A stretch of DNA of 64,000 bases, taken from contig OZ025868.1 in NCBI GenBank assembly GCA_964019415.1, forward strand, positions 14,332,991 through 14,396,990, read 5' to 3'. The translations under genes and the position numbers were made by a program. Origin of the DNA: Ianthella basta (Eukaryota; Porifera; Demospongiae; Verongiida; Ianthellidae). A model generated the notes under the pieces. The model was not told the DNA's origin. It did not search any database and was given only the letters and a program-made list of their open reading frames with translations. Shown here one piece after another: positions 1-64,000 of this stretch (position 1 is the stretch's first letter; every line of letters starts with the position of its first letter).

Positions 1-682
1 GTACATCACACTGCCTCCAAAGGCCATTCACTAATGATTGACACTCTATTCAGCAACCTGCAAATTAGTCACTACCGTATACTACTGTTCATGATTCTGA
101 GTATTTGCAACTGACACTGGTATGATGTATTTCTTTGAACACCCTGTGCAATTCTGTAATGCATGAGCAGTGTGTGTCTGTGTGTTTGTGTGTGTGTGTG
201 TAAGTGTGTGTGTGTGCGTGTATGTGTGTGTGTTCATGTGTGTGCATGTGTACTTGTACCAGTGCATAAATTGGTGTTACTTACTAATGTTTAGTATTTA
301 GCTATATAATTTAGTTTGTTTGTTTGTTTGTTCGTTTGTCTGTTCATTCACGATTCAGGCAAAAACTTCTGCACGGGGCGCCACCAAACTCTCAGGGATT
401 ATAAAGTGGGGTTCCACAAGTGTTCTCCATGGGTTAAAATTGACCATCTTGCAGTTCTTGAAGAGCTATCCTTCAATTTCCGGGTTTTTGTTTGCTGCTG
501 ACGGCCACTTTATTAATTACCGCTCCTTAACTTTCAGTTATTGGGCAGTGTGATTCGCTGTCGTCCAACGATCGAATTTAAACTCGGCTGTTGTTATAGC
601 AGCTGCATTCCATTGCTACCAGCTCACATACGTCAAAACTGGCTGGGGCCGACTCGCTGTTGTGCGACTCGCCATAGCAGAA
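1..682. other. Non-coding flank, probably intron of the receptor-like gene ending at 1134
   Basis: I see no supportable exon here. The stretch holds an imperfect TG-rich tract (about 175-250), a short TTTG repeat (about 315-338) and, from about 360, sequence that ends in a Helitron-type terminus at 683-709. The open frames at 316-553 lie inside this repeat-like segment and lack recognisable domains. Confidence 0.4.
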
Positions 683-710
683 GCCCGCCGAATGCGGGCG
701 CCCTGCTAGT
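683..710 (+). mobile_element. Helitron-type 3' terminus
   Basis: A GC-rich hairpin (GCCCGC at 683-688, loop CGAAT, GCGGGC at 694-699) is followed after six bases by CTAG (706-709) and then T. Helitron rolling-circle transposons end in a short hairpin just upstream of CTRR and insert between A and T, which is this arrangement. The element body would lie upstream, perhaps from about 315. I could not fix the 5' end, and no Rep/helicase coding is visible, so it would be a short non-autonomous copy. Confidence 0.5.
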
Positions 711-918
711 TTAGTCATAATTTCAGAGTTGCAACTGAAGGGACTTCACATTGGAGTAGCAGCCACATTCATGGTTCATATTACTTGTTTAGTGATCCTG
801 AATCCTGAAAGTTTTGGCTAGTGAAGCTCAGTGATAGACACTTATGACTTGTACCAAGATATCGCGAGTAATTTCATTATGCATGTCATAATTTCTTTCT
901 GTTACTTTTGTGATGCAG

Positions 919-1134
919 AGTTCAAGTGTAGATAATGTTAATGCTGAAGGACTACCCTCTGATGGCCAGCTGCACCCCTCTGATGATACTTCTGAATCAA
1001 CAACTGATGCACAGAATGAAGAGAATAGTGGGGCCATGACTAACAATGATGTTGTAATGGAAGCCAACCCTGCTTATCAGCTACAGGAGATAGGAACTGC
1101 ATGCACATCTAAAGACAAGAGCAATAGAGTCTGA
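919..1134 (+). CDS. Last exon of a receptor-like membrane protein (cytoplasmic tail)
   Basis: The segment from 919 follows a good 3' splice site (pyrimidine-rich, TGATGCAG) and stays open to a TGA at 1132-1134, about 71 residues. The peptide is acidic and rich in Ser, Asn and Asp and contains NPAY near its end, a motif type common in cytoplasmic tails of receptors. Many sponge FN3/receptor proteins end in such low-complexity tails. The rest of the gene would lie to the left or outside the window. Phase 0 at the acceptor fits the frame. No domain is identified, so the receptor reading is an inference from the tail motif and the nearby FN3-like relic. Confidence 0.45.
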   Translation, partial: SSSVDNVNAEGLPSDGQLHPSDDTSESTTDAQNEENSGAMTNNDVVMEANPAYQLQEIGTACTSKDKSNRV

Positions 1135-1420
1135 GTATTTATAATTAGAGATGTTTTCGTTGACCCTAAGAAAGGATATGATAGGAAAGCTTTATTACTC
1201 TGGGGAAACCTTTAACCATGCAGACTAGTATCCTAGGCACCCAGTACGTATATATACAATACATGCAATACATATACACACATACATGCACAAAATCTTT
1301 AGATCTCAAGATCTGAAGTGAAGGATTGGCATACATTTGGCACCGTTTTCCAGTGTTTGTACATTCATTCTAGACATTTTAGCAGAGCATGATTTTCATG
1401 TAAAATGGCTCCTTCTATAA

Positions 1421-1426
1421 AATAAA
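1421..1426 (+). promoter_or_regulatory. Possible polyadenylation signal AATAAA
   Basis: A canonical AATAAA lies about 290 bp after the stop codon of the tail exon at 919-1134. It is the first one downstream in the sense direction, so it could end that transcript. No other support. Confidence 0.35.
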
Positions 1427-1715
1427 TACCTATTATAATAAATTGGCAGAATAGAGGAGAGGTTGTGGTCCGGGTTGCATGTGAGACCACCAGATTGTGT
1501 ATAATTATGGCTAGATATATATACAGCATCAATTTATACTATGAAAGGCTATTTTTTGTATTTAATTTGCTATAGAGAACATTCATTAGTTGTTTCAGTA
1601 CAGCAATCACACAAGACATGGCTAACTGTGTATTATCATGTTGAAGTTACTTTCTACAATAGCTTGATTCTTCTCTGGACAATCGAGCACACCATGAACA
1701 CTTGTCAATTCAATG

Positions 1716-1746
1716 CAACGTTTCGCCCATCACGGGCTTCGTCAGG
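1716..1746 (-). ncRNA. Hammerhead-ribozyme-like motif
   Basis: On the minus strand the order CTGACGA, a 4-bp stem (GCCC/GGGC) with a five-base loop, then GAAAC followed by GTT reproduces the conserved core of the minimal type I hammerhead ribozyme. Such motifs are known in Penelope-like retroelements and related retrozymes. The flanking stem I and any parent element are not recognisable, so it is probably a relic. Activity is not implied. Confidence 0.45.
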
Positions 1747-1918
1747 CATACAAAACTGAGAATAAAGAAAAGGTGACAACTTTTATACATGCACAATGAG
1801 CAATGATTGGTCAGTTTTTGTTTACTGTATTCTGACCAATCAGATGGACAAAAATGTTTAATCCTCTATAGGCCTAATTAGGGAGTTCCACACTGGACTC
1901 AGGGGGAACCCCAAGTCC

Positions 1919-2421
1919 ATGTTACAGGTCTTTTTCTTCCTGATATGCACACTCTCCTTGATCCTTCTCTCTCTCCATCTACTGGCTCTGTCCACCACTG
2001 TATCATCAAGCTATTACCTACCCAGCATGCCTAATAACTTCCACGAAATTACTTTCTACAACATGTCAGTAATCACTGTACACAATTCAACTATAACTAG
2101 CTATGAGTCAGTTAATGTGACCCCAATTCAGTCCGGTACAGTCTACATTATCTCAGTCACTCCATGTAACATGGCCGGATGCAATGAGTCATGTGACATC
2201 CGATCAGTGCAAACGTTTACAGTACCTACACGAGGTGGCGAGTATTTCTCGTACTCTGAATAAGGCAGAATATGCTGAAATTGTTCCTAGCACAAGTACA
2301 AGATGTACAGGATATTATAGCTACAAATGACCCAACCATTGGACAGCTGCTAAATACAACTTTAATAGTTACAGATACAAGCACCTCCTCACAACAGCTA
2401 GGAAGCCTGAACTGTGACTGA
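1919..2421 (+). pseudogene. FN3-like receptor gene relic
   Basis: The frame 1919-2263 begins with a very hydrophobic stretch of about 25 residues and ends in a peptide with the spacing of a fibronectin type III C-terminal half: a Tyr in a strand reading YIISVTPCN, followed by AGCNESC and VQTFTVP. This cysteine-rich FN3 variant is common in sponge receptor families. A second open stretch (about 2270-2421) follows in another frame. I cannot join the two with a credible intron, so I treat the locus as a fragment or decayed copy related to the receptor exon at 919-1134. Confidence 0.35.
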
Positions 2422-2660
2422 AGTATTCATGTGTATTTGTGTGTACACTCCACCTATTCAATGCATGGTTTACATCCCAATCCATAATATTATGCATGTT
2501 TGTCAAAAGATATTTATGTACAGCTTTGTAAAAATTTGATCCACAGTGTTCTGCAATTCTACCATCTTAGCTATCTGTCAATGTGGTGTTCTTCTGTCAT
2601 AGTGTTACAACATGCACAGGTGTGAGTAGTAAAATTTACTGTTACATTTGTAATACTGCA

Positions 2661-2787
<127 letters not shown>

Positions 2788-3249
2788 TTGTGTACATTTG
2801 TAATATTGTCACTGTATGTATATAACATAGAGGGACTGGTAAAGGTTGTGTAAACAGTTTTCCTTACTTGACATTTGGAGTATGACAGCACACAGATCAG
2901 GATACACTCTAGCCCTTTGGATAGATTTGGTGACAGACAGGTTAAGTCACGTAGTGTAAACATGTACAGTCATGCCCAGACTCTTTTGGACTGAGCCGGT
3001 AATGTCTGGTATGTGAGTTAACACAGTCAAAATTGTGAGTGCTGGATTGAATTACCGTAACTGACAGGTGCAATGGATCAAAGCCTTGGGAAGTCTACAG
3101 CCTTTCTCTGATGTGAGTGACAAAGTTGATCAATATGATGAAATTTCATATCTGAATGGGTATTCCATTCTGAATACCCATTCATCTATACAAGTGGATT
3201 GCTGAATACACTTTCCTGTTTTGAACAAACTAAGGCACATGTATTTGAC

Positions 3250-3625
3250 TAGCCATGTAGCACACTCTTAGTGTGCAATGCTGTGAATGGGAGTTATGAG
3301 CAGGTATAGAACACGTGCATGTACATTCATGCGTGTCAAAGTGAAACTTTCAATATTCCATTGCACCCTGCTCCACTACGTTACACATTGTATGAAATAA
3401 CAATACCTGTGTACGCAAGTGTCCATTTTTGATATAATATTAGTATAGCTATTGATATAATTTATGCAATATTCAGTTTCAAACCACATTCACTTTCAAC
3501 CAACAATGTTGATGCACCTACAGATACGTACGTGTGCTCAAAGTCCCTACTCATGAGCATAACCAGTGCATGACCAGTGCATGACCAGTGCATGACCAGT
3601 GCACTGTATTACATTCATATGTAGT
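3250..3625. repeat. Local repeat R1, copy 1
   Basis: This block recurs at about 5170-5530 and 6760-7063 with high similarity. Landmarks are GAATGGGAGTTA, CACGTGCA, GAAACTTTCAAT, a conserved TTACACATTGTATGAAGTAAC-like stretch and a run of 11-bp GACCAGTGCAT repeats at its right end. No coding potential is seen. It could be an old non-autonomous element or a segmental duplicate. Confidence 0.7.
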
Positions 3626-3717
3626 ACAGTGCATATAGGCAATGAAGTATTGTTGTGTAAGTCATAGAGTAGAAATATATATAATTTATACAGTGCAGTA
3701 ATTGTCTACAGTACATA

Positions 3718-3815
3718 CAGGACACCTGTCTAAGACAGCCACCTGTGGGCTAGTTCTAACTGGCCTTTATGGAGAGGTGGCTGCATTACAGAGATAGGCT
3801 GCAATGGCCCCACTA
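3718..3815. mobile_element. Mariner-type MITE, left half
   Basis: It carries CCTGTCTAAGACAGCCACCTG, followed by the internal motif GAGAGGTGGCTGC, matching the left half of the more complete copy at 20732-20906. The outer few bases of the terminal repeat are altered. Confidence 0.55.
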
Positions 3816-4428
3816 CATTACACATTGTATGAAGTAACAAGCATCCAACGCTATATACGAATCGTATATCAACTTGAAGGTCGAGTAGAGTAGCATCTGA
3901 ATGAGTATATTTTCACAGTGCAGCAGATTGTGGTTGGTCTATGTAAACTCCAAGTGTTGTACTGCAGGTTGGTGCATAGTTATAATGGTAGTTTACATCA
4001 ATCGTTCACTTTCAGGAGAAGATCGAGAGGCAAACAGAAGAAGGTGAGTATATTGGGTAAAGCAAATTGGGGGCAAATGGAACATACCTATTTCGTTATT
4101 GGCATTCTAGCGCAGCATCATATACAAGCTAAAGAATCCAGAGATATAAGATTCTGTACAATGCTAGAGGTATAGTATTACTCTATCGACCTACAGGAAA
4201 GTCAGACTTGTTCGTTCGCTGCCACGAGCAACATGTAAGCTGCAGATGGTCTATATCAATTCAATTCAATTCATTATTAGAGTGCACCCCATGCCAATAG
4301 GCACTAGGACACATCATGGTCCAATGTAGCACTGCACACATGCACCATGAGAGATGCAAAGATGAGTCTGATATAAAGAAAACCTGGTCATGACAATGTC
4401 AATAAAGAGTGTGGCAGATTGTTTGATA

Positions 4429-4800
4429 TCATGTATAATATAGGCATTCATTAATAGAATCTAGCTGACCACATAGAGCTAATAATTGACAATATACGAT
4501 AGTTCTTACAAGCCAATGACAATACAAGGGCTGCTCTCTCTCTAACGCTTTTAGCTGTAAAGTCCTCCCTTGATCCCTCCATGGCTTCCAGAAGAGGTCG
4601 CCTGAGATGGTCCCATGCAGAGCACTGTAAAAGCCAATGGCATACATCCTCCACCTCTCCACTGTCACATTCCTTGCATACCCTCTCCTCTCTCTTCATC
4701 CCATGCCACCTTCCCATTTCAATCTGGAAAGCGGCTGTTCCACCCCTCAACTTTAACATCATCCTCCTTTCAGCCTTTGACTTCAACAATGCACATGCTG
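4429..4800 (-). mobile_element. LINE (non-LTR retrotransposon) C-terminal fragment
   Basis: The minus-strand reading frame 4451-4789 encodes about 112 residues with the zinc-knuckle typical of the C-terminus of LINE reverse-transcriptase proteins: RVCKEC, DSGEVEDVCHWLLQC, then WDHLRRPLL. The motif order C-x2-C, then H-x4-C is the CCHC seen after the RT domain. No RT core is present, so only the 3' end was inserted or retained. Confidence 0.75.
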
Positions 4801-4989
4801 AATCTGCATGACCTATAAATATGAAGTAGTGTTCCCACTGCGTGCAAGGGCTTTGTGTATCTGCGAATTGGTGTGTAACACTTCATTAGTGCCTCGTGAA
4901 GATGTACTGAAACGCTGTGGAGTTGTTGCAGTGAAATTTTAGCACGCGTTACAAGTTACTCTGTAATGATTAGATATTGCGCTTTATTT

Positions 4990-5170
4990 CTGCACTGTAA
5001 AAGCCAATGGCATACATCCTCCACCTCTCCACTGTCACATTCCTTGCATACCCTCTCCTTATTCTTCATCTCATGCCACCTTCCCATTTCAATCTTGAAA
5101 GCGGCTGTTCCATCCCTCAACTTTAACATCATCCTCCTTTCAGCCTTTGACTTCAACAATGCACAACTCG
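4990..5170 (-). mobile_element. Second copy of the LINE C-terminal fragment
   Basis: Bases about 4993-5165 repeat 4623-4796 almost exactly and again encode the RVCKEC...CHWLLQC zinc knuckle. The copy is truncated at both ends and lies directly before R1 copy 2, so a local tandem duplication fits better than a second insertion. Confidence 0.7.
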
Positions 5171-5530
5171 ACTTAGAGTGCACTGCTGTGAATGGGAGTT
5201 ACGAGCCGGTATAAGAACACGTGCACGTACATTCATGCATGTCAATGTGAAACTTTCAATTTTCAATTGCACAGTGCTCCACTACATTACACATTGTATG
5301 AAGTAACAATAACTGTGTATGCAACTGTCCATTTTGATATAATTATAGCTATTGACGAAAATGTATGCAATATTCAGTTTCAAACCACATTCACTTTCAA
5401 CCAACAATGTTGATGCACCTATGTACACATACGTGTGCTCAAAGTCCCAACTCATGAGCCATGACCAGTGCACTGTTCTACATTTATATAGTAACACACT
5501 GCATGTTATATATACTTTATGTACAGCAAC
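5170..5530. repeat. Local repeat R1, copy 2
   Basis: Same block as at 3250-3625 and in the same orientation. It follows the duplicated LINE fragment without a gap. No gene seen. Confidence 0.7.
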
Positions 5531-5820
5531 CCCCACATAATTCAATCCATTAGGGTTGATCATGCATGCATGAGTTCATGATTAAATTAGGTATACCTGT
5601 ATGTAGTGTCTACTAATGTAGTGTCTAATTGGGGTGAGATCAGGTGTGCTGGCCCCAATTACGCCTATTAGAGAGTAGGGTGATAGGTGTTGGGCATTGC
5701 CCTTGTATGGTACAAGTGACATTATTATACCATATGTCCCTAATTGAACAAATGGTGCAGTGTTCTAATACAACAACATAATTATAGCATACATACATTT
5801 TACACACACACACACATACA

Positions 5821-5863
<43 letters not shown>

Positions 5864-6310
5864 ACACACACACACACAGTATAGTCAATGTTGGTTATGT
5901 CAGTACAGGGCATGGTTTACTTTGTTGTGTGCCACTTTAGACACATCCTTTCATCTACAAGTGCATGACCGATTCATTATAAGATGCAGGAAGAAGAGCT
6001 ATTTGACCAGAGGATTCACTGAGAGTGTAATAAACGAACTGATGTATAAACTTGACTTGTGCAGTATATATGGTAAAATATATATGGAAAGACAATAGCA
6101 ATAGTCATAGACAGATGGAGCTGCAGCCCTATATAGTGTCCAAAACAGTTAATCCTCTGTAAAGAACTTACTTTGTTGTGTGCTAATGTGTAAGTGTAAT
6201 AATGTCTAATTATTGCTCTCATTATTGATCATAGCGTGCCATACACATCACACACCGATGGCCTTCATTCCTCTGTGCACAAGTTGTTGTTCAGTCGATA
6301 CCACTGGAAG
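5526..6310. repeat. Local repeat R2, copy A (with CA tract)
   Basis: A composite non-coding block: a GGGGTGAGA segment, a CA tract (about 5801-5878), GTCAATGTTGGTTATGTCAG, a CTTTAGACACATCCTTTCATC segment, then GAAGAAGAGCTATTTGACC. The same order recurs at about 7318-9095. No convincing exon is present. Confidence 0.7.
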
Positions 6311-6759
6311 ACATGCCTCTATATGTCCAGGGCATTTCCTTGCATGCTGATTGGCTTTCCTATCTATGAGAGCTTAATTGACACGACATGTCTACCATTT
6401 TGGCTATGGCATTACACACAGTACTAGTATGTAATACCCAAACACCCATGTGAAATGCCAATAGCTGCAGGTTACATCATAACTATCTTCGTTCAATGTC
6501 TTGAGCAAATTGAGACCATGCATTTAATTGACTTGCTTTTAATCTGTCACTAATTAGTGTGGGTATTTGGATATACAATGACATAGACAAATGGTGACCA
6601 TGCAGTGACATTTAAGCACTCATAGATAGGAAAATTCAGCATGTATAAGGAAACACCCTGCACACACAGAGGCATGTGCACAGCAGAGCATGACAAAGGT
6701 GGCTGTGTGCACTTTCCTGTTTTGAATTAGCTAAGACACATGTATTTGACTAGCCATGT

Positions 6760-7063
6760 AGCATACTCTTAGAGTGCAATGCTGTGAATGGGAGTTACGT
6801 GCAGGTATAGAGCACGTGCACGTACATTCATGTGTGTCAATGTGAAACTTTCAATTTTCAATTGCACCGTGCTCCACTACGTTACACATTGTATGAAGTA
6901 ACAATACCTGTGTACACAACTGTCCATTTTTGATATAATTTAATCATAGCTATTGATGAATGCAATATTCAGTTTCAAACCACATTCACTTTCAACCCAC
7001 AATGTTGAGCATAACCAGTGCTTGACCAGTGCATGACCAGTGCATGACCAGTGCATGACCTGT
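6760..7063. repeat. Local repeat R1, copy 3
   Basis: Third copy of the 3250-3625 block, again ending in GACCAGTGCAT repeats. Confidence 0.7.
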
Positions 7064-7142
7064 GCTATTTGGGGCCAGGGAGGCTAGCTGTTTTAGAGAG
7101 GTGGCTGCCTAACACAGCGATCTTTTTAGACAGATTCCACTG
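7064..7142. mobile_element. Mariner-type MITE, right half
   Basis: It ends TTAGACAGATTCCACTG followed by TA. This preserves the right terminal repeat and the TA target that the better-kept copy at 20732 has lost at its right end. The internal GAGAGGTGGCTGCCTAA motif is shared. Confidence 0.65.
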
Positions 7143-7317
7143 TATACTATTACACCAGTACTATTGATAATGCCATCTACATTCAACAACTGTGATTCCT
7201 CAATTGGAGTTGCTTGTAAAACATAGTCAGGTACATAACATGTACCAGATAGGAGTAGTACGCACATCTATACAGTGCAATGGATATTAAAAATATTAAA
7301 GTAATAATACAGCTAGA

Positions 7318-9095
<1,778 letters not shown>

Positions 9096-9958
9096 TTTCT
9101 CCATGGCAAGACCTTTGCATGTGCTTGAGTGATTCAGCAGCATGCATCATTGCATTTGTACACCAACACATTGATCCCAATGGGCTTCCATAAAATAGGG
9201 ATATGCCCTCAGCCTTGAGCTCCTGTAACACCACTGGTGTAGAAGGCTGCATGCATGGTCAGTGTGATATCCAGTGATTCGCCCAACTTCAACATTAATC
9301 CCATCCCGATTAATTTGTCTCTATTGCTAGCATCTCATATCTACGTATATATAGCATAATACCAAGCAATCCACTGTGCAATTATGCAGCTCACAGAGAA
9401 TGCATGAGACATGTTAGTATGGGAGTCCAATCAAAACATGAACACACAGTGGTTGCTTACTGCAACAGTGTAAGTTAAAATTAGTGTAGACTCATCCTGC
9501 TGTTGTTTGAAGGGAAGGGACTGAGACTAACAACAACAAGCAGGCAAACAATGCTCTTTGATTGGTGATGCACAATGTAGCAAGCTATAGCTAGCTAACT
9601 GATCATGACGCAATGCCACCTTGTTTTGACAAATCCATGAAGAGAAAGTAAAAGCCTGTATCTTGCAAGCACTATAGACATTACTAATATAAGCCGGATT
9701 GTAAACCATACAATGGAAACACACTGGTCAAAGGAGTCAAAATATACAAACATCATAATAAACAAATAACCGTCTTGGAAGAAAGGTGCTTGTATAGTAC
9801 AATAGGGATGGATTTGGACATGGACAGCTCAGTCATTAGCAATTGGTGTTTGCAGATTCAAACAATTAAACGAACCCAGAATATAATTGGCAGAACATTC
9901 TAACTACAACCAAACATCGTCATGATCAGTACTCCCAAGGGGTTGGTACTTACATGAG
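9096..9958. other. Intergenic, no gene recognised
   Basis: A minus-strand frame of 74 codons (9028-9252) overlaps the end of the R2 duplication, so it is not independent evidence for a gene. Nothing else supportable was seen. Confidence 0.4.
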
Positions 9959-10294
9959 CTTCCTAGGAACAGCATATTCTACCACCCAGAGCATATCACT
10001 CTCAAGGTGTCAATGCAACCACAGTGACAAGGAAACTGGAACTGGTAACCACTGGGACACTATATATATAGTTCTTAGGAACAGCATATTCTACCACCCA
10101 GAGCATATCACTCTCAAGGTGTCAATGCAACCACAGTGACAAGGAAACTGGAACTGGTAACCACTGGGACACTATATATATAGTTCTTAGGAACAGCATA
10201 TTCTACCACCCAGAGCATATCACTCTCAAGGTGTCAATGCAACCACAGTGACAAGGAAACTGGAACTGGTAACTGCTGGGACACTATAAGGAAA
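9959..10294 (+). repeat. 112-bp tandem repeat, three copies
   Basis: The motif AGGAACAGCATATTCTACC starts at 9965, 10077 and 10189, giving an exact 112-bp period. The copies are almost identical. Each contains TCTCAAGGTGTCAATG and GGAAACTGGAACTGG, which recur singly at 12.2, 13.6, 14.8, 16.8 and 17.3 kb. Confidence 0.9.
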
Positions 10295-12600
10295 TTGGCT
10301 TAAAGTGATAATATGTGACCATCCATGGGAAACGGGGGGGGGGGGGGGGCTTTTGGCAAGTTTTAACAATAATGAGATTATTGTTCCTGTGCACTCATCA
10401 GACCTTCTTGCTTCAATTTATGTGCATTTCTGTTGGCATAGCAATGTCACTAATCAAATATACATCATTTAAATGACTTCCTGTAAGCTGTCAAAAAACG
10501 GAAGTAGCATAGTTTTAGTAGTAATGCACATTATATATGCTCAGAAACCTTGAAAATGTGTGAACAAGTTTAAAAGAACATCTAGACCGTCCACTGGCAA
10601 TACACTTTGGAGCTTCCATGCAACTTTACAGCTTTGAGCACATCTTCATTCGTAAGAAGAGATTTGGGTAGTGAAATCATAATTATGCAAGAAAAAGGCT
10701 TCAGGGAGTCACAAAGCAAGACGCTTACAGCTACTGTGCCCAATTAAACTGCTGCTCAGTCCACTACTGATACGAATTGAAGGCGAATCTTCGATTAAAC
10801 TTCTATTGCGTTCGTAAATAGTCCCGCTTGGTATCCATTTAAAGTGCACTGAATGGGCTATCTAATGGCGTTTATCTCACGTTTCTATGACAATTAATGA
10901 CGACGTACGAGTGTTGAAATCGCGCGAGATTCAAATGCCATTTTCTCAACGTGGAATGTTACGCAATAACCCCCCTTTTCCCGTGGATTGTCACATTATT
11001 ATTAACAAGAGTTCAAACTATACAATTATAGCAGTGTGGAAACAATATGTGCTGCGCATGAATGATGTGTAGAATATGCATGTGAATGTATAATAATGAC
11101 TGCACACATGATTCTTGACTTCACTCTACTGTGCTTCAGTGCTTCTAATATATATATATACAGAAAAGTGATCATCTCCAGGTTGGTTCCCATTACACTT
11201 TGCTCTTCAGCACTCAGTTGCAGACATTTGCTCAATTGAACTCACACAGACTTATGCTTCACACAAGTCATGCAAAATTTTAATCTGTACAGAAGCTAGG
11301 TCATAGCTACTTGCATAAATTTATTTAACATTATACGGTAGATTAATGTACTCCCTCCCTATATACCAAACTTTTCCACCTGGCTTGATGGAGCTGAAGT
11401 AGCAAAATGGAGACCGAGAAAGGCTACACTTTAGACACAACATATATCACAGCTAAGATATAATTCTACTGATTACCAGTCTATTTCATTAATATTGTAG
11501 GCAACATAATATTACATCTTTTTCTGGTAATGTGAAAGCCAAAATAGCTATGGTCTCTGATAATTATGGTCGAGGAGTATACAAGTTACAAAAGTGTAAA
11601 GTCCTAAACCAGCTAAGAAAAGTAATAATGATGCATTGTTACAAAGACTGCCGCATCTTAATAGTAATAATTTTAGGTAGCCAGCTTAGGCTGTCTGTAA
11701 ATGACAGACTTTGTGTATTTCATTTGAATTTCATTTCTCCAACCGTAAAAGAATTTAGATTTTTGATATTATTATAGTAAAGGATGTAATGTAGGAGAAT
11801 AAAGTGACTTTTAGAATTGCAGTAAAATTACAATTTTCATCTCCTTTTTCCCGCAAAGTTCCCTAGGGACTACACAGAGTCATACATTATTGTTTCCATA
11901 TTATTAGTATTCAATCCTTTCTTACATACACCTTGGCCAGATTGAGTCAGTGTTTGGCACAATTTTGTACACATAATTTACAGTAGATGAGCTGACCCAG
12001 CAAGAGCAATAAGTAACACTTTCAGGCTAGCAGCCATGCTTTACCTGTCGATATGTTACTGACATACAGGTAGTTAACACCATGTTGTGTGTCCTACATA
12101 CGCAATAGGCCACTACACACAGTCATACATTATTGTTTCCATGGCTGCCTCACAAGGGATAGCTATGTACTTACTGATGAATTCAGTTAGCAAGCATATC
12201 ATTGTGCGTACCTCCAAGAGCATTTCACTCTCAAGGTGTCAATGTGACCACACTGACGAGCAAGAAGAATGGAACTAGCAACAGTGGGCAATCAATATAA
12301 TAGGGAAATGGCAAACTAGGATGAACTGAATGAGTCCAAAGTACAACAGTATGAATATCCAAAGTATAATATAAAATGTATCATACTGGTGCAGAACTGA
12401 AACAATATATTATATATTATTGATATGATTGATATATATTATATTGCATTAATAAGAGCCATGCACGCAAAACGCACTCACATTAACAAGTAAATTGAAT
12501 GCAAATCACAGCCAATATACTATACACCAATGAATTTAGTTGTGCAACTAACCATGCATGCATGCTGCTGTAAAACTTTGCTGTGGCTCAATGCGTACGT
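10295..12600. other. Intergenic region with relic of the secreted-gene 5' region
   Basis: It contains a poly-G run of about 19 (10329-10350). Near 11190-11260 is a stretch resembling the 5' leader of the small secreted genes at 12.6 and 15.1 kb (TCAGTTGCAGA..TTTGCTGAACTGAACTC type), without the signal-peptide exon. No intact gene seen. Confidence 0.4.
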
Positions 12601-12607
12601 GTGTGCC

Positions 12608-12615
12608 TATAAAAG
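12608..12615 (+). promoter_or_regulatory. TATA box (TATAAAAG)
   Basis: TATAAAAG lies 123 bp before the ATG at 12738. The paralogue at 15215 has the same octamer 138 bp before its ATG, so the element is conserved between the copies. Confidence 0.6.
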
Positions 12616-12737
12616 CAATGCAGCTTGGCCAGTGTTACACTTTTGCCTCAATCAGTTGCAGATCGATATTTGCTGAACTGAACTCCCACGTAGCTGTGTT
12701 ATCACTAATTTGTCCTGAATTGTGAGAGAAACTCAGA

Positions 12738-13070
12738 ATGTTTGGAAAAGGATTCCTTTTCATGGTCTTGCTCCTTGGAACTGTTTACCTGCAGACTCAG
12801 GCTCTAGACCTTGGTGAGAATAATTGGGTGTGCTAACTAGGAAAATGCAAGTATATATATAGCAGGTTTTATCATTTATGGATCTTGAATTGGCTTGGAA
12901 ATATAGTAACAATTCCATCCTTTCCCTTTTACATAGTTCGCTGCTTTTTTGAGTCAAACCAATGTCAGGGAGCAGCTTTTCTTGCATACACAGCAGAGGA
13001 TTGTTGCTACAGTCACCAGGACTGGTCCTTTATCCGCTTGACTGACCCTGGACGCTGCTTACCATGGTAA
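12738..13070 (+). CDS. Small secreted cysteine-rich protein, properdin TB-domain-like
   Basis: Exon 1 (12738-12813) encodes a signal peptide (GFLFMVLLLGTVYLQTQA) and ends in phase 1 at GTGAGA. Exon 2 (from 12937, after ACATAG) continues VRCFF..CQG..EDCC..SFIRL..GRCLPW and reaches TAA at 13068-13070, giving 69 residues. The order CF, CxG, EDCC, aromatic, CxP matches the N-terminal TB-like domain (TSR0) of complement properdin, which precedes its TSP1 repeats; this is inference from residue spacing. CCATGGTAAAG at the end could also be a donor (phase 2), leading to more exons. A TSP1-like peptide (PCSLPHCTSTACGDGSEVK) is readable near 13178-13234, but its phase does not fit. The protein is probably extracellular. 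Confidence 0.55.
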
Positions 13071-13584
13071 AGACAATGTACTAGCATTAATTGATAAATT
13101 TCGGTGCTCACTTCATACATGCATACATATAGCTATATCCAGGTATACTATCTACAGGGAAGGTTATATTTTCACCGCCATGTTCTCTTCCCCACTGTAC
13201 CTCTACAGCCTGTGGTGATGGATCCGAAGTTAAGGTCAGTTTATGGAGAGCAAGAAAGGCTTAGATTTATATTATAATACCTAGACAGCTTATTGACATA
13301 ACATATTACCTATTCCTAAGAAATGCCAATTCAATCAATAATCCATAGACATGCAGATTGCTATTTCTTGCAATGTTTAAAAGGATGATTCTTGCTTCCA
13401 TTCATGGATTAGCTCAGCAAAGTTAGTTAGATCCGTAATAGATACATTCTAACATGAGCCAGGAATGCACTATGCCTGCAGGAACTATTTGGTATGTACT
13501 GCTTCGATCACTGCAGCTATGTAATTACACTAGCAATTTAGCATAATGGCCATGGGCAGGCATACTCGCCATGCAGGGGTTGGT

Positions 13585-13710
13585 GCAATCCAGCAAGCAT
13601 GTCAATGTACCTCCTAGAGAAGTTCCCTCTCAAGGTGTCAATGGTTCCACTGTAACAAGGAGACTGGAACTAGTAAGCATTGGGTATTAGAGGGAAATGG
13701 GCTTAAAGTG
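13585..13710 (+). repeat. Dispersed unit related to the 112-bp repeat
   Basis: Contains CCTCTCAAGGTGTCAATGG, GGAGACTGGAACTAG and GAGGGAAATGGGCTTAAAG. Related units occur near 12205-12310, 14780-14850, 16770-16885 and 17280-17385. Possible decayed exons or a small mobile unit; no open frame is conserved among the copies. Confidence 0.55.
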
Positions 13711-15069
13711 ATAAATCAACAATAGTATCAGTGCAGAAATAATGTTTATAATGCATGCATGATTATATAGTATAATTATAATAATGTAGATAGGTACAAC
13801 GTATTTCACTCTCTACCATAATTCTACAGCACTGGCCTGGCCTGACAAACTAAGGGTAGCAAAATGGCAAGCAAGAAAGGATTAATCACACTTTTTGGAC
13901 TATAGCATGTATTACAGCTGAGATGTCAAAACAAGTAAAAATATTATCAATTTTCAATAATCATGTAGGAAAAATGATATGATTTTTCCTATAGCAAAGA
14001 CAATGTATAGCTCAAATAAAGGTCTCGGATGATGAGGAAAAGTACATGAGTCTAATGAAGAAACTTGAACCGGTACCAGCTGGCTACCATTATTATGTTA
14101 CAGTACAAGCTGTTGGACCTCCCACTGCATGGCTCAGTGTGAACTGGCTATGTATATGTTACATCATGCACCAGCTGGACACACAGAGTTGCAACTTATG
14201 CATTGCTGGACAGCCCATTGCCAGGTAGAGGGCAATGGGAAGTCCAGAGAGCCTTTCAGACCACATGCATGCAGTATTCTGAATTTCATTAGGACAGCAC
14301 CGGGAGGAGGAGGGGCTAGCATGCTAGACTAGACATTCTAGACAAAAAAGTTATGCTTCCTCAATTGAGTTGTGTTACATGTCAATTGTATAGGAGTGTG
14401 GGAGGTGTTAGCAAACAAACATTTTCACCTTTAGCCTCAAGCTATCATTATATCAATTTTTTCTAGATTGTTAGATAAAATGCAGTGCGGCAACTAAACA
14501 TATATACAGCATAGTGTATACGTAAGTAGCTAAATTGAGCTGTCTGCATGCATATACAGCCTATTAATGTTAGTGCATACTGTGCCTTTCAATACTCCAA
14601 AGGTATCCAAAAGATTGCTGTCATGCAGTGTTTGGTACTTACAGGCATTAGATCAGAATGCTTAAAATGCTATTCCAAAAGTGTGACCAAATGCAGTGAG
14701 CAGGAGACTAGAACTATAGCAAGTATTGGACATTATATGGAATGGGCTTTAAGTGATAAACCAAAACGTGCAACCTCAGGGATATGAGGAGACTGGAACT
14801 AACAAGCACTGGGGCATCAGAGGGAAATGGGCATAACATGGTTAACCAAAACAATTCCAAGCTACAGTGTGGAAGTATTATACAAGATACATATGCATAA
14901 GTAACAATATAATTTGTCACAGTCATGCACTCCACTAGCTGCACTTGTATACAAATGAGAAATTGAATGCAAAACACTGCTACTAATATGCTCCAATGAA
15001 TCTAGTTATGTAGCTGATAATCATCTGCTAACTCTGCTACTCTGACACAGCGCATGCATGCGACCTACG

Positions 15070-15077
15070 TATAAAAG
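15070..15077 (+). promoter_or_regulatory. TATA box (TATAAAAG)
   Basis: Equivalent of the octamer at 12608 before the paralogous gene; 138 bp upstream of ATG 15215. Confidence 0.55.
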
Positions 15078-15214
15078 GAATCACATTGCTGAGTGTTGAC
15101 ATTTTAATTGTCTGATTTGCTGCCACTACAGACGTATACGCGGTTGCTGTTTTGAACTCACACAAACAGTGCTATTATTAACTCTTCCTGAATTGTGGGA
15201 GATCGAAGCTCAGA

Positions 15215-15574
15215 ATGTCTGGAAAAGGATTCCTTTTCATGTTCTTGCTCCTTGGATCTGTTTACCTGCAGACTCAGGCTCTAGACCTTGGTGAGAATTC
15301 TTAATTTGCGGGTGTTGTATGTCATATACAGGATAATAGCTTGACCAACCAAGTAGGAGGTGTGTTGTTATATATATCTTGAATTGGCTTATGGTTATCA
15401 GAGTATTGTTTAACAACTTTCTTCTCCTCTCTTCTGCACAGTTCGCTGCTTTTTACATCAGTCCTCTGTGATGGGGCGGCTTACTTAGCACTTTCACCAG
15501 CAGATTGCTGCAGCAGTCTTGGCGACTGGTCCTATATTCGTTTGACTGAACCTGACCTCTGCAAGGCATGGTAA
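15215..15574 (+). pseudogene. Paralogue of the small secreted cysteine-rich gene, frame-broken
   Basis: Exon 1 (15215-15290) is nearly identical to that of the gene at 12738 and encodes the same signal peptide (GFLFMFLLLGSVYLQTQA). Exon 2 (15442 to about 15574) starts VRCFLHQSS. It then continues the expected pattern (CDGAA, ADCC, DWSYIRL, LCKAW) only after a one-base frame change near 15468; in the initial frame it stops soon after at a TAG. The intron carries a 105-bp segment (15316-15420) nearly identical to 8532-8636. Either a recently dead copy or a one-base sequence error. Confidence 0.6.
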
Positions 15575-16433
15575 AGATAATATGTAGTATTAACATCTAC
15601 TAGAATATCACCTCATTCATGCAACTCCAGGCCTAGGTATGCACTATATGTGCAGAAATGGTAATATCTTCACAGCCATGTTCTCTTCCCCACTGTACCT
15701 CTACAGCCTGATATAATGGAGCTAACGGCAGCTTATGGAGAACAAGAAAGGCTATACTTTAGATTATAATACCTAAATGTCTACAGTCATAATCCATTAA
15801 CTATTCATAAGCAATACTCAAACAAGATAGTACATTTAAAATCATCATTTTACGGACATCTTTCACTTTCACTGCAACATGTACTCATGATTCTTGCTTC
15901 CATAATAGACGGATTCCAGTAATATTGTTATTTAATACAGACTGGGAATATATTCATTGATTTCTGTTCAATATGCCCCGTGAGGGCACAAGCAGCTGTG
16001 ACAGTACTCAACTAGCTGACATATGTTGTATTGCTTCAGACACTGCAGCTACTTGCAAATTTGCAATATAGAGAAACTAATGTATAATGCAGATACACAC
16101 GTCACGATCATGCAGTAATAATATAGAGTTCCTTGTGGCAACTGACCAGAAAACCGATAGCTATTGTCACAGAGCCTACTCACATGACACTATGTGCATG
16201 TATGTACTTAAAATTATGTATACAAGAGATGCAATTCCAAACTGCCCATACTTTTCCAATACCTATGTATGCACTTTCATGCATCTTGTGTACGTATTCC
16301 ATGAAAGATCTAGAATTGGTCGGTATAATTTGTGGTTGGCTGAACACCCTAATTACCATCATATCATCAGCTTAGTGCATGCTGAGTATGCTGTTCAAAA
16401 TGGGCAATGACTGAGCAAACAACAAGGCAACTA

Positions 16434-16698
16434 CGGTGGAATCTGTCTAAGACAGCCATCTGTGGCCAGTTCTGACTGCATGACCTGTACAGAGAGGTGG
16501 CTGCTCTACAGAGGTAGATTGCAATACTCTCGTGTCTTGTGCTATTTGGTGCCAGTACATGAGTTTGGCTGTTTCAGAGGCCTAACTCAGTGACTATCTT
16601 AGCCAGTTTTCACCATATCAGAGGCCTAACTCAGTGACTATCTTAGCCAGTTTTCGCCATATCAGAGGCCTAACTCAGTGACTATCTTAGCCAGCTTC
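16434..16698. mobile_element. Mariner-type MITE with tandemly amplified right end
   Basis: The left terminal repeat (GGTGGAATCTGTCTAAGACAG after TA) and internal GAGAGGTGGCTGC match the copy at 20732. The right end is replaced by three tandem copies of about 51 bp (about 16575-16698), each with GAGGCCTAACTCAGTGACTA and TCTTAGCCAG, a derivative of the right terminal region. Confidence 0.6.
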
Positions 16699-18027
16699 GC
16701 CATAATATTATTCCTTTTAGGTATGCACTGTCAAGTGCATAATTATACACAAGCATTACCCTGTACCTCCTAGAGCATTTACCCCTCAAAGGTGTCAATG
16801 GTCCCAGCGTAACAAGGAGACTGGAACTAGTAAGCATGCGCATGGGGCATTAGAGGGAAATGGGCTTAAAGTGATAACTCTACTTTTGTGTTCAAACTAG
16901 TTATAGTCTTGTGTAGAAGATACTTTTAAATGAGAGGTGTGCAGTTAACTACTGTCCAGTCCAATCTAAAGCTTGTTACTGTCACATCACCACCTGCAAG
17001 TCAGTCATAATATTATTAGAATTTCATTAATTACGGACAAAGGTCGATATCAATCAACACACTTAAAAGAGATGCCCAGCAACATGCCAAAAATTCAGTA
17101 AAAGTTGCTATAATTATACCCTTGAGAATGCAGGAACGTGGAAGTACTGGAAAGAGATAGGTTCATAGGAGTATATACTGTGCATGTGCATGAGTAAACA
17201 ATGTGGACATATATGGGCACCCAATATAGGGATTGGTACTAGCTACAGTCTTGTATTAACATTCAAGCAGGCGTAGCATTGTACCTCCTAGAGCAGTTCC
17301 CTCTGAAGGTGTCAATGGTTCCACTGTAACAAGGAGACTGGAACTAGTAAGCTCCTTGGGGCATTAGAAGGAAATGGGCTAAAATTTTTTACTTCAAACG
17401 TGTTTAATCACACTTGTGTGGAAGTTGCCTTTAAAGAGAGATTATTCATTAACTTCTGCTGGCGAGCCCCCTGGTGCTATGTTCACATGACCACCTGGCT
17501 ATCCTATCATATTAGGATACCATGAATTATGGACGAAGGAGAAGCAAAGCCAGCTGTGACACACACTCTGCAATGAATAGTCATAAATGACAGTTGACTT
17601 CCACAATTGTAGCCTCTTCTATTCATGCACCAACAGGTTAATATCAAGCAATATACCAAAACAAATATCCTTATGATTGTTCACTTTGAAGCAACCATAA
17701 TTATGTGCTACTAAAGAAATTGTCATATACAGCAGTTCGCCTCACTAAGTAGTGAGAAAGAACAGCAAAGAGCTGTCAAGGGTCGGGTTACCACAATCTA
17801 CACAAAATGCAGAACATTCACAGCTAATAAGACTTCATTACAAAGTCAAAGAGATCACACACCACTACCTATACATGTACTGAGTCTGTTATCAATACAA
17901 AATGGGTAAAATTATCTGTTCACTGCAAAAATCTATACATAGCTCATAATATTGCTAAATATCATGACACTTTGCAAGACGATGCTCAATAAACTAACGG
18001 CTAAGTAATGTTTGCACTTCTCACAGT
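16699..18027. other. Intergenic, 3' flank of CRYZ
   Basis: Apart from two dispersed units (about 16770-16885 and 17280-17385) I see no feature. The 3' UTR of the minus-strand CRYZ gene must lie just left of 18028. Confidence 0.4.
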
Positions 18028-19152
18028 CTAATCAACAGTCAGCACCATCTTGCCCAGTGCACCGCTGCCCTCCATAATCTCCTTGTGAGCCAAGGGTGCA
18101 CTTGACAGAGGGTACTGCTTGCCAACAATGGGCTTTAGCCATCCAGCTTCTGCTCCACTACAAATGGCTGCGTGAGTTTCAGCCAGTTCCTTGTCACTTG
18201 CTTGGAAGAGCATCACACCTACGACAGAAGCTTCGCGAGACATTGCGTCTCTTGGGTTGACCTGCGTCGGCCCTCTGCTTCCTACCACAGCCACACAACC
18301 CCCTGGAGACAACATCTCAAGGTCCTTACCTAGGTTGATGTGAGCAGCATTCTCTACAATGACGTTGAATCCACGGTTGCCGGTTGCTGCTAGCATTGAC
18401 TCAGTATAACCTTCTTCCTTGTGGTTAAAACAGTGGTGTGCACCGGCCCGTTTCACTACGTCAATGCCCTTTTCGGACCCCGCCGTACCAAATACAGTCA
18501 TACCGTATGCCCTGGCAAACTGCACAGCTGCGACACCAACTCCCCCACTTGCTCCGTGGATGAGGACAGTGTCGGAGGGTCTGGCCCGCCCCCGCTGAAT
18601 GAGTCCTCTGAAGGCGGTTAGATATGGTGTGGGCAGAGCAGCTGCCTCTGTGAAGCTCAGCGAACCAGGAATGGGGTGAAGGCTGTCTGAGCTAACAAGA
18701 GCGCACTCGGCATAAGCACCAGATAAGGTCTTATTCGTGTACACTCTGTCCCCCGGCTTGAAAGCTGACACACCAGTACCAACTTCCACCACAATACCAG
18801 CAGCATCATTGCCTGAAGTACAGCAGAAGTAGAAATTTGAATCACATACATGCAGCATAGCAGGACACACTTTACATGGAAGAAGATACAGTAACTGTAG
18901 CTGTTAATTTATTGCATTAGCAACATGTTGGAGACTAATGTGGATTCGCAAACACATGTATTAGCAGTGACCACGTACATACCCTGATAATAAAGGTACA
19001 TACATATGAAGATGCATACTACTTGACAATAAAGGGCACTTGCAAATGTCAGTCAGCTCAGAGTAACAGAGTGCATATGAAAACACCAGTATTAGACTTT
19101 TACATTAAGACCACTTGACAAATAAACGGTCTTAATTCTCAGCTAATCACAT

Positions 19153-19190
<38 letters not shown>

Positions 19191-19228
19191 ATGCATGCAT
19201 GTGCGCGTGCACACACACACACACACAC

Positions 19229-19277
<49 letters not shown>

Positions 19278-19841
19278 ACACCACACACGCACACACACAC
19301 ACACACCACACATGCAGACACACACACACAGAGTTAAGTAAAGGTAAACAGATGCAAACCATGACAAGTCAGGGCACTTATTTCACATCCCACGGTAGCA
19401 AAACACATATAAAATTAACTGTCATCTGAATATCGAAGACCTTCGAAATAAGACCATCCCACTAATCAGTGGTCTCAATTCTCAGGTTTCAACGTCAGCC
19501 TCTACCAAATACAAACAACATAACTCTGACCTGGTGTGAATGGCAGAGAAGGCTTGCGAGCGTAAGCGCCTGCTCGGATGTACGTCTCCACTGGGTTCAC
19601 TCCCACAGCCTTCACCTGTAGCAAAGCCTCGTTCGGACCAGGCGACATTCGAGGCACTTCTTCCAGCTTCATCACCTCAGGGCCTCCAAACTCATGCACT
19701 CTGATAGCCTTCATCACTGCTCTCCACTGCAAGCAAAAAGGTTGCATGCAAACGGCTACTGGTTATGATAGACATAGGCAAGGGCAGAAGTGGGGAATAA
19801 TGGCAACTAACCGTGGTCCACTGTTTCAGGACAGATGCCAT
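18028..19841 (-). CDS. CRYZ: Zeta-crystallin-type quinone oxidoreductase
   Basis: Three exons: 19841-19812 (MASVLKQWTT), 19726-19531 and 18812-18028, joined in phases 0 and 1, giving 336 residues (human CRYZ 329). The MDR/quinone oxidoreductase fold is clear: VHEFGGPEVMKLEEVP at the start, GVNPVETYIRAGAY, FKPGDRVY, the NADPH-binding HGASGGVGVAAVQFARAYG, GTAGSEKG, then GWLKPIVGKQYPL and GSGALGKMVL at the end. The enzyme family reduces quinones with NADPH and some members bind AU-rich RNA. The residues after the first Met do not resemble the vertebrate N-terminus, so a downstream Met (MKAIRV, in exon 2) is an alternative start. It is head to head with RNPC3, 48 bp between ATGs. Intron 2 holds a CA-rich tract. 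Confidence 0.92.
19150..19335 (+). repeat. Imperfect (CA)n microsatellite in CRYZ intron 2
   Basis: CA runs interrupted by GTATGCATGCATG and ACCACACCAC variants. Confidence 0.95.
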
Positions 19842-19889
19842 AAGCGCGCAGAGATAGACGCACAGGGCGAGTAGTAATCGCCCAATAAA
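19842..19889. promoter_or_regulatory. Divergent CRYZ-RNPC3 promoter core
   Basis: Only 48 bp separate the two ATGs. They include a GC-rich piece (GCGCGCAGAG), CGCCCAAT with a CCAAT core, and no clear TATA. Transcription of each gene must start inside or beyond the other's 5' exon, so this is a shared bidirectional promoter by position. Start sites are not known. Confidence 0.6.
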
Positions 19890-22800
19890 ATGGCTGCTAA
19901 CTGCAAATTACTCGTCAGGAAACTGCCTCAACTCTTAAAGAAAGAAGAGAAGGAAGACCTCCTTAAGCAGTTTGGAGCGACTTCTGTAGAGGTTCTTCCT
20001 CCCAAAGGCCACATGGTAAGAGTCGCTAAGCTAAGTGATGAAGGACCAGTAGCCATATGCATCCAGTAGCCAGCTGGAAGTGAAGAATGAATATGCTGAT
20101 ATGGATTGGCGTTATATATGTACGTATACAGTCATATAGCTCCACGTGATCTTGAGCATGTTCTTGATCCGCTTGCAGAGTATCATGTAACACTGCACTA
20201 TAGTGTAGTGTATGACGTGGGACACGGGTATGCTGTGTACATGTGTATAGTATCTACTCTTGATATTATAAGATACATATGTGTTAGTGCATTCACTGTG
20301 TTCAGAGTTTTTATGATCTACATGCGCTCTATAGCTATAGCTCAGGTGATTACTTGGAGCTTTTCTCACTTGGTGTTACTTTTGTATCTTCTGCAGAGGA
20401 ATTGTGCCTTTGTCACTTTTCTTAGCACCAATGATGCACAAAGAGTGAGTTACGTATGTAGTTGTGATGACCATGTGCATGCAGTCATGTGATGATCATG
20501 TGACACCATAATGCCCTCAGGCAATGTTCCAACTGCACCAACTCCAAGTTCTTGGCAGTCGTCTGGTGGTGGAATATGCTCATGATGAGTCTCACCGTGC
20601 TATGCTGAAGGAAGCAGCTCGAGACAAGTGAGTACCAGTGAGTAGTGTTTTCAGACTACCAGCACACACTCATACTTGATAGGCCGTGCACTGTATGTGT
20701 GTTACTGCATTGGGCTGGGTAGTAGTATGTACAGTGGAACCTGTCTAAGACGGCCACCTATGGGCCAGTTCTGACTGACCTTTATAGAGAGGTGGCTGCT
20801 CTGCAAAGGTAGATTGCAATGCTTTATTGCTATTTGGGGCCAGGGAGGCTGGCTGATTTAGAGAGGTGGCTGCCTAACTCAGTGATCATTTTAGACAGGT
20901 TCCACAGTGCTTGAATGGGTGGCCATCTCTGAATACCCAGTGCTGTAGGTCTTTTCACACATGAGCAGGTGGACAGATTTCATTTTGAATGTTGTGTTTA
21001 GGAATGTGTCAGTCCTACTGCAGACATACATAGCTGCCTCAGTGAAATTCCTTATTTTCTGTTATTTTGTGTAAAAAGCCTTGTCGATGTCTTTTAGTGT
21101 CCTACGGCCATACCATGGTGAATGCACTGGTTCTCGTCTGATCACCGAAGTTAAGCAGCATTGGCCTGGGTTATAGTACTTGGATGGGTGACCGCCTGGG
21201 AATACCCAGTGCTGTAGGTCTTTTTGCACACAAACAAACCAACCGACTGCCGTCCTATTAGTACAATCTTCACTTTCCCAAAGGTTTGAATGTGTGTGCT
21301 TGTGTTCATCGGCACTTTGCATGTGACACATATGGTAACTGGTTAGTTCTGAGTACTCACCAAAGGCGGGTGAGGTTGGAAATGAATAAGACCTGCTTTA
21401 TCACTAAATGTTCTAAGGCAAGTGTGAATTTTTCAGTTAGTCAGTCTCCAGCATTTTCACATACCTACTGATTCGAGTGGCTTTGTGATGTGTTTCTATG
21501 TACCTCTTACCTCATTCAGGTGGAAATGCACTCAGACACTGGAGTCAAGGGGAGAGAAAGAGGAAGTTGACAATCTGGTGCGTGTTACACTATGCAAGAC
21601 ATCAACCAATGTCCTCTTGTGCACTTGATACCATTACAATTTCAATTCTTCTGCTTGTAAACAGTGAATACAATTTGGTTGCATAGTTATATGATAGTTG
21701 TATTGATAATCTGGAAGTTGGTGATATACGTACTTTATTAAGCACACACACACAAACATACACACACAACTCAAGTGCCTCAAGGTTACAAATTTTAGTG
21801 GCAACTGAATTTAGTGTTTTAAACGTCCATGATTTGATGGGTACTTACTTTAGCAATTTTTGTGTGTAAAAAGTTTCTTCTGTACAAAAATTTTCTAGTA
21901 CAACTTTTAGTCATGTTTGTACTACTTGCTAAATTTCGTATCTAAGTTTAGTAGTCCTGCTAAAATTGGTAGCCTTAAGATACACAAAGATATTTGCTAG
22001 GAATTACTACCTTTATGCATACATACACTCATTTCTCTAATGTGTGTTTGTTTGCAGAAACCTGAACTTGCAGTTGCTGTCAGTGAAACTGTACAAGCAC
22101 CAGTGGCCACTTCCCAAACTGAATTTGAAATGGAAGCTGAACAGGATAATGAGAAGCAGATTGAATCCAGTGAATCTGAGCTATCAAGTGATGAGGAGAC
22201 ACGAGAGATGCTTGCTACTCAACGTCGGTAGGTGCTTTGCATTACCTCTATATTACACACACGCACACACCTGTCCCCCCCCCCACCTGTCTCCCCACAT
22301 GTTCCCCCACCTGTCCCCCCACTTGTCCCCCCACCTGTCCCCCCACCTTGCCGATCCCCTCTGTCAAATCAATGTAATCTGCCATCCTTTGTAGAAAGGG
22401 TATTCATTATACTATTTTGTGGTATAAAGGGCCTTGTGGGATGTGTTTTAGTGTCCTACGCCCATACCATGCTGAATGCACCGGTTCTCGTCTGATCACC
22501 GAAGTTAAGCAGCATTGGGCTGGGTTAGTACTTGGATGGGTGACCGCCTGGGAATACCCAGTGCTGTAGGTCTTCTTTTTTCCTTGGAACTCTTCCAATG
22601 TCCCTTTTTCTCTTTTATCTATGACTACAAACATGGATGCTACTAGCCACTGTCACCCTTTGTCATCTCAGTGTAATCTCCCATCTCCTGTAGCTATTCT
22701 GCCACATTCCTGCGATACAAAAGACCTTGTAGATGTGTTTAAGTGTCCTACGGCCATACCATGCTGAATGCACCGGTTCTCGTCTGATCACCGAAGTTAA

Positions 22801-25800
22801 GCAGCATTGGGCTGGGTTAGTACTTGGATGGGTGACCGCCTGGGAATACCCAGTGCTGTAGGTCTTTTTTTCTTTCCTTGGAGCTCTTCCAATGTCCCTT
22901 ATTCTCTTTTATCTATGACTACAAACATGGATGCTACTAGCCACTGTCACCCTTTGTCATCTCAGTGTAATCTCCCATCTCCTGTAGCCTTTCTGCCACA
23001 TTCCTGTGATACAAAAGGCCTTGTAGATGTGTTTAAGTGTCCTACGGCCATACCATGCTGAATGCACCGGTTCTCATCTGATCACCGAAGTTAAGCAGCA
23101 TTGGGCTGGGTTAGTACTTGGATGGGTAACCGCCTGGGAATACCCAGTGCTGTAGGTCTTTTTTTCTTTCCTTGGAGCTCTTCCAATGTCCCTTATTCTC
23201 TTTTATCTATGACTACAAACATGGATGCTACTAGCCACTGTCACCCTTTGTCATCTCAGTGTAATCTCCCATCTCCTGTAGCCTTTCTGCCACATTCCTG
23301 CGATACAAAAGACCTTGTAGATGTGTTTAAGTGTCCTACGGCCATACCATGCTGAATGCACCGGTTCTCGTCTGATCACTGAAGTTAAGAAGCATTGGGC
23401 TGGGTTAGTACTTGGATGGGTGACCGCCTGGGAATACCCAGTGCTGTAGGTCTTTTTTCTTTCCTCGGAACTCTTCCAATGTCCCTTATTCTCTTTTATC
23501 TATGACTACAAACATGGATGCTACTAGCCACTGTCACCCTTTGTCATCTCAGTGTAATCTCCCATCTCCTGTAGCTATTCTGCCACATTCCTGTGATACA
23601 AAAGACCTTGTAGATGTGTTTAAGTGTCCTACGGCCATACCATGCTGAATGCACCGGTTCTCGTCTGATCACCGAAGTTAAGCAGCATTGGGCTGGGTTA
23701 GTACTTGGATGGGTGACCGCCTGGGAATACCCAGTGCTGTAGGTCTTTTTTTCTTTCCTTGGAGCTCTTCCAATGTCCCTTATTCTCTTTTATCTATGAC
23801 TACAAACATGGATGCTACTAGCCACTGTCACCCTTTGTCATCTCAGTGTAATCTCCCATCTCCTGTAGCCTTTCTGCCACATTCCTGCGATACAAAAGAC
23901 CTTGTAGATGTGTTTAAGTGTCCTACGGCCATACCATGCTGAATGCACCGGTTCTCGTCTGATCACTGAAGTTAAGAAGCATTGGGCTGGGTTAGTACTT
24001 GGATGGGTGACCGCCTGGGAATACCCAGTGCTGTAGGTCTTTTTTCTTTCCTTGGAACTCTTCCAATGTCCCTTATTCTCTTTTACCTATGACTACAAAC
24101 ATGGATGCTACTAGCCACAGTCACCCTTTGTCATCTCAGTGTAATCTCCCATCTCCTGTAGCTATTCTGCCACATTCCTGTGATACAAAAGACCTTGTAG
24201 ATGTGTTTAAGTGTCCTACGGCCATACCATGCTGAATGCACCAGTTCTCGTCTGATCACCGAAGTTAAGCAGCATTGGGCTGGGTTAGTACTTGGATGGG
24301 TGACCGCCTGGGAATACCCAGTGCTGTAAATCTTTTTTCTTTCCTCGGAACTCTTCCAATGTCCCTTATTCTCTTTTATCTATGACTACAAACATGGATG
24401 CTACTAGCCACTGTCACCCTTTGTCATCTCAGTGTAATCTCCCATCTCCTGTAGCCTTTCTGCCACATTCCTGCGATACAAAAGACCTTGTAGATGTGTT
24501 TAAGTGTCCTACGGCCATACCATGCTGAATGCACCGGTTCTCATCTGATCACCGAAGTTAAGCAGCATTGGGCTGGGTTAGTACTTGGATGGGTGACCGC
24601 CTGGGAATACCCAGTGCTGTAGGTCTTTTTTTCTTTCCTTGGAACTCTTCCAATGTCCCTTATTCTCTTTTATCTATGACTACAAACATGGATGCTACTA
24701 GCCACTGTCACCCTTTGTCATCTCAGTGTAATCTCCCATCTCCTGTAGCCTTTCTGCCACATTCCTGCGATACAAAAGACCTTGTAGATGTGTTTAAGTG
24801 TCCTACGGCCATACCATGCTGAATGCACCGGTTCTCATCTGATCACCGAAGTTAAGCAGCATTGGGCTGGGTTAGTACTTGGATGGGTGACCGCCTGGGA
24901 ATACCCAGTGCTGTAGGTCTTTTTTCCTTTCCTCGGAACTCTTCCAATGTCCCTTTTTCTCTTTTATCTATGACTACAAACATGGATGCTACTAGCCACT
25001 GTCACCCTTTGTCATCTCAGTGTAATCTCCCATCTCCTGTAGTCTTTCTGCCACATTCCTGCGATATAAAAGGCCTTGTAGATGTGTTTAAGTGTCCTAC
25101 GGCCATACCATGCTGAATGCACCGGTTCTCGTCTGATCACCGAAGTTAAGCAGCATTGGGCTGGGTTAGTACTTGGATGGGTGACCGCCTGGGAATACCC
25201 AGTGCTGTAGGTCTTTTTTCCTTTCCTCGGAACTCTTCCAATGTCCCTTATTCTCTTTTATCTATGACTACAAACATGGATGCTACTAGCCACTGTCACC
25301 CTTTGTCATCTCAGTGTAATCTCCCATCTCCTGTAGCTATTCTGCCACATTCCTGCGATATAAAAGGCCTTGTAGATGTGTTTAAGTGTCCTACGGCCAT
25401 ACCATGCTGAATGCACCGGTTCTCGTCTGATCACCGAAGTTAAGCAGCATTGGGCTGGATTAGTACTTGGATGGGTGACCGCCTGGGAATACCCAGTGCC
25501 GTAGGTCTTTTTTCTTTCCTGGGAACTCTTCCAATGTCCCTTATTCTCTTTTATCTATGACTACAAACATGGATGCTACTAGCCACTGTCACCCTTTGTC
25601 ATCTCAGTGTAATCTCCCTTCTCCTGTAGCCTTTCTGCCACATTCCTGCGATACAAAAGACCTTGTAGATGTGTTTAAGTGTCCTACGGCCATACCATGC
25701 TGAATGCACCGGTTCTCGTCTGATCACTGAAGTTAAGAAGCATTGGGCTGGGTTAGTACTTGGATGGGTGACCGCCTGGGAATACCCAGTGCTGTAGGTC

Positions 25801-28800
25801 TTTTTTTCTTTCCTTGGAGCTCTTCCAATGTCTCTTATTCTCTTTTATCTATGACTACAAACATGGATGCTACTAGCCACTGTCACCCTTTGTCATCTCA
25901 GTGTAATCTCCCATCTCCTGTAGCCTTTCTGCCACATTCCTGCGATACAAAAGACCTTGTAGATGTGTTTAAGTGTCCTACGGCCATACCATGCTGAATG
26001 CACCGGTTCTCATCTGATCACCGAAGTTAAGCAGCATTGGGCTGGGTTAGTACTTGGATGGGTGACCGCCTGGGAATACCCAGTGCTGTAGGTCTTTTTT
26101 CCTTTCCTCGGAACTCTTCCAATGTCCCTTATTCTCTTTTATCTATGACTACAAACATGGATGCTACTAGCCACTGTCACCCTTTGTCATCTCAGTGTAA
26201 TCTCCCATCTCCTGTAGCTATTCTGCCACATTCCTGCGATATAAAAGGCCTTGTAGATATGTTTAAGTGTCCTACGGCCATACCATGCTGAATGCACTGG
26301 TTCTCGTCTGATCACCGAAGTTAAGCAGCATTGGGCTGGGTTAGTACTTGGATGGGTGACCGCCTGGGAATACCCAGTGCTGTAAATCTTTTTTCTTTAC
26401 TTGGAACTCTTCCAATGTCCCTTATTCTCTTTTATCTATGACTACAAACATGGATGCTACTAGCCACTGTCACCCTTTGTCATCTCAGTGTGATCTCCCA
26501 TCTCCTGTAGCCTTTCTGCCACTTTAACCCTCTGTGAATCTGTACATAGCACCTGCTTGGCACTGTACACTCCTTGAAAGGTACCACTTGTCATGCCGTT
26601 TGGGCTTGCATACATTACATTCTGTGTCAGGAGGCTCTCCATGTGTTCTCCCTATTGTGCTGTGCAAATGAAGCTGACACCCTCTCCCGCACTACACCAG
26701 CCACTAGCCAGTTATTACATGACTAGCATTCCAGTGTGTCCTTAGTCTCGCGTAGCCCAGATCCTTTCCTTTTCGGTTATTGCACTATAGCCGGGTGGAA
26801 AGGGTCTGGGAGTTTTCTCAAGTGTAACTGCTCAATGTGCGTGGGAACCCTGACAAGGTGTGAATCTAACACCTCTTTGATGTGGTTCCACAAGTCGTCA
26901 TAAGCGAGTCAGCGAAAATGACACCGAGTGTTTGTGCGAGCGAAGACGAACTGGAACGAGAACGTATTACTGTGATAGTATGTGTGGCAGCAGCCGAAGC
27001 AGGGTTCCAAGATCTAAAGCCAGAGCAGATGCAAGCCATCTTAGAATTCATCGACGGTCGTGATATTTTCTTGTCGCTTCCTACTGGCTACAGTAAATCT
27101 CTTATTTACGGATTGCTGCCCTTGTCATTGAGCAAGATCCGAAAATACATCTGCCGCCGTTTGCAGTAGCTTACAGAAGTAGCAGTTCGCCATCTCAGTC
27201 TTCAATGCTATATAATTATACAGACATACAGGCGCATCTCCGGTGTAACACCTAACCAACACCTCTGAATTATCGTCCCACAATGGTGTTAAGTAAACAG
27301 TGGCTGTGCGTGGGTGGAACAGCTTGTGCTTAGGAAAACTCCCAGACACTTTCCTCCCTATTATGCAACAGCGGAAATGGAGGAAAGGGTCTGGGCTACG
27401 CAAGACTAGTGTGCCCTTCTTAAACTACTTTCTGAGGAAAACTCTGTGTCATACTCGTCCATTCAAAGCAACTTAGTTCCAATCTTGTGTCTCATGTGAA
27501 CTGTGTTGGACTGATTCAGTGATACCAGCAGCTGCAGTAGTGTAGGTTCCTGGTGTATGCTGGACTACTACATATGTATACAGACAATTTTATTAGAATG
27601 CATTTTGCATTTTCAGTACTATCATTTCACTGTTGTATTCTGGAATGCAATTATGTATGATTGCTGTTTACTTTTCCAGCTCGTCCAAGCCTTCAGTACC
27701 GTCAGTTCGGAAAGTTACTTTGGATCACTTGAAGAAGAGTTTGCCACCAAGCAAGATAGCAAGAGTGACAGAGGAGCGAGAGAGAGATGAGGTTTTGGTG
27801 CATGCACACACCACACACACTCACACACACACACACCACGCACGCACACACACACATGCACACACACACACACACATGCACACACACATGCACACATTCG
27901 TGCATGCTTACAAGCACCTATCCCCTTATGCTTGTAATGTTGTTACGTACATAGTTTATGACTGTTTTTTGCTATACGGAGATTTCGTGATTTTTACGTA
28001 GTCCCAATTGACATTTGCGCATTGCACTCGATCACGTGAGTAAAATATTGGAACGATAGGGTCACACGTGCCTGTGAGCCTATCGTTCCAATACTTTACT
28101 CACGTGATCGAGTGCAATGCGCAAATGTCAATTGTGACTAGAATTTGTGAAACCACTGTACTTATCTTTGCTGTATTATGCCTTTACTGCCCACCCCTAC
28201 CCCCCCCCCCCCCCCACACACACACATCAGGATGTAGTAGGAGAAGGAGTGAGCAAGCTAACCCTGGTAAGGTGGTGGAGTTGAGTGTGTCACTGAGTGC
28301 GGAGTGATCATGATCCATTTCATCCCTTTATGTAAATAGTGTATAAAAATTCCTTTAGAATTAAAGGGGATTTAGGAATGGCCAGCAGAAAAAGCATAGA
28401 AACAAGCAACAGTAACTCAACACCATGACGAACCACATTGCCATGAAGTTTGCAATGCATTCTAATTTTCTTGTAGCTACATGGGAGTAGCTAGCTAGGT
28501 ATTTGGGCCCATTTAGCTGCACAAGGAAATTAGGAATGCATAGCGAACTTCGTTCTTGAACACAGTGAGGTATAGCTTCTACCTAGCCACTCAGAAGTTT
28601 CAATTCGTTATGGTGCAAAGGAAGTGCTAGCTATTAATATTCCAAATAGCTGACAATTGTGCCAACACAATCTTAGCAAGAACAACATAGTGTATGTAGC
28701 TATTTTACTGTGAGTACAAATGTAGCTTGGAGCAATGTGTGCATTGAAGGATGCTGTAATACAGATGTGTAATGCCAAATTCACCCATAAGATGTGCAAC

Positions 28801-31800
28801 ATTAAGAAGCAAATCTCTTGGGATCTCAAGCTGTGATGGCTGAAATGAAGGATGTTTCCTTCGGACACAATGCACGGTGAAGTGGTAGTAAGTGTTCTCC
28901 ACTGCTGCTGTATTTCAGCTCTTTAGTGATGTACATAGTCTCTGTACTACCATCTGGTTTTGACTGGTTTCCATGGAAGTGATTGGTCGACAGAGGCATA
29001 GAGGAAGTACTAATTTAGCATAGTCCCTCCAAATCTTGTTTGGCTGGTTTGCATGAGTAGGATTGTTGGACAGAACCGTACCATTATAGAGGAAGTATGT
29101 GCTGGGGATGCTACATCATAATGAGTGTATTAATGCCATCTGAATTAACAAACAACTACAGACCAGTAGCCTGTAGTTGTTTGTTATTTCAGTTGTTTGT
29201 TATTTCAGTTGCTTGTTATTTCAGTTGTTTGTTATTTCAGTTGTTTGTTATTTCAGTTGTTTGTTATTTCATCCCTTAGCGGAATAACAGAATAGCGGAA
29301 TAAGGGATTTGGATATTAAAATGGTGGGCAACTCGTACGCAAACAAGTCTCACTGGCGTGTGCTTCTGCCCAGAAAGGTTCGAATTTTGAACGCCATGAA
29401 AGGAAATGGGTATATTGACAACTGCTTTAAAGTGGTTTGCACAAAAATGCTTTTTCAAATGAAATCAGCTGCTAATTGTAGTTTCCTCGCACAAAAAACT
29501 TGAGAAAGGCACCATACAACCCACTATCCACTCAATGGCAGAGTCGTCTGCCATTTTAACATCTAATTCCGTTATTCCGCTATTCCGCTATTCCGTTATT
29601 CCGTTATTCCGCCATTCCATTATTCCGTATTCCGTGTTTTAGTAATGCTCAGTAGCATAGGTGTTCTAAAAACAGCTCCAGTCAATCACAACTTGGTCAG
29701 ATGTATCTATGTATGAGTCAACCCCAAAGCACCCCTGTTCAGAATGTTTGTTTCATGTTGTCAGCTGGAGTTGTTTCATGACAACTGTGAGAACCACCAT
29801 ACAACGAAACAAACAAACTCCCTATTTTTTTTTCCATTCTCCATTCCCCGTTCCCTTCCTGCCATTCCTGGTTTTACAGGATCCCAGACTATGGTGCATC
29901 TGCATAAGCTACATAGCATTCAGCTGCCTTCTCATTTAACAGCTATAGCTAGCTAAGTGATTTGTGATCCATGTAGCTAGCTATCTGCTATCCGTGCTCT
30001 GGAGCTAGCTCATGATCATGTGTAGCACAATTGACAGTTGAAGCTAGCTACTCTCATGCATCAGCTAGCTAAGTGCAGTTTGCCATGTACTACGTCTGTG
30101 TGCTAATTCCATTGTAATAGCTAATTCTACAAATTGCCACATTGTGGAACAGTGAACACAAAATGAATATAGTGAGTAGCAAAGGAAATCAGTTGGTAAT
30201 ACATCAGCAAGACAGCTGTTTCATATATGCAAGCTACAGGAATAATCATGAAACAAAAGGCTGAGCAATAGCTAGTCAATTCACACCATTGTCTTTACCA
30301 ACTAGTACGTATGAGTGAATCCAGCTACGAAGAAATGATAACACACAACTCAGCTTGATAATGTTCACTTTCTGTTCTACCTTCATTCCTCAATTATGCC
30401 ATCTGGGTCTCTCTCCTGCTGTGGTCTTTCCCATGAGTAGTATACTTCCCTGTCATTATGTTTGTGGACTCCATGAATCTTTGCAATGCACTTCCGCACC
30501 ACTTTCCACCCCAAGTAGACTAGCAGACACACGGCTGGGAGGAGGACTAGGCTGAGGCGTATTACATCAGCCAACTGTGTCTGCCAATCAGAAGGGCCTG
30601 TCCAGTAGATGCCATACAATGTCATTGCATTGATGAGAGTGAGGAGGAGGAGGTTGGCTGTCTCCAGCCAGTTGTGTGTCTGGTTCTGAAATGGCTGCAC
30701 CAAGCAGTGGATGCCCATTATGGATGTCAGGCAAAGCTGAAAAATGGCTGCCCGGATCATCTTGTCAGAAACGAACGCAAATATACTCCAAATGACAACA
30801 CGATACACCAGGTAAATAGCTGCAAACATTTGAAAATGAGCTTTAAATCCTTTGTAGAAAGAGTCAAGGAAGGGCTTGATTCTCTGACAGCCAACAAAAT
30901 ACTTCTCCAAATGAACCGCCCTTAGGCACATCGGCACCACAGCATTGTAGAAGAGAAGCAAGGGGAGTACCATCAAAAGGGCTACCACAGCTATGGCAAT
31001 ACTGGCATAGGGTATATGGGAGATGCTCAGGTATTCTTCACTACCTTGTATGTGTGACCTCACACTATTGTCACTTGAAGTTGTATAAATGTCCTGCAGT
31101 GACAGCAGATTGAGGGAAAGCTGAATCAACTTTCCATAGCAGATGATGAGGATCGTGACAAAACCATCAACAGTGGGGTTATCTGGATTCACCAGAGTAT
31201 TGTTCCAGTGCCTGAAGCCCCTACGAGCTCTTCCCCAAGCACCTCTAAGGCAGGAGAAGCAGCATTCCTGCTGACGAATGAGAATGATGGCCAACAGAAG
31301 AGTGACAAGAAGAACCACTGGCTTACTGCCTTCTGCTGCTACGACCTCAAAGGCATTGGTGGCGGTAGGAAACATGCACACGTATCTCTTGACGTTTCCA
31401 AGGAAGTTGAGTTGCCAGATGTCATAAAACACTCCAATGGGGGGGTACATGTGCTTGTAGTCAATGCCCATTAGCAATGGAGGGAGTACCTGGCTGTAGA
31501 ACACCAGTGAGTGGAGCCATCCGTGTGTTATACTGAGCCTCGTGAAGAGAAGGAAGATGCAGAAGAGTACCAGTGGGACCACCTCCATGAGAAGAAACAG
31601 AACTACCCCACCCACTGCTCCACCTGCATCAGCAGGCAACCAGCACCGTACACATTCTACAAGCCCCATAGTGACAACTTGAGGGGAATACCTAGGAGAA
31701 CATTTTCCACAAAGTGTTCCTTCCCTCCCCTGCATGCAAAAAGGAAACACTCTTGTGTTGGTGACATTTAACTGTTGTAACTCAGCGGCACTTTGGTTAC

Positions 31801-34800
31801 AGTACCCCACAGGACAGTATCCAATTGCAAACCGGTCACTGTGGACACCAGCCCACATAAATGGATTCACTGTCAAGTTATTGCCAGTGCAAGCAATGAG
31901 TCCAGGGTAGGGAATCGATCCATTTATTGGACTGTTTCCACACTCACACATCATTGATTCATAGCTATAAAGTCTGCCAACTGGACATGGTATGAGTTTG
32001 TATGTTACCTCCTGCTTGAATAACTTTTGTCCCATATTCTGAAAAATGACTTTGGTCTCATTGTATTTTTTGCCAAGAGCTGTATTGTACCTCCATTTCC
32101 AGTGTGTGTGAGCCAGTTTGTGGTATTTGCATTCAAGTTTCTCGCACCAGGCTCAACAGAAGTCAAGAGGATGGTACCAATATTGACACCCAGATCATCT
32201 GTAGTGGATATGGGGACATTGACTGTCTCTCCAGAGTAAAATTGTTGTTCCTTTTTATCAAAGGTGAACCTGTCAACATCTGTGCTGATAGTACTGTTAT
32301 GGTAAACAGAGGTCTCACAAACACCGGGTTTGTAGGTGAAAACACTTCCCCATCGAAAGAGTTGTTTTGTAGCATTTGCCAAATACTCTGTGTCTACAGT
32401 TGAGTAGGGCCAGAGACATGGGATCAGTGATGTGGTGTATATGTCATTACCACGAAACCCGGCACAATTATTAGTAAACGTCACAGTGAAGTTCCAATCA
32501 TCAGGGCGTGCATAGTAATCAGCAGGCCTAAAGAAACAATTAAAGAAATACACGGCAATGTTGTTCCCCACATACTGGGCATAGATGGCACCTCCATACA
32601 AATCCGCCGAATTATTCTCAAAGTGCAGCTGGGCACCCCACCACACACGAAGGTATGCGTAACCCAACAACAACACTGCTCCTCCACGAATGCCTCTATT
32701 GTTAGTAAATGTCATCACCGAATCATTCATCACATCAATGCCAGTGACTACAGCTGCTAGGGCACTCCCCTCATTGCCGTCAAAGGAGGTATTCCCACAA
32801 AACTGAACAGGAAATGAATCAACATACACAATGCCCGTACCCTCGTAGCCATGTGTGTCTGTACTTGAGTAATTCCCTGCATTACTCATGAATGTGCAGC
32901 TGTCAAAGACAACAGTTGGCAGGACACCTTCAGTCACTGCAAGCCACGAGTGAAGGTTCACAGCTGCTCCAATAAGACCCCAATTATGTGTCCAGTTACA
33001 GTTGGTGAAGGAAATTGTATTAGTAGCCTTTGCTTGATTGGGTTCTCTGGCACTGTAGAAGGCAACACCTCCTCCAACCAGGCATTGATTGGAATTATAA
33101 GTGACATCAACAACCTGCACAGAATTGTACTCCGCAATTTCACTATCTAGTGCAATGAACCCTATTCGACTACCTCCACCTGTGCCATTGTTCTGGTAGT
33201 AGGTGTTCTTTGGTGGGCGGTAGCAACCGTTGTATGCAACTGTACCACCACTGTGCACAACACTGTTGTTACGGGTGTTATCTTGAAATTCTATGAACAC
33301 ACCACCACCCCATACTGCATTGTTGTACATGAACCGGGAAGAGTTAATGTTTATATTGTTTCCAGTGGCATTACCTTTGAAGAAGATGGACAGCCCACCC
33401 CCTCGACCAAATGCCTGGTGATCTAGTCCCTGGGGCTTAATGAATAAGGTGTTGGTTGAGATATCAGATGCAGTGTTGTTCTCAAACATGCAATCACTGA
33501 TAGTGTATTCTGAGTGGGAGTTGTAGCCTGCTGGGCGGTCACAGTTTGCATCCACCACTCCAGGATCACAATATGTAAACTCGACATAAAGGCCTGCCCC
33601 ACCTGGGTACTTGTCCGTCTCATTTTGAGGAACTTTGCTGTACTCAAATTTACAACTCTCAAATAACACCTTCCCAGCTACATTGTACAGAGTCACTCCC
33701 ACACCCGGACTGCTTTCAACACTTACTTCATCTAAAGTGAGTGAATGGACCCGTTCAAAGTAGAGAGCTGACCGGAAAAGAAGAGTCGTAGTGTTAGTGT
33801 CCTTGCTGGTGCTATTGTGAAGAGCTCCACAGCGTACAAACCGGAGGTTCATCAAGGTAATGTTGCTGCCTGTGAAGCCTAGTCCAGCGTCTGGCGACTC
33901 GCTGCAGTTGATAACAGCAGCAGCAGGTGACCAGTTGACTCCGCGAATCATTACATTCTCATAAACCAAGTTGAGTGCGCCACTCCCGCTAGAGAGGTCT
34001 TCTGGTTGCAAGTAGAACGTCCCATACAGTTCGATGCACACGGAAGAGCCATTGAAGTGCTGCGCCTCCTTCAAGGAATCGTTGAGGTAAGTAGTGGTGG
34101 TACTGTTATACAAAAAGTGGTGTTGGGCAGCAGAGCAGTCGAGAGCAGCGGGAGGGGTCTGGCCACTAGCGCAAGAGAACGGCTGCAGGACGCAACTGAA
34201 AAGTAGCAACATAAACTGGGCGAGACGTCCACAGGGCAGGCGCGGCATTGTGGCGCTGTACGTTTGCTGCGATTGGGCAAATGTACATATAATTAACGTT
34301 TGGAGCCATGCATGCAGCGTTTGAAGGTAGCCAGAGCAGCTCTAACCACCTACCAACGCAATAATGGTGTATGCATTGTACCTAAAGTACGTGAACTCTC
34401 TCGTTTGTTAATTATCTAAGTAGCTACTTACCTAAGTTCGAAGGCGCTTTGTATGGAGTGAGCCTGTTAGTAGCTTGCGGACTTGTGAAGCTCTATGCTC
34501 GCGTCTGTCGACGCGTGACTGTGCAGCTATGGATATGATCAGCAGACCTTCGCCACTTTAATTTATAGGGAGTCACCATGTTCACAATGTTGAAGCACGG
34601 AAGTAGGACGCACGTGACTAGATGTTGCGCAAGCACTCTTCGACGTATACGTACACTCTCGGAACGCTTAAGGCAGAGGGATTATAATGAGATGAATGAA
34701 AGGAGTACTTAAGGAGAGCGACATAAGAGATCGATCGATGATTTGCCGACTAGCTAGCTATGGCTAGCTACTGAGATAGCTAAGGTAACTGGTGGCTATC

Positions 34801-36613
34801 GTTAAATTTTGGTATGCTTGCAAGCCGATAGCATCTCCAGTTGTAATGCAGCGCTAGCTTTATGGTGGTATACAACCCTAGTAGCAATGTACCTTGGTGC
34901 ACATGTGTGCATGGGTGGGCTTGTAGCTATGTGTGAATGAAGAAATTGGTCCATGGAGTAGATATAGTATAGTGCATCAATTGTTCACTGTCATGCATGT
35001 GATGTGTAGAGCACGGTAGATACAGGATATTTGCATTCTGTGTGCAGTAGCTAGCTGAATAGGAAGGAATCGCATGTGCACCATCTCAGCAGTGTCCAAT
35101 ATAGAGACTACAGACAAAGGATATACAAATAAGACCAGGAGTAAATCATAATAATGTGACTACTTAATACTTAAATACTGTCACTATCAGATGGCTGCAA
35201 TGAAATATTCTGAAGGCACCTTCTCTTGATGCAGCACTGTTTGAGTTCGCCTGGACCACCAAATGTAGCCTTGTCCAAGCAAAACCGGCACCCACCACAA
35301 TCATCTGCTTGGCAGGCCTTGCAGTCTCCACACCTCTTATGTTTACGCTTCTGTCCTGTCTCACTTGTATGTCCTACTAGCGTCAAGGAGGATTGGCAAG
35401 TAGGGTGTTGGTGTTTCTCCATTTCCTACAAATAATGTACAACAGTAGTCATACATAGCACATGCATGCATGTGTGTTACTTGAAATAGACTATTAATAG
35501 TTGAATACCTTTCGAAGACGCTCAGCCTTTCTTCCAACTCTGTATCTTTGTCTGAAATCTGCTCTGTTTCGCCCCAGCCTACGATGTAAATGTGATTCTA
35601 GAGATGCATACACAGATGTCTTCTTTGACAGATTCATGTATTTCTTCTTGATGCGTCATGCCCGTTCCAGAAGAGACAGGGGTCTGAGAGCAAGTCCTTC
35701 GCTTGATGGTAATTCAGCTTTGAATATCTTAATCATCTCATGCAACTTTTCCAGCATGGTTTGAAGGTGCTCAGCGCTGCAGCAGGTGTGTGAGAGGATT
35801 TCAATTACTTTGGTGGCATTTAAGACCTTCCGACGTAATGCTCTTAATCTGTATTCAAGTGGGATAAGAACTATGCACATACTCACCCGGATTTGTGGAC
35901 TTGAAGGGCTAGCTTAAGTGGAGCTGTCTGTGGCTATAAGCATGGTGGTGTTGGGACCATGCTCTTGGTCACTCCACTCTTCATGCATTGCCAAAGAGTC
36001 ATCATCAGAACATATGAGGTCAAGTGGGTGATCTGGTAAGTTGTCAGCGATGGTTGGGCAGACAGCATCAAGTATACCCCTTTCTGTTCCAGTAACTCTG
36101 CCCACCTTGGTTTCTGCATACACACATGCATAGTGTACATACATGCACAAAAACATAAATGTGATCCCCTTTCCCTCCCCTCCCTTCCTCTCCCCCCTCT
36201 CATGCCCTCTCCCTTGCCTGCCCTTCCACCTCCCCCTCCCCTCCCCTCCCCTCTCCTTTCCCTCTCCCTTCCCTCCCCCTCCCCCTCCCATCCCCTCCCC
36301 TCCCCTCCCCTCCTCTTCCCTCCCCTACCCCTCCCATCCCCTCCCCTCCCCTCCCCTCCCCTCCCCTCCCCTCCCCTACCCCCTAGCCTCACACTGAGAT
36401 AACACTGCACATCCCAACTGACTGGTCGGCATCTGCTGGTCCTCCCACACATAGTCAGGTGGGGAGCATTGCCATGGCAACAACTGCAGAGGTAACCATG
36501 GAGAAGGAAGTGGATGAAGACACCTCAAAATGGAGGGAGGAGAGGGAGGAGACACTGAAACACATTCGAGAGAATAGTCTAACAGATGAAGGTACAGGGG
36601 GAACTCTCTGCAC

Positions 36614-36690
<77 letters not shown>

Positions 36691-36722
36691 TGTGTGCGCG
36701 CGTGTGTGTTGTGTGTCTGTAT

Positions 36723-36776
<54 letters not shown>

Positions 36777-38136
36777 ACGCGCGCATGTGGGTATGAGTGG
36801 AAGTAGTGTAGATCTGTTGCCTCACTGCACTTGGTGTGTAAGTGCATTTGTCTGCAATTCCGTTTGTGTTGCAGTATTGTGTTTGATTTCATTATTAAAT
36901 GCACTATGCTCATTCCCCCTTCCCCCCCTCCCCCCACCACCACTACAGAGCGTCAGGAGTTGGCCGTGTTTCGCAGCTACCACCCAGGAGACCCCTCCCC
37001 CAAGCTATACATCAAGAACCTCGCCCGATCAGTGACAGAGGAGGTAAGTAGGAATGGGCACATCGTCACAGCTTAGATTGATTCACACTTTGCACCTACC
37101 TATATACCCACTCCATTACTTGACATGTTGAACCAGGAGATGTGTGGCATTGGCTAGGATGTACATATGAATGGATCGCGAGAAGATTTGTAACAATATT
37201 GATCAATCAGCACGTTTCAGCCTCATAGGCCTTCATCATCTGCATCTAGTTAGCAAACAGCATATCTGTGTAGCAATGAGGTTCAGGGACATATAATTAT
37301 TTATATTTCCATGTACTTGGCCATGGCTTTTACTTGGGTTTCAGTTTCTTCGACTTTGAACTTTCACCACTGTTCTTCATAGCTTCTGTCTTCATTGCAG
37401 GACCTGAGGAAAGTTTACAGTATGTTTGAGCAATCAGATGTGGATCAACCTTGGTATGTTGGGCGAGTGGGCAGTGGGGTGGTCTCTCATGCTACCCCTG
37501 TGCAGCATGTACGTGTATGTATGTGTATGCCACGTCTTCACTGTTTTATGTTTGTATCCACAATCATACGTACTGTATGTGCATGCTCTTCATGCACTGT
37601 ACTCATGCTCTTCCAAGCACCCGTATACACCACCCTTGTATTCATACATCTCTACCCATATTTCACCCTCCTTTGTTACCTGACTATTCCCTTTCCTTTT
37701 CTCCCTCAATCCCCTTCTCCGCTTAGCTCCATCAAGCTGATGACTAGTGGTCGTATGAAGGGGCAAGCGTTTGTCTCCTACTCCTCTATTGAAGAAGCTG
37801 CTGAGGCTCTTAAAGTGACCAATGGCTACAAACTGCAAGAGAAACCCATTGTGGTTGTATCCTACACCTGCATTTAAGAGCCCAGGGGCTAGTATTGTTG
37901 TAGTTCAAGAAGTTGCACACTATACCGAACGAGGGTAGCCAAGTTGTATTGGAGTGCTGTATGACTATATTGTAGATGCTATAGTGCAAACTGTTTAGAT
38001 GGTGTATGTTTAGTTCTGCATTCTCCCAGACTCAGAATTGTGATGTCAAGTGGCTGTCTGCTGTTGTTAGTCCGTGTTCTAAGATTGCGTTAAGTATATT
38101 TCCTTAACTCTTCCTCAGTATTTTTCACGTTCATGA
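19890..38136 (+). CDS. RNPC3: U11/U12-65K minor-spliceosome protein, two RRMs
   Basis: Twelve exons fit by splice signals and phase: 19890-20015, 20397-20444, 20521-20627, 21520-21577, 22058-22227, 27680-27791, 28231-28266 (weak), 36459-36591, 36949-37043, 37401-37453, 37727-37856, 38119-38136. Total 361 residues (human 517; the linker is shorter). RRM1: RNP2 LLVRKL, then KKEEKEDLLKQFGA, RNP1 RNCAFVTF, LGSRLVVEYA. The linker has acidic ESELSSDEETREML, like the human one. RRM2 is preceded by LAVFRSYHPGDP and has RNP2 LYIKNL, RNP1 KGQAFVSY, NGYKLQEKPIVV, ending YFSRS. In other animals this protein bridges U11 and U12 snRNPs, its C-terminal RRM binding U12 snRNA. The last intron looks U12-type. 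Introns 3 and 5 hold 5S genes; intron 7 (8.2 kb) holds an antisense gene. The donor after exon 6 (GTTTTG) is weak. Confidence 0.88.
20701..20955 (+). pseudogene. 5S rRNA relic split by a MITE
   Basis: Left part 20701-20727 (ACTGCATTGGGCTGGGTAGTA) matches the middle of the 5S gene. Right part, about 20909-20955 (CTTGAATGGGTGGCC ... TACCCAGTGCTGTAGGTC), matches its 3' end with its T run. Between them sits the MITE 20732-20906, inserted at the point corresponding to GTA/CTTGG of the gene. The 5' third of the gene is not recognisable. Confidence 0.75.
20732..20906. mobile_element. Mariner-type MITE (TA target)
   Basis: Terminal repeats CAGTGGAACCTGTCTAA and TTAGACAGGTTCCAC, with TA before the left end. 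The right outer bases read AGTG where the copy ending at 7142 has TGTA, so the right target base has probably changed. Pogo/Tc1-mariner-type MITEs have this structure. No transposase. Confidence 0.75.
21099..21220 (+). rRNA. 5S rRNA gene, divergent solitary copy
   Basis: 122 bases in RNPC3 intron 3, same strand as the host. It has the internal promoter (GAAGTTAAGCAGC, then CTTGGATGGGTGACCGCCTG) and ends in a T run. It differs from the array consensus by a two-base insertion (TTATAGTACT for TTAGTACT) and three or four substitutions. Upstream GTGTAAAAAGCCTTG corresponds to the TATA-like element of the array spacer, so it may still be transcribed. Confidence 0.85.
22274..22348 (+). repeat. C-rich tandem repeat after RNPC3 exon 5
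   Basis: Runs of CCCCCC separated by ACCTGT/ACTTGT, about six units. On the opposite strand these are six G-runs of four or more, a potential G-quadruplex, about 50 bp past the donor. Confidence 0.8.
22453..22572 (+). rRNA. 5S rRNA, array unit 1
   Basis: First unit. Differs at the start (CCTACGCCC for CCTACGGCC). Ends in TCTTCTTTTT, a T run interrupted by C. Confidence 0.95.
22745..22864 (+). rRNA. 5S rRNA, array unit 2
   Basis: Consensus unit: box A region GAAGTTAAGCAGC, box C region CTTGGATGGGTGACC, T7 terminator. The transcript would enter the large ribosomal subunit. Confidence 0.97.
23039..23158 (+). rRNA. 5S rRNA, array unit 3
   Basis: Differs in loop B region (CTCATCTG for CTCGTCTG) and in box C (GGGTAACC for GGGTGACC). 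Confidence 0.93.
23333..23452 (+). rRNA. 5S rRNA, array unit 4
   Basis: Carries the linked pair CACTGAAGTTAAGAAGC (for CACCGAAGTTAAGCAGC), shared with units 6 and 12; the changes touch box A. Confidence 0.93.
23626..23745 (+). rRNA. 5S rRNA, array unit 5
   Basis: Consensus sequence, T7 terminator. Confidence 0.97.
23920..24039 (+). rRNA. 5S rRNA, array unit 6
   Basis: Same linked box A variant as units 4 and 12. Confidence 0.93.
24213..24332 (+). rRNA. 5S rRNA, array unit 7
   Basis: 3' end GCTGTAAATC for GCTGTAGGTC, which weakens the terminal stem; also CCAGTTCTCG. The 3' variant is shared with unit 14. Confidence 0.9.
24506..24625 (+). rRNA. 5S rRNA, array unit 8
   Basis: Consensus except CTCATCTG, shared with units 3, 9 and 13. 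Confidence 0.95.
24800..24919 (+). rRNA. 5S rRNA, array unit 9
   Basis: Consensus except CTCATCTG. Confidence 0.95.
25094..25213 (+). rRNA. 5S rRNA, array unit 10
   Basis: Consensus gene; its upstream spacer has the fuller TATA-like GATATAAAAGG. Confidence 0.97.
25388..25507 (+). rRNA. 5S rRNA, array unit 11
   Basis: Two private changes: GGGCTGGATTAG and GTGCCGTAGG, the second in the terminal stem. Confidence 0.92.
25681..25800 (+). rRNA. 5S rRNA, array unit 12
   Basis: Linked box A variant shared with units 4 and 6. Confidence 0.93.
25975..26094 (+). rRNA. 5S rRNA, array unit 13
   Basis: Consensus except CTCATCTG. Confidence 0.95.
26269..26388 (+). rRNA. 5S rRNA, array unit 14
   Basis: Last unit. 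Carries GCACTGGTTC and the 3' GCTGTAAATC variant of unit 7. Its downstream spacer is truncated. Confidence 0.9.
26744..27407. mobile_element. TIR element with RecQ-like fragment and 11-bp target duplication
   Basis: Imperfect terminal inverted repeats of about 75 bp start AGTCTCGCGTAGCCCAGA and end CTGGGCTACGCAAGACT. The element is flanked by AGTGTGTCCTT (26733-26743) and AGTGTGCCCTT (27408-27418), a probable 11-bp target duplication with one mismatch. Long TIRs with a 9-11 bp duplication suggest a Mutator-like element, but no transposase is present. It encloses a RecQ-like coding fragment. Confidence 0.7.
26918..27169 (+). pseudogene. RecQ-type helicase N-terminal fragment
   Basis: 84 codons from ATG 26918 to TAG at 27167-27169. 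The peptide has the RecQ/SF2 start: FQDLKPEQMQAILEFIDGRD (Q-motif-like region) followed by a Walker A LPTGYSKSLIYGLLP, where the usual GxGKS reads GYSKS. All later helicase motifs are absent. It lies within the TIR element and so is cargo of the element or the stub of a longer parent. Confidence 0.65.
27801..27897 (+). repeat. Imperfect (CA)n tract
   Basis: CA runs with CATG interruptions directly after RNPC3 exon 6. Confidence 0.9.
28005..28134. repeat. Near-perfect palindrome, 56-bp arms
   Basis: Arms 28005-28060 and 28079-28134 match at 55 of 56 positions, with an 18-base loop that itself contains CACACGTGCCTGTG. No target duplication is obvious. Likely a tiny foldback element in RNPC3 intron 6. 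Confidence 0.85.
28338..28552. mobile_element. Foldback element, truncated copy
   Basis: It begins AGTGTATAAAAATTCCTTTA and continues GGAATGGCCAGCAGAAAAAG, identical in order to the left arm of the element at 62591-63058. It then has the middle part in which AGCTAGCTAG is central and stops early in the right arm. Confidence 0.7.
29175..29270 (+). repeat. 16-bp tandem repeat, six copies
   Basis: Six near-identical units of AGTTGTTTGTTATTTC. Each junction reads TTTGTTATTTCAG, which looks like a 3' splice site. Confidence 0.9.
29278..29634. mobile_element. Inverted-repeat element with GAATA-rich ends
   Basis: The left end (GCGGAATAACAGAATAGCGG) and right end (repeated CCGCTATTCCGTTATTCCG) are inverted repeats built from ATTCCG-like units. 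The centre contains a 64-codon frame with no recognisable domain. Likely a small foldback/MITE in RNPC3 intron 7. Confidence 0.5.
30383..34248 (-). CDS. Large secreted beta-helix / multi-span membrane protein, antisense in RNPC3 intron 7
   Basis: Two overlapping frames on one strand, without introns. 34248-32005 (747 residues): signal peptide (FMLLLFSCVLQPFSCASG), then parallel beta-helix repeats rich in N-glycosylation sites, with strands such as ITLMNLRFVRCG, LTLDEVSVESS and GGGVAFYSA. 32035-30383 (550 residues): a Cys-rich linker (GREGTLCGKCSPRYSP), then eight or nine hydrophobic spans (GGVVLFLLMEVVPLVLFCIF to LVLLPAVCLLVYLGW). The frames differ by one base at a run of five T near 32042; six would give one protein of about 1,295 residues. 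So it is a frame-broken gene or a homopolymer error. Such proteins are numerous in sponges; their ligands are unknown. Confidence 0.8.
34249..35170. other. RNPC3 intron 7, 5' flank of the antisense gene
   Basis: This stretch should hold the promoter of the beta-helix gene. No TATA is clear. It is rich in the palindrome TAGCTAGCTA (for example 34750-34775). Confidence 0.4.
35171..36113 (-). pseudogene. CXXC zinc-finger gene, probably decayed
   Basis: The last exon, 35425-35171, encodes a CXXC DNA-binding finger: KRCGDCKACQADDCGGC, then CLDKATFGGPG, KQCC and RRC, the two C-x2-C-x2-C clusters and KFGG-like motif of CFP1/MLL/DNMT1-type fingers that bind unmethylated CpG. The exon before (35848-35509) encodes a basic helical segment but has an in-frame TGA (35658-35656, arginine CGA in the expected reading). 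A further stretch (36113-35887) has exon-like borders but its phase does not fit. Hence likely a pseudogene, perhaps of a mobile-element protein. Antisense inside RNPC3 intron 7. Confidence 0.6.
36166..36383 (+). repeat. Polypyrimidine tract (CCCCT)n
   Basis: About 218 bases almost free of purines, mostly CCCCT units, ending 75 bp before RNPC3 exon 8. The opposite strand has dozens of G-runs. Confidence 0.92.
36617..36776 (+). repeat. (TG)n microsatellite in RNPC3 intron 8
   Basis: TG runs with GCGCG and GTTGTG interruptions starting 25 bp after the exon 8 donor. Confidence 0.95.
37210..37243 (-). ncRNA. Hammerhead-ribozyme-like relic
   Basis: Minus strand: ATGATGA (the core usually begins CTGATGA), a stem GGCC/GGCT with a short loop, then GAAACGTGC. 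A near match to the core seen at 1716 and 62816, within RNPC3 intron 9. Probably inactive. Confidence 0.35.
37857..38118 (+). other. U12-type intron, last intron of RNPC3
   Basis: Donor GTATCCTAC (37857-37865; consensus RTATCCTTT), branch site TTCCTTAAC (38100-38108; exact consensus), acceptor CAG at 38118, 11 bases after the branch A. Length 262, phase 0. Removal joins KPIVV to YFSRS, matching the human order VVQFARS. No pyrimidine tract longer than the few bases around the acceptor is present, as expected for U12-type. Confidence 0.88.
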
Positions 38137-40349
38137 AACTTTCATTAGTGTTTGTAGCCCAAGCTTAAGTAGTGCCATGTTGTTTGCCTCATATCACAAG
38201 CTATGTGTTCAGATTATATTTAATTTTGATTCAGTGAAAACTCAGAGATTAAAAGTTTAAGTCTGAGTGATGGATTAGCAAAGGCACTATTGGTATCAGG
38301 AGAAACTGCTATGGCCATGAGAGAGAGTATGGCTAGTTACCAAAAGCTTGCAATTGGGCCTATGCGAAGGTCTGTAATGTGCACTCGTTTACAGAGCCTA
38401 GGTCTGTAAAAGCTCCTGGACCATCATCGGGAAAATTATAAAGGCTACGTCACAAACTGTAGCCCCGCCCCCTACCCCACCCAGTTGCATTCCATGCACC
38501 GTCATCGCCATTCGGCAGTCATTTTGTATAAGCCAGAACCCTTTCATACTTGAAAGAAGATCAGTGGGAAAAAGCCTGTGAGTGTTCCTGTAATTATTAC
38601 GTTGGTTGTTACTAAGCGATGAAGTGAAAGGTAGTCCAGCTGGTCGGCTATTCTCTTCCCCATTGCCATAGAACTAGACAGCGTCCATCCCAGACGTTCA
38701 GTGACATCTCACAGCTACCTTAAGCTTGAGCTTCCAAGCGCAGGTACGAGAAGTTGGCGTCCAGTGAGGCTGCAAGAGCATTAGTGTGGTAAGATAGCAG
38801 CCAGTTGCAGTGATTAGATACAACTTCATGTCCGCGCGCAGTAATGTTAATGATAGACAATGCCCTAAGTTTCAGTCGCATTCCATCAACAGCTATTTAA
38901 CATCGGTGTTACTAGCGTGTAGCCAATACATGAGGCTTGCTTGACAGCTTGCTGAAGCTTTGGCACAAGTTCACTCCCCGGAGTCATCTTCGTGTGCTTT
39001 TGAAATTTTCCTGAAATTACGAAATCTAATAGCTATGCGGGCTAACTCCAATCGGCGACCTACTTCTAGGTCGTGCGCCTGAACGAGGAAGAGTTGAAGG
39101 CTCGTAATACGTACAGATACTCCGCACAAGTTGTTACTCTGCCAGTCAAGATTGGATGCCTGTACCCTCTTGTGTAGTCATTTTCTACGGCATTGTACTC
39201 AATAGATTATGGGATTACCCTCTTTACCTTATTATAAATTTCTCAGATAGCTACATCTTACGTAGCTAGCAATGGCCCTGCTTTTCTCTAGCCCTTTTGC
39301 AATAACTATGCCGCTGGTGTAAGATTTTGGTACCCACTGTTCTTTATTATAACTTCGCTCTAATAATATAGGAAGTTCATACATGGATGAACAAGTCTAG
39401 CTACCGTGAAAGTGAGCTGCGGTTCCAAGTTACTCTGTATGTCCATAGACATAGGTATGTTCTGGCAATGCCCATTGGAGGTTGCCTTGTTCAACAGCGT
39501 GCACAGCAGGGCTTGAATAAGGAACTAATTAAGACATTCCTGGATGCCATGTGCTGTACTGTACCAGTTAATTGTTGTGTCTTTGAGAAGGCTAAGATTT
39601 CCCGTTACATTTAAGCTTTTTTAAATTGCGGATTGATGGTTCATTTGATTGTGGGCATCATCAAGAAATTGCCTATAAGTTGCCATTCTTGTCAGTTCAA
39701 TACTCGTATATATATATACATACTTTAAATTTTTTTTGGAACTCATGAACAGTGGGTACCTGGCCAATGAGGACAGTTATTCCACTTTCATTAATTATCA
39801 TGGTTGACCTGGCCTCGAGACTAATGTCGTTCTTAGGCAGTGACCACTGAAGCTGGTGACCTCGGTGAAGGTAGCAATGTTAATGTTTACAGAAACACGT
39901 TGAACATGTATGACATATAATCGATGACACTGTATATATATTCAAAACTATAAGATGAGAAACTAGCAACACAAGACAGTGTACCGGTGGAGCTGGCCTC
40001 ACACATGTAGTTAGACCTTGCTATTATTCCATACTGAGCTCTACTCTATATGGGTGAGTAACTTGCCCCACTGCATCTGCTGATAATCCTCGGAGGAAAG
40101 AGTCTTGCTAACTGCAGTGGAATTGGCCAAGAGTGGAACTTGGCATTCATTGAGAACGGTTATTGTGGTTGTGTCATGCCTGTTTTGCTCATCACCATAG
40201 GTATTACCCCACCCTCGGAGTATACTGTGCCTTCTGCAGGCTGTGCAAATATGTGTACATTGACATGTGCGTACATAATACAATAGCATACAAAAAGTAA
40301 CACTACCAACTGCCTTCAGTGGGCTTCCTACTACAGTGAGTACTGGGGA
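38137..40349. other. Intergenic, no gene recognised
   Basis: The RNPC3 3' UTR lies at the left. A frame of 75 codons at 39387-39614 has no domain or splice support. A GC-rich piece near 38460-38500 (CCCCGCCCCCTACCCC) precedes a stretch that could be an untranslated exon, but nothing supports it. Confidence 0.4.
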
Positions 40350-40968
40350 ATAAGGCACCCCCAGGGATTTTGGCATCCCCAGGGATTTCGGCATCCCCAA
40401 GGGATTTCGGCATCCCCAGGGATTTCGGCAACCCCAGGGATTTCGGCATCCCCAGGGATTTCGGCATCCCCAGGATTTCGGCATCCCCAAGATTTCGGCA
40501 TCCCCAGGATTTCGGCATCTCCAGGGACTTCGGCATCCCCAGGGTTTTTGGCATCCCCAGGGAATTCAGCATCCCCAGGATTTCGGCATCCCCAGGGTTT
40601 TCAGCATCCCCAGGGATTTCAAGATCCCCAGGGATTTTGACATCACCAGGGATTTCGGCATCACCAGGGATTTCGGCATCACCAGGATTTTGGCATCCCC
40701 AGGGGGTTTTCGGCATCCCCAAGGATTTTGACATTCCCTGGGATTTCGGCTTCCCCAGGGTTTTGGCATCCCCAGGGATTTTGGCATCCCCAGGGATTTC
40801 GGCATCCCCAGGGATTTTGGCATCCCCAGGGTTTTCAGCATCCCCAGAGATTTTGGGATCCGCAGAGATTTTGGCATCCCCAGGGATATTGGCATCTCCA
40901 GGGATTTCGCCATCTTCAGAGGTTTTGCCGTCCCCAGCAAATTTGGTGTTCCCAGGGATTTGGCAAAT
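40350..40968 (+). repeat. 18-bp minisatellite, about 34 units
   Basis: Units of GGCATCCCCAGGGATTTC with scattered substitutions and 1-2 base deletions. Because 18 is a multiple of three, long frames are open on both strands (GMPKSL, GDAEIP, ASPGIS repeats). These are by-products. Confidence 0.95.
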
Positions 40969-41874
40969 CAGATAGTACTGTATATATTAATTGGGACAAA
41001 CTGGGATTTGAGATATGTGGGGCCATAGAATGGAGGCAGTTTGAAAGCTAGGGTTACTGTACTGTACTGTTGGTTCTCCATATTGCCAATCTTACTGACA
41101 ATAATTGTTATCCTTAGTATATTAATCTTTTCCAGCCTGTTCAGTCATCTGCCTGTGTCATGTCATTAGAAGGGGACATATGCTTGGACAATGCACCCAT
41201 GTGACCGCAAACATGGCTACTCTGGCCGTGTGCATATGTGTCACAGCCAGCCGTCCCTTAGACACTCTGCACTCCTCAGGTAGGGTCTCCCGAGCTCTGC
41301 GACCTTGCACAGTAGGTTGCTGTTCTGGCTACCTACAAGCAGATGTTTTTGTTTTCAATCTTTGGGTACTTTGGCTGTCAGCATTCTGGGCTGCAGAAAG
41401 TCCTCTCTCTGTCATGAAGTAAGCTATTGCATTGACAAGCTGGTTTGGTGTCGGCATAACTTCACTAGCTAAAGAACACAGTTCCTTCTGCTACTGGAAG
41501 GCATTGCCCTTTAGCTACATGTTTATTGTTTGCAGAAGGGCTTACCTCACTTCCACTGTTTTTATAATGCATGGTCATACAATACTTCCACTTAATTGGT
41601 GTACATGTGTATGTGTGCATGCATGTGTGTGAATGACAGAGGCCTCTGCTTGCGTGTGCAAACAATACCAGCACTATAACCAACCAGTGTCACCCAACTG
41701 CAGCTGGTGCTTTCCACAACACCAATATCGGCCAACTGGAACTGGCAAATAGCGATGATGAGTGGGCATGGCCAAAGGCAGCGCTTGCTTGTTGTTACAT
41801 AATTTCATTAAAAAGACATGTGAATAGCTGTCTGCCAGCTAGAATTTCCTCACTTGTAGGTTATTAAAGTGGGC

Positions 41875-42180
41875 CGACACTTTGGTGCAACCTACGGCAC
41901 AGCGTCGCAGTGCTGGGCAAGTTTGGTGGCAATTTGTTTACAGGCGCCCGAGAATAAGGAGAACAAATTCTGCCCACTCTTTTTATAATATGTGTCAACT
42001 CGTTCGCTTCCCCCTCCTTGGTCGTTGGACATTTACGAACGAAAACTTATTGTGCAGCCTACACCACGGCGTTGCAGTGCTGGGCAAGTTTGGTGGCAGT
42101 CCAATGGCAGACGGCCGAGAAAAATTGGGACAAAGTTGCACCCAACTCCTCTTTATATGTACTACCTGAATGCCCATTTT
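41875..42180 (+). repeat. Duplicated segment, two copies of about 140 bp
   Basis: GCAGTGCTGGGCAAGTTTGGTGGCA occurs near 41909 and near 42075, with similar flanks (GGTGCAACCTAC / GTGCAGCCTACAC and CGCCCGAGAATAAGG / GGCCGAGAAAAATTGG). A weaker third relative may lie near 42340-42500. Unknown element. Confidence 0.55.
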
Positions 42181-43961
42181 TCGGGTGGGTTCCCAGTCTA
42201 CGGTTCATAATTTGAGCATTTAACCAATCAAAAACGTCCATTTAATTGGGAGCATTCTGTGGACTCGCTCCATAAAACTCCGTGCGCACAGAATTTACTT
42301 ATGTTAATTCATTTTGTCTAAAGGTGTCCAGCAGCGAAGGCGCTAACCACCTTGGGTCACCCCCTGTGTTGCCGTGATGTGCTCTTCTAAGTTTGGCAAA
42401 GATTGGTGGAAAACTGAAGGATGAGTTTCTGGACAACGAAACACGACCTTTCCCCATCTCTTAGATATGGTAGCGACGTAAAAGTGGCAAGAACTCGGAT
42501 GGAACGACTTTAAACCAAATTTTGGCTTGGCGAGATTACTCACGCTACGCCTCTTCGTAATCCTACAGCGTTTTATGACGTTCCGTCCAGAATTGAAGGA
42601 GTATATCCCAGACAATGAAATTGTGCATTACGTTTATTATAATAAGATACGTAGATATACGTGCAAATTGCAAATGACTCGGCACTCATTTTTGACAGTG
42701 TATTAGGGAACCGGAATTTTGTATGGTCAGTCTATTAATAAATAAAGGCATGATATTGTTTCCCATGAAAGAGAAACTTATGTAGTACTCTCTTTTGCAT
42801 GGTGCAACAAATTGCCATTCGATCATCTATCACCCTATGACCAGCCCCACACAGTGCCCTGTGATATTTCCATGTTTCGCATAGATCATGCAAAAGCTGC
42901 AAGTTGAGTTTGTGAGAAGACAAATCTGGCTGTGAGCGCAGAAGTATTTAATAGATTCCACTGAAAATCCTTATTCGTTAATTATCTTTATGTTGGTATG
43001 TGGAGCTAATCCCTATAGTAACACAATTCTATAGTCCGGGATGGGCTTATGTTTGTCTGTCTGTCATGCTCTATCTGTAGCTTTCCCATTTTTGACTGTC
43101 CATTCTTCTGTGTTCCGCCGCTATTTCACTAGCCTAATACCAATTTTATCATTGGAATGTCATTTATAACATTGCAAGTGCACTATCAGTAAATTTATGC
43201 TTGCATAAAAGGTGTTCTTTTGCAACCGTAAACTCGACTATATTCTGGCAAGGGCTTTTGTGATGTGATGGCGGGCAATTAGTACAATACAATCACCATG
43301 CCTTCTGTTTTGGCAATTGCTTCAATAAGCTCCTAGCCTATTCACGAAGGCAAGCTGCATGGGAAAGGCACGTCCTATACACCCAGTACCTGTGAAAATG
43401 CAGAAAACATGTGCTAAAGCAATGCACACTTGTTCCAGGCAAGCGTGGATGCACCCAATATGCATGCCTTGCTCTTCATTGAGGATTTAAACAGAGATGG
43501 ATAGCAAGAATAAAGTTACAGCCAGAAGATGATCACGTTAAATGGCAAATGTGTAAAGGAGCTATGGAGCCTCTGAATTCACACCCTTCTCCACGGCCAT
43601 CATACTACTCTAACCTGTACTTGGTGTATGTAATATCTATCACGTATACAAATCACTGTTATTGCACACATACACCTACTACTACATTGCGTTCTGCTTG
43701 CATTTAGTCATGCTCTTAAAGCTCCCACAAATCCCTTGCATTAGCTAGTCTAGTTAAAGTTTAATGTCCATCTATATAGATACTTTGATGAGCTTGTTTG
43801 TTTATATCACAGAGTTGATGTTCACATAAATCAAGTAACTTGGAGCTCCAGGTCTTGCATGGACAAGTATTAACTTCACTGAACAAAATCTTGAAATCTT
43901 ATTATTTGAGCACAAACCTGAAACCAGCTACTTTATTTGGTTTGTGCAATTTAATCTCATA
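42181..43961. other. Intergenic, 5' flank of the ankyrin gene
   Basis: No exon is supportable. The promoter of the plus-strand ankyrin gene must be near the right end; no TATA is evident. Confidence 0.4.
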
Positions 43962-46900
43962 ATGGAGGAATTGAATATCAGTTTTAGAGAGGCGGCTGAA
44001 ATTGGATATTTGGAAAAATTGGAAGAACTGGACAAGTTGACTGCATCTCGCATTACTGGTGATGAAGGCAAATCGCTGCTGCATTATGCAGCCAGAGGTG
44101 GCCAGAACCATGTCATCGTGAAACTGGCTGGAGATTTAGGATGTGAAGTTGATGTGGTAGACAATGATGGAAGCACTCCTTTGCACGAAGCAGCTAAGTG
44201 CGGAAGAGATGACACCATTCATCAGCTGTTAGAATTTGAGCCAGACACGTCAGTTGTGGCTGGAATTTTTGGGACTCCCTTGCACCAAGCAGCTCAATCA
44301 GGAAAGCATGCTGCTGTTGAAGCACTACTCGAAGCAGGCTCTTCACTAGAGGCTGTCTCTGTAACCAAAGCTACAGTTTTGCATTTCGCTGCTCTGGGAG
44401 ACAACAGCAATGTGATCAAAGATATAGTGAAGCGAAACCCAGATCTATTGGACAGAGAAGATGACAGTGGTTTGACTCCGCTTCACTATGCTGCTGGAAA
44501 AGGCAGCTTAGATGCCATTGTCTGTTTGCATGATTTGGGTGCCAGTCTGCTAATTTGTGCGTCAGATTCAGGAACACCCCTGCATTATGCAGTGGGGTCT
44601 GGGCAGTACCTTGTGGCAGAAATGCTGTTGAACTATGAATGTCCTGTTGATGTTACTGACAATGAAGGTGCCACTTCATTGCACTGGGCCACTGCAAGGC
44701 AGAACATTGAAATCATTAAGCACCTGGCCCAAGATTGGCGTTGCAATGTAAATGCACAGAGGAATGATGGTTGCACTGCCTTGCATCTTGCCGCAGCAAT
44801 TGAAAATGCAGATATAGTCCAGCTACTGGTTGAGCTTGGCGCTGACAACAGCATCGTAGCTGCTGTGCTTGGCTCTCCTTTGCATTGTGCTGCACGTGCA
44901 GGCCACGTTGAATCATCTCTTGCTCTGCTTAAAGGCTACCCCCCAAACTTGGTTGACAGTTTGGGACGTACCGCGCTACACAGTGCAGCCGTACAGGGCC
45001 ACACTGTACTTATTGCCCTGTTCATTAGCAACGGATTTGATGTAAATGCAGAGGCTAATGATGGTTGCACTCCTCTGCATTTGGCAGCTGCAAATGGCCA
45101 CACTGATGCAGTTGTGGAATTAATTGAACATCGGGCCATTCTGTGCAAGGTGGCAGGAGCTTGTGGTACTCCCTTGCATCAAGCTGTTTTGGAAGGGCAT
45201 GCAGAGACGGTGCAAGTAATGCTGAAAAGGGGTTGCCGCGTTGATGTGATGTCCAGTGGTGGATCAAGTCCCTTGCACTTTGCAGCCAAGAATGGTCAAA
45301 TTGAAGTGATACGCTTGTTAGTGGACAATGGCTGTGAGGTAAATGCAACCAATGCCGATAACTACACTCCCCTCCACTTTGCTGCCGCCAATGGTAAAGA
45401 TTATGCAGTTCATGAGCTAGTGGGTCCTCTTCAAGCTGACAAGACTGTGGTGGCAGGGCAGAGTGGAGCACCTTTGCATCGGGCTGCCTTTATGGGACAC
45501 TATGCTTGCGCATTCAGTCTCTTGGAGGGAGGACATCCCACAGATTTGGTTGACAGCCTGGGTTGCACGCCCCTTCACAAGGCAGCAGAGGCTGGAAATG
45601 CCACAATGTTCGACCTGCTCAGCGAAGGGCATGATGTAAATGCTGTTAATCGTGAAGGTGTTACGCCTCTGCACTTTGCAGCAGTTAGCGGCTCTGCTGA
45701 AACGGTTAAGAAAGCAATTGAATGCCATGCACATCTGAACACCATTGCTGGCAAGCATGGAAGTCCATTGCATCAGGCAGTCTTGAAGGGGCATGTAGAT
45801 TGTGCACATGCCTTAATGGAGAATGACTGCCGTCTAGATGTTGTATCCAGTGAAGGCGCAGATGTTCTCCACTTTGCAGCCCGAGGTGGCCATGTGCCCT
45901 TACTTTTTGAGCTCGTGATGGACAAACGATGCAATGTTCATGCAGTGGATGAAGACGGGTTTACGCCTCTGCATACAGCTGCGGCATGTGGACAACCGGA
46001 AGCAGTGATTGCACTAGTGGACCTAGGTTCAGATATAAAGGCTGAAGCAAAACAGTGTGGCACCCCAGTCCATGTGGCTGCACTCTTTGGGCATTTGCAG
46101 GTTCTCGAAAGCCTAGCAGAAAGCGGCATCAGCCTTACTGGCAAGTCAGGCAATGGGTCTACTGTTCTGCATTATGCTGCTTCAGGGGGTAAAATTGAAG
46201 TTATCCAATACTTGATAAAGCAGGGGTGCGACATCAATGCAAAGAGTAATGAAGGCAGCACTCCATTAGATTTTGCACAGAAGAATGGCAAGGAGGAAGC
46301 AGTTAAAGTTTTGAGAAATGCTGGTGCTTCTAATGGCTGCAAAGTAGAGAAAACCGTCGAATCCAGTGATTCAGATGAATCTGACGAAGGCAGTCCAGGA
46401 CCATTGCGTAAACTGGGTAATCTGTTTGTAGATGTTGCTGAGGTTGTTATTGATGTTGGAGACGCAGTTTATGACATGGCAGCAGACAAAGTGAAATCCA
46501 GGAAAGAAAAAGCTCTGGCCAATTCAGTAAATGTGAGTTTCATATTACATTATTGTGCATGTCCATGATGTGTGACTGTTTTCATGCATGTTCATTCATA
46601 AGCATATTGTGTTCAGTGTTGTATATTTGCCCATTTGTTTCTCCTTTGATAGACCTTAGCCATTTGACGAACCTGTATTGTCATGTAGAGTGCATGAAAC
46701 ACGTGGCATAGCCATAGTATATTCCACACAGTGGTGTAAATACGTATGTAGTTATGTAACTAGCACATTGGTCTCTACGTCCACAGCCATGGGTGCATGC
46801 CATACTAAGTGTTTATAACTCTGTACTCTCTGTAACCATACTATGTTAAAAATTCACTGCATTCTCTATTTTCCTTTCCATTTAGGCCAGAAATCAGGAG

Positions 46901-49024
46901 CAACAGTTAGTAGGTAGGTGAAGATTTTCTGTGTTATAATTGTATTTGCAGAATGAGGTCATTCACCAGTGATATGAGCACTCCGTAGCTGTGTATCACT
47001 GCATGTCACTCCTTATAAATTATGGATTATGATCAATACTTATAGGTGTGTAAGCTGCAATGTAAACTGTCTACATAATACCATATGGACCTTAATTTTC
47101 GCGGTATTATACATTTGCAGATTGAGAATTTTCACAGTTTTGTGTTTTATTTTCAAAGATGCGCGCCTCACAATGTAATAATAAATATATACTGTACTGA
47201 TTAGAAATACTGTACCATAGTGAGTGCGTTCAGACTGCACGTACGTGCGAGCAGCGTGTGGGTACGCGTGAGTAAGCACAAAATTAACACTTCAATACGT
47301 GCAAAAGGGCCGCTGTTTCGTCATCGCTCTGACGTCATAGTAAAAATGGACGCAGGCGGCGGCATCTATGCGCAAATAGGTAATAGGTGTTAATGCCTTG
47401 TATGCAATGACGTAGCAAACGAAACTTAATACAGAACGAAGATGCGTTGTATCTGATCGAGCGTCGACGGCTTCATGTCAATTTTAGAAGAGAAAAGCCT
47501 GTTTAAAAGCCCTTGCCGTTACAAGAATTTTGTATAAATAATTGTGCTTACAACTGCGTGTAACTGCGCATACCCGCATAACACGTACGCGCGCGTGCGG
47601 TCGCCACCGTTTGGTGTGCGGTTTTATGGTATAGTATTTCTAATCAGTACAGTACACTAAGTATATGTACTAACATATGTGTCACGCACATGTACGTAAT
47701 AAGCCATGCCAAGCATTTTCTGAGCTGCACCTAGAGTCAGACGGTCTAGCAAAGCAATGTCGCTGTTCCTCACCACTCTGCTTTGGCATACGTCTCCACT
47801 CTATACTTGGCGTGGAATTCATCCAGTCCAACCATTCCAAGTTCCTCTATCTGTAGAGTCTGCGTAATAACCCACCGCTGAGAAGTATTAATCGTTGTTC
47901 ATATAGGCAGTGACGGAATTAGTGATTCAACGCCATGCCAGACCAGTGTTCACTGTGTCCTAAATTGCGGTATCCATTTTTTGCACAATTATAACGTTAC
48001 TATTTGTATTGTAGCCGTCATTCGCTGTGCCATTCAAGCTTTAGTCTAAATTTTTGCAGGACTAAACTTTAACAGATGGTTAGTTGGTTGGTTGGTAAGC
48101 TTATTTATACAGGGGAAGCCTTTAGCCAGCGTCTACTATTCTAGGCACCCTGAAAGAACACAGTACAACAAGAAGATGGACAGCTTTTCACAAAAACCAC
48201 ATGCGCAAAAGTTTAGTCATTGTACTGCAAAATTAAGGTCCTTACGTTATTGCGTATGCTTGTGCTTCACAGGTGAATGCAAAGCAGCCCAAAGTGAGTA
48301 TGATTTACTCAGAACTGATGACCCTTCCCTTTCTCAGACAGTGCACAGTGAGTGAAAGTGCATGCATGTGATGTCATTCATTAAAGCAATGCAATTGTGG
48401 AATGGTTCGTCGTAAAATGCCTAAAACGGAGCTTCCCTCCCCTTCCCCTCCCACTAGTGATTAAGTGTTTCCTTTCCAATATAATTTCAGCTTCAAATAG
48501 CAAAAGTAAGATTGCTTTGAAAGCAATCTCAGAGGACCTAAAACTTCCACATGGCCAGTTCTCCCTTGCATTGAGGCATAATACCGTTGTGTACTACACC
48601 TTTCCCCCAAAACTATTAATTATTTTTGGATTCTATTTAGAACTTGTAATTAAGGAAAAGTATAGGTCACTGTGTTTTATTTCACAGCTTCACAGTAAAA
48701 GAAATTTCTCCATTTATTCTCTACTTTGCAGATTATAATGGATCATATGTTTGCATCTTCAGAGACTATGTGAGCAGAATAGCTGCCAGCAAGGGCCGGG
48801 CAGTCTTAGAGGGGCTAGGGCTCCCTCCTGAGGTGATTGAGGCCTGCTATGTGAACAACCCCAGAGATGTGGAAGCAGCTATACACGCTGGTCTGATCAG
48901 GTGGAGTGAAGGTGCTGGTTGCACTTGGAAAGCCCTCCTCAATGCTATGGTATATGCTCGCATTGGATATAATCACTGCGTTGGGCTCAGAGACAAAGTT
49001 CTTGCCAACCAGGCACTTAATTAA
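43962..49024 (+). CDS. Ankyrin-repeat (23) and death-domain protein
   Basis: Five exons: 43962-46532, 46886-46913, 48273-48347, 48491-48505, 48732-49024, phases 0, 1, 1, 1; 993 residues. The first exon holds a short N-terminal helix region and 23 ankyrin repeats with the TPLHxAAxxG core, from LLHYAARGG to TPLDFAQKNG, followed by an acidic ESSDSDESDEG linker. The last exon encodes a death-domain-like six-helix segment: LGLPPEVIEACY, DVEAAIHAGLIRW, TWKALLNAM, then LRDKVL. Ank-death proteins act as cytosolic signalling adaptors in animals; the partner is unknown. Start chosen at ATG 43962, the first Met of the frame. Similar Ank arrays are common in sponges. Intron 2 contains a MITE (47192-47652). 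Confidence 0.85.
47192..47652. mobile_element. TA-flanked MITE with 28-bp inverted ends
   Basis: Ends CTGTACTGATTAGAAATACT and AGTATTTCTAATCAGTACAG, both flanked by TA. Internal arms are partly palindromic (GCACGTACGTGC at left, ACGTACGCGCGC at right). Tc1/mariner-type by target. No coding. Confidence 0.8.
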
Positions 49025-50150
49025 AGGTGCGCAGCAATTTTTGGAAATACATTCAGTAATTTGTAGTTTATCCATTGAATTTCAAGTTAATACTGTACTC
49101 TCCAGTGTCTGGCCGGGCCACATTGTATTTTGCACAGATTGATGGGTATATAGGTGGAGATATATGCTGTGAAGTGACTACAATTTGGAATGACATATTG
49201 TACAGTGTAACTGCATGCTTATCCACTACATGCGCCAATGCTTAGTTTGAAATGTGCAAAGAAGACCGAGGCTAAAGGGAGAGGCAAATGCAGGCACCCT
49301 CACAATAAATAATCACATATAATTATTATGGAGCAATTACACCAGCTTCTATGTGCACCTATTGCGCATCCATCTGTTGCAAAACATGTGAATTACAGTC
49401 ATGTGAAATGTTCACACAAATGTGATAGTTCTATTTGGTGGTTGGAATAGTATTTAATTCAACTTTGTTTGCTGTCCCCTTTAGGCAACATCTGATCATG
49501 AACAACAGCGCTAGCTAAGAGTGCATGCATACTGTTTCCAGAAGCAACACCTTTACAAGTAGTCGTATTATATCAACTCTTGGTTATATCCATTGACCTT
49601 AAGAACTATTATGGTTCAATAATTTGTGGATGCATTAATAAATTGGCAATCTTGCAAAAGTAAGGCCTTTTGTAGCCTACGTATAGTGTTCTTTGTAATT
49701 ATTATTAACAGTATGTTAGCAATTATTTTTTTATTGCAATATTGTACTTAAAACTGAAACCATGTGAAAATGCAACTTCATTGCAGATGGTGTGCTCTAG
49801 TGTGAGAGTGAGTCACACATTAATTTCTAATGAACGGTAGTTGAAATTGTAGCAAAACTTTCAGGCAGCAGGCTTTTGTGTAGTTTGCAACTGTTCGTTT
49901 TATGCCGTTTTTATCAATTACAAACCCTCTGCTTCACCTTGGTCGATTCTGTAGCTACCATAGTTTGCCAAAATGTTGATCTGATGGCTGTCATGGTCAG
50001 ATCAACATTAATTTGGTAACTGTGCTTCAGCCTATACACACAGTTGCATAGCTACCACTTTGTAGCGTGTAAGTACACGCATGCATAAATCGCTGTAAAA
50101 TGTCATGAAAACTTAGCCAGGCAAATTATTATGGTAGATTGGTAGGGTTA

Positions 50151-50198
<48 letters not shown>

Positions 50199-51343
50199 GC
50201 ACGCACGCACGCACGCACACACACACAAGTGCACATAGGAATTATTCAAAGGTCACACCATTTTACACTGCACATGGCAAGATACATGCAACCACATACA
50301 TACAATTCCTGCAAGCCATGCTGAGTTTGTGTTGTTGAATGATGCTGGTGATGGTCTGCATATATGTAAAGGCGTCTCCAAATATTAGTTTGCCCATTGA
50401 GACTGATCAGGCAGCTCTACTGAAGGGCCACCACCACTTATTTGAACCTACCTATCGAATAAAGTCAACAGGGCACAAGTACTGACCAATGGGTAGTCAC
50501 TGACGTGGTGCATGTGCACAGAAATGTGTTATTGCATGTGACCTGCAAGTACACAGAAACATATATAGCTAGCTATAAATACATAATTAGCTATAGCTAG
50601 CTATTATGCAGATTGTCAGTGGAATAGTGTTGTATAAAACCAGCTAGCTGGCTATAGCTAGCAAACTATAATTATTATTGGAATCTCCTCTGAACATTGC
50701 TAGCTAACCGACAACAGAAATTTGTGACAGTACAAAACTCACACTAGTGACTGCTCCCTTAACCTTCTAGGATCGAATGACGAGTTCCGTCGTCACAAGT
50801 GACACCGTCGAATAAACTATTAAATGGAATAAAGAACAGCGCAGTGTATCACGTGATTTAGGGCAGTGCAAACGGCAAAATGACTAGGAAGCTAGCCGTA
50901 ATAAAGTACGTAGTCTACGTCGGATGCCAGAGTCGCTTAGCTAGCTATCGGATATACGATCAAACAAGAGTAGCTATAAGATTGAACAGCGCATGATCAA
51001 CGGCGAATGCGTACGCATGCGAGTGAGGCACTGAGCAGGCCCTGCCTATCTATGGGCCGCGCTCCGTGGGCTCTCTTGGACCGCGTTCAACACGGTCGTT
51101 GCTCGTGGACATGATGCGAGGAACTCCCCTGCCGTTGAAGGAGGCGTGTCCACGGAGCTATCTATGGCGCCGTTCCTTGGATGCAGCAACGACAGGAATG
51201 TGCGTTAACTCGTTATCGATTTGAACTGCATTCCGTTGTGAGGCGACACTTTACAGGCACGCAGTCCAGCTCACAGAGGAAAGAGGCTTTGAAATCCAAA
51301 GATCACTGTCAGCGATTTTCAGGAGACGCGCAGAAGTCACAAG
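49025..51343. other. Intergenic, includes CA tract
   Basis: A CA/CG-CA tract lies at 50153-50227. A piece with GCGGCAAAATGACTAGG near 50870 and GC-rich sequence from 51000 probably form the promoter and leader of the gene at 51344. No other gene seen. Confidence 0.4.
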
Positions 51344-53096
51344 ATGAAGGCAATTTTCACCGCGGTAAGTTGGCGGCTAGAGCTAGTGAATGCGCTCCAA
51401 CATACATGTGAGCCGTCGCTGGGAGTGATGGCTTTCAAACGATCCCCTGTTCCCTCCGTCTCTGTAGGTGGCGATGGCTACGACTGTCGTTGCAGCTCTG
51501 TCATGGGTTCTCTATATCTACGGAATGGCGCTCCGTCGCGCTGGAGGGTACGTACGTTAGGGAGGCGCGATTCCCACAACCCAAACTAGAATTTTAGCTA
51601 ACTCCAAGAACACACAGCTATCCCTCACCCTTAGCTATTGATCGCTATGTACGTAGCAAGATAGTGATCACCCAACCCAGGGACGCTGTATTAGACATAG
51701 CGGTACTTGTAGGCATTAGGAGAGTAGAAAGCATCATTAGGTTGTGATAGCTACCGGTAGAAATTCCAGAACACAAGATTAGCTAGTTCATAATTTCCAG
51801 AGCAATTCATTCAGTTTGTGCAACAAAAGTACTCTAGGGGTAGTTTGCTAAAGGGTCCGAGCGGATCAGTCATGTTGTATTACTTAAAATTTCACTTGGT
51901 GTAAAGATTTTTGAATAGTGATCTTATAAACACTTCCTGTGAACCATTATGGCTGTAAGCTGTTTGTGATGCAGCTTTTCTTGCTTTGTATGCAGGCAGG
52001 ACCTCTTTGGGTTTGTCAATGCCATCTACTGGGGAATGGCTGTGGGCAGCCCATTTGCATTCACAGCCATGTTTGTGCACCCTTTCATTGTGGACAATTT
52101 CAAGAGCTGGATCCTCAGGGGACTCTGGGTCCTATGCGTATCCTCACTTGACTGCAGACAGCATTTCAGTATATTAAGAAGCTTTTCATACATTTTAAGC
52201 TGGGAGATCTTCACTGAAGAATCTAGTCAATGGTTTAGGTGCATCAAGTATTTAGTAGAAAACAGCAGTGTGAACTGCTGAAATGCTTGATGTAATTATA
52301 ACCTATTCTGCTAGTGGCGTCTGTGAAGAGCTCCGAGTTCAACGTTACATGTCCTTCTCTACCACATACTGCCTCATTTGCTGCTAACAGACATAGTGTG
52401 TAATGGTATAGTATGTGTGTTGGCATTATCCCTATGTGTTGCTCTCTCTCACACACACATGTGACATTATACATGTGTAGCACCACATCTAGCCTTCTCC
52501 TCTTGATGGAGTTGCATGATTAGTGACCTTAAAACATGCAATTGTCGATCTTCCTTGACAAAGAACAGTACATTCTTCTTGTGGTTTGGCACCTCTGCTT
52601 TGCCGGAGCCATTCTCACAGTGTCCTCCAGAGAGGTTGACATGGTGACGTCAGGTGGATTCCTTGTCAACAATGACCTTGGGCTCATATTCTGTGGCTCT
52701 CTTGGTAGTATCATTTTTGGGGTGAGTCGGTCAACACAAAACAGGTTTTCATGTCGAAACGTTTTATGTGTGTGACATCTGATGATTTCTGCTCACATCA
52801 CAACACATACACAAAGATGGACACATTCATAAGCACTACTACAGCTCTCACTCTCACACGCACACAAACACACTCACGTATGTACTCAAACCATACACAC
52901 AGCACTCATACACAAAAACCACACAAGCACACACACACACAAATGCACACACACACACACTGACAGCACATACACAGGTATGTTTAACTAATATAATGAT
53001 TACCTTGTCCACTGTATACCTACACACACACAGGGAATGACCGTTGGTGTCTACTACGCCAGAGACCTCGTTCAGATCAAAGACCTCAGGCCATAG
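51344..53096 (+). CDS. Four-span membrane protein, paralogue 1
   Basis: Five exons: 51344-51364, 51468-51547, 51996-52137, 52569-52721, 53034-53096; 152 residues. Four hydrophobic spans: TTVVAALSWVLYIYGM, WGMAVGSPFAFTAMFVH, LWVLCYILLVVWHLCFAGAI and IFCGSLGSIIFGGMTVGVYY; short charged C-terminus (ARDLVQIKDLRP). No known signature is evident; size and topology resemble claudin/MARVEL-like tetraspans, but the claudin W-GLW-C-C motif is absent, so I leave it unnamed. Intron 3 looks U12-type. The gene at 53795 is a paralogue with matching exon structure (shared GSP/TPFA, FAGA/GG and FGGM/GGL motifs). Confidence 0.72.
52138..52568 (+). other. U12-type intron in four-span paralogue 1
   Basis: Donor GTATCCTCA (52138-52146), branch site TTCCTTGAC (52551-52559), acceptor CAG at 52568, 10 bases after the branch A. 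Length 431, phase 0. Splicing joins LWVLC to YILLVVW, keeping span 3 continuous. Confidence 0.85.
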
Positions 53097-53607
53097 AAAC
53101 CTTTCAGTGAATACAAATTTTATATTACATTAGCCTCATCACATGACTGTATAAAATGCATGCACTGTACTCCATTATACTGTAATTCTGTACATACACT
53201 TCAATAATGTTGCGTAGTGAGCCTTTGTGTATTGATGCAATGCAATCGAATTATGTGAACTCCCAGAACGTCTCCATTCATCGTTTCCTACAATAAACTC
53301 TTTACGAAGAAGAAATATTTGAAGTGACCGAAAGAATGTTATCTTGGATGGCTTTCCCCCAAAGAATGCTGTTCTGGCCATACTGAATCGCACTTGTAAG
53401 GTATGACATTCCCCGGCCCGCTATTAATAGTACTAGCCGGAGTATTATTAGCGGCGTTCAGTGCAAGGAAGCGGCGACACGATCTGGCAGACATGTATTA
53501 AAAGCATACCGTGCATTCCAGTACAATGTGAAGCATTTTCAGTTAGGGTGTTTCTATTATTGAATAGTGTGATAATGTGTAGTAGTGAAGTGTATTAATA
53601 GGTTGTC

Positions 53608-53808
53608 ATGGAAGACTCTAACATGGAATGTGCCGACATTCCTCATCTCTTATCGAAGCGTTTAACATTCCGCTGCATCCAAGGACGTACCAGCCACATT
53701 GGAACGAGCCTACTCCACATAGCCACCGGCGATCGCAGGAAGAAGCTACTACACGCGTACAAGTCCTTCGCTGCGCTACAGTACCCAGAGAAATATGGCC
53801 ACCAGTGA
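53608..53808 (+). CDS. Upstream open reading frame overlapping the start of paralogue 2
   Basis: A 66-codon frame starting MEDSNMECADIPHLL that ends TGA at 53806-53808, 14 bases into the coding region that starts at ATG 53795. It is in another frame and has no known domain. If it is in the 5' leader of the same mRNA it would be a start-overlapping uORF that lowers translation of the membrane protein. It could also be a separate short exon. Confidence 0.35.
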   Translation: MEDSNMECADIPHLLSKRLTFRCIQGRTSHIGTSLLHIATGDRRKKLLHAYKSFAALQYPEKYGHQ

Positions 53809-55800
53809 GAGTTTAAGAAAGAACAGACGGAGCTACTTGCTAGTGGTGAGTGACGGGGCAGTGCTACCGGCAGGAGAACTAGAACACAGAGCCTAGCTCG
53901 TCTCTAAACCCCGCCAGGAGAGCGGTGATGGTTCAACCTCAGTGTGGTACGATGCTACCATGCACTGTAAAAACAGTGGTGGTTTCTGGCCACCAGTGAC
54001 AGGCAGTGGTTTCAAACCACCACTTTAACACCTTTCGTCCCTGAGAACCGGCAACGGCGGCTTGAATCCACCATTGTTTTTACAGTGCACGCCGAGTAGC
54101 TATGTGTACGTGCCATGTTTAACGAACCAGCCGGCTACTTATTCTTCGATTTGTTCACACCAAGGGCAGTAGCGAGACCGTACAATAGCTCCAGAGCTTA
54201 CCTTAATGTACTGTGTTGGTTCAATGTATTATATACCCTTCTTGGTCCCCACAGGCAACGGTGCTCTTCGACTTGGTTGCTATCCTAGGGCTCATTCTAT
54301 TCATCATTGGATTTGGACAACTGAGTAATGTGTGAGTGTGTCTGCCCTGGATTCTGTCCTTTATTGTGCACATAGCAACATAATACATGAGGGCATGAAT
54401 TGAACAAGATGTTGGGGTGTTTGTGGAGCATTGGTATTGGATGATACAATGTCCTTAGATGTATATGGATGCCAATGCATTCTAAGTATGGCATAACTTT
54501 ATTGTCCATATTCTACACACAAAGATGGAATCTTGTTTATTTACCGTTTTTCCTTGTCACACAGTCAGAGCAGCGTCGGTGCACAGACACCGTCCAACTT
54601 CGTAGGAGTGCAGTGGGTTCCCTTCTGGTCCCAGGCCATTGGTACTCCATTCGCTCTGCTTGCCTTCATTGCACATGCTGCCATTGTGTACTTTGGCAAG
54701 CTAAGAGAGCTGACAGTTCTCAAGTTCGTCTTTGCCATTATCGTATCCTCAAACCTGGATGCTATCTGTGTGGTTGTGGAGTAGGCCTATTTGATTTCAT
54801 GTAGGCTCTTTTATGCTGCCATTTCAGAATGGAATGCTTGCATGAATGTGTGCGTGTTTGTACCTGTTTCCGTGTGTGTGTATTTGTGATTGTGCATGCA
54901 TGCATGACACTGTGGGTAGATGTGGGTTTCAACTTGTGTCTGTATGTTTGTGTGCCTGTATGAATATTTATATGTATGTACATACATGTGTGAGTGTACA
55001 TTATATGTGAGGGCAATTTCGTGTGAGTGCACAAATATGTGCATGTGCATTGTCTGGATAGTTCACAGCAGACCTTTCACGATTAACCAGTACACAGTAC
55101 AAGTTGAGCTATAGCCCCTTAACTTGCCTTCAGTTCACTATACTCTTTACCTGGATGCTTGGCTTTGCTGGAGGTGTCCTCTATGATGCCTCTGTTGCTG
55201 TATATCAAGGAACGGCGCCGTTGGCAGACTGGAATATCATGCTAGCAGGATCTCTGCTTCTTGTAATCTTTGGGGTAAGTACTTAAGGTGGAGATCACTA
55301 ATTTAGGAAATCTACATGAGTACATCTGATTATACATAGAAACTGATATGCTTATTAGAAGAATACTATCCAGATAGACATCATTGAGTCAAAGAAGACA
55401 ATTCACGGAGGTCACCGGCAACCAGATGGTTGGTAGCTAACCTCTGAGAATTTCCTTCTGCTTTTGCGTGACAATTAGCATGCATTTCCAGTGATTTACT
55501 GGTTCTGCAGTGTGCTTTGCAAATAAGCATTTTATACTATAACATAGATAATTGTTCTGTACTTAAAGTATTCAAAGCACTCATAAATGCGTAATACATC
55601 ATTATAATATTATGTGTATTTCCTATAATGTAGGAATGTGTTGTAAATGTTGAGGCACCTAACAATTTGTACAATAAGCCTAGCCATATCAGGAGTATAA
55701 TTTGATTACAGCACCCTATATATCCTTACTTCCTATGCAGGGACTGTCCATGATCAGCACATTGATGAGTGTCTTCCCTGACAAAGATGACGACTACTGA
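53795..55800 (+). CDS. Four-span membrane protein, paralogue 2
   Basis: Five exons: 53795-53845, 54255-54331, 54565-54742, 55134-55274, 55741-55800; 168 residues. Basic N-terminus (SLRKNRRSY), spans LFDLVAILGLILFIIGFG, IGTPFALLAFIAHAAIVYF, VFAIIFTILFTWMLGFAGG and MLAGSLLLVIFGGLSMIST, and an acidic tail (FPDKDDDY). Exon phases and the GxPFA, FAG and GSL..IFGG motifs match the gene at 51344, so the pair arose by tandem duplication. Family unknown. Intron 1 holds a MITE; intron 3 is U12-type. The start is supported by the preceding leader and the good GTGAGT donor of exon 1; an overlapping uORF covers the ATG. Confidence 0.75.
53961..54089. mobile_element. 129-bp MITE in intron 1 of paralogue 2
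   Basis: Inverted ends TGCACTGTAAAAACAGTGG and CCATTGTTTTTACAGTGCA. The interior repeats GTGGT/ACCAC motifs, giving a second level of self-complementarity. No coding. Target duplication unclear. Confidence 0.75.
54743..55133 (+). other. U12-type intron in four-span paralogue 2
   Basis: Donor GTATCCTCA (54743-54751), branch site CCCCTTAAC (55115-55123), acceptor CAG at 55133, 11 bases after the branch A. Length 391, phase 0. It joins FVFAII to FTILFTW, the same place in span 3 as in paralogue 1. Confidence 0.85.
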
Positions 55801-56182
55801 ATAGCAATACAATGTTAAAAGAGTCACAACTAAAACTCATTGTCAAGGCATTGCCTGTAGTAGCATACCACCAACATTATATATAAACGCACACAAACAA
55901 ACTAATGTAGAGTTCATATAAATTTTGTTGTATTCCTGTTGAGCAGCACACATGCACGCAGATCTGGACTCAGGGCTTACTCTGTACATACCTGTACACA
56001 TATTATGTATTGAAAAATAAATCCCAGATAATAGTATGAATGCACCTAGATGCATGCGAAACAGGTGTGTTTCAATGAATTTCTAAGACATGGGTATAGT
56101 TAGTAGTGATTACAGAAGCTGTGAATTCTTATGAATAATTATATTGTATTGTGCATGTGTGCACACTGTGCGTGATTGCATG

Positions 56183-56184
<2 letters not shown>

Positions 56185-56240
<56 letters not shown>

Positions 56241-56247
56241 TGTGTGT

Positions 56248-56288
<41 letters not shown>

Positions 56289-56367
56289 TGTGTGTGTGTA
56301 TAATTATGTATGTGTGTGAGTTTGTGTGCGTATGTGTGATGTGTGTGAATTTGTGTGCGTATGTGTG

Positions 56368-56430
<63 letters not shown>

Positions 56431-56579
56431 GTGTGTGTTGTGTGCGTGCGTGTGTGTGTGTGTGTGTACGAGTGTGCGTGTGTATGTGTGAATGTGTATG
56501 TGTATGCGTATGTGTGGGATGTGTGTAGTGTGAGTGTTCGTGTGTATATGTGTGAGTACTGTGTGTGTGTGTCTTTTTG

Positions 56580-56631
<52 letters not shown>

Positions 56632-56640
56632 TGTGTTGTG
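56185..56640 (+). repeat. Imperfect (TG)n tract, galectin unit 1
   Basis: TG runs with GTACG, GATG and AGTG interruptions. The right half is nearly identical to 59040-59240, showing the duplication of this flank with the galectin genes. Confidence 0.95.
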
Positions 56641-57181
56641 TTTGTCACCTGAGAAAGCTAGTTACACAACACCTCATCAGCTTACCAATGCTCTTCCTGG
56701 AGGAAACACACAAGCCAGTGTTCCTTGCCAGCAGGAAAGTGAGTGCCACTCTCAGACTGTCTCCTCCTCCTTGTACCTCTTCAACACTAGTACTGATCAC
56801 TCAGTAAAATAGTGCTGTTTGCCTAGTCACTCAGAGAATCGGGGTACTATAATATGTATACATAGCTATACTACATGTATAAAATGTGCCAAAACCACAG
56901 GTATATGTAACTACACATTAGGCACTAGAACTGTTATATTTCTAACATTTATGATGCTAAATTTGTATTTCTCAGACCAGGTTGTATTGAATAGAATTTA
57001 TGATGTAGTCAGCAATATATTAATATTTATGTTCAGCAGACAGCCAATGAAAGCAATATAAAATTATGTATACCTACGTAGTCTTGTATGGACCTATAAC
57101 AATAATGATAATGGTACTTATTAGCAAATACTGGGCCTAAACTTCTACAGCTAACTGTTCTTTAAGAGTTGTGCTCCATGT

Positions 57182-57691
57182 TCAGCTGTCTGAGCTCGAG
57201 GTTGCATATGTCACACACATATCCTTCAGCTCAGCATCCCCTCCATGGTCGCTGAACTGCACTTGGCTCACAGTGCTGGTGTCAATTTTGTCATGGCTGT
57301 AGCTTGCCAGCAACTTGCCATTAAAAGTAACTGAAAAGGTCTTAGTATCTGTAGGACAGATGCTAATTTCCACTACTGTCCCGGGGGTACTCTTAACGCC
57401 TATCACAAGTTGTCTCTCTGATGGATTAAAACTTCCAAATTTGACATTGAGGAGAAGGGTGTCCTTATTACTGCCGTAGTTCACTCTGTAGTCGCAATGA
57501 AGTAGGTTATTTTTACCATCAGCCTGTTTCAGATTGATAGTTGCTCTCTCAGTAGGGGCAGTGTAGCGAACCTCAACACAATCACCGATGGAAAAACTAT
57601 CCACGGTGATAGTTTGATCGCAGGATACCAAGGGAATGCAATTCCCAATCAGAGCCACAACAAGGGAAGTGAAGACTATGAAGGAGATCAT
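57182..57691 (-). CDS. Secreted galectin 1
   Basis: Single exon, 169 residues. A signal peptide (ISFIVFTSLVVALIGNCIPLVS, in two pieces around IGN) precedes one carbohydrate-recognition domain: DSFSIGDCVEVRYTAP, INLKQADG, LLHCDYRVNY (position of the H-x-x-x-R sugar-binding strand), TLLLNVKFG, SERQLVIGV, then FSVTFNGKLLASYSHD and the C-terminal strand VSQVQFSDHGGDAEL. This layout matches sponge galectins, which are secreted beta-galactoside lectins. The usual W-G-x-E-x-R tryptophan is not evident; NPSERQ sits there instead, so sugar preference may differ. Paralogue at 59796 shares most residues. Upstream leader is also duplicated. Confidence 0.85.
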   Translation of the reverse strand: MISFIVFTSLVVALIGNCIPLVSCDQTITVDSFSIGDCVEVRYTAPTERATINLKQADGKNNLLHCDYRVNYGSNKDTLLLNVKFGSFNPSERQLVIGVKSTPGTVVEISICPTDTKTFSVTFNGKLLASYSHDKIDTSTVSQVQFSDHGGDAELKDMCVTYATSSSDS

Positions 57692-58256
57692 AATTGTCTA
57701 GATTTGAGCTGTTGAGAGTAGAGAAACAGCAATAGGTTAAGGATGCATTCAATGTACACGTTCCACTGCACAATCTATATCACTACAAGCTAGAACTCAA
57801 TTCTGAAGAAATGCACGAAAACTATATTCATTATTCAACACTTAATAGCTTTCTTTGCCTCGCTCATGCTCAGCTATTGCACACAACTGTCTGCAAAAGT
57901 GTTGCTTAATAATATGCCACAGTTAGTCACATTCTGAACATTAACAGATACTGCAGTAACTTAACAATCAAATAATTATTATTATGCCCACAATAATTAA
58001 TCACTCAGCCAATTCACCAAGCCAATTGCTATATGTCCAAGTGCTGCCTGCCAGCCACTGTATGTTGTGGAAATATGTATGGGATCATCTTTATAGTTGC
58101 CTGCATTCACTGTAATCATATTCATAAGGCTTTGTGCCAAAGATCGATACCTGGTATGTAACAGTGGCGTGATCGAGTAGGACTAGGAGGTCATGTGGTG
58201 TGCATGCGTTACTATTGAGGAGGTGGCCTTATGATACTATATTGGTAACTATTGGG

Positions 58257-58375
<119 letters not shown>

Positions 58376-58389
58376 ATGTGTGGTTGTGT

Positions 58390-58520
58390 GTGTGTTTGAC
58401 ATAGTCAATGTCAATTTGGTCATTGCTGTGTTTTACCACTAACTTGCCACTGAAAATACAGGAAATATCTTATCATCTACCGCACAAATGATAAATTCTG
58501 CAACTGTACTGGACACTTGG
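58390..58520 (-). pseudogene. Galectin fragment (C-terminal half)
   Basis: Minus-strand peptide EFIICAVDDKIFPVFSGKL then KHSNDQIDID aligns with EISICPTDTKTFSVTFNGKL and SYSHDKIDT of galectin 1. The rest of the gene is missing. A matching but longer relic lies at 61170-61640. Confidence 0.65.
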
Positions 58521-58619
58521 GATAAAAATTTACTGCTGTCAGCATAGTTGCTCAGGTATATGTATATATACCCACATTCATGTAAAAATTGTGTCAATCT
58601 ATAGCTACATAACTACATG

Positions 58620-58810
58620 CTATATCTTACAGAATGTGTCCACTTATGACTTGATGGTATTCACACACATGCTGCCCGGGAGAATCTCCACTGTCTACCA
58701 ATTCCCCTTTTCAATTACAGTGTAAGCAAGCAAATTGCCCTTATTGACCATTACGGGCCTACCTTTCTTCCTTGGCACCGTTGTTTGCTGTTGAGATATG
58801 ACAGTGCACT
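58620..58810 (+). repeat. Duplicated segment shared with 62115-62310
   Basis: AATGTGTCCACTTATGACTT through CATTACGGGCCTACCTTTCT is nearly identical at both sites. It is short-open in one frame (NVSTYDLMVFTH) after an ACAG, which could be an exon, but nothing recognisable is encoded. Confidence 0.6.
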
Positions 58811-58829
58811 GCACCGAATTGGAGAGAGA

Positions 58830-58860
<31 letters not shown>

Positions 58861-58878
58861 GTGTGTGTGTGTGTGTGT

Positions 58879-58916
<38 letters not shown>

Positions 58917-59170
58917 ATGTGTGTGTGTGTGTGTGGGTGTGTGTGTGTGTGTGTGGGTGGGTGTGTGTGTGAATGTGTATGTGTATGTGTGTGATGTGAG
59001 TGTTGTGTGTGTTTGCGCGTGCGCGCATGTGTGTGTGTGCGTGTGTGTGTGTGTGTGTACGAGTGTGCGTGTGTATGTGTGAATGTGTATGTGTATGCGT
59101 ATGTGTGGGATGTGTGTAGTGTGAGTGTTCGTGTGTATATGTGTGAGTACTGTGTGTGTGTGTCTTTTTG

Positions 59171-59230
<60 letters not shown>

Positions 59231-59235
59231 TGTGT
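58830..59235 (+). repeat. Imperfect (TG)n tract, galectin unit 2
   Basis: Equivalent of 56185-56640, with GTGGGTGGG and GCGCGTGCGCG interruptions. Confidence 0.95.
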
Positions 59236-59795
59236 TGCGTTTGTCACCTGAGAAAGCTAGTTACACAACACCTCATCAGCTTACCAATGCTCTTCCTGGA
59301 GGAAACACACAAGCCAGTGTTCCTTGCCAGCAGGAAAGTGAGTGCCACTCTCAGACTGTCTCCTCTTCCTTGTACCTCTTCAGCACTAGTACTGATGACT
59401 CAGTAAAATAGTGCTGTTTGCCTAGTCGCTCAGAGAATCAGAATATTATAATATATAATTATTATACCTATATTACATGTATAAAATGTGCCACAGCCAC
59501 ATGTCTCGAGCTACACATTAAGTACCAGAACTGCATAATTATAACAATTATGACGCTAAATTCTTATTCCTCCGATTGTATTGAATAATGTTTGTAATAA
59601 TAGCAATATTTATGTTCAACAAAATGCCAATGAAAGTAATACTAAACAGTATAATATTATACCTAGTAGTTTGATATGGACCTATAACAGTAATACTAAA
59701 GGTATTCATTAGCAAATACTGGGCCTAAACATCTACAGCTAACTGTTCTTTAAGAGTTGTGCTCCGTGTTCAGCTGTCTGAGGTTGGAACCTGGA

Positions 59796-60287
59796 TTAAG
59801 CATACTTCACACACATGCTCTTCAGCTCAGCATCCCCTCCATGGTCGCTGAACTGCACTTGGCTCACAGTGCCAGTGTCGATTTTGTCATGGCTGTAGTT
59901 TGCCAACAACTTGCCATTAAAAGTAACTGAAAAGGTCTTAGTATCTGTAGGACAGATGCTAATATCCACTACTGTCCCGGGTGTACTCTTAACGCCTGTC
60001 ACAAGTTGTCTCTCTGATGCTACAAAACCTCCAAAATTGACATTGAGGAGCAGAGTGTCCTTCATATTGCCGTAGTCCACTCTGTAGTCGCAATGAAGTA
60101 GGTTATTGTCACCATCAGCCTGTTTCAGATTGATAGTTGCTCTCTTAGTAGGGGCAGTGTAGCGAACCACAGCACAATCACCAATAGAGAAACTATCCAC
60201 GGTGATGGTTTCTTTACAGGATACCAAGGGAATGCAATTCCCTATCAGAGACACAACAAGGGAAGTGAAGACTATGAAGGAGATCAT
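59796..60287 (-). CDS. Secreted galectin 2
   Basis: Single exon, 163 residues, signal peptide and one galectin domain, colinear with galectin 1 (57182) and differing at scattered sites: KETITVDSF, GDCAVVRYTAP, HCDYRVDYGNMK, LLLNVNFGGF, ASERQLVTGV. It ends earlier, at CVKYA, because its 3' end differs from the YATSSSDS tail of copy 1. Start-to-start distance to galectin 1 is about 2.6 kb, the unit size of the cluster. The flanks on both sides are duplicated too. A secreted beta-galactoside-binding lectin by family; no claim on specificity. Confidence 0.85.
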   Translation of the reverse strand: MISFIVFTSLVVSLIGNCIPLVSCKETITVDSFSIGDCAVVRYTAPTKRATINLKQADGDNNLLHCDYRVDYGNMKDTLLLNVNFGGFVASERQLVTGVKSTPGTVVDISICPTDTKTFSVTFNGKLLANYSHDKIDTGTVSQVQFSDHGGDAELKSMCVKYA

Positions 60288-60958
60288 ATTGTCCTGAGTT
60301 TAGCTGTTGAGAGTAAAGAAACAGCAATAGGTTAAGGATGCATTCAATGTATATGTTCCACTGCAGAATATGTATGACTTTGTATACAAGAACTCATTTC
60401 TGAAGAAATGCACGAAAAACTATATTAATTATTCAACACTTAATAGCTTTCTTTGCCTCGCTCATGCTCAGCTATTGCACACAACTGTCTGCGAAAGTGT
60501 TGCTTAATAATATGCCACAGTTAGTCACATTCTGAACATTAACAGCTACTGCAGCAACTTTAACAATCAACTATTTTTATGCCCACAATATTTAATCACT
60601 CAGCAAACTCACCAAGCCAATAGCTATATGTCCAAGTGCTGCCTGCCAGCCACTGTATGTTGTGGAAATATGTATGGGATCATCTTTATACTTGCCTACA
60701 TGCACTGTAATTATATTCATAAGGCTTTGTGCTAAAGATCAATACCTGGTATGTAACACTGGCATGATCGAGTAGGACCATGCACCACATGACAGGTCAT
60801 GTGCTGCATGTGCATGGGTTACTATTGAGGAGGTGGCCTTATGATACTATATATAAATATGTATTGGGACTGTCTAAACTGTACAACAGTTTTGCTCAAA
60901 AGTGTATGCTCAAAAGTATTATACATGCATGTGTGAATGAGGACATGTAGCTAGAAAT

Positions 60959-61112
<154 letters not shown>

Positions 61113-61169
61113 ATGTATATACTATATAATACATATATATCCGTCAGCTCTGTGGATGTGTTTCCTCCT

Positions 61170-61640
61170 AGGTTTAGCTTTGCTAATATTGTCAATGTCA
61201 ATTTCATCGTTGCTGTGTTTTACCACTAACTTGCCACTGAAAAAAACAGAAATATCTTATCACAGCAACTGCACAGATGATACAGTTTACAACTGTCCTG
61301 TGGTACTTGCAACATCACTCCCAAGACGTCTCGTTGATGGATCCCATGTCGGTCCAAATTTAATACTGTGCACAGTGTCCACCATTTCTTGTGGAAGTTC
61401 ACACGGTAATCAACATGACATTGTAAAGCACCATCATCTTGTTTCAGATCAATTACTGCTCTCACAGCGGGAGCCATATATCAAACCTAGCTCCATACAT
61501 TATCCAATAGAATAATCTTTGCAAGGTGAACTGCATGCAGTTTGCCAAAGGAATGTGACTCCCAATCGGTGCCACAACAAGGGAGGTAGATACAAAACAG
61601 TCATTCTGTTTTGACTTGATGCTGTTGCGATAGAATTTAC
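61170..61640 (-). pseudogene. Decayed galectin gene
   Basis: Minus strand: VIDLKQDDG, CHVDYRVN and the FNGKL/KHSN-like strand are recognisable and in galectin order, spread over different frames. The start region (ATAAC/GGGAGGTAGATAC..) still resembles the galectin leader. Several frame changes; not a working gene. It holds the same slot in unit 2 as the fragment at 58390 in unit 1. Confidence 0.65.
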
Positions 61641-62312
61641 TTGCAATCAGTGCATATATCTGTCACTATACATCACAAGAATACCAATCTCACTTTTGCA
61701 TTTTACATATAGTACTGGTATACAGTTTTATGCTACTATATCTATCTTCCTTGCCACATAGGCTCCAGTGATGGTGAATAATGAAGTTCATTCAATCATC
61801 AAACACTTACAGTACATTACATACATTTTGTGAATATCCTTGTTTGGTAGTTCAGCAGTGACCGTTACCCTCAGTACCTCATTAGCTCGCTAATGAATGT
61901 TTACAACTTTTCCTGCAGTAAACACACAAGCCAGTGTTCCTTGACCAACCGGAAAGTGAGTGCCACTCTCTGCAGGTTGTCTCCTCTTCCTTGTACCTCT
62001 TCAACACTAGTACTGGACACTTGGGAAAATTGTTTACTGCCATCAGCATAGTTGCTCAGATATAATTATGCATACCCACATAACTATAGCTATATAAATA
62101 CATACTATATATTACAGAATGTGTCCACTTATGACTTGATGGTATTCACACACATACTGCCCGGGAGAATCTCCACTGTCTACCAATTCTCCTTCCCAAA
62201 GACAATGCAAGCAAGCAAATTGTCCTTTTTGACCATTACGGGCCTACCTTTCTTCCTTGTTACTGCTATTTGTTTTTGAGATTTGAGAGTGCACTGCACC
62301 GAATTGAAGAGA

Positions 62313-62317
<5 letters not shown>

Positions 62318-62355
<38 letters not shown>

Positions 62356-62366
62356 GGTGTGTGTTG
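62318..62366 (+). repeat. (TG)n tract, galectin unit 3
   Basis: Short TG run followed by GTTGGTGTGTGTTG, in the slot of the longer tracts at 56185 and 58830. Confidence 0.9.
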
Positions 62367-62590
62367 TGTGTTGTTTGTTCTAGCTACACAGCATATCAGC
62401 AGCTTACTGAGCCTCTTCCTGGAGGAAACACACAATCCTTTGTTCCCTGACTAGCAGGCAGGAAAGTGAGTGCCACTCTTAGCTATAGGTTCTCTCCTCT
62501 TTCTTGTAACTCTTCTGCACTAGTACTGATCACTTAGTATAATAGCGTTGCTTGCCTAGTCACTCAGAGAATCAGAATACTATTATATAC

Positions 62591-63058
62591 TAGTGTATAA
62601 AAATTCCTTTAGAATTAAGAAGGATTTAGGAATGGCCAGCAGAAAAAGCATAGAAACAAGCAACAGTAACTAACACACATGATGAATCACATTGCCGTGA
62701 AGTTCGCTATGCATTCCTAGTTTCCTTGAAGAAGCTTGTCCGGCTAGGTTGCATCACTGGTAGTTCTCTTGGAAGTCACTAGCCAAAGATTTGATTTCTT
62801 TACCAAACGTTTTCACTGAAGAAGGCAGCAGTTAGCTGCCGAAACGTTTGGTAAAGAAATCCTAATTTCCTTGTACAGCTACATGGGCCCAAATGTCTAG
62901 CTAGCTAGTCCCATGTAGCTACAATGAGTTAGGAATGCAGAGTGAACTTCACGGCAATGTGGTTCATCGTTACTGTAGTTACTGTTGCTTGTTTCTATGC
63001 TTTTTCTGCTGGCCATTCCTAAATCCCGTTTAATTCTATAGGAATATTTATACACTAG
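62591..63058. mobile_element. Foldback element with long inverted arms
   Basis: Left arm (CTAGTGTATAAAAATTCC .. GGCCAGCAGAAAAAGCATAG .. CATTGCCGTGAAGTTCGC) and right arm are inverted repeats of about 135 bp. The centre has an extra block of about 130 bp (62730-62868) absent from the related copy at 28338-28552. This block carries the hairpin at 62794-62860. The element interrupts a galectin-unit flank. Confidence 0.75.
62794..62860 (+). ncRNA. Hammerhead-like hairpin in the foldback element
   Basis: CTGAAGA (62816-62822), stem GGCAGC/GCTGCC with loop AGTTA, then GAAAC (62841-62845) and GTTTG. The outer stem TTCTTTACCAAACGT / ACGTTTGGTAAAGAA pairs perfectly. The conserved core order is that of the hammerhead ribozyme, but only four bases remain where stem I should be, so self-cleavage is doubtful unless it acts as a dimer. 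Confidence 0.4.
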
Positions 63059-63652
63059 TTTGTACAGTTTTTGCATATCATAAGGACTATGGTTACATCA
63101 GATTGATACCAGCGCTGACTAATACCCCTTCCTTAAATTAGCTGAAGATTGTGCAGAGCATCGAGCACAGTTATGCCACTTTAGATGAACCGGCTGCCGT
63201 GTAACGTAGTGCAACAAAATGGCGGCATTGGGGTATTTTTAATACACGGGGAGGACAAATTTCCAGTCCTCTCCAGCACTGTACTTATCGGATTGCCACC
63301 GGCGCTCAGATCTAGTCCTTGACCTAGGTACGTAAGTCCTCGTACACGTCTTAGGTCCGTAGGTGCCCTGTGTCGAGCGCTAGGAGCGCGCAAAAATTCG
63401 GTGGGAAGAAGAATATGAAAAGACAAAATGGGGTACGAGCAGCCTATATATGACGCTTTTCTCTTGCGTGAACTCCAGGTTGCCTTTGGGTGCGCTGCCG
63501 ACTTCAATACATCCAAAGAAGCCTATCCATGGCCTTTAATTCTCCTTTGCCACTGCCGTTTGGCTAGTTTCACTGAAGCGCCCTAATACATTAAGATAGG
63601 GGCACCATTTTGAATCGGGCACATTCCTAAACACCACGAGCGTGACGTCTGA
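63059..63652. other. Inserted segment of unknown origin
   Basis: The galectin-unit flank is colinear up to about 62588 and resumes at about 63653, so this stretch and the foldback are an insertion relative to the other units. It is more GC-rich (around 63290-63400) and holds a 111-codon minus-strand frame (63181-63516) with no recognisable domain. Confidence 0.45.
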
Positions 63653-63966
63653 TAATAATTATACCTATACTACATGTATAAACTGTGCCACAGCCACAAG
63701 TCTCGAACTACACATTAGGTACCAAAACTGCATAATTATAACAACATGCTAAATTTTTATTCCTCCGATTGTATTGAATAATTTTTGTAATAATAGGCAG
63801 CAATAAAATATTAATGTTCAGCAAAATGCCAATGAAAGTAATACACAGTAGTATATACCTACGTAGTCTTGTATGGACCTATAACAATAATGATAATGGT
63901 ACTTATTAGCAAATACTGGGCCTAAACTTCTACAGCTAACTGTTCTTTAAGAGTTGTGCTCCGTGT

Positions 63967-64000
63967 TCAGCTGTCTGAGCTTGGGCTTGCATACTTCACA
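63967..64000 (-). CDS. Galectin 3, C-terminal end only (runs off the window)
   Basis: The minus-strand codons VKYASPSSDS and a TGA at 63969-63967 match the ends of galectins 1 and 2. The 300 bp to the left (63653-63966) is the duplicated galectin 3' flank. Partial at the right edge. Confidence 0.7.
   Translation of the reverse strand, partial: VKYASPSSDS

Follow-up and report, generated by a model that had tools for sequence, protein, structure and literature searches.

The USSE of SNRNP48 and RNPC3 consists of unused U12-type 5′ splice sites in tandem; it activates a U2-type 3′ splice site located upstream and constitutes a negative feedback loop. Feedback in which minor splicing sets whether a productive or an unproductive mRNA is made is described for SRSF10, CENATAC, and Drosophila dUrp in the available portions of three reports (PMC7244321, PMC8329584, PMC3584512). 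Regarding RNPC3, the available text of one source classes the human gene as a minor-intron gene, with no position stated there (PMC6865273), and that of another associates minor splicing in RNPC3 with a longer 3′ UTR, citing USSE work (PMC8871696). No description of the position or conservation of this intron was found in the available portions of the literature searched.

The RNPC3 gene in a window of 64,000 nt of Ianthella basta contig OZ025868.1 (the whole stretch analyzed, to which all positions refer) resembles the SNRNP48/RNPC3 USSE system in that a minor-spliceosome protein is encoded by a gene with a U12-type 5′ splice site close to its terminus, but differs in that the site is single and, in the gene model, apparently spliced. 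It would share with SRSF10, CENATAC, and dUrp, as far as these are described in the available text, the dependence of splicing-factor mRNA productivity on minor splicing, although major and minor 5′ splice sites compete in SRSF10 and CENATAC. In a word scan of exon 10 and intron 10 of RNPC3, the possible U2 donors were three GTATG only (37753, 37959, and 38004).

The RNPC3 gene and its last intron

The model of RNPC3 (U11/U12-65K) spans positions 19890–38136 of the plus strand and comprises 11 exons and 10 introns, encoding 373 amino acids with two RRMs. Exon 1 (19890–20015) contains the start codon and the first part of RRM1 and is 58% identical to human RNPC3 residues 26–68 (E = 1.2e-4); RRM1 continues in exon 2 (20397–20444) and ends in exon 3 (20521–20627), which is 50% identical to human residues 80–103 (E = 0.005). 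Exon 4 (21520–21577), exon 5 (22058–22227, acidic linker), exon 6 (27680–27791), and exon 7 (36387–36591) were, like exon 2, assigned by the in-frame gene model; the boundary of exon 6 is uncertain because its donor GTTTTG is weak, and that of exon 7, with donor GTACAG, is less certain. RRM2 starts in exon 8 (36949–37043; 53% identity to human residues 403–434), proceeds through exon 9 (37401–37453), and reaches strand 4 (KPIVV) in exon 10 (37727–37856; 56% identity to human residues 456–498), and the coding part of exon 11 (38119–38136) provides YFSRS and the stop codon TGA.

The sequence-only reading had named the gene RNPC3, and this identity holds, with RRM2 matching 5obn and 3egn best and the RRM1 exon being found upstream. 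RBM41 has a single RRM and an N-terminus unlike that of 65K. It was discarded as the identity of this gene on account of its lower RRM2 score (79.6 bits vs. 87.9 bits to 5obn) and of the RRM1 exon, which lies upstream on the same strand and is joined in frame. The YQF triad of RNP2/RNP1, described in the available text of PMC11039992, was recognized by eye in KLYIKNL and MKGQAFV of the model. An earlier model of a 137-amino-acid single-RRM gene from position 36474 was abandoned after the discovery of RRM1, and a second RNPC3 copy was set aside, the best match of the spliced query outside the locus being 44% over 52 residues (E = 3.5e-5).

Intron 10 (37857–38118; 262 nt, phase 0) is the last of the ten introns and the only one with U12-type signals, so that RNPC3 ends in a U12-type intron as had been claimed, and the letters and coordinates of all its reported signals were confirmed. 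The 5′ splice site GTATCCTAC (37857–37865) shares 7 of 9 letters with GTATCCTTT; its first seven agree with RTATCCTTT, whereas A at +8 and C at +9 are off consensus, and the donors of the other nine introns match at 2–5 of 9. With the U11 of this genome, the site can form four contiguous pairs, vs. six for GTATCCTTT. The branch site TTCCTTAAC (38100–38108) is exact (9/9, vs. 5–7/9 in the other introns), occurs once in the window when both strands are scanned, and is complementary, one bulged A aside, to GUAAGGAA of the genome's U12. The 3′ splice site CAG (38116–38118) has its G 11 nt past the branch A, and 13 of the 15 preceding bases, partly those of the branch site itself, are pyrimidines. 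U12-type introns are expected to have no polypyrimidine tract, and the richness in pyrimidines of the segment separating the branch site from CAG counts among the points against the assignment. In 200 Markov simulations of the window, an exact donor (7 nt) and an exact branch site at most 3000 nt apart occurred 0.065 times per simulated window on both strands, and the joint chance of both, given one GT-AG intron, is approximately 9e-8; when one branch mismatch is allowed, further putative sites appear on the plus strand, at 52138 and 61834. From these letters, we infer that intron 10 is spliced by the minor spliceosome. Splicing joins KPIVV at the end of exon 10 to YFSRS, whereas retention leads to VSYTCI and a TAA stop codon at 37875–37877, both as predicted earlier.

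No USSE tandem was found in RNPC3 on the plus strand from 19000 to 39500. The genome's 48K gene, by contrast, has a USSE-like tandem, the second site of which is TATCCTC, together with a mini-exon. Strict TATCCTT tandems yielded 67 + 150 matches genome-wide vs. 44 + 57 in a reversed control, so that tandem occurrence alone carries little weight; the 48K tandem falls outside this strict count owing to TATCCTC, and its case rests on placement and the mini-exon. A 48K USSE circuit, including the mini-exon, is suggested for the sponge; no such element was found for 65K.

The same codon in other genomes

Translated unspliced RNPC3 exon reads from other genomes were compared, with six groups (84 reads) examined and 122 reads classified overall. 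Homologous exon reads, sponge-like and vertebrate-like ones included, exit at the same codon as intron 10, immediately after KPxVV. They continue as V-S-F in 13/13 vertebrate-like reads and in 28 of the 30 second-cluster reads (among the matches listed) and then diverge, the entropy in these two large clusters being 0–0.42 bits at the third residue and 3.03–3.2 bits at the next, which is the footprint expected of GTATCCTTY. The footprint discriminates, since a mixed group of 19 reads has a diverse third residue (3.05 bits) and some of its reads show V-R, as from U2 donors. Five of the six sponge-like reads have S as their third residue, the sixth read being the window itself; this S is compatible with GTATCCTCN but also with GTAAGTAGY. 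Because V-S alone is also compatible with GTAAGT, the intron type elsewhere rests on the third codon. Among the matches listed for the 122 reads, V-S with a third residue impossible from a T-initial codon occurred in 17, V-R in 11, no intron in 8, and other continuations in 5, counts that are biased towards V-S reads since the A1 profile included the V-S columns and the best 120 of 448 were used. Searches of viral and genome collections yielded no DNA for the homologous exons, and the donor letters in other species are accordingly those implied by translation.

The idea that the intron is special to this species and replaces the USSE does not agree with a U12-type intron apparently at the same position in vertebrate-like and other reads. 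The shared position suggests that the intron is ancient and did not arise locally, and intron 10 is probably not peculiar to I. basta. Vertebrate RNPC3, as represented by the vertebrate-like reads, resembles the sponge gene in its exit codon, which is followed by V-S-F, although the sponge donor is weaker at +8 and +9, and the human protein goes on with ARPKQDPKEGKRKC where the sponge model stops after YFSRS.

Beyond the exit codon, the read-through tails are 3–45 residues long in the 13 vertebrate-like reads, 3–63 in the 30 second-cluster reads, and 6–48 in the six sponge-like reads, and their ends may be stops or contig ends. Conservation is gone past the third residue in both large clusters, and some tail similarity persists further in two 8-read clusters of close relatives.

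Probable dependence of 65K on its own intron

The locus is probably best explained by an inherited U12-type last intron of RNPC3, the removal of which by the minor spliceosome would render 65K output dependent on itself. Intron 10 is most likely an ordinary but obligatory intron that ties 65K production to the minor spliceosome. It occupies a constant position within strand 4 of the C-terminal RRM. It would normally be excised, and a transcript retaining it would lack the correct terminus of the U12-binding domain and probably be nuclear or non-productive. Synthesis of 65K would then require the very activity that 65K supports, and poor minor splicing could limit 65K. Less working 65K at low minor splicing would amount to positive feedback, whereas the USSE loop has the reverse sign; the dependence is most likely self-reinforcing rather than homeostatic. 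The intron might act as a sensor of minor-spliceosome activity, since dependence on minor splicing follows from gene anatomy.

The sequence-only reading had gone further, suggesting that low minor-spliceosome activity causes retention and yields a functionally different 65K with a changed last strand. In the model, no exon junction follows the stop of the VSYTCI frame, and the retained mRNA might thereby evade junction-dependent decay; however, the tails vary widely in length and sequence across all six groups, with partial likeness only within the two groups of close relatives, so a selected alternative RRM end is poorly supported. The feedback sign would be destabilizing, and human p.R502X, in the same region, is disease-associated in compound heterozygotes with reduced mRNA, according to the available text of PMC3958305. 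We consider such a switch very improbable. Equally little credence is given to the donor acting mainly as a U11-binding enhancer that defines exon 10, in the manner of a USSE with one site doubling as a real donor. Downstream binding of U11 is able to activate a U2-type 3′ splice site that lies upstream (PMC8329584 and PMC3584512), and exon 10 is 130 nt long, but the site is single and conventional exon definition accounts for this layout as well. A plain relic, i.e., an old U12-type intron kept because such introns are rarely converted or lost, spliced sufficiently in every cell and of no regulatory consequence, is rather unlikely yet deserves more weight. The occurrence of the intron at one position in many genomes would fit it, as would the V-R, varied V-S, and intron-less classes given above, since apparent U2-like donors and intron-less reads imply that the intron may change type or disappear with no obvious harm; neutral processes are, moreover, credited with much of minor-intron evolution in the title of PMC10639083. 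Against it stand the near invariance of V-S-F in the two large animal-like clusters and the nature of the gene, which encodes a minor-spliceosome component, so that some dependence exists.

Building on self-dependence of 65K output, it is conceivable, though doubtful, that a U12-type intron at the 65K end has served since early animals or before as a positive-feedback gate, which would become switch-like with the negative USSE loop. In that case, 65K would be made only during active minor splicing, and the gate and the USSE loop (here in 48K only) would confer threshold or on/off behavior on the minor spliceosome, the weak donor setting the threshold in the sponge lineage; the vertebrate 65K USSE would be a later addition or have been lost in the sponge lineage. 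A self-referential intron at one codon across distant genomes would offer a natural readout of minor-spliceosome activity. Because the positive loop (intron) and the negative loop (USSE) are separable, regulation as a reason for keeping minor introns becomes directly testable.

The minor spliceosome in the sponge genome

U11, U12, U4atac, and U6atac each have one genome match above the Rfam cut-offs, and the branch-pairing element of U12 and the 5′ end of U11 are canonical. The pattern TTCCTTAACT..CAG has 43 matches genome-wide, including that of the window, vs. 30 in a control, and most are thus attributable to chance. Among 20 of these 43 loci that were retrieved, two have an RTATCCTT donor within 700 nt, of which L093 joins an open frame and L085 does not. 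The 5′ splice site-pairing element of U6atac is altered in this genome, with weaker pairing predicted for any TATCCTT donor.

The RNPC3 gene and the signals of its last intron

The assignment of the gene to RNPC3 (U11/U12-65K) is upheld: RRM2 scores higher against solved human 65K (5obn, 87.9 bits; 3egn, 87.7 bits) than against RBM41 (9xu3, 79.6 bits), and a 65K N-terminal exon was located upstream at contig 1 14352889-14353017 (window 19899-20027, plus strand, E=1.2e-4) with a human 65K N-terminal query. The 11 joined exons (19890-38136) yield an open frame of 373 amino acids, the middle of which is provisional because the donors of exons 6 (GTTTTG) and 7 (GTACAG) are poor and the central linker of human 65K has no recognisable counterpart in the model; the U12-intron finding is unaffected. 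The model protein stops at YFSRS, which aligns with human QFARS, whereas human 65K continues into a tail that is absent here. Intron 3 carries a lone 5S rRNA copy (21100-21220, plus strand), and intron 5 carries 14 tandem 5S rRNA genes with a unit of ~294 bp (22454-26388, plus strand). Intron 6 is large (27792-36386), with minus-strand open frames at 30383-32152 and 32005-34341 and a cysteine-rich one at 35171-35425, such that other genes appear to be nested within it.

The sequence-only reading had recognised a U12-type last intron in RNPC3, and this observation is true and well read: the donor, branch, and 3′ site of intron 10 (37857-38118, phase 0) lie exactly where it placed them. The exact branch word TTCCTTAAC at 38100 is the single occurrence within the window on either strand, and 200 first-order Markov simulations of the window yielded pairs of exact donor and exact branch at an average of 0.065 per simulation. 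Intron 10 scores 7/9 for a U12 donor and 9/9 for the branch, as against 2-5/9 and, for the top-scoring branch-like word close to the 3′ end, 5-7/9 in the remaining nine introns of the model; with the genome's own U11, its donor forms four contiguous pairs versus six for the consensus. Two further U12-intron-like candidates, combining a donor with a near-consensus branch, were observed on the plus strand at 52138-52568 and 61834-61960.

Intron position and donor footprint in RNPC3 homologues

Intron 10 most probably belongs to a known class and is conserved, and a minor intron in human RNPC3 is already implied. Homologous exon 10 translations running unspliced into the intron (reads) were collected by a first protein search (6 matches), a second that used the read-through frame of the exon as query (7 matches, including a divergent set reading KPIVV-VSF), and profile A1, built from eight KPIVV-VSF-type reads (448 matches, the best 120 used), which included the V-S columns and therefore leans on the feature counted. 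The exon core was present in 122 of the 126 collected proteins, one of which (P0017) is recorded as the window's own. In these 122 reads, with the profile part limited to the best 120 of 448, KPxVV is followed by V-S-F in 58, V-S and then L/S/Y/C/W in 23, other V-S in 17, V-R in 11, an intronless QFARS-like coding continuation in 8, and other residues in 5; merging near-identical reads leaves 108 (48, 21, 17, 10, 7, and 5, respectively).

In most of the reads the exon appears to end at the same codon, after KPxVV. Among the matches listed, V-S-F is found in 13/13 vertebrate-like reads (four identical to human over 35 residues), after which the sequences diverge (3.03 bits at the residue that follows), and a second cluster has F as third residue in 28/30 (30/32 in another clustering), followed by 3.2 bits. 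By contrast, a mixed group of 19 listed reads leaves the third residue free (3.05 bits), the pattern that would be expected of U2 donors. GTAAGT also gives V-S without holding the third codon, and the third-residue F therefore points to GTATCCTTY; three fixed codons and then none is how this nine-base donor would look in translation, the donor letters of other genomes being deduced from translated reads. A published description of RNPC3 as a minor-intron gene agrees with the V-S-F footprint (PMC6865273).

Minor-spliceosome RNAs and other U12 introns

U11, U12, U6atac, and U4atac each gave one match above the Rfam gathering score, scoring being limited to the best candidates per search. U12 retains GAGUAAGGAA, the complement of the branch site save the bulged A, and U11 starts with UAAAAGGGC. 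The U6atac gene (C12:1821463-1821587; locus L029 1501-1625, minus strand), the sole copy among the candidates scored, has UGAGCCGAGAG in place of the Rfam consensus UGAAAGGAGAG, where its 5′ splice-site pairing element is GAGCCGAGAG rather than GAAAGGAGAG. Pairing of such an RNA with TATCCT donors would be weaker, which counts against the present reading of intron 10. The copy nevertheless looks functional because of 15 nt of perfect complementarity to U4atac of the same genome and an upstream TATA-like box with a ACCACAAG block. By eye, this block precedes all four minor snRNA genes (loci L027, L028, L029, and L030) and is likely an snRNA promoter element of the lineage.

Despite the altered U6atac, the usual donor is kept by at least one other U12-like intron, at locus L093 (C20:4216394-4217155), which extends from GTATCCTTATTG to TTCCTTAACTTTAAAACAG (169 nt, phase 1), has an exact branch, joins an open frame, and is probably a further U12 intron. 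The frame resembles that of an inositol-trisphosphate kinase. U12 introns may be few in this genome, because exact branch words adjoining CAG barely exceed the control (43 versus 30).

Intron retention and feedback on 65K and 48K

Removal of intron 10 would complete the RRM; its retention would add six different residues before a stop codon, downstream of which the model has no further junction. That this altered end is a protein feature, as had been suggested, finds no sign of selection, because read-through tails vary from 3 to 63 residues and conservation fades past the third residue, none of it strong in the two large clusters or the sponge-like group (reads close to the window's exon, nothing more). 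Two clusters of closely related reads, eight in each (QLKGKPIVV and HGYIL), share some later tail residues in 6/8, which recent common ancestry would explain as well as selection, and two vertebrate-like reads stop directly after VSF, through a stop codon or a contig end. Human p.R502X truncates the same region and is disease-associated in compound heterozygotes, with its mRNA reduced (PMC3958305), and nuclear retention is common for transcripts that still contain a minor intron (PMC5473595, PMC12332006).

That 65K output would require minor splicing is a plain consequence of the intron. An attractive, though unproven, idea is that the intron serves as a sensor; its sign would be the reverse of that of the USSE, the tandem of U12-type 5′ splice sites acting in negative feedback: dependence through the RNPC3 intron would be self-reinforcing. 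According to a review, USSE feedback on 48K and 65K is shared by plants and animals through conservation and is missing from Diptera (PMC3584512). A search of RNPC3 in this genome (plus strand, 19000-39500) for a tandem of U12 5′ splice sites found none, whereas the candidate 48K (SNRNP48) gene, identified by a CHHC finger (best match 2vy4, GTSF1 close behind), contains a USSE-like tandem (C18, locus L037 6394-6470); since this is so, the genome may regulate 48K through a USSE and 65K at most through a real U12 intron. In the candidate, TATCCTTCAGTATCCTC sits 45 nt past a U2-type 3′ site, and a candidate 14-nt mini-exon with a GTAAGT donor is predicted between that site and the tandem, the same plan as the published SNRNP48 USSE (PMC5473595, PMC8329584). 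Inclusion of the mini-exon would shift the frame to a stop after seven more residues. A comparable plus-strand tandem occurred in 0/300 simulated 17-kb sequences, for a pattern picked after being seen.

Read-through of the splice site is seen in one collected protein, P0102 (eukprot scpid110784, under the name RNA-binding protein 40), which by eye starts with intron sequence as well; it may stem from an incompletely spliced pre-mRNA or from gene prediction, and a retained-intron transcript is possible. We take its scpid prefix to denote a calcareous sponge.
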